Positions 1 through 64,000 of a stretch of 64,000 nt of DNA are shown piece after piece. Location of the stretch: positions 1-64,000 of the forward strand of contig JAGTXO010000052.1 of the NCBI GenBank assembly GCA_019448385.1, given 5' to 3'. This DNA is from Diacronema lutheri. Taxonomy: Eukaryota; Haptophyta; Pavlovophyceae; Pavlovales; Pavlovaceae. Each line of letters starts with the position of its first letter. The first letter of the stretch is position 1. Below the pieces are notes generated by a model. That model was not told the DNA's origin, made no database searches, and saw only the letters and a program-made list of their open reading frames with translations. The translations under genes were made by a program, and so were the position numbers.

Positions 1-1843
1 GCCCCGATCCCGCGCCGGGTGGCAGCGAGCGGCGGCACCTCCTCGGCGAGCCCGCCCCGCGCCTTCCCCTCCACGTGGCGTTTTGAGGCAGACGGACACG
101 CGCCCACACTGCGACTGGGCACGCTGCTCGAGGCAGACACGCACCCAAAAACGCGCGCGCACCACGCGCCCGCGTCGGCGGGCCGGTGTGAACGAGCGAG
201 AGCTCGGTGTCGCCAACGGGGGCACGGGCGCGACTTCGGTCCGCCTCTCGACGGACGCAGGCGCTGCCGGGAACTTCCCCGACGCCTGCACATCCGGGCT
301 TCGAGGTACAGATCTGGGCAACAGTGCCGCTCGTCACCGATGAGGCGGCCAGCTCGCTATCCTTGCTGCCCTCGGCTCCACCAAACAGCCGGGCGACCCA
401 ACGGTTTCGTGATCGCCTGGCCGCCAGGTGCGAACCGCGCCCGTGCAAGCGCTTCACCCGCATTCTCCCGCCCCGCTGCGGACGTCCGCCTGCCGGCCGC
501 GAACACGGCCGGGCGCGTTGCCGCCTGGCCCAACACGAAACCCCGCCCCGCCCCCGAGGCCGCAGGTCCTACCTGCCCACGCGCAGCCCCAACGGCACGC
601 AGACAGCCCGCCTTGGCACCGACTCGTGCGCGAGCGCTCCGCCCTCCACAAGAGCCTGCCCCACGCCACCGCCGACGCGGAGCCATCGCAGCCGACGCCC
701 CTCCGCGACGCTCGCGCCGCAAGGCGCAAGGGCCCGGCGAGACGGCGTCAACCAAGCCCGCCGCTGGCACAGCGCCGGCACCCGGAGCCCCCCCAAGCCC
801 CCGCGCACGCCTCGCCCCCCCCCCCCCCCCCCCCCCCCCCCGATCGGCGGACCGATTGCGTTTTGGTGCGCCAGCTCAATGCGCCATCGCAGTGGCGGGC
901 CCGCAGACGCAGACGCTGACATGCCCAACGCTGGGCACTGAGGCCGCAGGCCGGCCCTCCTGGACCTGGCGGGCGAGCTGCCCGCGCAGCGGCCACGCGA
1001 GCCTCGCACTGACCGTGGCGGTCGCTGCCACCGGGATAGCTGCGGGTGCGGCGGCCTTGGCCCCAACCCCATCATCCGTCTTCATCCCCGCCCTGCTCGC
1101 GCTCGCGGCCTACGTCGGCAATCCCTGCACCGGGTCCGCCCCGCGAAGTCCACACAGACTTATCCGTGCTGCCGCCAGCCGCGCGCGCCCAGACGCGCGC
1201 CGCTCCCACACGCTCACCTCCGTTTCCGCGGGCGGCCCAACAGCCCCCACCCCCCCCCCCCCCCCCCCCCCCCTCCCCCCCCCCCCCCCCCCCCCCGGCA
1301 GCGGCCATCAGCCGAATTAGCCACCACCCGCCCGGGGCCTCCCGCCGCACCCGCAGCGCTCGGCGCCTTGAATCCGCCCGTCCCCCGGGGGTGAGGCCTT
1401 CAACCCGGCCCAGCGCGCTGCTCAGACTGCCTCACCCGCGCAGCGCCAACCCGGCGGCATGGTAGACCCCGACGAAAAGCCGCCCTTCTCGCCGTCCGCT
1501 CGTCAGGCGCAAGTACGTTATCCTGCTCCTACTGCCGACGCGGCTCCCGCGCGCGCGGACTACTACGCCGGGCAGATCGCCGCAGACGCACGTGAGTGCA
1601 CACGTGCGGACAAGGCGCACACGCTCGACGTCCAGTTAGCGCACGTGCACGTGCGCGCCACTGGTCACATTTGAGCGTCCGTGCTCGCCACAGCGTCGCC
1701 ATCCACAAGATGCGCGCTGGAGCCATCCAAGCAGGGCTCTGCCTGCTCGGCTTCCGCAAGGCAATTTGGGCCGCGGACAGCGGACAGCGGACGGCGTGCG
1801 CGTGCGAGGTGCGAAAGGAGGAAGAAGGTAGGGAGAGTTGTGT

Positions 1844-1889
<46 letters not shown>

Positions 1890-2189
1890 CGGGCCGCCGG
1901 AGACGAGGACGCACTCACCGCTGTTGGCAATGCGCGCGTCACGGAGACAACTTGGCGGGCCTCGCACGCAGCTGGGCCGATCGCCGCCGTAGAGATGTCT
2001 GCAGCCGTCTCCGCGATGCCGATCCGTCGCATCTGTTGGCACCGCTGCCATCTGCCGCACCCGCGGGCCAGGCTTGCCGGCAAGGTCGGCGCGTCGGGCT
2101 CCGAGCTCTGCCACGCCAGGCGATGCGGCCGACGGCGGTGACGCTGAGCCCAGCGCCGGGTCCAACGGCTCCACGTCGAGCCGGCTGTG
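1..2189. other. GC-rich low-complexity stretch without a recognisable gene
   Basis: Long open frames exist on both strands but have the Pro/Arg/Ala composition of random GC-rich DNA and show no known domain. Visible structure: a C homopolymer at 815-841, a second at 1251-1296 interrupted by one T at 1274, and a (TG)n run at 1838-1857 leading straight into a G run at 1858-1884. Elsewhere in the window such C runs sit inside introns on the sense strand, so these may mark introns of unrecognised genes, but no exon could be identified. Confidence 0.6.
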
Positions 2190-3330
2190 AACGAGCATGC
2201 TCGCACCACTTGCCCACGCCAGCGCGTCGGACTCAGGCACGTTGTAGATCTGCGCGGGGCAACGCGCGTGCGTGCGGCAGGCGCGCGCGCGAGCTTTCAG
2301 GCCACGCGCGCGTGCCGCGCGGGAGGACGGGGCGGTCGCGGCTGCGCTCGACCGCCGGTCGCGGCACCGAGCGACCGTGCGCGCCGCCGCACGTTGTAGT
2401 CGTCGCACGGGAAACCAAGCCTCGTTGCGGAGCACGATTGGCGACAAGGTGCCCGCTCATCGGCCCCTCGCCCACGTGCACACGCCGGCGACGGGGAGTG
2501 GTCGCGCCCGCCGAGCAGCAGCCGCGGCGCGCACACGAGCGCGCGGTTGTTCTTGCACTGCGAGCCATTGCCGCGCGTCGTGCGCGGCGCCTCGACAGCA
2601 ATGCTGGCTGGCGTGAGCACGCCCGAGTGGCCCGCGTTCGTGTGGCGATCCCGGCGGCGGCCCAGCGGCGCCCCCCAGAGCGTGTGCAAGCGCGCGCGCC
2701 GCATCGCCGCCGACGCTGACGAGTACGGCGATGCCCTCGCCGGCCTCTGAAGGCACGGCGATCTGCTCGAGCACTGGCCCGACGCGTGTGTCGGCTTCAA
2801 AGGCCGCAGCGAGCCCGGGCACTCGGCCGAGCAGCAACCGGAAGAACTCAGCGGCATCCTGCGGCGTCCTTCGCGCGCCACGGCCCGAGATGACGTCGAT
2901 GACGGACACAAGACACAGCCGTGTCGGCGCCCTGTTGTCCTCGATCAGCGTGCCAAAGTCCCGAAAACGCGCCCTCTCGGACGCTGTTGGCACGGCGCGA
3001 AGCGGAGCGAAGCATCGCACGGAGCATGTTCAGGGCGAAGAGCGATTGCATAAGGACGGTCGTGTAGCACGCGCTGCCCTCGTTTTTCGCGCCTGCGCCG
3101 CGCCGCGCAGCGCCGGGTGTGCGGGGGTGCGCACGCACGGTTTGCGGCGGGATGGAGAGAGGCTGGCTGGGCGCGCGCCGAGCCCGGGCAAGCCGTGCAG
3201 GCGCTCACCACGCGGCACGCCGGGCACTCTCACCGGCCACATCGGGCCGTCAAACGCGTCTTCCACAGGCTGCCGACCGACGACGTAAAACTTGCTCAAG
3301 GCGCCGCGCCGTGCACGCGCCATGCGCGCG
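2190..3330 (-). pseudogene. Ubiquitin-specific protease (peptidase C19) domain, frame-broken
   Basis: Read on the minus strand. A Cys box (KNEGSACYTTVLMQSLF, near 3030-3085) is followed in another frame by the QDAAEFFRLLL-like helix (about 2840-2870), then the His box HVGEGPMSGHLVA (about 2450-2485), the segment RNEAWFPCDDYN split over two frames, and a final strand ending near 2190. These are the ordered catalytic-core motifs of USP deubiquitinases, which cleave ubiquitin from substrates. One canonical intron is visible in the C-terminal part: DDYN, GTGCGG... to ...GCGCAG, then IYNVPES. At least three single-base frameshifts separate the motifs, one between the Cys box and the following helix and two within about 40 bp after the His box. 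I read it as a pseudogene, or a gene hit by homopolymer errors. A possible upstream exon (VVGRQPVEDAFDGPMW) lies near 3240-3310. The true 5' end is not resolved. Confidence 0.55.
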
Positions 3331-4855
3331 CTGTTGCGGGCTGCGCAGCAGGGACGACGGGGGAATTGGCGAGCGAGGGTTTGGGCGCAGGATCAGCGTG
3401 GTGGCGCGGCAAGACGAGCGCGCGCCGGGGCGCCTGGCGCGGAGGCGCCCCGCGCGAGGACGCGAGCCGCTTCTCGCACCGGACGGGCGCCCACGCGCAA
3501 GCCGGCTTTCGAGGGCTGGTGGATGGTGGCAGATGCCGAAACGGACACATGGAATGATGCGTCGGCGGCGCGAGCGCGGGACGATCTTGCCCGGGCCAAT
3601 TTTGCGCACGCTGCCAGCGCGCGTATGCGTGCGCATGCAGCGGGCGGCGCGCACGTTGCGCGTGACGGGGCGCCGAGCGGCACACCGGCGGGGACGCGCC
3701 TCGCCGCTGCCGTGGCATCGTACGCTGCCTGCGTGCTGGCCCGCACGCACGTTGCCGGCGCGAGGGGACGGCGAGTGCGCCTCGGCCGAACAGGCGCGAA
3801 CGTTACGCCCGAGCGCGTGGCCGGGCCCCGCCGACTGCAACGCAGCGCCGGCCCAGGCGCGCATCCGCCCGACGCGGATTTGGACGACGCATCGACCGGC
3901 ACGCCGAGCGTCTGCGCCCGCCTCGCGGCCGGTCGCGCCGGCCCTCTTCGGCCCGAGGCCGCACGTCCGCCGCGCGCCGCTTTGGCGGCGCGGCGCGGCG
4001 CTCCCGAACGCGCATGGCACACGCGCGGTGCGCGGGCACGCCCGCAACGCGCCATTCCAGCGCGAGCAGTTCGGCAAGCTTGCAGCGCGCGAGCAGCCGG
4101 GCATGTGCCGCGAAACACAGTTCGCTGTGTGCGCCGGCCGCGACGACACGGCGTAGCGGCGCGAGGCTGGCCGCCGGGGCCACGGGCGTACTGCCGTGGC
4201 GGCGACGCCATGGTATGAGCAATAATTTCATCGGGGGGTGGGGTGGGGGGGGGGGGGGGCGCGTTTGTGCGCACTTGGCGCGCGAGTAGTGCGAGTGGCG
4301 GGCGAGCCTCGTCGCCCACGGAGCCCGCCCCCGGCTCGGCGGCGCGCCGCCTGCTCGCCGGGTCGCGCACCGGCCGTCGCCGCCGCTGCGCACTTGCCCA
4401 GCTTGCCGGCAGGCGGCAGGCGGCGGCGACGGCGGGCGGCGGGCGGCTGCGGCTGCGGCGCGAGCGCGAACGCCGGGCGGCGGCAGCGCCGACGGCACGC
4501 GCGCAGGCGGCGACCCACGCGGCGGCGGGCAGCGCGCCAGCGTGAGGCCCCTGCGCGCCGGCCCGCATTGGCGCCGCCCTGCGCGCCCTAGAAGGGCGCG
4601 CAGGTACGCGGGCCGGTCGCGGCGGCGCGCGGGTGCTGGCGAGCACCCGACGGCTGCGCGTCGGCGCGAGCGGGCGCGGCGGGCGTCGCGCCGGCGGGTG
4701 CTGGCCAGCACCGCGCGCCGGCGGCGCGCCCGCCGCCAGCGCGCCGCCCGCCGCCGGCGCCGCCGCGCCGTCCGCGCCCGCCGCCACCGCGCGCCGCCGC
4801 CGCGCATTCGCGCGCGGCGCGACGGGCGGCCCGCGGCGAGCGCCGCCGCCGCCGC
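3331..4855. other. GC-rich stretch, possible 5' exons of the protease relic
   Basis: No domain is recognised. On the minus strand from about 4215 to 4000 one frame has balanced composition (LLARCKLAELLALEWRVAG is part of it) and could be an upstream exon of the broken protease. A G run lies at about 4248-4259. From 4300 to 4855 the DNA is almost purely G/C with short direct and inverted repeats, and all open frames there look like composition artefacts. Confidence 0.4.
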
Positions 4856-7020
4856 CTCGCCACCGCTGACCGCGCGGAGCACCTCTTTGAAGACGACGCT
4901 GCGCGTCACGAGGTCCGCGCCGAGCGCAAAGACGGACGCGCGACGTGTGCCCGACGCGCGAAGCGGCCACGTGGAGCTGGCCGTGCGTGAAGGCACGGCT
5001 CGGCGAGCCACACGCCCGCGCACCCGAGCGCTTGCCCCCTGCGCCTCGTTACGCCGGCCGACCGGGGGAACTGGCGGCGCATCCCGCACAAGCGCGAAAC
5101 GTGCACGGTCGTTCGGGCGAGTGGGTGTCGACACGCGCGGAAGAGCACGGTGCTGTCGCGCCCGGCGGCCGCGCCGGGGCCGTGGCACTCGAGCAGCACC
5201 GGCCGCCGGCGCGCACGCCGCGACACGATCAGCCCGCTCGGTGCCGCCGCACAGCCCCCTCGCCGGGCGAGAGGTTGCGCGGCAGCATCACCACCATCCC
5301 GGGCTTCAGGTCGGGACGCGGTGCGGCATCTGCGCGTGCTCGAGCGAGTCGAGGAATTCGACCGACGCCCGCGCAATCTGCTTGCCCGCCCGTCGTCGCG
5401 CCAGCTCGTCCGCCGACGCGCACCTCGCCGCCGCGCCCGGGAAGCGGCCGATCGCCAGCCAGTTGATCCGCGCCACGTCCGTCTGCTTGGCGCAGAGCAC
5501 CGCGCGGTCGCACAGCGAGCCGTCGTCGGTCCAACAACGTCGCGCCGTGGACAAAGTCGTCACCGAGCTCCGTCGGGTAGGCCGAGCCCACGCGGATGGG
5601 GACTGCCGCCGACGGCCTCGGGCAGCTGCACGGGATCGAGCGGGAATGCGCCGGGCATTGCCCGGCCGCCGGCAACAGCCGCGGGAACGGCGGCCGTCGC
5701 CGGGGGCTGCGCGACAGCTCCGCCCACTCGCCCGCGCCGAGGCGCGTCGCCCGTGTCGCGCGCCGCGCTCGAGGCGCGAACGTTCTGCGACCAAGGCGTG
5801 CTGCCGATCGGTGCTGCCACTGCGCCGAGTACTTGAGGCAGGAGCGCACGATCTGCGCGCGCGAGCCGCGCCGCACCACCGTCAAGCACTTGGCGAAAGT
5901 CGCCGGCGAGCATCAGCGTCTCGCCGCCGAAGCGCTCGTCGACGGCCCGTCACTTCGCGCAACAACACCGATCAGGCGAGTCGAGGTGGCACCGCAGCGT
6001 CCTGCAAGATCGGCGCCTCGTCCCACACGACCAGCCGCCGCGGCGGCCAGGGAGCGCCCCTCGCTCGGAGCGCGGCACGCCATTGAACGGCTTGCCCGTC
6101 GGTAGTCGGCACCGCCGGGCACCTTGAAGGTCGAGTGGAAGGTGCGGCCGTCGGGCTAGCAGCGTGGGCGGCGACGACCCGAGGACGCGCCCACGACGAC
6201 CGCGTTGCCCATTCCGCGCGCACGGCGGCGATAATGGCGCGCTCCGACGAACGTCCTTGCCCGTTCCGCCCGGCGCGTCGCAAAGATGCAGCCGGTTGCC
6301 CACGCCGCGCAGCGCCGATTTGACGACCGGCGCCGTGGAGCGCGCACTGCTGGCCGCCCTCGGCCATCGCCGCGCGCGCCGCCGCCGCGCATCGCAGCCC
6401 GCTCGGCGCGATGGTAGCCCTGCGCGCGCGCGAGCTCGGCGCCCGCCCGGCCCGGCCGGCGCGCGCGCCGTGCGCAGACCGGCCACCGCCGCGAGCGCCG
6501 CCGCGCGCTCGCGCATCGTCGGGCACGTACAGCCCCGTGGAGGTCGAACGTGTCGGCCCAGGCGGGCACGCCGTACGAGGCGAAGGCGTCCGAGCCGGGC
6601 TGCGGCCGCTGCTCGGCGCGCTTCAGGAGCATGACCCCGCACACGTTCCACTTGGTGCCAAACATCGAGCCCGTGAGCCCCGTGTAGACGCGGTCGAGCT
6701 GCGGTGGGCGATGGCGCAGACGTCCTCGTGCCGGATCTCGTCCGACGGTTCGCGCCGCGCGTCGACGAGCGGCACGACTCGCTCGGAGCCCGCCCACGTG
6801 AACGTGGCGCGTCGACATGTTCAGCCGCGTGTGCGCGAGCGTGTCGTCCTCGTACTTGGGCTTGACGGCGGGCGAGAGCTTGCCGCGCACCTCCTCCTTC
6901 GAGAGGCCGCGCGTGTTGAGCAGCTCCTTCTGGCGCGCGTGCACCCGTCTCGACGCGCTGATCGTCGATGGCGCGCAGGGCGCCAAAGTAGGCGTCCATC
7001 TATGCGCGAAGCGGCGCCCT
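4856..7020 (-). pseudogene. Pif1-type DNA helicase relic, copy A
   Basis: Minus-strand similarity to copy B at 27781-29324 runs through the whole interval. Recognisable pieces in N-to-C order are a conserved pre-helicase block (MFGTKWNVCGVML, about 6630-6670), the Walker A segment DAPGGTGK (about 6270-6290), DEAPI Walker B (about 6010-6030), and the C-terminal block with QALGCAGVWLAEP, then GHTSRVR and VVFKEVLRAVSGGE ending near 4860. In Pif1-family enzymes the C-terminal block is the last helicase motif. Relative to copy B an extra G just after the Walker A lysine destroys the frame, and further indels follow, so this copy is dead. Pif1-like helicases of this kind are common in Helitrons and other large eukaryotic DNA transposons; no Rep or integrase domain was found, so the element class is open. 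Copy A extends further upstream than copy B. Confidence 0.65.
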
Positions 7021-7877
7021 TTCAATCGGCAGCTCCTTGTCGGTCACGCCGGCCGTGTACGCCGCCTTGTCGGACGTCCGTCGGCCCGTACATGGTGCCA
7101 AAGTTGCCGTCGCCCGTGAGCTCGGGCCAGTCCGACGACGCAGGGCGGCGAGACGAAGGCGAGCGCGCGGCGCGACGGCCCGTAGCCTCAGCGTGTCGAC
7201 CGTGCGCGCCTGCTCGCTCGGCTTGACCGGCCGCGTGCTCACGATCTCGCAGTTGACGAGCGCCGCGTCGAAGGCGCGCAGGTCGATGGCGGCCCATGGT
7301 CGTTGTGCGCGGGAGATCACGCTGCAGGCGGGCTCCACAGTAGGTTCGAAGAAAAAAAAAAGCTGGGCAACGGTCAGTCGAGCCCACAAGCAATCCTCGG
7401 GAGCCGGGGCCCAACCCAACCCAACGATCTTCGTCGCCACCCTTCGCGCGTTTTCCGTTCGCGCCCAAGCAGACAATGAGACCACAATCTCGGTGCTGCT
7501 CGGCGCGATGATGGGCCTCAGCGGCTCGGTGGCGATCGTGCTCTACGTGCGCGCGCGACGTCGCGAGGTGCAGCACGGCGCGTGGCGACGCCGCGCATCA
7601 TCCAGCGCCATCTCGAGCTGCAGCTGCCGTTGGGCCGGCCGGACGAGGCATCCGTCGCCTCGCGTGCCGAAACGCCGGGCGTCGAGGGCGCGTCGCGCTC
7701 GGTGCGCGACGCGGCGGCCCGAGCCGGACCCGGACGAGGCTACGTGCGCGTGGCGAGCGCGGCGTTCTGAGGCGCGCACGAACGTCGCCAGCCAGAGCAG
7801 CCCGGGGCGGGGCGAGTCCGGCTGCGCGGAGGTCCGGCTCGAGCGGGCGGGGCGCCATGCTCTGAGGCGCCGCCGCG
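7021..7877. other. Upstream part of the helicase element, function unknown
   Basis: This stretch lies between the helicase relic and the first inverted-repeat element. Minus-strand frames contain short segments with natural composition (for example near 7220-7290, containing WAAIDLRAFDAALVNCEIVS), suggesting the N-terminal part of the helicase polyprotein or a second element gene, broken by indels. An A run of about 11 bases lies near 7350. Copy B lacks this region, so it cannot be compared within the window. Confidence 0.35.
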
Positions 7878-8176
7878 TTTCTAAAAGGGTGTAGGGTGTA
7901 TGGTGTAGGATGCAAACAAGCCCTCCCCACATTTGGGCCAACGTCATTCCTTCTTCGAAGCCGTGACGTTACTCCATACGAGTACTTTTACTTAGTGTAG
8001 GATGTATCTATTCTCTAAGTATTTGCATAGTGTAGGGTGTAGGATACGTACGGTTACGAAAGTCCTACAGGGAGTGAAGGAATGACGCTGTGACGAAAGA
8101 AGGAATGACGTCGGGCCCAGATGTGGGGAGGGCTTGTTTTGCATCCTACACCCTACACCCTACACCCTTTTGAAAA
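7878..8176 (+). mobile_element. ~300-bp terminal-inverted-repeat (MITE-like) element, copy 1
   Basis: Both ends carry inverted repeats of about 75-80 bp built from three GTGTAGG-type units, then a block containing AAGCCCTCCCCACAT and a GACGTCATTCCTTC block. The internal ~140 bp is AT-richer than its surroundings (AGTACTTTTACTTAGTG, ATTCTCTAAGTATTTG) and has no coding capacity. Copies 2 (8426) and 3 (29516) are closely similar and inverted relative to this one. Small size, long inverted ends, non-coding centre and multiple copies fit a MITE. Flanks are GGCGCCGCCGC-like on both sides, so a target duplication cannot be separated from the repeat. Confidence 0.7.
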
Positions 8177-8237
8177 GCGGCGGCGCCTCAGAGCATGGCG
8201 GCTCGACAGCATGGCGCCTATACAGCATGGCGTCGTC

Positions 8238-8350
8238 CAGCGTCACGCCGCGTCGTGGTCCTGCCGCTCCTCCGTGGCGCACGGATGGCGCTCCTCCGTG
8301 ACGCAGCCGAACGACGTCGCGGCGTCACGGCCCGGGCGCAGTCGCCATCC
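8238..8350. repeat. Spacer of the palindrome, inverted in the second locus
   Basis: The unique loop between the palindrome arms. The same ~110-bp sequence occurs at about 29333-29447 in the opposite orientation relative to the adjacent inverted-repeat element, as expected if homologous exchange between the arms flipped it in one copy. It contains an internal pair of CTCCGTG-type half sites (CTCCTCCGTGGCGCA and CTCCTCCGTGACGCA). Confidence 0.65.
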
Positions 8351-8425
8351 TGGACGCCACGCTGGACGACGCCATGCTGTCGAGGCGCCATGCTGTCGAG
8401 CCGCCATGCTCCGAGGCGCCGCCGC

Positions 8426-8728
8426 TTTCTAAAAGGGTGTAGGGTGTAGGGTGTAGGATGCAAAACAAGCCCTCCCCACATTTGGGCCCGACGTCATTCC
8501 TTCTTTCGTCACAGCGTCATTCCTTCTCCCCCCTATGGGACTTTCATAACCGTACGTATCCTACACCCTACACTATGCAAATACCTAGAGAATAGATACA
8601 TCCTACACTAAGTAAAGGTACTCGTATGTGAGTAACGTCACGGCTTCGAAGAAGGAATGACGTCGGGCCCAAATGTGGGGAGGGCTTGTTTTGCATCCTA
8701 CACCCTACACCCTACACCCTTTTAGAAA
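8426..8728 (-). mobile_element. ~300-bp terminal-inverted-repeat element, copy 2
   Basis: Closely similar to copy 1 but in the opposite orientation, and nearly identical to copy 3. Ends read TTTCTAAAAGGGTGTAGGG and its complement. This copy is the left part of the 2.4-kb segment duplicated at 29458-31827. Confidence 0.7.
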
Positions 8729-9152
8729 GCGGCGCCGAAGGTGGGAGGATGCCACCCGTATGCGCGCGTTTGAACGTGCGCGGACGGCCGTTGGCTTCGC
8801 GCCCTTTCGCCCACGGTTTGCGCGCCAACGGACCAGTCCTCCGCGGGCGCCGCGCATCGTCTCAGGGGCGGTCGGTGTGGTACGCCGCGCGCATCGTCAG
8901 CGCCGCGGCGTCGAGCTCGGCGAGCGAGGGCGCGTACGTGACGCCGCTCAGCACCTCGTCCGCGCCCCGCCCTCGTCGCGCTCGCCGCCTCCGCAGTGCG
9001 CGCAGGCGGCTTCGTGACGGCACGCGAGGCCACGCCGCGCGCCGCAGGTGCCTTCGCGCGCTGCATCGTCTGTCTGCCGGTCCGACGCGCTCTGCTCTGA
9101 ACGAACGGACGGCACGCCCGACGAGATCTCGTCGCGTGCACGCTCGCACAGC

Positions 9153-9985
9153 ATGTACCCCCAGAACGTCTCCGAGCTGCTGCCCGACGAGATCTTCGGC
9201 GACGAGCTGCTCGTCGACCGGCACTACCGCGTGCGCATCCTTCAGCGCGTCGCCCGCCGCCGCGATGCGGCCGAGGCCAACTTTTGGCTCGACGGCGGGC
9301 CCGCCGACTCGGTCGTCGGCGCGTGCATGTGCGGCCGAATCTACGCGCTCAAGTGCATGGGCCGGCTCGTCCGCGGCGCCCGGATCCTCGCGCTGCTGCG
9401 CAAAAATGTGGCGCTCGCCACGTGCCGCGCACACCTCATGGGCCACATGCTCCAGCGCATCGTCGGCGACAGCGGCGTCGCGCGGCTGCTGCAGCTGGTT
9501 GCAGCTCGTTCGCGAGGATCACGACACGCTCAACGCCGAGCACCAGGCCTTGGAAGCACAGCATGACACCGGCCAAGTCATGCGACGGCATGTGCGCGCG
9601 CGCCGACGCGCTCTCCAAGGACCTCGCACGGGCGCACGAGCACGCTCACAAGCTCGATGGCTATCTGGTGTGGTGCAGCGAGCGCCTCGGTGAGAGTGAC
9701 TCTTTCAACGGAGCGCTCGAGAACCTGAACACGCGGTGCAGCATGAGATGTGCTGGCTCCACGCCGAGATGTCGTCGCTCGTTGCGAGTTCGCCCGAGGC
9801 TTACGCGAACGACAGCGAGGCCACCGACTTCAAGGACCACGGCGTGTGCGTCGAGTTCGATGTCTTCAACCGCGACGGGGTCGAGGGCGCGCCCGTGCCC
9901 GCGACCGCGCCCACGAAGGCAGAGCCGGGCATCGAGTCCGAGTGCATCGCGCCCGCACAGGCAGAGCCGGGCAGCGAGTCCGAAG

Positions 9986-10018
<33 letters not shown>

Positions 10019-10196
10019 GGCAGAGCCGCGCACCGAGCCCAAGTGAGCCAACGTGCCGCCGAACTCGCCCAAGCTCTCGTCGGTCGACAGTCAGGCCACC
10101 GAGTACAAGACCTCCTACGCGAACTCACGTGCTCGCCACCTGCAACGCCTCGAGTTTACGCACGCGTTCGAGTCTGTGCAGGCCGAGGTCGCTTAG
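9153..10196 (+). pseudogene. Unrecognised element-borne ORF, copy A (frame-broken or intron-containing)
   Basis: Starts MYPQNVSELLPDEIFGDELL and stays open for about 115 codons. Coding character then switches frame near 9500 (LVREDHDTLNAEHQALEAQH), near 9565 (CDGMCARADALSKDLARAHE, coiled-coil-like), near 9740 (HEMCWLHAEMSSLVASS, then an acidic and Pro/Arg-rich stretch) and near 10045 (SPKLSSVDSQATEYKTSY), ending at a TAG at 10194-10196. Copy B at 30241-31284 has the same frame changes, so they predate the duplication or represent introns. I do not recognise the family. The protein would be an alpha-helical protein of about 330 residues with a charged C-terminal half. Confidence 0.35.
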
Positions 10197-10639
10197 CCAA
10201 AGCGCGCCAAGGTTCCGGCCACCGGCGCATCCAGCCGCTGGCTGCGCAACACGGCGGTGCGCAACACCCGCAGCTCGGCCAACGGCAAGTAGCGCGCCGG
10301 CGCAGCGCACGGTATGCCGCGGCGAGCTCAGTCGCGAAGAGTGTCCGACTGGCCGCGCCCTCCACGGGGTGCACGCGCACTCGGCGCGGTCCGGTCAGTC
10401 AGGGGGCCTCAGCTTGCGCGATGCCAGTTGCGAGCCCCCCCGGAATCCGCCATTCTATTCTACTAGGCGTAAATCACCCAAGCCCTTCCGGTCGCCCGCA
10501 TTCCGGGGTCGGACCCTCCGTCGGCCCGGCTCGGGCCCTCCGTCCGCCGCGCCCGCTCGACCCCGAATTCTACTCCAAATCGGCCGGTCAGGAGGGTGTC
10601 TCGGTCCTAGGCTCGTCATAAGCCTCGCCCCGACCCCTC

Positions 10640-10738
10640 GAGCGCTCATTGGCTGGCTTTTAACCATTGATTGTACGACCCGGGTCGTACTCTCAGCCTT
10701 ACACTGGCCGGACCAGCCCGGACCGCGCCGTATATAGT
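10640..10738 (+). promoter_or_regulatory. Promoter-like end of the duplicated segment, copy A
   Basis: Contains in order a CCAAT-type box in inverted sense (CATTGGCTGG), a perfect 18-bp palindrome GTACGACCCGGGTCGTAC at 10673-10690, and a TATATAG at the very end of the homology. The order and spacing resemble a plus-strand core promoter carried by the element. The copy at 31728-31827 is the same. No plus-strand gene follows closely in either locus, so its activity is unproven. Confidence 0.35.
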
Positions 10739-10838
10739 CGCGTGCCAACTGCCAACTGCCAAGAGTCGATAATTTTGGCACACGCTTTTGCTGGCGGCCT
10801 CGGCTCGCGAACGCGGCGAGCGTGGCGGCGGCGCGCGC

Positions 10839-13800
10839 TCACACGCGCCCGCCAAACTTGCCGTCGCGCGCGTACGCCTCGTGCAGCTCGCGGAAGCGCT
10901 CCTTCCCCGCGTCGTCGAGCGCGCCGAACAAGAAGTTGAGCTGCGGCGGCTCGCACGCGCCGATCAGCGCGTGCACGCCGGGCTGGAGCAGCGGCGCCGC
11001 GCCGGGCGCGAGCGCGCCGCGCGCGCTCGCGCACACGTAGTCCGAGAGCGCGTGCGGCGCGTGCCGGCGGAACATGTCCGGCTCGCGCGCCGCGACCTCG
11101 TACAGTCGGCCGAGCTGCCGCGCGCACGCGCGCACGCCGTCGGGCTCGAGCGCGGTGGGCAGCTGCAGCAGCGCGAGCAGCTGGCGCCACACGCCGACGA
11201 TGGCCGGCGCGCAACGCCGCAGCGCGGGCGCGCGCACGCGCAGCAGCGCGTCCGCCACGCGGTACGCGCCGCCGACGAGCGCGACGAGCTCGACGTGCGC
11301 GAGCGCGCGCGCGTCCGCCGATGCGCGCGCGCGGCGGAGCGCGAGCGCGAGCGCGTGGAGCGCGGCGCTCGCCTCCTCCGTCGTCAGCGCGAGCGCGCCA
11401 TTGGCGCACAGTGCGCAGAGCGCGCCGAGCGCGCCGCCGAGCTCTGCCGCCGTGCGGGCGCACGCGCATGCGAGGGTGAGCGCGTCGAGCACTTCCCCCT
11501 TCAGCGCGCCGAGCGCGCCGAGCTGCGCGTCGACGCTCGCGCCGCACGCGATCCCGAGCGCACGCACGCACGCGCCGCGCGCGCGCTCGCCCGCCTCGCC
11601 GCCCCCGACGGCGCCGTCGGCGCCGCCGCCGCGCACAAGCGTGAACGGCGCGTCGTTCGCCGACGCGGCGCAGCCGTCGAGCAGCGCACGCACGCACGCG
11701 TCGTAGCCGACGGCGTTCGCGCCGCGCAGCAACGCGCGCGCGCTCTGCCAGCCAACGCCGTCGCCTTCGCCGGCCGCGGCGCGCGTGCCGCCGCCGTCGT
11801 CGTCGCGCGCGGCGTCGGCGTCGCGCGCGGCGACGAAGAGCGCGAGCGCGAGGAGCTGCGCGCACGCGCGCGCCGATGGTGGCGGGCGGAGGCGATGCAC
11901 CGCATCGCACGACGCACGGAGCAGGGCGAGCGCATCTCGGCGCGCAGCGCGCCGCTGCTCGGCGCCGGCGTCGGAGTCGGCATCCTGGTCGGCGACGACA
12001 ACGCCGCGCAGCCGGGCGGACGCCATGTCGAGCAGCAAGGGCAGCGAGGCCGCGAGCGCGGCGCCACCGCCATCGCCCGGCGGCACGTCCGCCGCCGGCG
12101 ACACCGTGCGCTCGCGCCGCTTGCGCGAGCGCGCGGCCGCCTCGTCGGCCGGCGACGGCGACGGCGCGCCCATGTCTGCCCTCGTCACAAGCCAACTCGC
12201 CCCTTCCGCGCGAAGGAGCACAGCGCCCGCGGCCAGCGCGCTCGCCGGCATCGGCTCGGCGCGCGCGCGCCACGCGCTGAGCGCGCTGCAGAGCGGCAAC
12301 ACACCCGCGCGCAGCGCAGCCAACGGCGGCGCGCCCGACCCGCGCGCGTGCGCGCGCGCCGCGTCGTCAGCGGCGTCCAGCGCGCCGCCGAGGAGCGCGG
12401 CCGCCATGGCAAGCGCGGGCGACGCATGGTTGCGACCCGGCGGCACGCCCGACCTCGCCTCGGCCAGGGCCGCAGCGGCGAGCTGCTCGGGAATCGGCGC
12501 GAGCTCGCGTGCAGGCGAGCCGTCGGCCCACGCGCGTCCGAGCGCGCGCGCGAGCGCGGCGCGCGCGTCCGCCTCGGCCGCGCAGTTCGCGGGCGCTCGC
12601 GCGAGCGCGAGGAGGAGGGCAGGCCCTGCGCTCGACGGCGCGTCGGCGGACGATCGATCGCGCGCGTCGGTCGACAGGGCGGCGCACAGCGCGTGCGAGT
12701 GTGCGCGGCCTATGACAACCGCAGCACGCGTCCACGCCCGCGCCGCCGCCGCGCCGTCCGCGTGCGCGTCGCTGGCGTGTGCGCTGCTGTTCGCGCCGAG
12801 CGCGCACGCGCAGAGCAGCGCAAAGCCGACGGCCACGCGCGCGAGCAGCGCCGCCTCGGCCGCCGCCATCGCCGCGCTCGGCGCCGCCAGCAGCCGCGCG
12901 AGGCACGCGCGCGCCTGCCGCTCGCCGAGCGCGCGGGCGAGCGCGCAAAGCGCGGCGATGGCGGCGGCCTCCGCGCCGCGCGGCGCGGCGACGGCCAGGG
13001 CGGCGCGCGCGCGTCCGTGCTCGGCGTAGTGCGCGTGCACGGCCGCGAGGAGCTCCGCCCACTCGGTGCGATCCGTCACGGGTGACGCCGTCACGCGTGA
13101 CGCCGTCACGCGTGACGCCGTCACGGGTGACGCCGTCACGCGTGACGCCGTGACGGGTGACGCCGTGACGGGTGGCGCCGAATCGACGGCGCGCGCCGGC
13201 GCGCGGCCGTGTGCGACCTCGAGCCCGCCGACGACTGGACCGTCTTGCACCTCGACGCGCTCGTCGTCGGCGAGCGGGCGCGCGAGCCGCCTGCACAGCC
13301 CGAGCGCCGCGCGCACAACACGCACCAACCCGCCATCATCGCCGCCATCGCCGCCGCCGCCATGCGCGTCCGCCACGCCGGCGCCGCGCAGCGCGCTGAC
13401 GCCCGTCCGGCCGAGGAGGGCGATGAGCGCGCGCGTCGCCGCCGCGTGCGCGTCGGGCAGCTCGGCGAGCGACGCGTCGCACAAGAACGAGAGCGTGACG
13501 TCGCGCGCGGACGTGTGCGCCGCACGCGTCGGTCCCGCTCGCGCCGAGCGCGCGCGCGCCGCCGTCGGCGCCGGCGGCGGCGGTGCCACGGCCGCGCGCG
13601 CGACGGTCTCGTTGAACGAGGCGAGCGCGCCGCGCGGCGCGAGCGGGAGCCACACGTGGAGCGAGGACGTGGCGACGTCGAGGAGCGCCACGCGCACGGC
13701 CAGCGCCTCGCGCGCCTCGCCGCCGTCGTCGTCGTCGCCACCGGCGCCGCGCGCGCCGACGGCGACGGCTGCCACAAGCGCTGTCCACGCACTGCGCTCG

Positions 13801-16800
13801 TCCACGCCGGCGACGGCCCCGCTGTCGCCGAGCTCAAGCGCGCAGCCGCTCCACGCGACGGGCAGCGTCAGCTCGTCGTCGCGCACGGCGCCCGCGCTGT
13901 CCGCCGCGCGCGCGAGGACTCGAGCGCAAAGCGCCGCCAGCTCCGCATCCGCCTCCGCCTCCGCCGCCGCTTCCGCCTCCGCCTCCGCCTCCGCCTCCGC
14001 CCTCCGCCTCCGCCTCCGCCTCCGCCTCCGCGTCCACCTCCACGTCCGCGTCCGCCTCCACGTGCGCGTGCGCGTGCGCGGCGTCGAGCGACGACGCCCG
14101 CGGCGCGCGCGGCGGCGGCGCGCCGGGCGGCGGCGGCTGCTGCTGCTGCGCGCGCGCGCAGCTTCGCGTCACACTGAGCGCGGACGCGCGGCGCGCCGCT
14201 AGCTGCGCCAAGCCCACAGCAAGCACGCCGCCGGCGCGCGCGAGCGGCTCGGCCTCGCGCGCGCCTTGCGCGTCGCCGGCGCTGCGCAAGCCGCCGGACT
14301 GTCCGGTGCGCGCGCCGGAGTGTCCGGTACGCGCGGGTGCGGATTCCGCGTGCGCTGCTCCGAAGACCGCGCGCACCGCCACGTCAAAGCCATCGCACAC
14401 GAGGCGCGAGCACGGCCACGCGCCATTGTCGAGTGCGCGCGGCGCGGTCGCGTCCAAGACGGCGCGCAGCGACGCGCACGGCGCCGAGTGCGCACCCACG
14501 CACGCCGCAGCGGGATCGCGTCGAGTCGTTTTCACGATGGCGTCGGCTGCGGCGCGCGACACCACCGCGCCCGCAGCCCCCGCCGGCGCGCGCGGCAGCG
14601 CGTAGCCAAGTTGCTCTGCGCAGCGCAGCGCGTCGTGCGCCGCTCGCCATAACTGCGCGCACGCCGCCCATGCTGCGCCGAGCGCCGCCGCGCGCGCGGA
14701 CGCGTCCGCCGAGCCCGCCGCTTCGGCCGTCGCGTCGCCGTCGCGCACCGCAGCCGCCGCGTCCATCGCCGCGCGCGCGAGCGCGTCGTGCGCGCGCGCG
14801 ACGCGCGGCAGCAGCCGCGCGCTGGCCGCGCCGACGTGCGCGCAATTGGCAGCGTCCAGCGCGAGCCCATCCACGATGGCGGTGCCGACCACCGCTTGCG
14901 CCGCGCACCGCAGCGCCTCGCGCGCGCTCGCGCGCGGCGCGCGCGCGGCGAGGTCGCACAGCGAGGCGCACGCGCCGTCGTGATCGCCGCCATTTCCGCC
15001 GCAGCCATCGCCGCGAACGTCGGCGAACAGCGCGGGCGCATCGTCCACGCCGTCCGCGTCGCCCGCGCCGATCGCGCGCTGCACGGCGGCGCACAGCGCC
15101 TTCGCCTGCGCACGCGGCGCGGCGCGCAGCTCACGCGGCAGTGCGGCAAACAGCCAGGAGAGCCCGCTCAAGCACGCGCCCGCCGACATGGGCGATGCGC
15201 CCTCCGAGCCGCGCGCGCCGGCGCCGGCAGCGGCAACGCCCGACACGACGCGGCCGGAAGTTTCCGGGAACGAGCCTCCCGCTTCGACGAGCAGCTGCGA
15301 GCAGAGCGCAGGCAGCATGCGTCGCGCGCCAAAGTTGCGAAGCAGCTCCTCGCCGAGCGCGCGCGCCGCGCGCCGCGCGAGCGGCGGCAGCGCGGCGCGC
15401 CCCGCCTCGTTGAGCGTGCAGCCGCGTCGCGCGCGCACGCCGGACGCGCGCGCGCGCCCGTGCGCGCTCGCGTCGACGAGGGCGATGGTGGTGCGCAGCG
15501 TGGGCGGCGCATCGATCGCCGCAGGGCAGAGGCTCGACAGAGCGTGCGCGTGCGCGCACAGCGCCGCGCCGACGAGCGCCGCGAGCGCGCCGTCGTCGTC
15601 GTCGTCATCGCCGTCGTCGTCGCGAGCGCGCGTGACATGCCACCGCCACCACTCCGCCGCGCGCGACGCCGCGCGCGCGTGCGCGCGGACCCGCTCGAGC
15701 TGCGCGCCTCCGCGGTCGGAATGCGGCTCGTACGCGCACGCGGCCAAACCGCCACCCGCCGCGCCCGCGAGAGCCGCGGCACCCGCCCAGCCGCCACAGT
15801 CCACGCCGGCGGCCGCCGCGTGCTCGAGCGCGCGCGCGAGCGGCACGGGTCGGGCGGCGGCGCGCAGCAGCCGCGCGCACGCGACGAGCGCGCCCGCGCA
15901 CGCCGCCGCGGCGCGCACGGCCGACTCGCCTTTCGCGCGCGCGTCCACCACGCGCGCGGCGCCGCGCGTCGACAGGGCATGCAGCGCGAGCGCAAGTCGC
16001 GCCTCGCACATGCCGAGCGTCTTGTCGAGCATGGCGAACGCAAGCGACGGCGCGCTCGCCGCGCCGCTCGCGTCCGCCGCGCCGGCCGCGCCGCCTGCCG
16101 CGTGCCGCCTGCGCTTGGCGCTCGGCTCGGCCGCCATGCTCGCCGACGCCGCGCCAAGCGCACCGTCGCGCTGCGCGCGCAGCGCGACGTGCAGCGCGCG
16201 CCGGCTCGCCTCGGCGAGCGTGAACCACTCGACGACGCAGCACAGGCCGCCGTGCACGCCGCCGCCCGTGCGCGCGTCGCGCGCGCCCGCGCCGTCCGCG
16301 CGCGCCCCGCTGCCCCCGCGCCGACCGTCGCGCGGCGCGGCCGCGCGCGTCGCGCGCACCGCGCCGCCGCATGCGACGACGGCAAAGTCGGCGGCGCCAA
16401 AGTCGGCGGCGTCCGCGTCGGCCGCGAGCGCGTCGAGCGCCTCGGGCAACACCCTCTCGTAGCTCAGCGCCGCGGCGGCCGCCGCGCCCTTCTCCGCGCC
16501 GCCGGCGCGTGGCACCGCGCGCGCGGCGACTGAGTCGGAGTTGGAGGCCGCGGGCGCCGCCACCCGCCCGCTCTCGCCCTCGCGCGCGCTGCTGACGGCA
16601 TGGCCCGCGAGCGCGCGCGCCTCGCCGTTCGGGCCGCCGCGCTCGCCGCCAACGCCGCCGCCACTGGCGCCACCGTTGGCGCCGAGCAGCTGCGCGTATG
16701 CGTGGATGTGCTCGGGATGGCAGAGAACAGCACCAAGCCGCGCGGCACACAATCTCGCGAGCGCGCCGAGCGCGCGTCGCCTCTGCGCGCCAGTCACGCG

Positions 16801-17994
16801 CGTCGGCGGTTGCGGCTGTGCGCCGCGCTGCGCGTGCAAGCGCGCGCGCTCGTCCTTGCACGTCCCGCCCTCGCCCCCGCCACCGCACGTCCCGCCCTCG
16901 CCCCCGCCCCCGCCCCCGCTCCCGCCGTCGCGAGTGCCGTCGCCGTCGCCGTCGGCGTCGGCGTCGGCGTCGGCGTATTCCTCGCTCGCGACGACGGCGG
17001 CGCGTGCCAGCGCCCCGACCGCGCGCCAGCCGTGCCGCGCTGCCGCGTCTGCTACCGCGCCTACGGCCTCGAGCGGCGGCGCGAGCGGGCAGCCGACCGC
17101 AAGGGCGTCTTCGCCCGCATCCCCGCCGGGCCGCTCCTCGGTCGCCGCGTGCGCGTGCGCGAGCACCGCGAGGCACGGCCGGAGCAGGTGCGCGCACACA
17201 GCGGCGAAGATGACTCTCTGTGTCGGCGCATGCTCGGTCGCAGCCGCTACCGCCACGAGCGCGCACGCGGCGATGCGAGCGGCGCTGAGCTCCGCGGCGG
17301 CGGCGGCCATGGCGAGCGATGCAGCGTCGACCGAGCGCGCAACGCCCGCCTTCACGTCCGCGCCCGCCAGCGCCACGTCGGCCGCCTCGGCCGCCGCGCG
17401 CGCCGACGCGGCGACGTCGAGCGCGGTCTCGGCAAACGCGCAGAGTGAAGTGAGCGGCGGGCGGAAGCAGAGCGCGCAGCGCGCGGAGAAGAGGCGCGAA
17501 AGCGCGCCGTCAAGCGCGTCAAGCAGCGCCACGCGTACTGCCGCCGCCTCCGACTCGGCCAGCGGCGCGCCGCCGCCACCGTCCGCTCGCGCGGGTGCGC
17601 CGTCGCGCGGCGGCGAGCACGCGTGCGCGCCTGGCACGCACGCCTCGAGCGCGCGCGCGGCGGCGGTGAGGAGGAGGCGCGCCGAGGACGAGATGGCGCC
17701 TTGCAATCGATCGAGAGCTGGCGGTTCGGCGAGGCGCGCGAGCAGCATCCACGCGCCGGGCAGCGCGTACGCGGGCGCCGCGTGCGCGGGCGCCGCTCGC
17801 GCGGGCGAGGCCGCGTCGGCGGGCCGATTCGCGGCGGTGCCCTTGATCGAGCGGTGCAGCGTCGACGCGAGCCAGTCGAAGACTGCGCGCTCGCACATGG
17901 GCACCGTCGCCGCGTCCAGCATCCCGTGCGCCGCCGCGAGCTTGGCGCCGACGCCGAGCGCCGGATCGGCGAGCGGCGACGCCGGCGACGCCAT
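10839..17994 (-). CDS. URB2: URB2/NPA2 family nucleolar ribosome-biogenesis protein
   Basis: Encodes a huge helical-repeat protein of about 2,385 residues, rich in Ala. The C-terminal ~50 residues ([20 protein letters not shown], then a Phe-rich helix ending KFGGRV) match the diagnostic URB2/NPA2 C-terminal domain, and the N-terminus ([20 protein letters not shown], then [10 protein letters not shown]) resembles URB2 N-termini. URB2 proteins act in early 60S (27S pre-rRNA) assembly in the nucleolus. The gene appears intronless. Its length of 7,156 nt is one over a multiple of three: frame changes at an irregular unit of the (CTCCGC)n coding repeat near 13999, where the upstream 1,388-codon and downstream 1,015-codon frames overlap. 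This is probably a repeat indel or sequencing error rather than two genes. ATG at 17994 is preferred over an in-frame GTG six bases upstream. It is longer than animal URB2 (about 1,500 residues) because of Gly/Ala-rich insertions. Divergent from the IPMS gene with 83 bp between start codons. Confidence 0.7.
13075..13179. repeat. 15-bp palindromic tandem repeat within URB2
   Basis: Seven 15-bp units of GTCACGSGTGACGCC type. Four carry minor changes, while three contain the perfect 12-bp palindrome GTCACGCGTGAC. The array keeps frame and codes a repeating Val-Thr-Ala-Ser-Pro/Arg pentapeptide. Confidence 0.85.
13935..14065. repeat. CTCCGC hexanucleotide microsatellite in URB2 coding sequence
   Basis: Runs of CTCCGC and CTCCAC units encode Glu-Ala and Asp-Val/Asp-Ala dipeptides on the minus strand. 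One irregular unit (GCCCTCCGCC, near 13999) breaks the coding frame of URB2 at this point. Confidence 0.8.
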
Positions 17995-18077
17995 GGGCAC
18001 GCGCGCGGGTACAACTTAAATCGTTTGCCGCGTGGCGACCGCCATCCCCAGTCCATTTGGTCCCCAAGGACAAGGAC
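17995..18077. promoter_or_regulatory. Bidirectional promoter region, URB2 / IPMS
   Basis: Only 83 bp separate the divergent start codons. It holds an AT-richer core (ACTTAAATCGTTTG, about 18014-18027) in otherwise GC-rich DNA. No canonical TATA box is evident. Shared regulation is inferred from the spacing. Confidence 0.4.
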
Positions 18078-19544
18078 ATGCTCCTCTCGCGCGTGCACGC
18101 CGCCGGCTGCGCGCGCAGAGCAGGCGCGCGCGTCGCGCCCGCGCTCGCGCGGGCCTTCTCGGCCGCCGTGCCCGCGCGCGGTGACAAGGAGAAGCTCATC
18201 ATCTTTGGTGCGCGCCACGCGCGGCCGCACCGCGCCGCGAGCGGCCGCGCCGTGCCGGCGCCGCGCCGACGGCGCGCCCCACGCGAGCCGCCTCTGCGCC
18301 GCGCCCGCCGCCGCGCCGCGCGCAGACACGACCCTCCGCGACGGCGAGCAGTCACCTGGCGCGACGCTGACGGGCAAGGAGAAGCTCCTCATCGCTCGCA
18401 TGCTCTGGTGGGGCGCCTGCTCGCCCGGCGACGGCGCCGTGTGCCGAGCAGCGCGGCGCGCCGGCCGCGCGCGCCGGGCCGCGCGCGCGCGCTCTCGCTC
18501 GCGCGCTCGCGCCTGCGTGCGGGCTCATCGCGCCACCGCTCGCCGCGGCCGCGTCGTCCCGCGCCGCCGTGCGCCGCGCGGCGCCGCGCGCGCCGTCCGC
18601 CGCGCAGCCGCCTTGGCGTCGACGTGTGCGAGGCTGGCTTCCCGATTGCCTCGGACGGCGACTTTGAGGCCGTGCGCACAATCGCGCAGGAGGTCGGTGG
18701 GATCACCGAGGGCCGCGTTGCGCCCATGCGCATCTGTGGCCTCGCGCGCGCCAACGAGAAGGATCTCGATCGCTGTTACGACGCCGTGCGCCATGCGCCG
18801 CTCAACCGCATCCACACCTTCCTCGCGTCGTCTGACATCCACCTGCAGCACAAGCTCAACATCTCGCGCGCCGTCTGCATCGAGCGCGCCGTCAGCGCCG
18901 TGCGCCACGCGCGCAGCATGTACGCGCGCGCGCGCGTGCACACACGGCATCCGCCCATCCGCCCGGCCAACGCCCCTACCCCATCCATGGCTGTTTTAAC
19001 CTCGGCGTGTGTGGCGTGTGTGGCATGCGGGCGTGAGCGAGCGCGGGCGGCGGCCGCGGGCAGCCTTGCGACTGGGGTCTTTTCGCGCCATCCGTGCAAG
19101 CCACGCGCGGACCCCCACACCGCGCCCGCCACCCGACTGCAGCGCGTGCATTCACGCCGCGGGCTGGGGTGCGGCCGAGTGGGCGGACAGCCGTTCCGGG
19201 CCGAGTGGGCGGACGGGAGGGTTGGTTCGCGCCCGGCGCGTGCGAACCAACCCGCACCCTCCCGCGCACCAACCCCGCCACGCCCGTTCCGGCGTGCGCG
19301 CGCAGGTGCGACAACATTGAGTTCTCGCCCGAGGACGCTGGCCGCTCAGACCGCGACTTCCTCGTCGAGCTGCTCGACGCGGTGATTGAGGCGGGCGCGA
19401 CGACGCTGAACATTCCCGACACTGTCGGTTACACCGTCCCCTTCGAGTGCGTCCGCTTTCTTCGCCCACCCCTTGCTGTCCCCCCCCCCCCCCCCCCCCC
19501 CCTGCCCACCCCGCCTACCATCCCCCCTCCCCCTTTCCCACCCA

Positions 19545-19587
<43 letters not shown>

Positions 19588-19609
19588 CCTGCCCACCCAC
19601 CCCAAACCA

Positions 19610-19641
<32 letters not shown>

Positions 19642-21272
19642 ACCCCACCCACTTACCAGATATGCATCGCTGATCGCGCACCTCAAAGCGAAGTGCAAGG
19701 GTGGCGACGCCATCATCTGGTCAACCCACTGCCACAACGACCTCGGCCTCGCCACCGCCAACACGCTCGCCGCCGTCCAGGCCGGCGCGCGCCAGGTCGA
19801 GGTGACGCTCAACTCGCTCGGCGAGCGCGCGGGCAACACGTCGCTCGAGGAGGTCGTGATGGCCGTGCGCACGCGGCCCAATCACTACCCGTACCACGTC
19901 GACATCGACACGACGCAGGTGCGCTAGCGGGCGTGCGCGATGTCCGGCGGCTGTGCGTGAGGGGATGTGCGGCAGCTGCGCGTGAGGGGATGTCAGGCAG
20001 CTGTGCGTGAGGGGATGTCCGGCAGCTGCGTGTGAGGGGATGTCCGGCAGCTGCGCGTGAGGGGAAGTCCGGCAGCTGTGCGTGAGGGGATGTCCGGCAG
20101 CTGTGCGTGAGGGGATGTCCGGCAGCTGCGCGTGAGGGGATGTCCGGCAGCTGCGCGTGAGGGGATGTCCGGCAGCTGTGCGTGAGGGGATGTCCGGCAG
20201 CTGCGCGTGAGGGGAAGTCCGGCAGCTGTGCGTGAGGGGAAGTCCGGCAGCTGTGCGTGAGGGGATGTCCGGCAGCTGCGCGTGAGGGGATGTCCGGCAG
20301 CTGCGCGTGAGGGGATGTGCGGCAGCTGCGTGTGAGGGGATGTCCGGCAGCTGCGCGTGTGTGCGGCAGAGGCGGCGCTAGCTTTGAGCGGTTCGTGTGC
20401 AGGCGGGGCGCCGCCCAGGGCGCGCGGCGCGTCTCCCGATCCCTCGCCCTTCCTTCCGAAAATAATTTCGATCCCGGCCACAACCCCCCATTTCGCAGCC
20501 GATCCCACCCCCGATCCCATATGCCATGACCCCTGACCCCACCCCCCCCCCCCCCCTCCATATCACACCTGCGCCGATCCCAACAATTCAACCTCCCATC
20601 CCTCACTCCCATTCAACACCGATCCCATCCCTCCAATCCCAAATGCCCCACCACCCCCCTCCCCCCTTCCCCTCTCCATTTTCCCGCGCTTTTCAGATCA
20701 TCCGCGCCTCAAAGATGGTCGCGCTCTACACGGGCATCCCCGTGCAGCCCAACAAGGCGATCGTCGGCGCGAACGCCTTTGCGCACGAGGCGGGCATCCA
20801 CCAGCACGGCGTGCTCAAGCACGCGGCCACGTGCGCGCGTCTCGCGCCACCTCGCACCCACCCACCCACCCACTTACCCACCCACCCAAGCACTTACACA
20901 CCCGCCCACCCACTTGCCCACCCACCCAAGCACTTACCCACCCGCCCACACCTATCATAAAAGATCTCATTCGCCCGCCGTACCCACTTACCCACCGCCC
21001 CGCAGCTACGAGATCATGACGCCCGAGAGCGTCGGCGCCGACTCCGCGCTCATCCTGGGCAAGCACTCGGGCAAGGCCGCCTTCAAGCAGCGCCTTATCG
21101 CCGTGAGCACGCCGCTTCCCCCCCCCCCCCCTTTCCGCCCGGCGCGTCCCCTTCGTCCCCCGCCCCGCCCCCGCCCCCTTTCCACGCCCCACGCCCCCCT
21201 TCCGCGCCCCGCGTGTTAACCCCCCACCCCCCCACACACACCCCACCCCATCCACCCCCTGTTCCCTCCCCC

Positions 21273-21305
<33 letters not shown>

Positions 21306-22581
21306 CAGCTCGGCTACCCCGAGATCGCCCAAGACGAGGCTCAACTCGAGAAGCTCGTCAGTGAGTTCAAGACAGTCGCAGACCAGAAGAAGCACGTGAC
21401 TGACGCGGACATTGAAGCCATCCTCGTGCGATGCGCGGCGCGAGGCCGTGTCCCGCGCGGCGCGCGGCGTTCGATGCGGGGTGGGGCAGGGGCGGGGGGG
21501 GGGGGGGGGAATCTGGAATGCAAAGCATGCGGGACGTGCGTGTCTGCGTGTGTGTGTGTGTGTGTGTGCGGGAGGGAGGGGAGGGAGGGGAGGGAAGGGG
21601 AGGGAGGGCTTGGTACCCATCCTGCGACCCCCGCCTCTGTGCTCCCCCCCCCCCCCCCCACCCCCCTCTCCCCCTCCCCAATTCCATCCCCATCTGCCCG
21701 CCCTCACACCGCGCGCCTCCCCCCTCGCTCGGCCGCGCCCCAGGCCGACCGCGTCGCCAACCCGGCCGAATCCGACTCCTGGACCTTCGAGTCGCTCCAG
21801 CTCACCGCCGGCACGGACGGCAAGGATCGCGTACGCGCGACAGCGACCATCGCGCTCGTCGACGCGCAGGGGACGGAGCACGTCGAGGCCGCGATCGGCA
21901 GCGGGCCCGTCGAGGCGACGTTCAAGGCGATCAACCGGATCATCAAGATGTGCGCGCGCAGCCGCAGCGGGCCGCGACTGGGCGACTGGCGCTTGGTGAT
22001 CGCCCCCTTTTTTTTAAAAAGGGTGTTTTGATTGGCGCGCTGCCGATGGCGGCCTCAACGCGACTGCGAGCCGCGACTGCGCGACAGCGCGCCACTGCCG
22101 TGCAGTGCCGTGCGATGCGATCCGCATGCTGCCCCCTTCCCCCCCCCCCCCCCCCCCCCCCCCCCTCCTTCCACCCCTCCTTCCCCCCCCCCCCCCTCTT
22201 CATCCCTTCCCTTCCCATCCCTTCCCCCGCCGCGTCCGCAGCCCTGTCAACCTCGTGCAGTACAACGTAAATGCCGTGACTGGCGGCAAGGACGCGCTCG
22301 GTGGCGTGCTCGTGCACATTCAGCCGAGGGACCCCGCCGACGCGGCGGAGGACGGCGAGTCGCACGATGGCGTCACGCGCTCTGACAAAGCCAAGGGTGT
22401 GCCCACATACACAGGCCATGGCACTTCGACCGACATCATCGTCGCAAGCGCGCTCTCGTGCGTTGCGCGCGCGAGTCGCACGCGCGCGCGCGTGCGCGCG
22501 CTTGCTCTCGCCCGTGCCCCACTTGTTCCATGCACGCTTCGTCACTAACGCCCTCATCGGACCATCTCCTGCCCCCCTCCC

Positions 22582-22613
<32 letters not shown>

Positions 22614-22763
22614 ACCCGCCATTCTTGGCCGCATCCACGGTGCACGAGCAGTTACGTGAGCGCGCTCAACAAGCTGATCGCGCTCGGCTCGGTGGCCAAC
22701 CCGATCAAGGTAAGCGTTGCTCTCAATTCGCCCGACCGCATCCTTGACGGCAAGGCGGTCTGA
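18078..22763 (+). CDS. IPMS: 2-isopropylmalate synthase, 11 exons
   Basis: Condenses acetyl-CoA with 2-oxoisovalerate in the first committed step of leucine synthesis. Exons: 18078-18207, 18326-18407, 18608-18919, 19306-19446, 19660-19918, 20697-20830, 21006-21102, 21309-21425, 21744-21949, 22242-22457, 22652-22763. They sum to 1,806 nt with every phase consistent, giving 601 aa. The first ~40 residues are Arg/Ala-rich with no acids, an organelle transit peptide (plastid or mitochondrion). The catalytic TIM barrel follows with [29 protein letters not shown], and metal-binding STHCHNDLG. The C-terminal regulatory domain ([14 protein letters not shown] to [14 protein letters not shown]) is present, so leucine feedback is plausible. 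All donors are GT, mostly GTGCG, and several introns carry long C-only tracts. The final exon reads through a possible GTAAGC donor to a TGA, so a further 3' exon cannot be excluded. Confidence 0.92.
19447..19659 (+). other. IPMS intron 4 with long C homopolymers
   Basis: Donor GTGCGTCC and acceptor TTACCAG bracket 213 bp that is dominated by runs of C up to about 30 bases, broken by short T/A interruptions. It is the clearest example in this window of a C-only polypyrimidine tract; introns 5, 7, 8, 9 and 10 of the same gene carry similar C-rich tracts. Confidence 0.85.
19935..20360. repeat. 25-bp minisatellite in IPMS intron 5
   Basis: About 17 tandem copies of a 25-bp unit containing GATGTCCGGCAGCTGCG and GTGAGGG, with T/C variation at one position and a few A/T and G/C changes. 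It lies fully within the 778-bp intron at 19919-20696. Each unit contains a GTGAGG, so the array presents many decoy splice donors. Confidence 0.85.
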
Positions 22764-22961
22764 TCTGATCTCAGCACGAGGCGAGGCGGTAGAGCGCGCG
22801 CGCGCGGGGCGGGGAGCGGCGGTTGTGGTCGAGCGCGGCGGGCGGGAGGGGCGAGGCGTGATGCACTTTAATCGTCGACGATGTGCTCCCTGGCCGTGAA
22901 CTGACTGCGAGAGTAGAACGGACAGGAGGGCGAGCACACAACCGACAACGTTTACGTCCGC

Positions 22962-23306
22962 TCAGCCGTGCATGCCACGGTGCAGGAGCGGCAGCATGAC
23001 CAGCGCGGGAAGGCCGGCGGGGTCGGCGAAGAGGTCGTGCAGCACGTGCCCGTCCGACGTGATCGCAGTGTCGGCGATTGAGCTGCCGATGGCCACGAAG
23101 CGCATCGCGTCGTGGCTGCGCTGCAGCTCCTTCTCGGGCAGGTGCACCGGCGGTCCGCGGTGCATGTGCATGTCGGCGAGGGTCGCTTGCAGGATCGAGT
23201 CAGTCGCATCGGCCGCTCGGCCGACGGACTGCGCGCTGAGGTGCCCCGCGTCGCGCAGCGCGCAGCCGTGCGTGTGCTTGTTCAGCTCCACGTCCAGGGA
23301 GTTCAT
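22962..23306 (-). CDS. Small protein of unknown function
   Basis: A 114-codon intact frame starting at ATG 23306 and ending TGA. Composition is balanced (not the Arg/Ala/Pro of shadow frames): His-rich with KHTHGCALRDAGHLS near the start, a helix-forming middle, HMHRGPPVHLPEKELQRSHD, and a hydrophobic C-terminus (GLPALVMLPLLH). No family is recognised. The gene is convergent with IPMS (about 200 bp between stops) and on the same strand as RPL13. Upstream exons cannot be ruled out. Confidence 0.5.
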   Translation of the reverse strand: MNSLDVELNKHTHGCALRDAGHLSAQSVGRAADATDSILQATLADMHMHRGPPVHLPEKELQRSHDAMRFVAIGSSIADTAITSDGHVLHDLFADPAGLPALVMLPLLHRGMHG

Positions 23307-23814
23307 CGCGCCTGGTTTCCGCGCCTCGTTTGGAACGCCGCGAATCCCGGACGACTATTCTTTGCCTTCCGGACTGCGTTGACTGACACGCGGTTCGTCG
23401 TTCGTTCGCGCGCGTCGGCTCACTCGGCCGGGCCGGCCCGCACGCGAGCGCGGCATCGGCGCGCCAGCACATGCGGCGTGCAGTCGTCCAGTGCGGCCAT
23501 CCGCATGCAAAGTGGTCGCAGATCAGCGGCCGGCCAACGCACTGATCACACTGACACCCGCGCGCGCGGCACGGCACGGGCCACGGGCCCGAGGCCCGAG
23601 CGCGCCAGCCCGGTGCAGGATAGGCAGCCCACCCACCCTGACGCGCGCCACCGCGGCTGCAGCGGCGACGGCAACGTCTGCGGCGCGCTCGCGCTGGCCA
23701 GCCGTGGCGGCGCTGCGCGCAGTGGTCGACCGGCGCGCGCGCGCGCGGCCACGCGCCACGGCGTTCTGCGCGGTGCGGTGCGCACGTACGTCGGCAGCGT
23801 GGGCGGCGTGGCGC
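23307..23814. other. Intergenic stretch, no gene seen
   Basis: Between the small unknown gene and the RPL13 stop codon. Open frames here have skewed composition and no domain. It presumably holds the RPL13 3' end and the promoter of the small gene. Confidence 0.5.
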
Positions 23815-24444
23815 CTACTTCTTCTCCGCCGCCGCCTCGTCCGCCTTCTCCTTGCGGCGCTTCGTGCGCAGGCCCTCGAGGCGCGTGTCGGACCGGATGA
23901 CGCGGAGCGTGTGGTAGACCGACTCCTCCTTCGCCTCGACCGCACGGTACTGCACCTCGGCGGCGGGGCGGACGATGGGAAGCGGGTCGCCCTTCACCTG
24001 CTGCACGCCCTGCTCGATCTCCGCCGCGGTCGCCTTCTCGAGGCCGAGCAGGTTGCCCTTGCCCGGGAAGATGATGAGCTTCTCCTTGTACACCTTGAGC
24101 CGCTGCGTGTTCTCCTGCAGCGACTCGACCGAGTGGTTCTTGCGGCGGTGGTCGACGGCGATGCCAACCGAGCGCGCAACCTTCCTGGCGATGCCCGCCG
24201 CCTTGAGCTCCTCCAGCGTGAAGCCGCGCCCCTTGCGCACCTTCATGTTGTAGCGCACGGTCGGCGCGTGCACGATCGGGCGCAGCAGCCCGCCGGTCGG
24301 GCGCGGGTGCATCGCCGCATTCTTCGCCTGGCGAGCCACGCGACGGCGGTGCTTGCGCGCCGGCTGGTTGAACCAGGTCTTCACCCGGTCCATCCACCGC
24401 TTGTGGTAGTGCGCATTCGGCAGCTGGTTGTTGTGTGCCGGCAT
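23815..24444 (-). CDS. RPL13: 60S ribosomal protein L13 (eL13)
   Basis: A single exon of 209 aa, the normal length for eL13, matching over its whole length: N-terminal HNNQLPNAHYHKRW, basic ARKHRRRVARQAKNA, the GRGFTLEELKAAGI motif, ARSVGIAVDHRRKN, and a Lys/Glu-rich tail. It is a structural protein of the large cytosolic subunit that binds rRNA near the 5.8S/28S region. ATG at 24444 fits the conserved start. It follows the PX gene on the same strand. An AT-rich patch with a TATTAAAA sequence about 100 bp upstream (near 24540) is a candidate core promoter. Confidence 0.96.
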   Translation of the reverse strand: MPAHNNQLPNAHYHKRWMDRVKTWFNQPARKHRRRVARQAKNAAMHPRPTGGLLRPIVHAPTVRYNMKVRKGRGFTLEELKAAGIARKVARSVGIAVDHRRKNHSVESLQENTQRLKVYKEKLIIFPGKGNLLGLEKATAAEIEQGVQQVKGDPLPIVRPAAEVQYRAVEAKEESVYHTLRVIRSDTRLEGLRTKRRKEKADEAAAEKK

Positions 24445-24499
24445 CCTGCTGCGCCCTGCGCTGGGAGACCACGCGGCTGCTACGCGACGGCTTCCGGAC

Positions 24500-24590
24500 T
24501 GTGGCGACCGGATAGCATGGCGGCCTTTGCAACCTTTTTCGCTTTTAATATACTCATAGGGCTTTTAAAGTTTTTGTACACTGCCGCTGC
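24500..24590 (-). promoter_or_regulatory. AT-rich candidate RPL13 promoter
   Basis: A sharp drop in GC content between PX and RPL13. Read toward RPL13 it contains TATATTAAAAGCG and an A-rich GCGAAAAAGG, about 75-110 bp ahead of the ATG. It could instead be the 3' untranslated end of the PX gene, or both. Confidence 0.35.
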
Positions 24591-24697
24591 AGGGCGTCCC
24601 GCGTCCGACGTCCATCGGCGCTGCTGCGCCGACGCTGGCGCCGACGCCAGCGCCGCGGACGAGTACCCTCGCGCGCGCGCGCGCGCGCCGCGAGTGC

Positions 24698-25903
24698 TCA
24701 CGGTACCTTGACGAGGAGGTCGGTCGGTGCGGAGAGCGCGCCGCTCTTGTTGAGGGCATCCGCGAGCGCGTCGGCCGCGAGCTTCGCGAGCAAGCGCTCC
24801 GCGGCGGACGGCGGCGGCCGCGCCGCGAGCGCTCCGAGCCTCTCCATCGCCGCTTCCAGACCCGCCGCGCCCGTGGCAGCCGACGGCGCGTCTGGAGCGC
24901 GCGACGAGAGCGGCACGCGCCGCGCGAGCGCGCGCGCGATCACCGGCGCGTGGCACGCCCGTCGGTGCTCCATCGCGACAGGCTCTAGCGGCTCGGAGCC
25001 GTCGCGCAAATCGATGAACGCATCGGCGACGCGCTCGGCCATCTCCGAGTTGGTGCGCTGCTCGGAGGCCGCCGACGCGTCCGCGTGCTGCCCGCCGGCC
25101 TGCCGAGCGCGCGCCGCGCGGGCGGGAGGGTCGCATCAGGCGGTGGTTGGCTAGCCTCGAGGCCATCGTGCGCGATGCGCGGGCGGCGGTCGGTGCCCCG
25201 CATGGCGCGCGACACACGACGCACGCGCGCGCCTGCCCGTGGCGAGGCAGCGCGCGCCGCCGCGACGTGGCGCGCGGCGCGCGGCGCGGCGTTTTGGCGC
25301 GCGCGCCGTGGCGCGCCGTCGCGGCGCGCACGAGAGCAAACTCATGGAGGTCGTCCGCGAGCATCTGCAGGCCCTTGATCTCGCCCTCGTCGGCGAGGAA
25401 GGCGGCGAAGAGCTCGCTCGCGCGGATCTCCGCGTGCGCAAGGGACGCCTCGAGGAAGGCCTGTAGCCCGCGCGAGCGCGCGTCGACGACGGGCGGGCTC
25501 ATGGGGCCAAAGATGGAGAGCAGCGTCTTTGGCGGGATCGGGGGCACGTTGGTGTAGAGCGCAACGAGGCGCTCGTGCAGGCGGTGCCACTCGCGGTACC
25601 GCCGGAAGACAAGCCAGCGTCGCCCGTCACCCGCGACGCTGAGCACGTAAACCGTGTAGGTGCTGCGCGACAGCAACCGCGCAGCGCGCGGGGGGATGCG
25701 AGGGCAAGACGAAGGCGGCGGCCACGGCCAAGCTGCGGTCACGAGCTGGCCGCCACGCGCACGCGACGGCACGGGCGCGCGAGGCGCGAGGAGAAGCTCG
25801 AGGCGCAGGCTTTGACGCGCGCGTACACCACGCACCTCGTGGGCAGCTGGACCGTGCGCGCGCCCTGAAAGGTCGCGCCGAGCAGAGCGCTCTTCCTCGC
25901 CAT
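24698..25903 (-). CDS. PX-domain protein (phosphoinositide binding)
   Basis: Three exons, 25836-25903, 25332-25662 and 24698-25099, join in frame to 266 aa. The PX domain spans about residues 15-125: VQLPTSTYTVYVLSV, the basic RRYREWHRLHERL that in PX domains contacts PtdIns3P, and the PPIPPKTLLSIFG loop with the PxxP element. PX proteins bind endosomal phosphoinositides and act in membrane sorting. The C-terminal half is Ala-rich helical (EMAERVADAFIDLRDG to DALNKSGALS) without a recognised domain, so a sorting-nexin BAR domain is not established. Donors are GTGCG type. Divergent from the dynein-light-chain-like gene with 38 bp between start codons. Confidence 0.75.
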
Positions 25904-25941
25904 GCTTGGCTTTCTGGGCTGTTGTTTCGTTCGATGGCAGG
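25904..25941. promoter_or_regulatory. 38-bp bidirectional gap, PX / dynein-like gene
   Basis: The distance between the two assigned start codons is too short for two independent core promoters. Either transcription starts inside the neighbouring reading frames or the plus-strand gene starts further downstream. No motif is evident. Confidence 0.35.
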
Positions 25942-28059
25942 ATGCGGCCGTCCGGGTGCGCCCTCTACTTCACGGGACTCGGCGGCACCCACCCGGCCCT
26001 GCGCTCAACGCTCGGCGCGGATGCTCCGAGGTTCGTGGTGAGCAGCGGCGGAATCCTCGTGCCCAAGCCGCCGGCGCCAGCCGGGCTCGCGGGATGCGCG
26101 GATGTGAGCTTCCTCGCCGAGGCCACGGCCGCGGCCTCGTCGGCGCGCTCGCCCTCGCCAACGTGCGCGCCTCCCGCGACGGCTCGCGCTGCTCGCGCGC
26201 GTTCACTGCTCAGCCCGCGCGCAGCCACGGCCGCGTCCGGCTCGCCGCGGCGCGCGCCAGCGACTGGCGCGCGCGCCGGCGAGTCCTCCCGGTTCGCCGC
26301 CGCGAGCGTCGCCGCCGCCGGCGACGCGCTCGGCGCGGACGAGCTGCTGCTCGGCGCGACGTCCGAAAGGCGCGCGCTCCCCGCCAGCCGCGCCGACGTT
26401 CTCGCGCTCGCGCATCGCCTCGACGCCGCGCTCGGCCGCGCGGCGCACGACCGCAACCGCCAGCTCGCGCTGTGGAAGATCGCGCACGCCGAGCTCTTGA
26501 GTCAAGTGCGCGGGCAGTGCGTTGAGCGGGCCGAGCTGCTCGGCCGGAGCCACGCGGTGCTCGTCGGCGCGAGCGAGCAGCTCGAGGCGCAGATACGCGC
26601 GCTCCGCTCCGAGCACGCCGAGGCCTCCGAGGTTCGCCGCTTGGACGCAAGGCTTCGCAGCGCCGAAGCGGCGAACGCGCGCCTCGTACGCGCGAACGCG
26701 CGCCTTGAGGCCGAGATCGAGGCGGAGCGCGCGGCGGCGCGCGGTGAGGCGGCCGCTGCGGATGCGGCCAATCCCGCGCGCCGCCTCGCCTCCGGCGCCA
26801 CGCTCGCGCACGCGCTCGTGCCGCCCGCGGCGCGCGCGGCGCCGCCCGCGGCAGCGCGCGCGCAGCGCGACCGCCCTGGCATGGTCGGCGGCCGCCGCGG
26901 CGATGCTGCGCGCGGCGGCGGCCATCTCTCGCTTGGCGCGCAGCTCGACTCGCTCGCCGCGATGGCGGCAGCAGCAGCACCGGCCGGCGCAAGCGCCAAC
27001 GCCGAGCCCTTCGCGCCGCCTGGCGGGATCACAGCGCGCACGGCGGCTGCCGCTGCGGCCGCTCGCGCCGCCTCCATCGTGCGCAGCCCACCCGTGGGGC
27101 TCACGCCGCCACACGCGCGCGCGACACTGCTTGCCAATGTCTCGAGCGCGCTCGCAGTCCTGCCCGAGCCGGACCGCCTCGACCTACTCCTCGAGCTGTG
27201 CGCGGAAGTGAGCACGCCGGGCGGCGGGGACACGACGGGCGAGGTTGCGCAACACGGCAGCGGCGCGTCTGATGGCGGCGGCGGCGGCGGCGGCGATGGC
27301 GGCGGCTGCGGCGGCGGCGGCGATGGCGGCGGCTGCGGCGGCGGCGGCGATGGCGGCGGCGGCGCGAGCGGCGGCGGAGGCGGCGGCGGCGGCGGCGGCA
27401 GTGCCGATGCGCGCGGCGGCGTGGCGAGCCGTGTCGACGCGCTATGCTCGCTGTACGTTGCGGGCTTTGACGAAACCGAGCGCCGCGCCTTCGTCTCTCG
27501 CGCGCTCGCAGACGCGAGCGCGCTGGAACGGCGCGGCATGCTCGAAAGTGCCTTCCAGGCGCTTTCAGCCCGTGCGGACGAGGGGCCAACAATGGCGTCG
27601 CGAGCGGCTGTCCACGCGGGCGCGAGCGCGGGTACGGCGGCCATCGCGGGCGCGCAGGCTGCGGCGAACGCGGCGGATGTAACGGCCGAATGGCTTGAGT
27701 TGTTTGAAGTCCTTTTTTGGACGCCGGGCGAAACCCGATGGTGCGCGGCACCGGGCGGACCGGACGGATTGGGCGACCGGCTCGCCACCGCTGACCGCGC
27801 GGAGCACCTCTTTGAAGACGACGGTGCGCGTCACATGGTCCGGGCCAAGCGCAAAGCGGATGCGCGACGCGTGCCCGACGCGCGAAGCGGCCAAGTAGAG
27901 CTGGCCGTGCGTGAAGCACGGCTCGGCGAGCCACACGCCCGCGCACCCGAGCGCTTGACCCTGCGCCTTGTTACGCCGGCCGCACCGGGAACTGGCGGTG
28001 CAGCCATGCAAACGCGAACGTGCCCTCGTCGGGCGAGTGGTGGTCGATGCGCGCGATGA
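25942..28059 (+). CDS. Axonemal dynein light-chain-like coiled-coil protein; 3' end overlaps a helicase relic
   Basis: A long uninterrupted frame. Around residues 150-280 is a coiled-coil block (RNRQLALWKIAHAELLSQVR, then CVERAELLGRSHAVLV and LEAQIRALRSEHAEA) resembling the Ax_dynein_light family (p28/DNALI1-type, inner-arm dynein), where the ELIRQV-CAERG-LL pattern is characteristic. A Gly-rich linker of simple GGC repeats (27275-27410) follows, then a helical segment (DALCSLYVAGFDETERRAF). From 27781 on the frame runs antisense to the helicase relic, so the last ~93 codons are probably not ancestral: the gene was either truncated by the insertion or ends by splicing. If correct, the organism has motile flagella. 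The resemblance is by pattern only. ATG 25942 is the first in-frame ATG. Nothing indicates a chromosomal dynein function. Confidence 0.45.
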   Translation: MRPSGCALYFTGLGGTHPALRSTLGADAPRFVVSSGGILVPKPPAPAGLAGCADVSFLAEATAAASSARSPSPTCAPPATARAARARSLLSPRAATAASGSPRRAPATGARAGESSRFAAASVAAAGDALGADELLLGATSERRALPASRADVLALAHRLDAALGRAAHDRNRQLALWKIAHAELLSQVRGQCVERAELLGRSHAVLVGASEQLEAQIRALRSEHAEASEVRRLDARLRSAEAANARLVRANARLEAEIEAERAAARGEAAAADAANPARRLASGATLAHALVPPAARAAPPAAARAQRDRPGMVGGRRGDAARGGGHLSLGAQLDSLAAMAAAAAPAGASANAEPFAPPGGITARTAAAAAAARAASIVRSPPVGLTPPHARATLLANVSSALAVLPEPDRLDLLLELCAEVSTPGGGDTTGEVAQHGSGASDGGGGGGGDGGGCGGGGDGGGCGGGGDGGGGASGGGGGGGGGGSADARGGVASRVDALCSLYVAGFDETERRAFVSRALADASALERRGMLESAFQALSARADEGPTMASRAAVHAGASAGTAAIAGAQAAANAADVTAEWLELFEVLFWTPGETRWCAAPGGPDGLGDRLATADRAEHLFEDDGARHMVRAKRKADARRVPDARSGQVELAVREARLGEPHARAPERLTLRLVTPAAPGTGGAAMQTRTCPRRASGGRCAR

Positions 28060-29324
28060 GCACGGTGCTGTCGCGCCCGGCGGCCGCGCCGGGGCGCGCG
28101 CACTCGAGCAGCCGGCCGCCGGCGCGCACGCCGCGCACGACCAGCCGCGTGCCGCTGCACAGCCCCTCGCCGAGCGAGAGGAGGCGAGTGGCTACGAGCT
28201 CCGCCGGGTAGGCCGAGACGCCTCGGGCAGCTGCACGGGATCGAGCGGGAATGCGCCGGGCATGGCCCCCGCAGGCGGCACCGCCGCGGGAAAGGCGCCG
28301 TCGCCGAGGCTGCGCGGCAGCTTCGCCCACTCGCCCGCGCCGAGCGCGTCGCCCGTGTCGCGCGCCGCGTTCGAGGCGCGAGAGTTCTCGACCAAGGCGT
28401 ACGGCCGATCGTGCTGCCACGATGCCGAGTACTCGAGGCAGGAGCGCACGATCTGCGCGCGCGAGCCGCGCCGCACCACCGGCAAGCACTGGCAAAAGTC
28501 GCCGGCGAGCAGCAACGTCTTGCCGCCGAAGCGCTCGTCGACGCCCGTCACGTCGCGCAAACACCGATCGAGCGAGTCGAGGCGGCCCCGCTTCTGCATC
28601 GGCGCCTCGTCCCCCACGATCATTCGCCGCGGCGGCCACGGAGCGCCCGCGCTCGGAGCGCGGCACGCCATTGAACGGCTTGCCCGTCCGAGTCGGCGCC
28701 GACGGGCACCTTGAAGGTCGAGTGGAAGGTGCGGCCGTCGGGCAGCAGCGTGGCGGCGACGCCCGAGGACGCGCACACGACGACCGCGTGCCCATCCGCG
28801 CGCACGGCGGCGATGATGGCGCGCTCGACGAACGTCTTGCCCGTGCCGCCCGGCGCGTCGCAAAAGTGCAGCCGGTCGCCCACGCCGCGCAGCGCCGAGT
28901 CGACGACCGCGCCGTGGAGCGCGCGCTGCTGGCCGGTCTCGGCCATCGCCGCGCGCGCCGCCGCCGCGCTCGCAGCCTGCTCGGCGCGATCGTAGCCCTG
29001 CGCGCGCGCGAGCTCGCGCCCGCCCGGCCCGGCCGGCGCGCGCGCCGTGCGCAGACCGGCCACCGCCGCGAGCGCCGCCGCGCGCTCGCGCTCGTCGGGC
29101 ACGTACAGCCCCGTGGAGTCGAACGTGTCGGCCCAGGCGGCCACGCTGTACGAGGCGAAGGCGTCCGAGCCGGGCTGCGGCCGCTGCTCGGCGCGCTTCG
29201 GGAGCATGACCCCGCACACGTTCCACTTGGTGCCAAACATCGAGCCCGTGAGCCCCGTGTAGACGCAGTCGAGCTGCGTGGCGATGGCGCAGACGTCCTC
29301 GTGCCGGATCTCGTCGACCGGTTC
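27781..29324 (-). pseudogene. Pif1-type DNA helicase relic, copy B
   Basis: The better preserved copy. In N-to-C order: MFGTKWNVCGVML, FCDAPGGTGKTFVERAI (Walker A), VVVCASSGVAATLL (motif Ia), MIVGDEAPMQ (Walker B region), LLLAGDFCQCLPVV (motif III, the DxxQLPPV-type signature of Pif1/RecD), YALVENSRASN (motif IV area), AQGQALGCAGVWLAEPC, then HGQLYLAASRVG (motif VI) and a terminal VVFKEVL. These motifs identify a superfamily 1B 5'-3' helicase. The frame changes at least three times (near 28650, 28195 and 28000), so it is not functional as sequenced. Its 5' side is cut at 29324, where helicase sequence joins the inverted spacer of the palindromic element. The 3' end coincides with that of copy A, marking the element boundary. 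Confidence 0.75.
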
Positions 29325-29457
29325 GCCATCCGTGGCGTCCAGGATGGCGACTGCGCCCGGGCCGTGACGCCGCGGCGTCGTTCGGCTGCGTCACGGAGGA
29401 GCGCCATCCGTGCGCCACGGAGGAGCGGCAGGACCACGACGCGGCGTGACGCTGGAC
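29325..29457. repeat. Inverted copy of the palindrome spacer at the second locus
   Basis: Matches 8238-8350 in reverse orientation relative to the adjoining element copy 3, and joins directly to helicase codons on its left. Copy A sequence between about 6755 and 8237 is absent here, so the left palindrome arm was lost when the junction formed. Confidence 0.65.
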
Positions 29458-29515
29458 GACGCCATGCTGTCGAGGCGCCATGCTGTCGAGCCGCCATGCT
29501 CCGAGGCGCCGCCGC

Positions 29516-29816
29516 TTTCTAAAAGGGTGTAGGGTGTAGGGTGTAGGATGCAAAACAAGCCCTCCCCACATTTGGGCCCGACGTCACTCCTTCTTCCGTC
29601 ACAGCGTCATTCCTTCTCCCCCTATGGGACTTTCATAACCGTACTTATCCTACACCCTACACTATGTAAATACTTAGAGAATAGATCCATCCTACACTAA
29701 GTAAAAGTACTCGTATGTGAGTAACGTCACGGCTTCGAAGAAGGAATGACGTCGGGCCCAAATGTGGGGAGGGCTTGTTTTGCATCCGACACCCTACACC
29801 CTACACCCTTTTGAAA
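29516..29816 (-). mobile_element. ~300-bp terminal-inverted-repeat element, copy 3
   Basis: Nearly identical to copy 2 (8426-8728), with substitutions such as one T for C in CCGTACTTATCC and a CCGACACC for CCTACACC near its right end. It has the same long inverted ends and AT-richer core. Confidence 0.7.
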
Positions 29817-29950
29817 AGCGGCGCCGAAGGTGGGAGGAAGCCACCCGTATGCGCGCGTTTGAACGTGCGCGGACGGCCGTTGGCTTCGCGCCCTTTCGCC
29901 CACGGTTTGCGCGCCAACGGACCAGTCCTCCGCGGGCGCCGCGCATCGTC

Positions 29951-30229
29951 TCAGGGGCGGTCGGTGTGGTACGCCGCGCGCATCGTCAGCGCCGCGGCGT
30001 CGAGCTCGGCGAGCGAGGGCGCGTACGTGACGCCGCTCAGCACCTCGTCCGCGCCCGCCCTCGTCGCGCTCGCCGCCTCCGCAGTGCGCGCAGGCGGCTT
30101 CGTGACGGCACGCGAGGCCACGCCGCGCGCCGCAGGTGCCTTCGCGCGCTGCATCGTCTGTCTGCCGGTCCGACGCGCTCTGCTCTGAACGAACGGACGG
30201 CACGCCCGACGAGATCTCGTCGCGTGCAC
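29951..30229 (-). CDS. Possible small element ORF, intact only in this copy
   Basis: A 92-codon minus-strand frame ending TGA, whose C-terminal part (DEVLSGVTYAPSLAELDAAA) has natural composition. In copy A a one-base expansion of a C run breaks it. It could be the last exon of a minus-strand element gene divergent from the plus-strand ORF. No homology is recognised. Confidence 0.25.
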   Translation of the reverse strand: MHATRSRRACRPFVQSRARRTGRQTMQRAKAPAARGVASRAVTKPPARTAEAASATRAGADEVLSGVTYAPSLAELDAAALTMRAAYHTDRP

Positions 30230-30240
30230 GCTCGCACAGC

Positions 30241-31073
30241 ATGTACCCCCAGAACGTCTCCGAGCTGCTGCCCGACGAGATCTTCGGCGACGAGCTGCTC
30301 GTCGACCGGCACTACCGCGTGCGCATCCTTCAGCGCGTCGCCCGCCGCCGCGATGCGGCCGAGGCCAACTTTTGGCTCGACGGCGGGCCCGCCGACTCGG
30401 TCGTCGGCGCGTGCATGTGCGGCCGAATCTACGCGCTCAAGTGCATGGGCCGGCTCGTCCGCGGCGCCCGGATCCTCGCGCTGCTGCGCAAGAACGTCGC
30501 GCTCGCCACGTGCCGCGCACACCTCATGGGCCACATGCTCCAGCGCATCGTCGGCGACAGCGGCGTCGCGCGGCTGCTGCAGCTGGTTGCAGCTCGTTCG
30601 CGAGGATCACGACACGCTCAACGCCGAGCACCAGGCCTTGGAAGCACAGCATGACACCGGCCAAGTCATGCGACGGCATGTGCGCGCGCGCCGACGCGCT
30701 CTCCAAGGACCTCGCACGGGCGCACGAGCACGCTCACAAGCTCGATGGCTATCTGGTGTGGTGCAGCGAGCGCCTCGGTGAGAGTGACTCTTTCAACGGA
30801 GCGCTCGAGAACCTGAACACGCGGTGCAGCATGAGATGTGCTGGCTCCACGCCGAGATGTCGTCGCTCGTTGCGAGTTCGCCCGAGGCTTACGCGAACGA
30901 CAGCGAGGCCACCGACTTCAAGGACCACGGCGTGTGCGTCGAGTTCGATGTCTTCAACCGCGACGGGGTCGAGGGCGCGCCCGTGCCCGCGACCGCGCCC
31001 ACGAAGGCAGAGCCGGGCATCGAGTCCGAGTGCATCGCGCCCGCACAGGCAGAGCCGGGCAGCGAGTCCGAAG

Positions 31074-31106
<33 letters not shown>

Positions 31107-31284
31107 GGCAGAGCCGCGCACCGAGCCCAAGTGAGCCAACGTGCCGCCGAACTCGCCCAAGCTCTCGTCGGTCGACAGTCAGGCCACCGAGTACAAGACC
31201 TCCTACGCGAACTCACGTGCTCGCCACCTGCAACGCCTCGAGTTTACGCACGCGTTCGAGTCTGTGCAGGCCGAGGTCGCTTAG
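30241..31284 (+). pseudogene. Unrecognised element-borne ORF, copy B
   Basis: Same reading as copy A (MYPQNVSELLPDEIFGDELL start, several frame changes, TAG at 31282-31284). One visible difference is LLRKNVALATC retained here with synonymous changes relative to copy A. The family is not recognised. Because both copies share every frame change, either introns are present or the ORF was already degenerate when duplicated. Confidence 0.35.
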
Positions 31285-31827
31285 CCAAAGCGCGCCAAGG
31301 TTCCGGCCACCGGCGCATCCAGCCGCTGGCTGCGCAACACGGCGGTGCGCAACACCCGCAGCTCGGCCAACGGCAAGTAGCGCGCCGGCGCAGCGCACGG
31401 TATGCCGCGGCGAGCTCAGTCGCGAAGAGTGTCCGACTGGCCGCGCCCTCCACGGGGTGCACGCGCACTCGGCGCGGTCCGGTCAGTCAGGGGGCCTCAG
31501 CTTGCGCGATGCCAGTTGCGAGCCCCCCCGGAATCCGCCATTCTATTCTACTAGGCGTAAATCACCCAAGCCCTTCCGGTCGCCCGCATTCCGGGGTCGG
31601 ACCCTCCGTCGGCCCGGCTCGGGCCCTCCGTCCGCCGCGCCCGCTCGACCCCGAATTCTACTCCAAATCGGCCGGTCAGGAGGGTGTCTCGGTCCTAGGC
31701 TCGTCATAAGCCTCGCCCCGACCCCTCGAGCGCTCATTGGCTGGCTTTTAACCATTGATTGTACGACCCGGGTCGTACTCTCAGCCTTACACTGGCCGGA
31801 CCAGCCCGGACCGCGCCCTATATAGCG

Positions 31828-32025
31828 AAAGAACAGCCGGCGCGTGGGCTCGAGAGAGCGGGCAAGGCCACGGCCGACGACCGTCGGCCCGCGGCGCGCC
31901 AAGCTGCTGGCGCGCGCGTGCGCGCGCCCACGCAGCCGCCGCGTGTTGGGATGGCTGCGCGACTCTGCTGCCGCGCGAAAGAGAGGCGCGCTTAGACGCG
32001 GCGAACGGACACGGCGGCCTGCCCG
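31828..32025. other. Short unique stretch, no gene seen
   Basis: Joins the duplicated segment to the 3' end of the RCC1-repeat gene. A C run lies just before its stop codon (32033-32042). Nothing else is identifiable. Confidence 0.5.
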
Positions 32026-35000
32026 TCATCTCTCCCCCCCCCTGAGAGGCGGCAGCTGACTTTTGGCCGCCAGCTGGCGGCGGCGCAGCACCCATAGCAC
32101 GACCGGCAGCCCGATGCAGAGCACGAGGCAGCCGATGACGCCGCCCACAATCGCGCCCGTGCGTGTATAGATCGTTCGGCCCTGTGCGCCCTCGCCCTCA
32201 CTGTAGGCGGTGGCGCGCTGGACTTGAATGTCCGACTCGACGATGAACCCCGTGTCCTTGGCGACCTTTGCCTTGATCTGCTCGACGACAGACGGGTCGC
32301 GCAGCTTCGCACGGACCGAGACCTCCCCAGAGTCAGCGGTCGTCGTGTCGTAGATGACAAACCGGATGCGGACGGACCGGACGCGGTCGGACGCGGCCAC
32401 GACACCAAGGACAATGACGGGCGCGTCGAGCACGCTGCTCACCGCCGCGGCAAACTTGGCCTGCGTCGCGCTGTTCCACGACTTGAGCTCGCCGTCGACG
32501 ATGACGCGCGCCTCGACCTCCGTGCGCGCAACGGTGCCGAAGGCAGTGATGGCGGGCGGCGGGGACGGGCTCGGCGGCGGCGGCCTCGGCGGCGGCGGGC
32601 TTGGCGGCGGGCTTGGCGGCGGGCTTGGCGGCGGGCTCGGCGGCGGGCTTGGCGGCGGGCTCGGCGGCGGGCTCGGCGGCGGGCTCGGCGGCGGGCTCGG
32701 CGGCGGGCTCGGCGGCGGGCTCGGCGGCGGGCTCGGCGGCGGGCTCGGCGGCGGGCTCGGCGGTGGGCTTGGCGGCGGGCTTGGCGGCGGGCTCGGCGGC
32801 GGGCTTGGCGGCGGGCTCGGCGGCGGGCTCGGCGGCAGGCTCGGCGGCGGGCTCGGCGGCGGGCTTGGCGGCGGGGTTGGCGGCGGGGTTGGCGGCGGGC
32901 TTGGCGGCGGGCTCGGCGGCGGGGTTGGCGGCGGAGTTGGCGGCGGGGTTGGCGGCGGGGTTGGCGGCGGGGTTGGCGGCGGGCTTGGCGGCGGGCTTGG
33001 CGGCGGGCTTGGCGGCGGGGTTGGCGGCGGGGTTGGCGGCGGGCTCGGCGGCGGGCTTGGCGGTTAGCTTGGCGGCGGGCTTGGCGGCGGCGGGCTCGGC
33101 GGCGGGGAGGGTGGCGGCGGCGGGCTCGGCGGCGGCGAGCTTGGCGGCGGCGGGCTCGGCGGCGGGCTTGGCGGCGGGCTTGGCGGCGGCGGGCTCGGCG
33201 GCGGGCTCGGCGGCGGGCTTGGCGGTGGCGGGCTCGGCGGCGGGCTCGGCGGCGGGCTTGGCGGCGGCGGGCTCGGCGGCGGGCTCGGCGGCGGGCTCGG
33301 CAGTGGGCCGAGGAGGACGGGAGCAAGGTCGTCGCCCATCTCGTTCGCGGTATCGCCGCGGTCGAGCTTGTCGCCCTGCCCGAGCTGGCCGTAGTCGTTG
33401 TCGCCCCAGTACTTGACGCTGCCGTTGTCGAGGAGCGCGCAGGTGCTGCAGGGCAGGTGGATTGAGGGGGCGCGAGCGAGGAACGGAGCGGTGCGCCGGG
33501 TAAGCCGCCGCGGGACAAACGGGCGACGCGCCGGGCGCTCTGCAGCGGGTGCATGGGGCTGAGCTGCAGCGCGCTGCGCGCGCACTGAGATGCACCCGCA
33601 GTGATCTTGACGGCCGTGCGGTTGGTGCCGAGGAGGATGGGAGCAAGGTCGTCGCCCATCTCGTTCGCGGCATCGCCGCGGGCGAGCACGTCGCCCTGCC
33701 CGAGCCGGCCCTTGCCGTTGCTGCCCCAGCACTTGGCGCTGCCGTCGTCGAGGAGCGCGCAGTTGCTGCAGGGCAGGTGGATTGAGGGGGCGCGAGCGAG
33801 GAACGGGGCGGTGCGCCGGGTAAGCCGCCGCGGGACGAACGGGCGACGCGCCGGACGCTCTGCAGCGGGTGCATGGGGCTTAGCTGCAGCGCGCTGCGCG
33901 CGCACTGAGATGCACCCGCAGTGATCTTGACGGCCGTGCGGTTGGTGCCGAGGAGGATGGGAGCAAGGTCGTCGCCCATCTCGTTCACGCCATCGCCGCG
34001 GTCGAGCGCGTCGCCCTGCCCGAGCCGGCCCAGAAAGTTATTGCCCCAGCACTTGGCGCTGCCGTCGTCGAGGAGCGCGCAGTTGCTGCAGGGCAGGTGG
34101 ACCGAGGAGGCGCGAGCGAGGAACGGGGCGGTGCGCCGGATAAGCCGCCGCAGGATGAACGGGCGACGCGCCGGGCGCTCTGCAGCGGATGCATGGGGCT
34201 GAGCCGGCGCGCACTGAGATTCACCCGCAACGATCTCGACGGCCGTGCGGCCGGTGCCGAGGAGGACGGGAGCAAGGTCGTCGCCCATCTCGTTCACGCC
34301 ATCGCCGCGGGCGAACGTGTTGCCCTGCCCGAGCTGGCCGAAACTGTTGTCGCCCCAGCACTTGGCGCTGCCGTCGTCGAGGAGCGCGCAGGTGCTGCAG
34401 GGCAGGTGGACCGAGGGGGCGCGAGCGAGGAACGGGGCGGTGCGCCGGATAAGCCGCCGCAGGATGAACGGTCGGCGCGCCGGGCGCTCTGCAGCGGGTG
34501 CATGGGGCTGAGCTGCAGCGCGCTGCGCGCGCACTGAGTTCCACCCGCAGCGATCTCGACGGCCGTGCGGTTGGTGCCGAGGAGGATGGGAGCAAGGTCG
34601 TCGCCCATCTCGTTCGCGCCATCGCCGCGGTCGATCCCGTCGCCCTGCCCGAGCTGGCCGTAGTCGTTGTCGCCCCAGCACTTGGCGCTGCCGTCGTCGA
34701 GGAGCGCGCAGGTGCTGCAGGGCAGGTGGACCGAGGGGGCGCGAGCGAGGAACGGGGCGGTGCGCCGGATAAGCCGCCGCGGGACGAACGGTCGGCGCGC
34801 CGGACGCTCTGCAGCGGATGCATGGGGCTGAGCTGCAGCGCGCTGCGCGCGCACTGAAATCCACCCGCAACGATCTCGACGGCCGTGCGGTTGGTGCCGA
34901 GGAGGACGGGAGCAAGGTTGTCGCCCATATCGTTCGCGCCATCGCCGCGGTCGAGCCCGTCGCCCTGCCCGAGCTGGCCGTAGCCGTTGTCGCCCCAGCA

Positions 35001-35464
35001 CTTGACGCTGCCGTCGTTGAGGAGCGCGCAGGTGCTGCAGGGCAGGTGGACCGAGGGGGCGCGAGCGAGGAACGGGGCGGTGCGCCGGATGAGCCGCCGC
35101 GGGACGAACGGGCGACGCGCCGGGCGCTCTGCAGCGGATGCATGGGGCTGAGCCGCAGCGCGCTGCGCGCGCACTGAGCTTCACCCGCAGTGATCTTGAC
35201 GGCCGTGCGGTTGGTGCCGAGGAGGATGGGAGCAAGGTCGTCGCCCATCTCGTTCGCGCCATCGCCGCGGTCGAGCGTGTCGCCCTGCCCGAGCTGGCCG
35301 TCGCTGTTCGATCCCCAGCACTTGACGCTGCCGTCGTCGAGCATGGCGCAGCTGTGTGCCGCTCCTGCGCCTATAGCTACTGTCGAGAGGGGAGTCGGGG
35401 TCGCCGCCAGGGGCCGGAGAAGGAGTAAGAACAATGCCCACGGCAGCGTCGGCATCAAGCTCAT
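32026..35464 (-). CDS. RCC1-repeat surface protein with proline-rich stalk and one membrane segment
   Basis: Exons 35175-35464, 34855-35034, 34535-34714, 34215-34394, 33906-34085, 33586-33765 and 32026-33445 sum to exactly 870 codons with consistent phase. It opens with a signal peptide (MPTLPWALFLLLLRPLAATP), then seven RCC1/BNR-type repeats of 60 residues (CALLDDGSAKCWG, GQLGQGD, NEMGDDLAPILLG, ITAGxxH), a stalk of (SPPP/TPPP)n, a ~110-residue membrane-proximal domain (ARTEVEARVIVDGELKSWNS onward), a transmembrane helix (GAIVGGVIGCLVLCIGLPVV) and a short basic tail. RCC1-type repeats form beta-propellers, so this should be a type I cell-surface or cell-wall-associated protein; the ligand is unknown. 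Internal introns have GTGCGCGC donors and CTGCAG acceptors. One in-frame TAA at 33064-33066 in the stalk would truncate the protein before the membrane anchor unless bypassed by splicing. Confidence 0.75.
32555..33305. repeat. GGCGGCGGGCT-type repeat coding the proline-rich stalk
   Basis: About 60 tandem 12-bp units of GGCGGCGGGCTC/T or GGCGGCGGGGTT type, with some 15-bp variants (extra GGC), code SPPP, TPPP and SPPPP on the minus strand. A GGCGGTTAGCTT variant at 33060-33071 creates the stop codon. Confidence 0.85.
33446..35174. repeat. Six tandem exon-intron units of 320 bp
   Basis: Each unit is a 180-bp exon (one RCC1 repeat) plus a 140-bp intron, so splice junctions recur at 33446, 33766, 34086, 34395, 34715 and 35035. 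One unit is 11 bp shorter inside the intron at 34086-34214. Introns are nearly identical to one another, so exon and intron were duplicated or homogenised together. Confidence 0.85.
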
Positions 35465-36087
35465 CGGTCGCAGCGACGACGAGCTCGAAGGTGCGACGAC
35501 GCTCTCGACGCTCTCGAAGGTGCGAGCGGTGTCGGCGAGGGCCACTGTAGGACGCAGGGCAAAAGAGAAGCGGTGATGGCACCGGGCGTGAAAGAGGCTG
35601 CGTGTGCGCATGAACGCCGCGCGCTGCGCGCCCGCGCGCGCTCGCGCTCGGTCGTGGTCACCCTTGGTCAAAGGCGGGCTCGGCGTATTTTGGTACAACG
35701 GGTCGTCTCCTCTCTGAACAAAAGAGGAGACGTTTCTATCTCTAGGTGTTTTCAAAATCGATCAGGACCGCTAAACCTAAACATATGATCCGCATTAAAC
35801 CAAAGGGATGTTGTTTTTAAGGAAAAAAAAATTACACACCCTAACCCTAATATCTTTTTCTGTTGAACCGTCGGAAAGCGTCGTTAGTATATCTTTTTCA
35901 TTCGACGACATGTAGTATCTACAGCACTGATCGACGACATTGGTGGCTACTCGATCCCCTCGCAGCTGGTGCTGACCCCGCTGTCCTGACGTAAGCGCCG
36001 TTAGTATATAGCACCAGACTGTCTGGAACTAGAGTCATCGCCGGACTGCCGCGACCAGCCTTGCGCGAGGTGCAAGCCTGCGGGTCG

Positions 36088-36119
<32 letters not shown>

Positions 36120-36165
36120 GCCGGACGGGGGTGACTTTACGAAGTTTTCGACAGCCCCCACAACT
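35465..36165. other. AT-richer intergenic region with hairpin and short inverted repeats
   Basis: Lies between the start of the RCC1 gene and the end of the transposase gene. A perfect hairpin (GTCTCCTCT, 9-base loop, AGAGGAGAC) sits at about 35705-35731. CCCTAACCCTAA occurs once near 35840. The sequence CGTCGTTAGTATATCT at about 35879-35894 recurs inverted at 36206-36221 and in part (GCCGTTAGTATAT) near 35996. A C run of about 35 lies at 36081-36117. No gene is recognised. Confidence 0.55.
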
Positions 36166-39100
36166 CTAACCTATGTTCGAATACGCCCCCCATATGACGT
36201 GGGGTAGATATACTAACGACGTGCGCGCTTTGCATGCGCTCTCGCCCTCAATGTTCGTCTCGCCATCCCCGTCGCCATCGCCTGGGATTTGGCTCTCGCC
36301 CTCGCCAATCCCGCGTGCGAGCGCAGCTTTGATGTCGACTTTGAGCTTGAGGAGGGGCAGCCCTTGTTTGACCTTCAGAGCCTTCGCCAGGACGCGCGCG
36401 TCGTCTTTGTTGAGCGCATTGACGAAGCTCTCCCCCTGGGACTTGGCCGCAGCCACCAGAGGATCCACGATGTGCCCCTCAGGGAATGAAGGAGGCGGCG
36501 CGTGCTGGCAAGCGCGAGCGCCGTGGAAGGCGGCGAAGGGGAGCGAGTGAGCGCTCGGCAAAATGCCAACGCAATGTTGCGGACCTGCGCAGAGCGCCAC
36601 GCGGGCCCACAGGCAGCCACATCAGCACGCTCGCGCGGAGCGCGGTGTACGCGCCGCGAAGAAGAGGTAGCGTCGAGGGTTCGGCAGCGGTGCAGGCGCA
36701 CCCGATGAAGCACGTGCGTTTGCCGCGTCAAAAGGAGCTGCCGAGGACCACGGCTGGGCCACGAAGGCGGGCACGGCAGGCTGCGCGCAGGCGAAGTGTG
36801 CGCCTAACAGGGTAATTTGAATTCGCGCGGGGAATATGGGGAGGGAGCGGAGGGTCGGAGAGTGAGACGCTGCAACGCTGTGCATGCGGCGGCAGCAGCG
36901 CAGCCGCGCGAAAGGAGGCGCAGCCGACAGCGCACCGGCAGGTGAGGCTCGCACGGGTTGCGCGAGCGCGCGTGCGGCGTTGAGCTGGACGAGCCCCGCC
37001 TCGTACGCAGTGGCTGCTTGGCGCAATGCCTCTTCTTCGTCTGAGCGTGCATGTGAACGCGCAGGGCGGCAAATAAGAAACGGTCGCGTTGTGGCATGCG
37101 GCGGCAGAGGGACGGGAGACGGGAGAGGGAGCACGCTCGCAGGTCGCGCGAGCGCGCAGGCGCGCGCCGTACTTTCGGCCGACAGGGCGGCTGCCTCACC
37201 AGACGATGCCCGCCGCATGCAATCATCCACGGTCGCCGCCGCGTGTCGCTGCCCAGCTCTGCGCGAGATGTCCTCGAAGGCCTTGAGTGTCGGCGTCCGG
37301 AGCACGCGCTCATCGGCCGACGTTTGCACGCCGGGCGTGAAGCTGTTTTGCACCAGGCTCTTGTACACAGCTTGTGCCGCCGAGAAGACATTGTCGCCCG
37401 ACGTCTTTCCGCCCTGTGCCACGGCCATCGCGAGGCACCTCCCTGCGAGCGCACGCTCGGATGGCGAGAGGTGCTGCAAGGCCATGCCCCTGGTCTGAAA
37501 GCAGTGCGTCGGAGTTGCCTTCTTCGACAAACTCTGCTTGAGGTCGGTCCGCTGTGCGGTGGATCGCGGACGAGGCGGCGACGGCGGCGGCGGCTGGGAG
37601 GGCGCGGCGTGGGCTGCTGCGGAGGCGTCGCCCGACACGAGCTGGCGCGGCTGCTCCTGCTGGCAGTGCTGGTGCTGCAACGGCCGCTGCGAAGGTGCGG
37701 GCTGCGGTGAGCGCTGCATCGCAGGTGAAGCAGGCAGAGTCCTCGCCGACTGTTGCATCCGCGGCTGCTGCGGCTGCTGCGTTTGTCGCCGCAGCTGTGC
37801 GGACTGCAGCGGCGGTGGCGGCGATGGCGGTGGCGGACATGGTGGCGATGGTTGCCTTGGCAGTTGCAGCCTCGATGGCGAAAGAGTCGGCTGCGAGGTG
37901 AATGCTGCGAGCGCGTCGCCAGCTGCGGACGAGCCGTCTGCCCATGCGAGGCGGGGCAGCTGCTGCTGCTGCGGCCGCGGCGGCGGCGGCAGTGGCAGCG
38001 TCGGCGGCGGCGATGGCCAGTGCTCGAGCTGCGTTTGCGGCGAGCTCGCGCGCCCTGTAAGCGAGAGCGCTAAGGCTGCCCTCTGCTCGGGCGACAGCGA
38101 CCGCGGCACGCGCGTCTGAACCAAACTCGGCGACAAAGGCGGCGGCTGCCGCGGGGGCGACGGAACGGATCGTGAGGCGCGTTCTGCTGCCAGCGCGCTC
38201 ACGAGCTGCGCGTACTCCTCTTGCGCCTTCTCAATGTCAGGCTCGTAGGCCCAGCCCATCGGCTCGTAGAGAGCGTGCTTCGAGCCGATGCCGCCGGTCG
38301 GATTGTCGAAGAAGGACTTGCGCAGCATGGCAAATGTCTCGCCGAGGCTGCGCTCCGAGAGCAGAGCAGGTGTAAGCCAGAATGGCTCACCGTCGGCGTT
38401 CGTAGATCGGCCGAATGCGTCGCGCATCTCCGCAGCGCGCGCATGCCCCACGAGCCGGAAAAAGATGCGGCACTGCAGCACGTTCCTGTCCACCGTCGAG
38501 ACACCTTCCACGAGCGGATTGAGGAGCGAGTTCAGATCCTCGACAAGCGAATCCCCTCGCATGGCCACAAATTTGCGCAGCGTGCTGTTATGGTACACGC
38601 GCCCGGCCTGCAGGTACATCTCGTCGAGAGGAAGCGGGTCGTTCAAGCAGCCGTTAGCCACGTGGACTCCGACAAAGTCGATCACCTCGCCGGTGCCCGC
38701 AACACGCTCGCCAGTCCTGCTCGCTGGGCGCATCGGCGACTGTGTCGGGCTCGACCGCGCAAACGCTTCCCACTTTTCCTTGACCTCAGTCAGTCGCGCG
38801 AGCGCAATCTCGGGTGCAGGTGTCGTCGATCGAATCGCGCCATCTGCCTTGTACCGAGCGAGGTCTTCGCGCACGCGCGCGAGCGCCGCTTGTGCAGTGA
38901 GCGACTTGTTTTGCGCCTGCAGATAGGACGCAACCGCGCGGATGTCCTCCTCGACCGGCTGAAGGAGTGCACTGGACAAATTGCGCTTGAGCTCGGTCGC
39001 AAAGGCCTGGCTGGAGGCCTTGCACGTGTCGCCGATACGCTTGAGCGCGTGGAAGTGGTCGAGATACGGGCGGCGGGAGATGGTCGGGAAGAGGTTGACG

Positions 39101-41631
39101 AGCACATGCTTGGAGAGCATCTCAGGCCTGCACTTGCCGCAGCAGGTGTCTGTGTACCACGCGACGACGCCTGACAAAGTCCCCATGCGCTCAAACCGCG
39201 CGCGCAGCCGGAGCAGCGCGGGGAGGAGATGCTTGTCAAAGCTCTCCGACGCGGTGACTCCCCACCAGAGCGTCTCCCCGCGTGCTCCCTGGATGATGAC
39301 CAGCACCTTGCCATCACCAGTAGACCTGATTGCAAGGGAGCGCGTGCCATCCGAGCGGATGATTCTCCCGGGCGAAGACTGGAGCAAGCGCTCGAGCAGA
39401 AAGGGCTCGAGGATAGCGCCAATGTGGCAAAAGATCGTGCGAATGTTGTCAGCAGAGGGCACGAGCAGCGAGTTGAACACGTTAAGGAAGGCAAATGGCG
39501 GCCAATCAGCGACGCGAGCAGCTGGCTCCGTCTCTTGCTCGCGCTGCGCATCGCCCCAGTACGAGTGGAGAGTCTGCTGCGCACGCGCGCGACTTGAATG
39601 CCCCTGCTCCTCGACGAAGCGAGCGTAGGCATCGTGCATGAGCGATTGGTTCAGAAGGTGCGGAGCGGCAATCTGCTCGGCGAGCTTGGCCATCGGGATA
39701 GTCGAGATGAAGATGTGCTGCGCAAGTGACCACGTCATGGCTCCGACTTTCATGAGCACAAGGTCTGCATACTTGGTGCGCACAGACACGGGCAAGTACT
39801 CCGGGTCAGCGATGAGCGTGCTTATCGCCGTGGTCTTGCTGCAGCCCTTGCAGAAGATGGTCTCGCTCATGACGCAGATAACGCCAGCGAGGTCGTAGGC
39901 ATAGCGGATTGGCGCCCATCCGGCGCGGCAGATGAGGTTGTTGCTCTTGCACTTGGGGCACGGGCAGATGATGCGAGTAGGGTCGTCGTTGACGCGAAAG
40001 CGCGGGTCGGCGGATAGCTCCCGTCGAATAAGGAGGTGTGGCGCGACCACCGCAACCTTTGGACGCATCACAAACGCACCGCGCGCTGCGAGCATCGATG
40101 CAGCGTCCCACTGCCCACTAGGCGGCTTGCAATGCCTCGCCATGAGCGCAGAGCCGGGCGGCTCATAGAAGGGCGCACAAGGTAGGCGCTCCTCGAGGAG
40201 CTGCATCACCTCAGCGCCGCAAAGCGCCACGCCGCCGCGCGTGAGGACAAGCATCCCTCGGGCGGCAGAGTCGCTCAGCTCGATGCGTGGCATGCTGCCG
40301 CCGAGCGAGCGAATGAGGGCGCGGACTACACCGTCGCCCAGTCGCCGCTCGTCCTCATGCGAAAGCAGCGGGCGCGCGGCAGCTGCAGGCGCAGCAGCGC
40401 TGGCAGCAGCGTGCTCAGAGCGCATCGCACCTGCTGCGCCCGAGGGGCTGACACCTACCGCCCCGACGCATGTGCTCCGTGAGCGAGAGGCACGATGCAA
40501 GCCGAGAGTCGGGAGCGGCGGCGCTTCCACACCTCGCAGCGAGCCGCTGCAACTCGCATCTGCAAAGCGACCGCCAAGGCTGCTCGCGCGCGCAGACTGT
40601 GGGGCAGGGCTCGCGACAAGAAGAGGGGCCGAGCTGGGCACAGACTGTGCCGAGTCAGTCGCGCCGAGCAGAGCGTCGAGCGCGGCGCCCGGCTCGCGGC
40701 CGCCGAGCGCGCCGACGCACGCGCCGCCAGCGCGCCCGCCGTCGCGCCCGCTCGCGCCAAGCGCGCCTCCGTACACGCCGCCGCCGGGCCAGGCGCCGGG
40801 CTCGCCTTCGCGCTGCTGCGGCGCAGCAGATTCTGCGCGCTGCAGCGGCGGCGCGCCAAGCGGCCAGCCTTGCAAGCCTTGCAAGCAAGCTGTCAAGGCG
40901 AGCGGCGAGCGCGCAGCCAACGCCGGCGCGTCGAGCTGCTCGGGCGGCCACGGCTGCGCGATCGCGCGCGCGTGCGCAGAGTCGTCGCGGCCGCTCGCTG
41001 GGCTGGGCGCGTGCAGCCCGTTGAGCTCGGGCCGGGCGTCGAGCGCGGCGCCCGGCTCGCGGCCACCGAGCGCGCCGACGCCCGCGCCGCCAGCGCGCCC
41101 GCCGTCGCGCCCGCCCGCGCCAAGCGCGCCTCCGTACACGCCGCCGCCGGGCCAGGCGCCGGGCTCGCCATCGCGCTGCTGCGACGCAGCAGATTCTGCG
41201 CGCTGCAGCGGCGGCGCGCCAAGCGGCAAGCCTTGCAAGCAAGCCGCCGCGAGGAGCGACGGACACGTCTGGCACGCCTGCGCCTCCGCATGTTGCCTCT
41301 CGGACGCAATTGGGTGCGCGCAGCCGGCGCCGCGGGCGCACGAGCCGCGGTCACCGTCATCGGCGAGAGGCAGGAGCAGCCGGTGCGACGGTGGCTGCGG
41401 ATGCTGCGCGTGCGTCGTGTGCACGGTGTGCGACGGCGTCTCGTGCTGCTGCGTGGCGCTTGGCGGTACGCGTGCCGGAGATGTGAGATCCACGACGACG
41501 ACATCGCCGACATGCGGGGCCGTCGACAACGAGCACGGCGTGCAAACGGCAGGAGTGTCTCCACTCGGCGGCGGGACGGCGGCGCGCAGCGTGCTGCCTA
41601 AAGGCATGCCTAGCGCAAGCGGCGAGGGCAT
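36166..41631 (-). CDS. Zinc-ribbon/DDE-type transposase-like protein
   Basis: Exons 37200-41631, 36955-37040 and 36166-36477 join in phase to 1,609 aa. The first ~420 residues are low-complexity with a duplicated Gly/Ala-rich block. Then come a zinc ribbon (CPCPKC, 39945-39970, and FCKGC, 39841-39860), RSDGTRSLAIR (39328-39370), WYTDTCCGKC (39127-39165) and DHFHALKRIGDT (39026-39063), three acidic motifs in the order and context of the DDE transposases that carry a DUF6729-type zinc domain in fungi and animals. A Pro/Gln-rich linker and a conserved-looking C-terminal part follow (LSPSERALAGRCLAMAVAQG; PGHIVDPLVAAAKSQGESF). The spliced, fully open frame and absence of obvious terminal repeats suggest either a young autonomous element or a domesticated transposase. 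Its N-terminal ATG lies within a few dozen bases of the truncated dipeptidyl-peptidase copy, so a fused transcript is possible. Confidence 0.6.
40675..41248. repeat. Tandem duplication (363-bp period) in the transposase N-terminus
   Basis: About 210 bp at 40675-40885 recurs at 41038-41248, coding PLGAPPLQRAESAA, GEPGAWPGGGVYGGALG and GGREPGAALDA twice with a few substitutions. The ~150 bp between copies is unique. Confidence 0.85.
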
Positions 41632-42934
41632 CGCACGCCGCGGCGGAGTGACAAGCGCGCTCGTTTGCTGCTGCTGCGCCGCTGCCGCTTGCCGAAGTGC
41701 GGGATGATGAACTCGGGGATTGAGCTCTCATCCGTCTCCTGCGGACGCGCGTGCACGCAGCGCGGTAAGAAAGCGGCTGGGCCAAAAGGCACGCTCGTGC
41801 GAGCGCCGCGCACACCTGGAAGGCGATCCACTTGGAGTCTGTGGACCACCAGTAGCCGTCAAAGCGGTTCATGTCCTCCCTGGCGCAAAAGTCGGCGAGC
41901 CCGTGCCGAATCAGCTGGTTTGCGCCGCGCGTGAGCTGCACTGGCAAAGGGATGTCGTCGTCTGGATGGCGCATCTTGGACCCGTGCTCGGCACCAGGGT
42001 GGTTTGAGCGCCGGTGCGCCCCGCGATCCGTCTCCGCAGTGCCGTGCGAGATGCCCGCCATGGTGGACGAGCCCTGCGTGCGCTGCACGGGCATACCGTA
42101 CGGCGACGCTCGAACTTGTGAGGTCAGCTCGCCAATATGCGCGCGCATTGGCGAGCTCGGCGTGACAGTTTCAACCACTGCGGGCGCAGCCGAAGAACCG
42201 ACGAGTGCCGACAACGGTGGCGCGATAGTGACGACGTGCACCTCGGCGCCGCGTACGAAGGCAACCATGCGCTCGTCAGGCGAAAGCTTGACCTCCAGAA
42301 TCGGCCCGCCTGCCAGGCCGGGCGAGAAGGATCGCGTGTCGATGAGGATTGTGGGTTCAGCGTTGGGCTCGAGCTGTCAGTCGAGGGTGGCGCGCGCAGG
42401 CAGAAGGGCGCACCGATCAGAGCGCGCAAAAGCATTGGGATCAGCAAAAATGATTTGCGGTGCTAGCACCCACGCAGCCGCGAAAAGGGGAGGAACGGGG
42501 GGCTGCGCGCCTGCTCAGCTTGGCCAATCGCGCGCGGCGCGCCCTCTCACCTGGATGTACACGGAGCCGTTCGCCTGGAGCAGAACGGTCGGCGACTGGA
42601 CGTGGCCCCAGCAGAAAGTGAGGATGCCAGGCCTCCACGCGCGCGGGCGCTCGCGGCGCATTTGCTCCTCGAATTCACGCCTCAGCGGGCCCGAGAAGGA
42701 GTAGTCCGCCCGCGCGAAGTGTGCGGGCTGCGAGAGGCGGCCGTCGGCATTGATGTCGCAATACCACATGCGCTGCTCCGACTCGCCGCTCGGCGTGAGC
42801 AGGAAGCCGATGCGGTGGTCATCGGCAGTGAAAGAGAGGCTCGTGGGCACGGACATGCCGGGTCGCGGCTCCGACGCCACATCCTCGATGTCGATCTCGT
42901 GCGGCGCGCGCGCGCGCTGGTACGGGCGTGGCAT
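41610..42934 (-). pseudogene. Dipeptidyl-peptidase (S9B) gene, truncated copy 2
   Basis: Exons 42551-42934 (128 codons), 41816-42373 (186 codons) and the first part of exon 3 (from 41738) correspond to the N-terminal beta-propeller of copy 1. Exon 1 differs from copy 1 by only about three residues, exon 2 is strongly diverged except near its 3' end, and from about 41905 through intron 2 into exon 3 the two copies are again almost identical. Similarity ends abruptly near 41695, after IPEFIIPHFG, and the frame meets a stop at 41610. No catalytic domain is present. Homology to copy 1 starts exactly at the ATG: upstream flanks are unrelated. It lies in frame downstream of the last exon of copy 1. 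Confidence 0.7.
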
Positions 42935-42989
42935 CGGAGCACGTGATAGACGTGTGAAGGTTGTTGATTGCATGCTGTCGCAATGTGGC

Positions 42990-45900
42990 GAGGGCTCTAT
43001 GTAGCGTGCTCTTGCGAGTGGGAAGTTGTTGTCGAGGAGGCCGTGGATGATGAGCAGGCGAGCCGACTCGCGCAACTTGGCCACATGCGCGATCGCCGAC
43101 GACTGCACATACGAATCGACGTGCTCGTCGGGCATGCCCATGTAGCGCTCGGTGTAGTGCGTGTCGTCTGTCGCGGGCAGTGCAAAAGGCGGCACAACGC
43201 CGCGTCAACGCGGCTGCAGCGCGCACAGGCTGGACGTGAGCGGACAGCGGGCGCGCACATCCCGTCCAGTGCGTGACTGGCGCGCCACAGGCCGCCGCGC
43301 AAAACACATCGGGCGCGTGCTCGAGGCACATCAGCGCGAGGTAGCCGCCGTACGACCTGCAGGAGGGCGCGACGTCGGCGGCGGACGGGATGAGGGCATT
43401 GCGCACGCAAAGCGGCAGTGATGCGATGCACGCGAGTGCCCGTGTGCGCGCCACGCGCCAAGGGCGCGCCGCACCATCCCATCACGCCGACGCGTGTTGC
43501 ATCGGCCAGGCCGCGCTCGACGAGGTGTTTGACGCCCGTCACCTGATCCGACGTCTCCACCACACCGAGCTGTCCAGCAATTGCCTGCTCGAAGATCACC
43601 CCGCGCCTGGACGAGCCGCGGTTGTCCAGGCGGACGACAAGGAAGCCCTCCTGCGCGCCGCGATCGGAGGGCACGGGTCTTTCGGGTGCCCGATCAACGC
43701 AGACTCGCGCGCTGCCGCCCGGTCTGGCGCGCAGGCGTACCTGCGCGTAGTACTGCTCGCGCATTGCAGCGGTCAGCTCCCAGGTGTTGGCCGTAATCTG
43801 TATGCCAGGCCCTCCGTAGCACGCAACGATGAGCGGGAGCGGGCGCGCAAAGTGCGGCGGCGGATGATAGACGGCGGCGCGCAGGTCATGGCCTTCAGCG
43901 TTTGTGATGGTGACGAGCTCGGGCGCGCGCATGCCGAGCCGGTCGATGCGCGGGTCCTGCCGGCATACGGGAGCGGGCGGGCGGCAGGGTGCGCAAGCAT
44001 CAAGAGCACTGCAGCTGCTGGCACGGCCGCGCATGGGGACGCAGGCGGCGCAGCAGCACCTCGTTCTTGAAGATGACCGCGAGCTGCTCGCCGTCCGACA
44101 CGCGGTGAAGCGTCGCCTTGAAGGGCTGCACGATCGAGTTGCAGACGTCGATGAACATGCGCATGTCATGCGAGATCTCGATCTCGTGGCAGCCGTCCTC
44201 GCGTGTCAGCCGCGTCGGCTCGTGGGCAGTGGCCGTGAGCAGCGCACGGGCAGGTGTGGCCTGCAGTCTGCGAGACGGATTCGCGCACGCCGAGGGTAGG
44301 ACGCTTCCCAGGGGCGGTTGCGCCTGCCCGAGCACGGCGTGGCCGAGACCCCACGGCGCACGCAGCCTCAAAGCCTCGGCAGCCGAATGCGCGACAACCG
44401 AGCGGCCAACTGGCGCCGATTCTCGCAGCTGCACGGAGTAGAGGTTGCGCTGGACTTGGTCGGGCAGCGAGCAGGTGAAGAAGACGCGGTTCGCCTCCTC
44501 GTCGACGCCCTCGAGCGTGTCGATGACCCACTCGCCCGACGTGAGCGCCGCCTCGCACTCGCCGACGACCGAGTAGCGGTAGAGGTGATGATGACCCGAG
44601 CGCGAGCTGCCCCAGACGAGTCCGCCGTCGCTCAGCTCCCACAGACAAGAGCCCAAGTTGAGCCATCGGTCCGAGCGCTCCTCGATCACGACCGTGCCGA
44701 GGAGCGGCGGCATTGGCGCGAAGGGCACTGTCCAGTTGCCCTCGCGCGGAGCCTCGAAGCGCAGCAGCCGCAGGGCGCGCTGCGAGCGGTCCTGGACCTG
44801 GACGTACAGCGTGCCCTTCTTGCCCCACGTGACTGATGCGACGTCTGCGGTGCGCACGGAGGACCACGCGCGGAGCGAGGAGCAAGAGTGCGCGCATCAC
44901 ATCAACGTGCCACCGTCACCCCTGCACGTCGCACCGGCGCGCGATGCGTGCGGCGGAGCACGCGCGCACAGCCGTCGGCGAAACGCCTGTAGCCCGTCGA
45001 GCCGTACTGCGCCGGCGGAGGCGTGGGCGCACAATCTCTCGTCGAGCATGGCTGCGGCGGGAGAGTGGATGACACGAGTCCAACCGCCGAGCCGTGGAGC
45101 GTGGGCTTGTCGACCACGTCCGATGGCAGAGGTCTGCGCCGCACCCAGTCGATGCCCAGATCGAGCCACGTCACCTGGTTCGAGCCCTCGGACGCGACGA
45201 CGCCGATGTGCACGACTGCGTTGTTGCCGCCGGCGAACGGGTAGCGGACCGTCTCGTCCTCGGGCTCCTCGCCAAAGTGCGGGATGATGAACTCGGGGAT
45301 TGAGCTCTCATCCGTCTCCTGCGGACGCGCGTGCACGCAGCGCGGTAAGAAAGCGGCTGGGCCAAAAGGCACGCTCGTGCGAGCGCCGCGCACACCTGGA
45401 AGGCGATCCACTTGGAGTCCGTGGACCACCAGTAGCCGTCGAAGCGGTTCATGTCCTCCCTGGCGCAAAAGTCGGCGAGCCCGTGCTGGATCGAGCCTTT
45501 TGCGCCGCGCGTGAGCTGCACGGGCACGGGGAGCTGCTTTGGGTGGCGGCGCACTTTCGCCGCGTCACGCCCGGCGCCTGGATGGTGCGCGCGTCGGTGT
45601 GCGCCATGGTCTGCCTGCAAGGTGCCGTGCGAGATGCCCGCCTTGGCAGACGAGCCGTGCGTACGCTGCACAGGCACGCCATGAGGCCATGCGCCGATGT
45701 GCGACGGCGTGCCGCCAATGTGTGCGAGCGAGGGCGAGTCTGATCGGCATGCATTTGCGCCGGCTGTCGCGCCTGCAGGACTGGCTTGTGCAGCCCTGCC
45801 ACCGCCGTGCGCCGTGTCGCTGATCACGTAGATCTCGGCGCCGCGCACGAACGCGAGCAGGCGCTCGTCAGGCGAGAGCTTGGGCTCAAGAATTGGCCCG

Positions 45901-46475
45901 GCGGCAAGGTTCGGCGAGACGGACTGCGCGTCTATAAGCATCGTGGCAACATCGTCAGGTCCGTGCTGTTGGATGCCACGGGGCGTGCGCGCGCGCGCGT
46001 GGGCAGCGCGAGCAAAGCACAGGTCAATGAGAGCACGCACTTTGCTGACAGCGGTGGCGCCGCAGCTGTCGACGCCCATTGCTGCGCTCACCTGAATGTA
46101 CACGGAGCCGTTCGCCTGGAGCAGAACGGTCGGCGACTGGACGTGGCCCCAGCAGAAAGTGAGGATGCCAGGCCTCCACGAGCGCGGGCGCTCGCGGCGC
46201 ATCTGCTCCTCAAATTCACGCCTCAGCGGGCCCGAGAAGGAGTAGTCCGCCCGCACGAAGTGTGCGGGCTGCGAGAGGCGGCCGTCGGCGTTGATGTCGC
46301 AGTACCACATGCGCTGCTCCGACTCGCCGCTCGGCGTGAGCAGGAAGCCGATGCGACGGTCGTCGGCAGTGAAAGAGAGGCTCGTGGGCACGGACATGCC
46401 GGGTCTCGGCTCCGACGCCACATCCTCGATGTCGATCTCGTGCGGCGCGCGCGCGCGCTGGTACGGGCGTGGCAT
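42990..46475 (-). CDS. Dipeptidyl-peptidase DPP8/9-like serine protease, lacking the C-terminal His region
   Basis: Exons 46092-46475, 45396-45965, 45145-45318, 44060-44844, 43741-43956, 43475-43650, 43259-43356 and from 43167 down. The N-terminal half is the beta-propeller (FCAREDMNRFDGYWWSTDSK; GTLYVQVQDRSQRAL; GCHEIEISHDMRMFIDV). The alpha/beta-hydrolase part has LPLIVACYGGPG, FLVVRLDNRGSSRRG, the nucleophile GWSYGGYLAL (formed across a splice junction), [20 protein letters not shown], and the Asp-bearing IHGLLDNN. S9B enzymes cut Xaa-Pro dipeptides from N-termini. The sequence stops just after that Asp: the ~50 residues with the catalytic His are absent, and the frame runs on into the start codon of copy 2. 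As sequenced it should be inactive. Between exons 3 and 4 no GT-AG pair preserves frame (one base off). Divergent from the kinesin-like gene with 36 bp between start codons. Confidence 0.75.
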
Positions 46476-46598
46476 CCAGAGCGCAAGAAGACTGCCAACC
46501 TCCGAGATTTGATGGCCAGCTGCAGCTGTTTGCGATCGAGCAGGTTTTCCCCGGTCTTGGCAGGAACTATTTTGGGGCGCGATTTTGGGGGGCCTTGC
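46476..46598. promoter_or_regulatory. Compact divergent promoter, DPP / kinesin-like gene
   Basis: Start codons are 36 bp apart if the kinesin-like protein starts at 46512, or 123 bp if it starts at 46599. The region contains GGAACTATTTTGGGGCG and GATTTTGGGG, weakly resembling E2F-type TTTSGCGC sites. The longer spacing is easier to reconcile with a promoter. Confidence 0.3.
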
Positions 46599-49500
46599 AT
46601 GCCGCCTCGGCTTGCTGCGCGCTCGGCGAGCTCGGTGGGCGGGCGGCCCGGCTTGCGCGGCACGGCGCCCGTGGTCGGCGCAACATCCGACGATAGGGAC
46701 GCGCGGCCCGCCGTTGGCATCCGCCTAACCAGCGGCGCCGCGGGCGCCACGAGAGAGCACGCGCCGTCCGCCGTCGTGCAGTGCGAGAGCTCCGCCCGCC
46801 GCGTGTGGATCGAGCGAGCGGCGAGCGAGGCCGAGGAGGGCAGCAAGTCAATGGTCTTCTCGAGCACGTTTGACGCCGTCTCCGCCGAGCCTGCCCTGCA
46901 GCCGCTCTACGACGCGTGCGCGCGCGCGCAGGTCGCGAGCGCGCTCTCGGCGGGGCGGCGTGGGTCCGCCATCATTCTGCTCTTCGGCAACGCGGCCGGT
47001 GCGCGCGCGATGCGTCGGACGCGGCAGCGTCGCCGCACCCGCACCGCGTTTGCGCGCGGCGTCGGCCGCGCATGCGGCTTGAAGGGCGCGCGCGCATCTT
47101 GTTCGCCTGCGCTCCCGCCCGCCCACCGCGCAGCCCCAACTCGCGGTCGCGCGGCGCCGCGCCGCCTTCCGCCTCAGACGCGCACGACTCACTCATGGGC
47201 ACGGCCGTGGCGACGGGCAGCCACGTCGCGGCGAATACGATCGTCGACGGCGTGCGCTCAGCTCCGACCACCGGCGCAAGCGCGGGCGTCGCGCAGCTCG
47301 CCATCGCTCAGGCGCTCGCCGCACTCGAGGCCGTGGGCGACGTGGACCGGCCGCTGCTCGAGCTCAGCGCGGTGCAGCTCACGTGCGAGCTCGAGTTTGA
47401 CCTACTCGACGACGACTCGCCCGAGCCGCCCGCGCCAGCGGCCTCGTCGCACGCACAGCGCTTGGCCAGAGCGCGCCGGCCGGCAGCATGGCTGCCCATC
47501 TGTGCGTGCGCGGCAGCATGGCTGCCCATCTGTGCGTGCGCGGCAGCATGTCTGCCCATCTGTGCGTGCGCGGCAGCATGTCTGCCCATCTGTGCGTGCG
47601 CGGCGTGCGCGGCGTGCGCGGCGTGCGCGGCGTGCACGCGGTGCGCGCGAGCAGGCGCGCTTTGCGCGAGCATTACAGGGTGGGCGCCGTGCGCCGTGCC
47701 GTGTGCAAGATCGTAGGCGTGCACGCCTCCATGCACGCTTGCGCCCGTCGCTTAGCGCGTGCTCGCCTCGACGCATCCCCCCCTCCGGACATGCGCGCAC
47801 ACCCACGCCCAGACCCACCAAAACCCACCCACATCCACGCCCACACTCACCCAAACCCACCCGCACCCACCCACACTTCCCCACACCCACCCACCCACCC
47901 CCTTCCTTTCATCCGCCCCGGTGCTCGTGCCGCCTCGCCGCCATGCTTGCTCCGCGCGCAGCAAGCATGGCGGATGCGGACGTGGCACTTGCGCGCGTGG
48001 CCGCAGCGGTGCGTTCTCTCAGTCATCCGCCCGAATTCAGCCACACGCTCCTCTCTTTGCGATGTGTGAGCCGGTCGGCTCCCCGGCGTTCAGTCACGCG
48101 CGGCTCGAGCGGGTTACTGTCCGCGAGCGCGGTGTCGACGAACGCGCATGCGGACAATGGCGGCGTGGCCGCGGACGGCGGCGGGAGCGCGCGCGGTGTG
48201 GAGGCGGGCGCTCAGATTGTCATCGTTCGCCTCGCTGAAGGCTTGGCCCCCGCCATTGGTGCCGACGGCGGCGCAGGCGGCGCAGGCGGCGCAGGCGGCG
48301 CAGGCGGCGCGAGCAGCGCGCTCCCGGGCGCGAGTCCGGGAACGGCGGCTGCTGGCGACGGCGTCGGAATCGGCAGCGCAGGCGCCAGCTGGGTGGCCGC
48401 GCTCGGCGCTGCCGACACGTCTCGCGCCGAGCTCTGGAGAAAAGTGGCAGGCCTTTCACGCACCGGCGCGGCGCGCGGCGGCGGCGCGCGCGCGCGCGGC
48501 CGCACGCCCTCAGCGACGAGCCTTGGCGTCGCCGGCGGCGCGGTCGCTCGGCCGCTTCTCCCGCCTTTGCTCCCACGCCATCTCTCCGACCTCTTCGAGC
48601 CGCGCGCGGGCGTGCGCGCGCGCGTCGGCGCGCTCTGCCACGTGCGCGGCGCGGGCGCGCACGGGGACGAGCGAGTCGCGCTGCTGACCCTCCAGCAGGC
48701 GCAGCTCCTCATGCGCGCGCGGCTGCGCGCGCCCAAGTCGAGCGGCGAGTCGGACGAGCTCGCCGCGACGATGCTCCTGCAGGCGCTCCTCGCCGAGCGC
48801 ACGGCCGAGTGCGCGGACACGCAGGCGCGCGCCGCGGCGCTGCGCGCGCGCGAGGCCGCGCTGGCCGCGGCGATCGCTGGCGCGGACGAGCAAGCGGCCG
48901 CACTCGCCGCCGAGATCTCGCAGCTGCGCGCCGAGGCAGCGAGCCTGAGCGCCGCCGCCGACGCCGCCGGCGGCGCGCTCGGCGGTGGCGACCGCAACAA
49001 TGGCGGTGGTGACCGCAACAATGGCGGTGGTGACCGCAACAATGGCGGTGGCGACCGCAACAATGGCGGTGGTGACCGCAACAATGGCGGTGGTGACCGC
49101 AACAATGGCGGTGGTGAACGCAACAATGGCGGTGGCGCGCGCGCCGACGAGACGCGAGCGTCCGCGCCGCCCGCGAGCGCGGCCGAGCCGAACGGGCGCG
49201 CGCGGCCGAGGCAGCGGGCGGTGGCGCTCGCGTTGACGGACGACGCGCTTGAGCCACCGCCGCGCCAGCCGCACGGCGACAAGGAGGCGCGCGTCGAGCC
49301 CGCCGCGCTCGGCGCGCTGCGCGACGCCGTCGCCAAGCGTCAGGAACGGCTGCGGGCGCTCTCCGCCGGCGCGGGCGTCGCCGGCTCGCCGTCGGCGGCG
49401 CTCGGCGGCGCGGACGGCGGCGCGGGTGGCGCGTGCGGCACGGCGGCGGCCCCCCCGTCGCCCGCGCTGGCGAGCACGCTGCTCGAGTATCGCGCGGAGG

Positions 49501-50569
49501 TCGAGCGCGCGTGGCAGGCCGTCGCGTCCGCGCGCCAGGAGAAGGAGCTGCTACAACGTTCTGCCGAGGAGAGTGTGGCCACGCAGGTGCGCGTGGCACG
49601 ATGGCGACAGCATGGCGCCTGCGCGCGTGTGCGCGCATGCGGGCGCAAGCGCGCCTGTGCGCGCTCGACGGTGCGAAGCGCGAGCGCAGGCGCCATGCTG
49701 TCGCCATCGTGCCACGCGCTCACCCCTCCTTTTCTCCCCCTGTCCTCTCCTCCTCCGTGTCGGCGTTTCCTCCTTGGCGTTGTCGACAGGCCTACATGTT
49801 CTCCACACGGCAAGCAGCCGAGGCCGCGCTCCAGGCAGTGGGTGACAACCTGCACCTCCTCGGGTGGGAGCGACGCAACTCTGGCCAACCGCAGCTCGCG
49901 CTCCCGCTCTACGCCGCCGCGCTCGCCATCTACGAGGCCATCCTTGGCCCGTCGCATCCGCAGGCCGCCTCGACGATCGTCAACCTCGGCAACGCGCTCT
50001 TTGACCTCGGCCGGCACGCCGAGGCGGCGGAGCTGTACCGCCGCTCGCTCGCCATCGACGAGGAGGCGCTGGGCGACGACCACCCGGACGTGGCGATGGA
50101 CCTGTCCAACCTCGGCATCGTCTATCGAAACATGGGCCACACGCCGCAGGCGATCGCGCTCTTCCAGCGCGCGCACGACCTCCTCGAGCGCGCGCTCGGC
50201 GCAGACCACACGTCGACGCTCACCGTCGCGCGCAACCTCGCGAAGCTGCAAGCGGTTGTCGACGAGCCCTCGGACACGCCAGCCTCGAAGCAACCAGCTG
50301 CCGCGTTTTTGCCTGCGGGCGCGAACGGCGCGGCGGCTGGCCTTGCTGCGTCGTCGTCCGGCCTCACGCCCCGCGCGCTCGCGGAAGAGGTGACGCTCAG
50401 CCTTGACGAGGACACGTACGTCGAGCAGGCGGAAGTCGTCGGCGCGCTCTTGCTGCGCGAGCACGTTGCCGACGCGCGCGCGGCCGCGGGCTTTGGGCCG
50501 TCGCGCCCGGTGCCGTCGCGCGCGACGAGCCCCGAGCTCGACGGTGGCGCGGAGGACTCCGAGTCCTGA
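46512..50569 (+). CDS. Kinesin-like protein with degenerate motor motifs and C-terminal kinesin-light-chain TPRs
   Basis: Exon 1 ends at 46998; exon 2 starts at 47178; exon 3 runs from about 47965 to 49586; exon 4 is 49790-50569. The N-terminal part follows the kinesin motor pattern: a beta strand (AVGIRLTSG), VVQCESSARRVWIE, FSSTFDAV, the helix before the P-loop, SAIILLFGN, then after the first intron LMGTAVATG and LELSAVQLTCELEFDLLDD (the EIYNE-DLL region). At the P-loop position the spliced sequence is GNAADAHDS instead of GQTGSGKT, the SSRSH position reads PPEFSHTLLSLRC, and the DLAGSE position reads VIVRLAEGLA, so ATP binding is unlikely. A coiled coil (48750-48960), seven Gly-Gly-Asp-Arg-Asn-Asn-Gly repeats and another helix lead to three TPRs of kinesin-light-chain type (LPLYAAALAIYEAILGPSHP; AELYRRSLAIDEEALGDDHP; IALFQRAHDLLERALGADHT). 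It is probably a cargo-adaptor or light-chain-like protein. ATG 46599 is an alternative start; the exon 2/3 junction is not resolved. Confidence 0.6.
47482..47640. repeat. 30-bp tandem repeat (x4) followed by GGCGTGCGC repeats
   Basis: Four 30-bp units beginning GGCAGCATGGCTGCCCATCT at 47482, 47512, 47542 and 47572, then four 9-bp GGCGTGCGC units. They lie near the end of exon 2 or within intron 2 of the kinesin-like gene; all three frames are open through them, so coding status is uncertain. Confidence 0.8.
48981..49133. repeat. 21-bp coding tandem repeat (x7) in the kinesin-like gene
   Basis: Seven units of GGCGGTGGTGACCGCAACAAT with third-position T/C variation and one GAC-to-GAA change, coding Gly-Gly-Gly-Asp-Arg-Asn-Asn. 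The array acts as a flexible linker between two predicted coiled coils. Confidence 0.9.
49587..49789 (+). mobile_element. Hairpin-bearing intron (introner-like) in the kinesin-like gene
   Basis: Canonical GT-AG intron of 203 bp. Directly after the donor, GCGTGGCACGATGGCGACAG and CATGGCGCCTGCGC (49590-49624) are mirrored by GCGCAGGCGCCATGCTG and TCGCCATCGTGCCACGC (49685-49718), giving ~34-bp arms around a ~60-bp loop. The 16-mer CGACAGCATGGCGCCT in the arm (49605-49620) also occurs at 8204-8219 in the palindromic element. A T/C-rich tract and the acceptor GTCGACAG follow. It looks like an intron created or colonised by a short inverted-repeat element. Confidence 0.5.
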
Positions 50570-50656
50570 GAGGCAACGAGTGACAAACACTGGCGGGAAC
50601 CTTTTTTCACTCACAGTCTTTTCACTTTTGAAAGGGCGGGAAGTGGAAGGGCAGCC

Positions 50657-51031
50657 ATGGCGAGCGAACCGCTGGACAGTGCGCGCTTCAACGGCGCAGG
50701 GCCAGCCGATGCGTGACCGTGGCGCGCGCTGACGCCCGCCGCGCACCATCCGCCCTACGCCGCGCGCACCCTTTGATCCAACCGCGCTGCGCCGCGCGCG
50801 CCTATCGATCCGGCCGTACCGCGGGCAGTCCTCTTTGACATCTCGCAGACGCTCGAGACGGGACTGGACCAGGAGACGCTCGCGATCCTGCTCGCGCTTT
50901 GCGAACAAGGCGTCAACCCGGAGGCGCTCGCGGCGGTTGTGAAGGAGCTGCGGCGCGAGGCTGCGGCGCTGCGAGCCGCAGTAGAGGGCAGGGCAGGCGA
51001 CGAGGACGGCGAGCCCGCCGTGTTCCGTTAA
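50657..51031 (+). CDS. MZT1: MOZART1, gamma-tubulin complex adaptor
   Basis: Two exons: 50657-50678 (22 nt) and 50829-51031, joined by a GTGCGCGC...GGGCAG intron with matching phase, giving 74 aa. The product begins MASEPLDILFDISQ and continues with [20 protein letters not shown] and [18 protein letters not shown], the hallmark of MOZART1 along its full length. MZT1 binds the N-termini of GCP proteins and is needed for gamma-tubulin ring complex recruitment and activation at spindle poles and basal bodies. The tiny first exon means that neither exon alone gives a start-to-stop frame, so simple ORF finding misses the gene. It sits 87 bp after the stop of the kinesin-like gene on the same strand. 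Confidence 0.88.
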
Positions 51032-51387
51032 GAGTGAGCGAGCGTGCGGCTTCGCGTGACGCGCGCGGATGCTCGAGACCTCTCAGGGGCGTGAGAGAAT
51101 CGGCACTGCCGGCCGTGGGCGTGGCGCGTGGCGATGCGTTCGTTGGTAGGTTCCGGCTGACGCCCCATTTGCCTCTGGTTCGGTGGCCGCTTCACGGTGC
51201 AATAGCGACAGCGCAAGCAAGGCGTCGTCGGGTTGAAGGCTATTGGCGCAAATGCCGCCGCCGCATCGCTGGGAATGGCAGCGGCGACTCCGTGGCCACG
51301 GCCCAGTGCCCACTCGCCACCGGTCTCCGCACGCGGTCTGGCCGTCTGGGTCGCCAGCATGGCGGCTCCTTCCGCGCTCGCCACTCG

Positions 51388-53205
51388 GTGAACACGGAGG
51401 AGGTCATCCTCCTCGGGCTGCCGCCCAAAGAGCGCGGCGCAGCGCTGCGCGCCGCGCTCGCGGCGGCGCTCGAACGCCGCGACCCGGTGATGGTGGCCCT
51501 CTGCCTCTCCTGCACGGGCAGCGCGGCCGAGCGGCGCGCGCTCGCGAGCGCCGCGTTCGCCGCCGGCCCGCTCTGCGGCCAGACGATGCTGCACGCGGCG
51601 CTCGCGCCCGCAGACGCGCCCGACACGGCAGATGCGGCGCTCGTCTTCACGCTGCTGCGCGCCAGCGCGTCGCCGTCCGCCGTCGACTCGCAGACGCGCA
51701 CCGCGTGCCACGTCGCCGCCGCGCGCGGTCGCTCGGCAGCGCTGCAGCTGCTGCTTGACGACGAGAGCGGCGCGGCGGCCAGCGCGGCGGCGCTGCGCTC
51801 GCGCAACGGGCAGACGGCGATCGCCGCCGCGCTCGGCGCGCGGCCGCACCGCCCAACACACTGCGAGTGTGTTGGCCTCCTCCTCCGTTCCCGCTGCCCG
51901 GCAGACGGCTCTCTAACTCTCGCGCGCGGGCGCGGCAGCGGTTTCTCGCAGCTCCACCTTGCAGTCGCGGCGAGCTGCGCGGCGTGCACGAGCGCGCTGC
52001 TCGCGCGCTCGGCGGACCCGCGCGCGCGCTCCAAGCGCGACGGAATCACGCCGCTCCACCTCGCCGCGCAGTTCGACGGGACTGGCCGCATCGTCGAGCT
52101 GCTGCTGCGCGCGGCCGCCGACCCGCGCGCGACCGGCGCGGCGGGCGAGACGGCCGTGCACGCGGCCGCGAGCGCGTGGAACGGGCGGGTGCTCGCGCGG
52201 ATTCTCGACAGCGCGGCAGATCCGGCCGCCGCCGCGCGCCGGCGCGACGCGAGCGGCGCAACACCTCTCCACCACCTCGCCGTCGGCGGCGCGGTGACGC
52301 ACACGCGCGGCGCGGCGGGCGGCGCGCGCGTGGGCGCGATCGCGCGGCTGCTGCTCCGTCACCGCGCGGAGCCCGACGCGCTCGCACTTGATCGCACCAC
52401 GCCGCTCGCGCGCGCAATTGCGCGCCTCGCCTCGGCTCGCCCCACGCCGCCCTCGGCTAAGGCGTCGTTCGTTTGGGCGGGTGGCGCGCGTGCCGCTGCG
52501 GCGCGTGACAGCGGCGCGCGCGCGCGCGGCGCGACCGAGCCCGTGGACGAGGTCAGCCCCGACGACGACCGGCCTGTCGACAGCTGCGAGCCGGACGCAC
52601 GAAGCGACACCGCCGCGTCAGCTGCGCCTCTGGCCGTGTGCGCGGTTTTGATTGCAGGCGGCGCGACAGTGGACGCGCGCGCGCTCGCGTTGCTTCGCGC
52701 GGGACCGGCGGCGGGCAACGCGGCGGATGAGTCGACAGCTGCGGGTCGGACGTGCGAGTCGGCGTCCGACGCACGACGCGCGTGCGCGTGCGTGGCGCGC
52801 GACGGCCGCGTCGCCTCGCTGCGCGCGCTCTGCGAGTTTGCGCTTTGCGCGCAGGTCGGCGCCGAGACCGCGCCGGCGCTGCACGCGCTCGCCCTCGACG
52901 TGGACGCGCGCGCGCTGCGCGCCGCGTGCGAGGACTACGCGCTGCAGCTCGGCGTGCGCGGCGTGCGCTCCTGCTCGTTGATTCACGCGGTGCTCCGCCA
53001 GATGACGAGCGCGTGGGCGCCGGCCGCGTGGGCTGCGGGCGCGCTGCGCGACGGCGACGGCGACGACGACGTGTGCGACGCGGACGGCTGCGCGTCCAGT
53101 TCGGAGCTCGAGCGCTCTGAGCGCGGGCACTGCGCGTCACACGATGAGGATAGCGCGTGGGATGACGACGCCAAGTGCGGGTTGGCGGCCGTCGGCGAGG
53201 TTTGA
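51388..53205 (+). CDS. Ankyrin-repeat protein
   Basis: An uninterrupted frame of about 605 codons with ankyrin repeats from about 51590 to 52400: TMLHAAL, TRTACHVAAARGRSAALQLL, FSQLHLAVAASCAACTSALL, GITPLHLAAQFDGTGRIVEL, GETAVHAAASAWNGRVLARI, GATPLHHLAVGG. After a charged linker, ASLRALCEFALCAQVGAETA and a following helix resemble the helices that close BTB or SOCS-type adaptor domains, so a ubiquitin-ligase adaptor role is possible but weakly supported. The C-terminus is acidic. The frame is open well upstream of 51388 into the MZT1 exon but without an ATG; the true start is probably in an upstream exon (an ATG in another frame lies at 51358, just before a GTGAAC). Substrate and partner are unknown. 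Confidence 0.65.
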   Translation: MNTEEVILLGLPPKERGAALRAALAAALERRDPVMVALCLSCTGSAAERRALASAAFAAGPLCGQTMLHAALAPADAPDTADAALVFTLLRASASPSAVDSQTRTACHVAAARGRSAALQLLLDDESGAAASAAALRSRNGQTAIAAALGARPHRPTHCECVGLLLRSRCPADGSLTLARGRGSGFSQLHLAVAASCAACTSALLARSADPRARSKRDGITPLHLAAQFDGTGRIVELLLRAAADPRATGAAGETAVHAAASAWNGRVLARILDSAADPAAAARRRDASGATPLHHLAVGGAVTHTRGAAGGARVGAIARLLLRHRAEPDALALDRTTPLARAIARLASARPTPPSAKASFVWAGGARAAAARDSGARARGATEPVDEVSPDDDRPVDSCEPDARSDTAASAAPLAVCAVLIAGGATVDARALALLRAGPAAGNAADESTAAGRTCESASDARRACACVARDGRVASLRALCEFALCAQVGAETAPALHALALDVDARALRAACEDYALQLGVRGVRSCSLIHAVLRQMTSAWAPAAWAAGALRDGDGDDDVCDADGCASSSELERSERGHCASHDEDSAWDDDAKCGLAAVGEV

Positions 53206-53365
53206 ACTCAGGGCCTCCGCAGATCTTCCCTGTGCCCCCCTCCCCCCCCCCTCCCTCCCTTCCCCCGGTCTTTCTGGAGGTTTCCGTGTGGTATGGAACA
53301 TTCAGTATGAATCCCCATATTGTACCGTGCCAAAACAGTCATACGGTACCCATTCAGTACAAGGC
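53206..53365. promoter_or_regulatory. Ankyrin / F-box intergenic region
   Basis: A C/T-rich block (about 53226-53280) is followed by an AT-richer stretch with two ATTCAGTA copies and two GTAC-containing GGTA motifs before the F-box ATG. A promoter or a 5' intron is likely, and neither is proven. Confidence 0.3.
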
Positions 53366-54703
53366 ATGGCGGCCCAATTTGCGCAGCTCTTCGCGCGCGT
53401 GCACGACGAGCGCGCGGACGCGGTGCTCTCTTCCGTCTTCGCGCACTTGCCGGCCGAGCAGCTCGCACGCTGCCTCGTCGTATGCCGCTACTGGCGCAAC
53501 GTCGGCCGCGGCCAGGAGATCTGGCGCCCGCTGTGCGAGGCGCGGTGGGCCGACAAGGTGTACGTGCCCGACCGCTTCGCCGCGCGCGCGGTGACAGACG
53601 CGCACGGCGCGTACATCGCGGCCGAGCTTGACGCGCGGCGCACACACATTACGCGCGACGAGCTCTGCGCCTTCATGTGGCAGACGCGCATGAAGGCCTC
53701 GTCGGGGCCCGGATGGACAACGGTGGACCCTTGGTGGAACGGCCGCGCGCCGCGCACGCGCCGCTTCTACGCGGACGGCGGCGTCGACTTTCGCGAGGAG
53801 CGCGGCGGCGAGCGACTATCGGCTTCGCCTGACGACGCCGCAAGCGCAGACCTGAGTGTCATCGTTCACACGGGCCGCTGGCGCTTCTTGCGGCACGCGC
53901 CGGGCGTGTCGACGCTCGCGCACGTGGCAGGCGCGCCAGAGCAGCCGGTTGGCGCGGACGCATCTGTCGAGGATGGGGGCGCGGCGGCGCCCGCTGCGGC
54001 GCCGTCCGCGCCGTCGTCCGTCGCGGCGCGCGCGCGCGCGGGCGCGAGCTGCATGCTGCGCATGAGCCTTGGCGAGCGCGAGTTCCCAACGATGGTCTTC
54101 GCGCGAGCGTCAAACTGGGGTTTCGTCATGCACAACTGCTGGGGCCTCGCCGCCTCGTTCGCGCTGCCCCAGCGCGGCATGTGCGCCGAGCTTGACGACG
54201 CGGGCGAGATGCTAAAGGCTGTCACCGTCGAGGCGCAGCGCCTCGAGGCCGCCGCCTTCAACGCCGGGCTGCCACTGCCGAATCCGCCCGGCTGCTACTC
54301 GGACGAGGGCACGGCGGCGGAGAACGCCGGCGGTCTTGGCGCGGTCAACTACGTCAACATCGTCCTCGCCGGCCAGCCGCACCTCGTGCCGCAGGTGCGC
54401 GGCGCGCGCGCCTGGCGCGGACCGGCCGCCCTCCCTCGATCCCTGACCCGCCCTCCGCGGCCATGCGCCCGCCGCACCCGCCTGCCCGCGCCGCGCCACG
54501 CACAGCATTTGATTGCGCAGTTTATAGCGGCACATCAGGGCGAGCTCGAGGAGGAGGAAGGCGAGCAGGACGACGCGCAGCCCTGGGGTGGCGCTGGCGG
54601 CGCCGTGCATGCGGAGCAGATGCTGGTCGATGACGACAGCGGTGACGGCGAGCTGCTCGACGATGATTCGGAGTCGGAATCGCCGTTGGTCGTAGAGCTG
54701 TAG
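53366..54703 (+). CDS. F-box protein
   Basis: Starts MAAQFAQLFARVHDERADAV. An F-box occupies about residues 18-62 (VLSSVFAHLPAEQLARCLVV, CRYWRNVGRGQEIWRPLCEA), the Skp1-binding motif of SCF ubiquitin ligases. The rest is a conserved-looking but unrecognised region with FRRFYADGG-like and LSVIVHTGRWRFLRHAPG strands, MVFARASNWGFVMHNCWG, and an acidic C-terminal tail (EEEEGEQDD; DDDSGDGELLDDDSESES). An intron at 54395-54505 (GTGCGCGG to CACAG, 111 bp) is predicted because the intervening residues are Arg/Pro-rich and both sides fit (LVPQ^HLIAQF); its length is a multiple of three, so the frame stays open. The stop is 33 bp from the stop of PKG on the other strand. Confidence 0.75.
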   Translation: MAAQFAQLFARVHDERADAVLSSVFAHLPAEQLARCLVVCRYWRNVGRGQEIWRPLCEARWADKVYVPDRFAARAVTDAHGAYIAAELDARRTHITRDELCAFMWQTRMKASSGPGWTTVDPWWNGRAPRTRRFYADGGVDFREERGGERLSASPDDAASADLSVIVHTGRWRFLRHAPGVSTLAHVAGAPEQPVGADASVEDGGAAAPAAAPSAPSSVAARARAGASCMLRMSLGEREFPTMVFARASNWGFVMHNCWGLAASFALPQRGMCAELDDAGEMLKAVTVEAQRLEAAAFNAGLPLPNPPGCYSDEGTAAENAGGLGAVNYVNIVLAGQPHLVPQVRGARAWRGPAALPRSLTRPPRPCARRTRLPAPRHAQHLIAQFIAAHQGELEEEEGEQDDAQPWGGAGGAVHAEQMLVDDDSGDGELLDDDSESESPLVVEL

Positions 54704-54736
54704 GCGCATCTTGCCCGCCGCACCTAGCTCCGCCGA

Positions 54737-57700
54737 TCAGAAGCCGACAAATTTCGCGTTCTCGGCGCGCGTGATCGGCTGCATCGCGCGCTCGCCTTGG
54801 ATGTCCGCTGTGGCGGCGAGCGGCATCCACCTCCCCCGCTCCGTACTTTGGGTGCGCACAAGCTTGCGGCTCGCACCCGGCATGCGCGCCCAGTCGTAGC
54901 CCGCGTACATGTCGTGCGCCTTGATGTCGCCCACGCCGCGCTTGAGCAAGCCGAAGCGTTTCGTAATGTCTCGCTCAAGCAGCTTGCTCACCAGGTCGGC
55001 CGCCTTCGGCGCAAAGCCGCGAGGGAACTTGAGGCTGCCGTACAGGATGTTCTGGTACGTGCTGAGATGGTCCTCTGCCGCGAACGGCGACTTGCTGCGC
55101 GCGGGTTGGCGCGATGGGTCGCGATCGATCGGCACCAACGCGCATGCGTGAGGAGCGCCGCATGCGCGCGAGAGTGCGCCGAGCGCGGCGGCTCGCCATC
55201 CCTGCGCACGCGTGTCGGCTGCGCGCACCCGGCGAGCATCTCGTACAGCACGATGCCGAGCGCCCAGTAGTCGACGCCGCGCCCGTAGCCCTTGTTCAAA
55301 ATCACCTCGGGCGCGAGGTACTCGGGCGTGCCACACAGTGTGAACGTGCGGTACTCAACCGCTTTGGCGAAGCCAAAGTCGGTCAGCTTGAGCGTGCCGT
55401 CGGCGGCGAGCAGCAAATTTTCGAGCTTGACGTCGCGGTGCACGACCGAGCGCGCGTGCAGATGCTCGAGCGCGACGAGGAGCTGCGCGACGAACGCGCG
55501 CGCGTCCTCGGCGCCGATCGTCCCGCCGTTTGCCTCGAGCAGGTCGTATACGTCTCCGCCCGGCGCGAGCTCAAGGACGAGAAAAAGGTGGCCAGCGGTC
55601 TGGAACGAGCCAAACTTGCGCGCGATGAACGGACAGGCGAGCCCCTCGAGGACCCTTGACTCGTCCGCCGCGTGCTCCGCCTGGTTCTGCCGGATGAGGT
55701 GCGCCTTGCTCATCTGCTTGAGCGCGTACCGCTCGCCGGTGGCTGCGTGCTGCGCGAGACGCACCTTGCCGAAGCCACCCTCGCCAATCGGCTCGGGCGA
55801 AACGAGGAACGACGCCAGGCCGAACGACGTGGGGGACGGAGGCGGCGCGGCATGCGGCGGCTCGCTCGCGCGCGGCGTGGTGACGGGCGGCTTACGGCGC
55901 AAGTCGAGCAGGGGCGGAGAGGGTGGCGGCGAGCGCGTGCCCGACGCATGTACGCCGAGCGTAGGGCTCGTCGCCGACTTGTCAACGTTGCCCGTGCAGA
56001 TCTCCTTGCCCGTGCTCGAATCGTACCGCCGGAGATCGAGCGTGCGTGCGTCAGACGCCGCCGCGGGCACGTCGGTCGCTGCATGGTCGGTACACCCGCC
56101 AGCACATGCAGTGGCCGGCTCGCGGCCATCCGCATCGCCGGCGCTTGACGCTGATGGCGAGCTGATCGCGTGCGCCAGCGGGCCGAGGATGCGAATGAAG
56201 GCGTCGCGCGCCATGCGCACGAGCCTAGTGACGCCCACCGCGGTCACGGACGCGATCGTCGGCTCGCCCGTTTGCAGGGCGCGCTCGCCAAAGTAGTCGC
56301 CGGCTGAGCGCGTGGCGAGCTCGCCCTGCGCAGTAGAGCTCACTCTGACGGCTCCAGCCTCGATGAGGTAGAAGTGTTCGCCGCGCTCGCCCTCGCGGAT
56401 GACGTAATCGCCGCCGCAGTACAGGACCGGCTCGAGCGCGTCGACGATGCGGTTACGCTCCTCGCGCGTCAGCGGCTGGAAGAGCGGCACCTGCGGCGAG
56501 ACGGGACGTGGGGTCATGTGAGACGGGCGCTTTGCATCACGCCGGCTCGAGCAGCGCGCTCTCCGTTGCTGGCCCAAGGAGCATGCTCCCCGATGCCGCC
56601 CCACAGGCGCTGGCCTCGGCCGACAGCCACACGTCCGCCAGGCGGCGGCGCGACTCGCCTTGTTCAAGAAGGCCTCGTACATGCTCGCCTTGCGCAGGTT
56701 TTCCGCGAGTAGGATGCGGCGGAAGGTCGAGCGATCGAGCGACCAGAGGACGCATTCAGTACGCGCGATGACCGTCGCTGTGCGCGGGCAGTTGTACATG
56801 AGCGCGAGCTCGCCAAACGAGTCGCCCGCGCCAAAGGAACGGACGAGCCCGTCGTTCACTGCATTGGTCGACGAGAACGCGTCGAGCGTGCCCGAAGACA
56901 CAAAGTAGAAGCGGTTGCCTACGCCGTACGTGGCAAGCGCGGCGTCGCGCGGGCGTACGCACGGTCGCACGCGCGCGGTGTGGATGCGCGGCGCGTGGCG
57001 CGCACGCGTCGGCGAGTGGGCGCGCACCCTTCTCGCCCTCGACGAGCACGACGGTCTTCGGATCGACGAAGTGCTCCGCCATCACGGCGTGCAGCTGGTC
57101 AAGCTGCTCGTCGTCCAGCCGCGCGAACATGAGCACCTTGCGGCGCGCCGCGCGGAAGAGGCGCATTGCAACCTGCTGCGGTCGGCCGGCGACTGGTCGG
57201 CCGTGCGGCACGACCGAGCCGCGCACGCTCGGTGCGAGCGGCAACGCGCGCTCACCGCCAAGCGAGGCGGTGCGGCTTGTGGCACGCGAGGCCTCCGCAC
57301 TCTCCGCAACGCGGCGCGCGCGCGCGCTAAGCCCTCCCGCGCCCGGATCGGTGCGTGCCATCGCGCGCTCCTGCTGCGCCTTCTCCTCTTGAAAGGCGTT
57401 CAGCGACACGTACGCCAGAAAGTGGCTGGCGGACCACTCGACGCACACGGCGCCGCGGACGGTAGACGCGGTCATCGTTGACTCGCTCGCGCGCCGCGTG
57501 AAGATGGCCATCTCGCCAAAGTATTCGCACGCGTGCAGCGCCGCGCCGCTGTCTGAGCAGACGCAGCCGTCGCGCACAATGCGAAAGTGGCCGACCACGT
57601 CGCCCTTGCGCACGACGGTGGCGCCCGGCGCGTATGAGGTGAGCACAGCCGTGTCCACGAGCGCGTGCATCTCAAAAGGCTTGGTCTTTGCTGCGGAGCG

Positions 57701-58506
57701 CGCCCGTGGGGCCGAGGTCAGGGGTGGATGCGCATCACGGGGCGTGGGCCCGGGGCCGCCGGAGGGATGGCATCTGCACTCGGCGCGCACGGCCACGGGC
57801 GAGGTGGGCACGAGCGCGTACACAAGACGGGCACTCGCTCGAGAAACGGCTGAAGCATCTTGCGCTTCTCGACCATGCGATTGCCCAGCAGGCTCATGAA
57901 ACATGTGCGATGCATGAGCAGCAGCTTGACGTGCTCGGACGAGGCCTGCGCGCGCGGGCGCGCGGATGCGAAGGATGAGCGACGCCACGCGCGCGGCGGC
58001 GGCGTTTGTCCGCGCGACAACCGGACAGCGCATGCACACAGTAACTGTAACAGTGCGCGCCGTGTCCTCTAACAACCCAAGCTCGCCACAGTTGGCCCCG
58101 ACGGTGAGCGTGCGCACGAGGTTGCCGCCGAGCGTGACGGCGCACTCGCCGCGCGCGACGAGGAAAAAGTTGTTGCCCTTCTCACCCTCGCGGATGATAA
58201 CGTCGCCCGTGGAGACGTCAACTTCGATCATTTGCGCGACGAACGAGCGCTGCTCCTCCGCCGTGAGGTACGCGTCGAGCAGCAAGTTAGATAGCGCAGT
58301 TGCACCCGCGCCGCGTGCTGCGCGGCGCGAGTGGTGCGCGCGACGCGGAGCGCGCGTGGTGAGCAAGGAGCACGCAGTGATGCCGTTGCAGACGCGGCTT
58401 GCACCCCCACGCACGCCTCCTCACCTTTGCCATCGTGGCGCCGGCTAGCATGGGGCGACTTGGACGTGTGGAGCACCATCAAAGACTGGGCGCGTTTTCG
58501 CGCCAC
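54737..58506 (-). CDS. PKG: cGMP-dependent protein kinase with four cyclic-nucleotide-binding domains
   Basis: The start MARKRAQSLMVLHTSK in a short first exon splices to ARGAGATALSNLLL. Four CNB domains follow, then an AGC kinase. Phosphate-binding cassettes: A, CGELGLLEDTARTVTV; B, FGEMAIFTRRASESTM; C, FGELALMYNCPRTATV; D, FGERALQTGEPTIASV. A and C keep the Arg that contacts the cyclic phosphate; B and D do not. Kinase motifs: IGEGGFGKV (near 55775), YALKQM, VVHRDVKLEN (near 55435), LTDFGFAK (near 55375), GTPEYLAPE, and a C-terminal AGC tail ending KFVGF. The four-site layout is that of apicomplexan, ciliate and algal PKGs, unlike the two sites of animal PKG. Introns visible include 56919-57027 (GTGCGCG to GCGTAG) and one of about 56500-56658 with a GC donor (GCGAGT). 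Divergent from the MiaB gene. Confidence 0.88.
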
Positions 58507-58592
58507 AAACGTGCGAGTTGGACCCCCGCCCTCTCGCCGACTGGAGAAGGAGGCCGAAAAAGTAAAAAGTTGACTGGGCAGTGGGCACGAGG
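58507..58592. promoter_or_regulatory. 86-bp bidirectional promoter, PKG / MiaB
   Basis: It contains an A-rich patch (GAAAAAGTAAAAAGTTGAC) near 58556-58574 and a C-rich GACCCCCGCCCTC. There is no obvious TATA box. Shared regulation is inferred from spacing alone. Confidence 0.35.
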
Positions 58593-60993
58593 ATGGTGGC
58601 CCTACGGACGGCTCTGCTCGCCGCGTTGAGCGCGCTCACGCTCGCGCGCGGACGCACGGTGGCGTCGCCGGCGCGCGTGGTGCGCGCGCCACGCGTTGCT
58701 TACGCGCGTATGTCGACGGAGGCGCCGCCCGCCGGGCCGAGCTCGCAGCAGCAGCAGCAGCAGCAGCGCCAGTCGCGCTGGGGCGACCCTACGCGCGTCG
58801 CGCAGAGCGCGCCCGGCGTCGTTACGCCGACGGCGCGCGGCGAGACGGTGGACGCAAAGCGGCTGGTGAAGCAGGACGACGTGGCGTCAATGTGGCTTTC
58901 GCACATCCTCGTCTCCAGCGACGAGATGGCGCAGCTGCTCCTCCGGCAGCTGCGCGACGGCGCCGATTTCGGCGCACTCGCCGCCGCCGCGTCGGCGTGC
59001 GAGGCGACGCGCAGCAAGGGCGGCGCGATCGGCTGGGTGAATCGCGAGGGCTTCGAGCCGCACGTTGACGCGCTGCTCCCGCCCGAGGCGCAAACGCCCG
59101 CTTTTGCGCACAAGCCGGGCGACGTGCTCTGCGCGCAGTCGTCGCTGGGGTACCACCTCGTTCGCATCGACGACGTGATGATGCGCCTCCGCACGGACAC
59201 GCTCTCGCGCGCACGGCTCGCGGGCGCGGGCTCGGACCTGACGCCGCTGGTCGAGGCGTGGGGCGCGCGCCGCGCCGACGGCGCCGTCGCCGCCGCGCGC
59301 CCGCTCTCGTACGAGATGCTCACCATGGGGTGCCAAATGAACGCGGCTGATTCAGAGCGGATGGCTGGGTCGCTCGAGGCGCTCGGCTTCGAGCGGCTTG
59401 TCGACGCGCGCGCGCCGCCGGCCGACGGCTCGGCGGCGGCTCCGCAGGGCAAGGCGGACATCGTCGTGATCAACACATGCTCCATTCGCGACCATGCCGA
59501 GCAGAAGCTGTACTCGCTGCTCGGCCCATACGCGATTCGGAAGCGGTCCGGCGAGCCCGTCGCGATCGTCGTCGCCGGCTGCGTCGCGCAGCAGGAGGGC
59601 GCGCGGCTGCTGCGGCGCGTGCCGGAGGTGGACGTGGTGATGGGCCCGCAGTACTCCAACCGTCTGGGCGACCTTCTCGAGGACGCGCTCAACGGTAACC
59701 AGGTCGTTGCGACCGAGCCGACGTATATCATGGAGGACGTGACGAAACCGCGCCGCGGCTCGGGCGTGTGCGCGTGGGTCAACGTGATCTACGGGTGCAA
59801 CGAGCGGTGCACGTACTGCGTCGTGCCCGGCACGCGCGGGGTCGAGCAGAGCCGTCCGGTCGAGTCGATCCGGAAGGAGATGGAGGAGCTCGCCGCCGTC
59901 GGTTACAAGGAGGTGACGCTGCTCGGACAGAACGTCGACGCGTACGGGCGCGACATGTCGCCCAAGCGCAAGTTCTCCGAGCTCCTCAGGTGCGGGCGAG
60001 CGAGCGCCCACGCCACGCACGCCCGCCGCGCACGCACGCACGCGCTCACGCGCGCGCCCGCCTCGCGCCGCGTGCGCCGCGCGCGGCCGCGCCGCCTCCC
60101 GTGGGCGCAGGCACGTCGCAAATGTGCCCGGGATCGAGCGCGTGCGCTTTGTTACGTCGCACCCGCGATACATGAGCGAGTCGGTGATCACCGCCGTCGC
60201 CGAATGCCCGCGCCTCATGCCGGTCTTCCATATTCCGGCGCAGTCCGGCGACGACGAGGTGCTTCGGCGAATGGGCCGTGGCTACACCGCGGAGCGGTAC
60301 CTCGAGATCGTCGCCAAGATTCGGCGCAAGATCCCGCGTGCGCGCGCCGCCGCGGTGCCGACGCCGCGCCGCGCCGCGTGGGGTCGGGCGGCGCCGAGCG
60401 CCCGGTCGCGCACAGCACGCGCGCGCGACGCCGTGTCGCCGCGCCTCTCATGCGTGCCCCGCCTGCCCGACCCCCACCGTGGCCGCCGCCACGCCGCCCA
60501 TGCGCCGCGCCCTCGGCCCCGTCGACCCGCGCCTGCGCCGCGCTCGGCACCAGACGCCGCGATCACCTCCGACTTCATCGTCGGCACGCCGGGTGAGACG
60601 GACGCGCAGTTCGAGGCGACGCTCGACCTCATGCGCGCCGTCCGCTTCGACGCGAGCATGACGGCGGCCTACTCGCCGCGGCCGAACACGCCGATGGCCC
60701 TGTGGGACGGTCAGCTCAGCGAGGAGGTGAAGGAGGAGCGCCTCGCGCGCATCAACCGGCTCGTCGGCGAGCACGCGCTCGCGCACGCCGAGGCGATGCT
60801 CGGACGCGACGAGCAGGTGCTCGTGGAGGAGCGGAACACGAAGCGGCCCGAGCAGGTGATCGGGCGCACGCGCTGCAACCGCCTCGTGTTCTTCGCCGGC
60901 GACATTGACGCGCTGCGCGGCCGCCTCGTGACCGTTCGCATCACAGAGGCGCGCAAATTTTCGCTCACGGGCGAGCTTGTGCGGGGCGACTGA
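58593..60993 (+). CDS. miaB: Parvulin-type prolyl isomerase fused to MiaB tRNA methylthiotransferase
   Basis: Exons 58593-59989, 60111-60337 and 60554-60993 give 687 aa with consistent phase. The N-terminus ([20 protein letters not shown], then Arg/Ala-rich) looks like an organelle-targeting leader and is followed by a poly-Gln tract. About residues 85-200 form a PpiC/parvulin rotamase domain ([60 protein letters not shown]). The rest is MiaB/CDK5RAP1: cluster-binding Cys in [29 protein letters not shown] and [14 protein letters not shown], the radical-SAM motif [59 protein letters not shown] and a C-terminal TRAM domain. MiaB adds the methylthio group to i6A37 in tRNA. The fusion is unusual. 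The ATG at 58593 is preferred to an in-frame GTG 12 bases upstream. Confidence 0.88.
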
Positions 60994-61263
60994 ATGGGCG
61001 CAAAGCGCCGCTTCCCGTGACACAGACGCTTGCGGGGGTTCCCACGCAGTGCCGCAGACCATCACAATTGACTCAGTGCACGCACGTTGCTGTCGGGGTT
61101 GAATTCTAGCTCTTGCTCCGGCGAACGGGGCCAAACGCGCCTGCCTGGGTTGCAGGGCAAGCCGAGGCTGCCGAGGAGGTGCGATGGCAGTGGCCGTTGT
61201 GCGTCACTCCCACGAGCGCCGCGAGAGCGCGCCGCGCATGCGGTTGCGTATGCCCGTCGCCGT

Positions 61264-61819
61264 TCACGCGGTCGCCTCCTTGAGGAAGGCGATCACGTCA
61301 GCGCGCTCCTGCGGCTTCTTGAAGCCGGCGAACGCCATCTTCGTGCCCGGGATGTACTTCTTCGGGTTCTCGAGGTAGTCGAAAAGCGTGTCGTCGTTCC
61401 ACACCACGCCCTTATCCCGGTTCGCCTGCGTGTACGAGTAGCCCTCGACGGTCCCCGACGTGCGGCCAAAGAGGCCGTACAGGTTCGGGCCGGTCTTGGA
61501 CGCGCCGCCCTGCGTTTGCCGGCCGCGCGCGAGCGCGAGCGCGCGCGCCTCAGCCTGCGCGCGACACGCGATGCTCCGCTGCGCCCCGCGCGTGAAGCGA
61601 GACGCGCAGCGAGTGCCACAGGAAGATGCACCTTGTCGTACGTGTGGCACGTGGCGCACTTGACCTTGAAGATCTTGGCACCTGACTTGGCGTCGCCGTC
61701 GGGAACACCCTGCGCGCGCACGGCCACGAGGCAGGCGCGCCGCGCGTCAACGACACGTGCTGCGCCGAGCGGGGCGCGGGCCTGCCGCCGAAGCCGCTAG
61801 AGGCAGCGGCCCTCACCAT
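61264..61819 (-). CDS. CYC: Cytochrome c
   Basis: Exons: the ATG alone at 61817-61819 (with 5' UTR), 61632-61709, and 61264-61509, giving 108 aa. The spliced start reads [19 protein letters not shown], then CATCHTYDK with the CxxCH heme site, [19 protein letters not shown], the [15 protein letters not shown] loop, [20 protein letters not shown] with the axial Met in the PGTKM motif, and a final [14 protein letters not shown] helix. It is the soluble electron carrier between complexes III and IV in the mitochondrial intermembrane space. Splitting the gene directly after the initiator ATG is notable; donors are GTGAGG and GTGCATC. Convergent with the MiaB gene. Confidence 0.93.
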
Positions 61820-62448
61820 GTTTGCACGTCGAGCAGATGCGTGCCGCAGATTGGCGCGCGTTAAAAAAGACGTTTCTGGAGGTCGGTGACTGCACGCACT
61901 GACGCACACTGAGCACTGTGCAGCGTCGCCGCGCTCGCGCGCCCGCGACTCGGCGCCAGGCCAACGAGCGGCCGGTGGAAACGCAACTTGCGTCTAGGAT
62001 GCCTTGCAGTGCCAAGCAACGCGCGCGAGGCCGCCGATCGCCGGCGTGAGGCAACGGCGCATGCTGTCGCCCGCCGCAGAGCAGCGTTTGCGCCGGGCAC
62101 TCTCTTCTCCGCAAGTTTGAGTTTGATCCCCTGGACCGGGCGTGCGCCCGAACCCTTCGCGACTAGGCCGTCCCTTGCACCCCCGACTAGGCCGTCTTTT
62201 GCTCAAGACGTGTGACGCGGGCTGACGCCCCTGATCGGTCCAGCCCGGAGGCGCCATTGTTGCCAAAAAGGATTTGCGCGTTCCATTTTTCGCTCGGCAG
62301 GAGCCAAGGCGCCTGTGCAGGTTGGCGTGCGCGCGCCCGACGCTCCCGGGGCGCCTCGCCGTCGCGCACCGCCGCTCAGGCCGCCGTCGCGGCAGCCGCG
62401 CACTTCGTTGCGCCTCTACGCGCCCCGCCAGCTCCCGCGCCCGCGCCC
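61820..62448. other. Intergenic region, no gene recognised
   Basis: Divergent spacer between cytochrome c and the membrane-anchored protein. An ACTAGGCCGTC motif occurs twice near 62163 and 62190 with a shared CCC context, and an AAAAAAGACGTTT patch lies near 61864. Open frames on both strands are composition-driven. Confidence 0.5.
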
Positions 62449-64000
62449 ATGCTTTACGCGATTGGCGCGACGCTCGCCGTCTCGGGCGCAATTGGCTGGG
62501 CGCTCTTCGACGTCGTCGCGCAGTACGTGTCTCGCAAGGTGTGCCTCTCGATCGGGCTGCTCGAGCCGACGTGGACGTTGCACTCGCGTTGGTCGCTCCG
62601 CCGTGCGTGGTTCATCGTGCGCAACGGCCGGCTCACGCCGTGGTTCGCCGACGTGATGAACATCAGCGGCTACTTCGTTCCGTCGCTCAACCGCGAGCAC
62701 GTCTTCGATGAGCTCGTGATCGAGATCGGCTGGACGCGCCGGCCGTGGCTCAAGGCGTCGATTCGGCATTGCGAGCTCACGCTCGCCACCCAGCCCAAGG
62801 CCGAGTGGGGCGGCGGCAAGCAGCTGCTCGTCGACTGGGTCGCCGGCTACTCGGCGTGGGTCCTGGACTGGCTGACGCGCCACCTCGACGTCTGCTGCGG
62901 TCTGCCACGAGCGGCGATCCGGTGGCACGAGGACTTGGGCTCGCCGCTCCGCCGGCTCGTCGTTGAGGTGATCGGCCACTGCGAGGCATCGATCGACGTG
63001 CTCTCCGTGTACATTGACGAAACGCACTTTGGGTGGGGCCCCGGCCGCGCGCTCTTCTCGCGCTTCCACGATTTTCGGGCGTCGACGATGGCGCGGCCGG
63101 GCAAGGCGCCCGGGCTCAACGTGTGGTGCCCGTCGGTCGTGAGCGGCTCGATCGCGCGCTGGGAGTCGATGGTCCCGCCGAACAGCGCGCCCGGAGCGCC
63201 ACCGACGCCGCAGCAGCCGCTGATGACGATCCTGGGCCTCGAAATTGTCACCGAGCTCGACGGCAACATGCTGCTCGAGTTTAAAATGCGCGAGATGCTG
63301 CTGCACGTCGAGCCGCGCCGCATGCGCGCGAACGCGGCGATGGGCGCGCTCTACGACGCGTACGGCGAGTGGTACTACGGGCTCTGCGACGCCGACATGG
63401 CGGCGCGCAAGAAGCGCGGCGATGACACGGCGCTCGTGCGCGCGGCGACCGTCCGCCACGCGCAGCTTGTGTCGCGCGCGCGCGACACGAGCGCGCACGC
63501 CGCCGACCGGCTGGGCGCGCTTGCGATGGCGGACCAGATTGCACACTCCTTCCCATTCGAGGTCGCGTTACGCATGCGTCACACCGCCGGTTACGCGCCG
63601 CCGCCACCACGGCCCGAGGCGGGCCAGCCGGCCGAGCCGGCCGACGACTATGGCATCCCGGGCTCGGCGGTCCCGCCGCTCGTCGAGGCGCGCTGGGCTA
63701 AGATAGGCGCGCGCGGCGGCTTTGTGCCCGCGGCGGAGTGCGCGGCGCGGTGGCGCTGGCCCGCGCGCGCCGCCGCCGACGCGGGCGACGACGCCGCCCT
63801 CGATTGCGACGGCGGGTTCGAACGCGTGCTCGCGGTGGCGAACGCGATGTGGGAGGCACGCCGGCCGATGAAGACACTCAAGCTCGCCGTGCACATCGGT
63901 ACGATGCGCACGTGGCTCGCGGACGCGGACGGCGGGCTCGGCGGCGCGCGCGTCCGGCCACGCGCGGGCGCGCCTAACGGCGCGGGCGCCGGCGCACACG
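62449..64000 (+). CDS. N-terminally membrane-anchored protein, possible bridge-like lipid-transfer family; partial
   Basis: The frame is open from ATG 62449 to the window end (517 codons, no stop). It starts with one hydrophobic segment (MLYAIGATLAVSGAIGWALF), then WSLRRAWFIVRNGRLTPWFA, FDELVIEIGWTRRPWLKASI and HCELTLATQP, alternating beta-strand-like repeats, a WHEDLGSPLRRLVVEVIGHC block, DVLSVYIDETHFGWGPG and LLEFKMREMLLHVEPRRM. An N-terminal anchor followed by long repeated amphipathic strands (hydrophobic faces, L.I.IPW-like pattern) is the plan of VPS13-like bridge proteins such as the Hobbit/SABRE/Csf1 group, which move lipids at ER contact sites. The match is by architecture only, and the protein is cut by the window edge. 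The coding signal itself is strong: balanced composition and a long open frame. The last residues become Gly/Ala-rich. Confidence 0.55.
   Translation, partial: MLYAIGATLAVSGAIGWALFDVVAQYVSRKVCLSIGLLEPTWTLHSRWSLRRAWFIVRNGRLTPWFADVMNISGYFVPSLNREHVFDELVIEIGWTRRPWLKASIRHCELTLATQPKAEWGGGKQLLVDWVAGYSAWVLDWLTRHLDVCCGLPRAAIRWHEDLGSPLRRLVVEVIGHCEASIDVLSVYIDETHFGWGPGRALFSRFHDFRASTMARPGKAPGLNVWCPSVVSGSIARWESMVPPNSAPGAPPTPQQPLMTILGLEIVTELDGNMLLEFKMREMLLHVEPRRMRANAAMGALYDAYGEWYYGLCDADMAARKKRGDDTALVRAATVRHAQLVSRARDTSAHAADRLGALAMADQIAHSFPFEVALRMRHTAGYAPPPPRPEAGQPAEPADDYGIPGSAVPPLVEARWAKIGARGGFVPAAECAARWRWPARAAADAGDDAALDCDGGFERVLAVANAMWEARRPMKTLKLAVHIGTMRTWLADADGGLGGARVRPRAGAPNGAGAGAH

What the first reader, a model, noticed from the sequence alone, without database searches (positions are those of the whole stretch)
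46512..50569. Kinesin-like pseudo-motor fused to kinesin-light-chain TPRs
The N-terminal half follows the kinesin fold step by step, yet all three nucleotide-contact motifs are replaced: GQTGSGKT by GNAADAHDS (read across a GT-AG junction), SSRSH by PEFSH, DLAGSE by RLAEGLA. The C-terminus carries three kinesin-light-chain-type TPRs with the [GP]xxHP turn. A catalytically dead motor domain joined in one chain to light-chain TPRs would be a self-contained cargo adaptor or a dominant regulator of kinesin-1, not something I know as an established family.
Basis: partly seen in the sequence, partly recalled or inferred. Interest (0 to 1): 0.75.

Follow-up and report, generated by a model that had tools for sequence, protein, structure and literature searches.

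The report
Dead kinesin motor fused to TPRs
An alga's gene encodes a former kinesin motor whose ATP-binding parts have worn away but which is still joined to a kinesin-light-chain-like cargo-binding region; it is a strongly altered member of a family of motor-plus-TPR proteins, and a related species keeps the same gene.

Summary
The window lies in the haptophyte Diacronema lutheri. The four-exon gene (46512-50569, 1071 aa) has a motor-like N-half without recognisable P-loop, switch I or switch II motifs, then KLC-type TPRs. Pfam and PDB sequence searches do not recognise the N-half. A 948-aa metagenome protein (P0128) has the same order in one reading frame, agrees at two of three splice joins, and is 46% identical in the pseudo-motor against 24% in the stalk, so the gene is conserved. 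Profile comparison of the pair with 124 kinesin-motor rows scores 52.2 (best of 496 shuffles 25.2; best of 70 decoy frames, run singly, 22.4).

The interpretation needs correction. This is not a dead motor newly joined to kinesin-1 light chains. Of 20 TPR-bearing kinesins in a capped list, 18 have all three motifs; the six with organism names are haptophytes; their motors group with a green armadillo-kinesin clade. The window gene's TPRs fall inside that family. The same genome has intact members (C100, C6 minus) and more degenerate ones (C6 plus, C98). Most likely it is a non-catalytic cargo adaptor or regulator; the alpha5 microtubule-binding signature is gone too. The mechanism is inferred, not shown.

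The parts
46512..46998 (+). exon 1: N-terminus to P-loop-equivalent of the pseudo-motor (residues 1-162; residues 1-65 have no counterpart in P0128, so the start codon is uncertain)
46986..47191 (+). P-loop-equivalent GNAADAHDS, split by intron 46999-47177; 11 of 15 aligned residues in and around it (156-170) identical to P0128; no GxxxxGK[ST] here
46999..47177 (+). intron 1 (GT-AG)
47178..47501 (+). exon 2: includes GVAQLAIAQALAALE...LELSAVQLTCELEFDLL, a kinesin-like block (27 of 41 identical to P0128)
47502..47961 (+). intron 2; its ends are uncertain (47506/47965 also fits); the donor lies in a 30-bp tandem repeat
47962..49586 (+). exon 3: rest of the pseudo-motor, stalk with low-complexity repeats, helix before the TPRs
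48030..48044 (+). switch I equivalent PEFSH (not conserved in P0128)
48228..48248 (+). switch II equivalent RLAEGLA (RLGEGLP in P0128; 13 of 18 identical in the block)
48549..48599 (+). alpha5 equivalent RPLLPPLLPRHLSDLFE, in place of the usual PPFRESKLTRLL
49479..49586 (+). segment before the TPRs (LLEYRAEVERAWQAV...), aligned by MAFFT with the same segment of intact kinesin-TPR fusions (no statistic computed)
49587..49789 (+). intron 3, with 39-bp inverted repeats 97% complementary; no other copy found in the genome
49790..50569 (+). exon 4: three KLC-type TPRs and a C-terminal tail

Best explanation
The gene encodes a non-catalytic member (pseudokinesin) of a family, so far named only from haptophytes, of armadillo-kinesin-related motors that carry KLC-type TPRs at the C-terminus of the same chain. 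Shown by sequence: profile homology of the N-half to those motors, absence of recognisable nucleotide motifs in two species, shared TPR module, conservation. Inferred: it does not hydrolyse ATP or walk. It dimerises through its long stalk helices, with itself or with an intact paralog such as C100. Its TPRs bind the same kind of peptide cargo or partner as those of the live motors. The dead head serves as a protein-protein surface or steric brake, so the molecule works as a cargo adaptor or regulator of the live kinesin-TPR motors.
For: Motor homology: hhalign 52.2 against at most 25.2 in 496 shuffles and 22.4 in 70 decoy frames; 49.8 with the 120 database kinesins only, which still include C6 minus and C6 plus as P0001 and P0005; 33.4 against the 68 kinesins P0053-P0120, none annotated with TPR_12, where 240 shuffles reach 23.6. 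Motif loss: none of the motif patterns matches in the window protein, nor in any of the six frames of 46000-51000; P0128 has one GNISGGKT, outside the P-loop position and absent from the window protein. Constraint: pseudo-motor 191 of 415 aligned residues identical, stalk 42 of 176, coil plus TPR 163 of 192. Family: TPR module 52-57% identical over 145-163 residues to eight intact fusions including Prymnesium parvum P0027; ultrafast bootstrap 100. In-genome paralogs: C100, C6 minus, C6 plus, C98. Long helices at P0128 residues 465-537 and 672-737 in the model, and similar ones in the single-sequence model.
Against: No biochemical or RNA evidence. Only two sequences define the pseudo-motor. Pfam and PDB searches see no kinesin in it. 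hmmsearch of the single N-halves with an HMM of 120 kinesins does not beat shuffles: window -2.3 bits against 3.5; P0128 3.3 bits against 7.1, two of 2000 shuffles higher and one equal. A template of intact close relatives only scores just 34.9, without a control run. Three alignments place the P-loop differently. The structure model depends on its alignment. No coiled-coil predictor was run.
Confidence: 0.6

Rival explanations
1. Vik1/Cik1-like foothold: the dead head still binds microtubules and pairs with a live paralog, so that the heterodimer moves differently.
For: Yeast Kar3 moves processively as a heterodimer with a non-catalytic Cik1/Vik1 head that has a microtubule site and cannot bind ATP (passages of PMC4338441). 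Live and dead paralogs coexist in this genome, and P0128 has long stalk helices in its model.
Against: The alpha5 signature R[DEN][ST][KR][LM][TS]R, found in 117 of 120 listed kinesins and in C100, C6 minus, C6 plus and C98, is absent from the window protein and P0128; the three listed kinesins without it have close variants (RECKLTR, REAKLTR, REQKLTR). That this motif marks microtubule binding is recalled.
Confidence: 0.2
2. A decaying pseudogene or misread intergenic DNA rather than a working gene.
For: Low-complexity repeats in the reading frame; no D. lutheri protein for this gene (no rows) or among the 120 listed of 693 rows.
Against: P0128 keeps the whole length in one frame, with conserved blocks inside the pseudo-motor; codon-position G+C pattern in all four exons.
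Confidence: 0.05
3. An active kinesin whose motifs sit in exons that the model misses.
For: The exon 2 to exon 3 join is uncertain, and about 460 bases of intron 2 separate them.
Against: P0128 is continuous through all three motif regions and lacks the motifs at their places; no P-loop, SSRSH or DLAGSE pattern in any of the six frames of 46000-51000 (a motif split by an intron would escape that scan).
Confidence: 0.03
4. A TPR scaffold whose N-half is unrelated to kinesin.
For: No direct Pfam or PDB match; hmmsearch no better than shuffles.
Against: hhalign scores with two kinds of control; the TPR module belongs to a motor family.
Confidence: 0.07

Closest known systems
Kinesin-TPR fusions with intact motors (P0017, P0023, P0027 of Prymnesium parvum; C100 of the same genome)
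   Same: Motor, stalk and KLC-type TPR order; TPR module 50-57% identical
   Different: They keep P-loop, switch I and switch II (C100: DLAGCE); 19 of the 20 TPR-bearing listed kinesins match the alpha5 pattern and P0019 has the variant RECKLTR
Armadillo-repeat kinesins (ARK) of green plants and algae
   Same: A green clade that includes Marsilea P0091, named armadillo in its source, is sister to the kinesin-TPR motors (joint node 100; TPR-side clade 81)
   Different: Armadillo repeats instead of TPRs (plant kinesins: PMC1434745 passages; most members listed show no ARM annotation, so the ARK label of the clade is partly recalled). The one ARM-annotated row, P0119, falls outside the joint node (support 60). 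Catalytic motifs kept
Yeast Vik1/Cik1 (kinesin-14 partners)
   Same: Kinesin-derived head without an ATP site beside a catalytic paralog (PMC4338441 passages)
   Different: Other kinesin class; known to bind microtubules and heterodimerise, neither shown here
KIF26/VAB-8 (kinesin-11)
   Same: Atypical kinesins in a conserved family (one passage of PMC5590807; that they lack ATPase activity is recalled)
   Different: No TPRs (recalled); different class
Kinesin light chain
   Same: KLC-type TPRs, KLC1 E 1.9e-32 to 1.2e-29 in PDB
   Different: Three TPR turns here; KLC has more TPRs and is a separate subunit without a motor domain (recalled)

Membership tests
Kinesin superfamily (active motors) | Pfam PF00225 match | tested here: not met
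   No match at E<=10 for the window protein, its N-half or P0128; none of the 121 PF00225 matches of the genome lies on C95
Kinesin superfamily (active motors) | GxxxxGK[ST], SSRSH and DLAGSE at their places | tested here: not met
Kinesin superfamily (active motors) | Kinesin motor homology by profile-profile comparison | tested here: met
   weaker methods missed it
Kinesin superfamily (active motors) | Kinesin fold | tested here: inconclusive
Kinesin-TPR family | TPR module clusters with the family | tested here: met
   25-sequence tree, ultrafast bootstrap 100
Kinesin-TPR family | Segment before the TPRs shared with intact members | tested here: inconclusive
   Aligned, read by eye, no statistic
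Kinesin-TPR family | Catalytic motor motifs | tested here: not met
   also lost wholly or partly in C98, C6 plus and P0004
Kinesin-1 / KLC | Motor of the kinesin-1 clade | tested here: inconclusive
   Paralog motors group with the green clade, not fungal KHC; the window motor itself is too divergent and was not in the tree
Kinesin-1 / KLC | KLC heptad region that binds heavy chain | not tested
   -
Vik1/Cik1-like non-catalytic partner | Head without nucleotide site | tested here: met
   by sequence motifs only
Vik1/Cik1-like non-catalytic partner | Microtubule binding | tested here: inconclusive
   alpha5 signature absent
Vik1/Cik1-like non-catalytic partner | Heterodimer with a catalytic kinesin | not testable with these tools
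   -

The most novel reading that the evidence does not exclude
Pavlovophyte haptophytes run a set of live and dead kinesin-TPR heads, with dead heads in several grades (P-loop kept in C6 plus and P0004; motifs lost but alpha5 kept in C98, which also has a VHS-like domain; everything lost in the window gene and P0128), that pair or compete with live paralogs to tune cargo transport: a Kar3-Vik1-like logic evolved independently in a cargo-carrying kinesin.
Probability: 0.2. Interest if true: 0.7.

Novelty: new variant of a known kind. Interest (0 to 1): 0.45.

Why it matters
Dead kinesin heads are few and mostly studied in yeast and animals (recalled). Here a conserved one sits among live and half-degenerate paralogs of the same architecture, which gives a graded series for asking which motor functions (ATP, microtubule binding, partner binding) can be lost while a kinesin head stays under selection. 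The intact kinesin-TPR fusions also put motor and KLC-type cargo domain in one chain, where animals use two subunits (recalled).

Tried and rejected
Pfam and PDB sequence searches with the N-half of each species: no kinesin. Protein search with the first 800 residues: 7985 candidates scored, none at E<=10. hmmsearch of the single N-halves with an HMM of 120 kinesins: not above shuffles; with an HMM of the four D. lutheri paralogs: 17.5 bits, above all 2000 shuffles, but one shuffle reached 15.7. One search timed out. Searches were at risk of stale output files (several rows repeat earlier results), so I redid them cleanly and use only those. The 124 motor rows hold C6 minus and C6 plus twice (as D. 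lutheri loci and as P0001, P0005). A global hhalign over 338 columns scored 56.4 but no control was run for it. A structure model of P0128 with 33 kinesins gives a kinesin fold, but one search shows that the input alignment put the P-loop about 11 residues off, and the model from the sequence alone has no fold (mean pLDDT 41.4); I count it as weak support. Multi-copy introner idea for intron 3: only itself found, in a search that skips very common words. Intron-position sharing with C100: both have a phase-0 intron just before the TPRs, but about 11 residues apart in the alignment, so not claimed as identical. Papers: ten searches; no listed title or abstract start showed a pseudokinesin-TPR fusion, but one search listed 15 of 80 papers, 10 of 92 and 6 of 14, and subscription papers are largely not held. 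A word search in PMC2867816 (kinesin evolution) found no mention of TPR, tetratricopeptide, Emiliania or light chain.

Full report
Where it is. The window is contig C95 of a 43.49-Mb, 103-contig genome in which contig C9 has 3,042,068 bases. The published Diacronema lutheri assembly has 43.503 Mb, 103 contigs, a longest contig of 3.042 Mb and 73.25% G+C (passages of PMC8379373). I take it to be that alga. Labels such as C100 or C6 are contigs of this genome.

The gene. ATG at 46512, stop ending at 50569, four exons and three GT-AG introns give 1071 residues. Third-position G+C is the highest of the three codon positions in every exon. Exon 2 to exon 3 has two equally good joins, and residues 1-65 have no counterpart in the relative described next.

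A second species. The homology search with the TPR part returned P0128, 948 aa, from a JGI source (longest contig 3386 bases), reported as 74% identical over 92% of the query. It is one uninterrupted frame that holds pseudo-motor, stalk and TPRs and is 51% identical overall. It agrees with joins 1-2 and 3-4. Identity by part: P-loop equivalent 11 of 15, switch II block 13 of 18, switch I block 11 of 36, whole pseudo-motor 191 of 415, stalk 42 of 176, coil plus TPR 163 of 192. The degenerate head is therefore more conserved than the stalk. RNA evidence for D. lutheri itself was not available to me.

The motifs. The window protein matches none of the patterns for P-loop, SSRSH or DLAGSE, and no frame of 46000-51000 does; P0128 has one GNISGGKT after the DLL block, which I read as chance because the window protein lacks it. 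The alpha5 signature is also missing, while 117 of 120 listed kinesins and the four paralogs match it and the other three have close variants.

Family. Searching with the intact paralog C6 minus found 7476 kinesins, of which the best 120 were listed; 20 of these are annotated with TPR_12. Six of the 20 carry an organism name: D. lutheri (P0001, P0005), Pavlovales sp. CCMP2436 (P0004), Prymnesium parvum (P0024, P0027) and Chrysochromulina (P0013), all haptophytes; the other 14 are unnamed. Eighteen of the 20 keep all three motifs; P0004 and P0005 keep the P-loop only. In a tree of 38 motors this clade (81) is sister to a green plant and algal clade that includes an armadillo-named Marsilea protein (joint node 100), away from fungal heavy chains; the ARM-annotated P0119 lies outside that node (60); C6 plus with P0004, and C98, are on long branches. 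In a 25-sequence tree of the coil-TPR module the window gene and P0128 fall with C100 and the P0027 group, ultrafast bootstrap 100. The window gene is thus most likely a kinesin-TPR fusion that lost its motor function, not a motor remnant that picked up light-chain repeats.

Other degenerate members. C98 lost P-loop, switch I and switch II (YGQDVSHTA, SLRALCH, AQLAPPP), keeps alpha5, and carries TPRs and a VHS-like domain below Pfam's cut-off. C6 plus lies head to head with the intact C6 minus and keeps only the P-loop of the three motifs.

How it may work. Shown by sequence: homology, motif loss, conservation, architecture. Inferred: no ATPase, dimerisation through the stalk helices, cargo or partner binding by the TPRs, action as adaptor or regulator beside live kinesin-TPR motors. 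A Vik1-like microtubule foothold is possible but less likely because alpha5 is lost. A link to kinesin-1 has no support here.

Novelty. Pseudokinesins are known (Vik1/Cik1), and TPR is in print in a list of kinesin-associated domains (PMC1434745 legend). A conserved pseudokinesin inside a kinesin-TPR family did not appear in the listings of my searches. I rate it a new variant of a known kind.

Noticed in passing
L033 (G000:C98:48500-54000), 1067-5500 +: A second motif-less kinesin head with TPRs and a VHS-like domain (VHS E 1.1e-5, below Pfam cut-off), alpha5 signature kept.
   Followed up: partly
L034 (G000:C6:81000-90500): Head-to-head pair: intact kinesin-TPR (minus) and a half-degenerate copy (plus) that keeps the P-loop but lost switch I and II; P0004 of Pavlovales sp. 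CCMP2436 is its relative.
   Followed up: partly
L035, L036, L038, L039, L040, L041 (G000: C98, C70, C3, C6, C9, C82): Six further low-scoring kinesin heads: none matches the SSRSH, DLAGSE or alpha5 pattern and three (L038, L040, L041) also lack the P-loop pattern (frames read without splicing). L039 has a PH domain, L038 C2HC zinc fingers. D. lutheri may hold many pseudokinesins.
   Followed up: partly
window 49587-49789: Intron 3 holds 39-bp inverted arms, 97% complementary; no other copy found in the genome.
   Followed up: yes
window 47481-47604 and 48981-49135: 30-bp x 4.1 tandem repeat over the intron 2 donor, so that several similar GT sites exist, and 21-bp x 7.4 repeat in exon 3 coding GGGDRNN.
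   Followed up: no
window 44000-46724, minus strand: Divergent neighbour with dipeptidyl peptidase IV N-terminal domain.
   Followed up: no
window 50839-53205, plus strand: Ankyrin-repeat frame downstream.
   Followed up: no
window 46512-50569: No D. lutheri protein for this gene (no rows) or the 120 rows listed, although other D. lutheri proteins are in the database: it may be missing from, or differently modelled in, the public gene set. Both searches limit candidate length.
   Followed up: no
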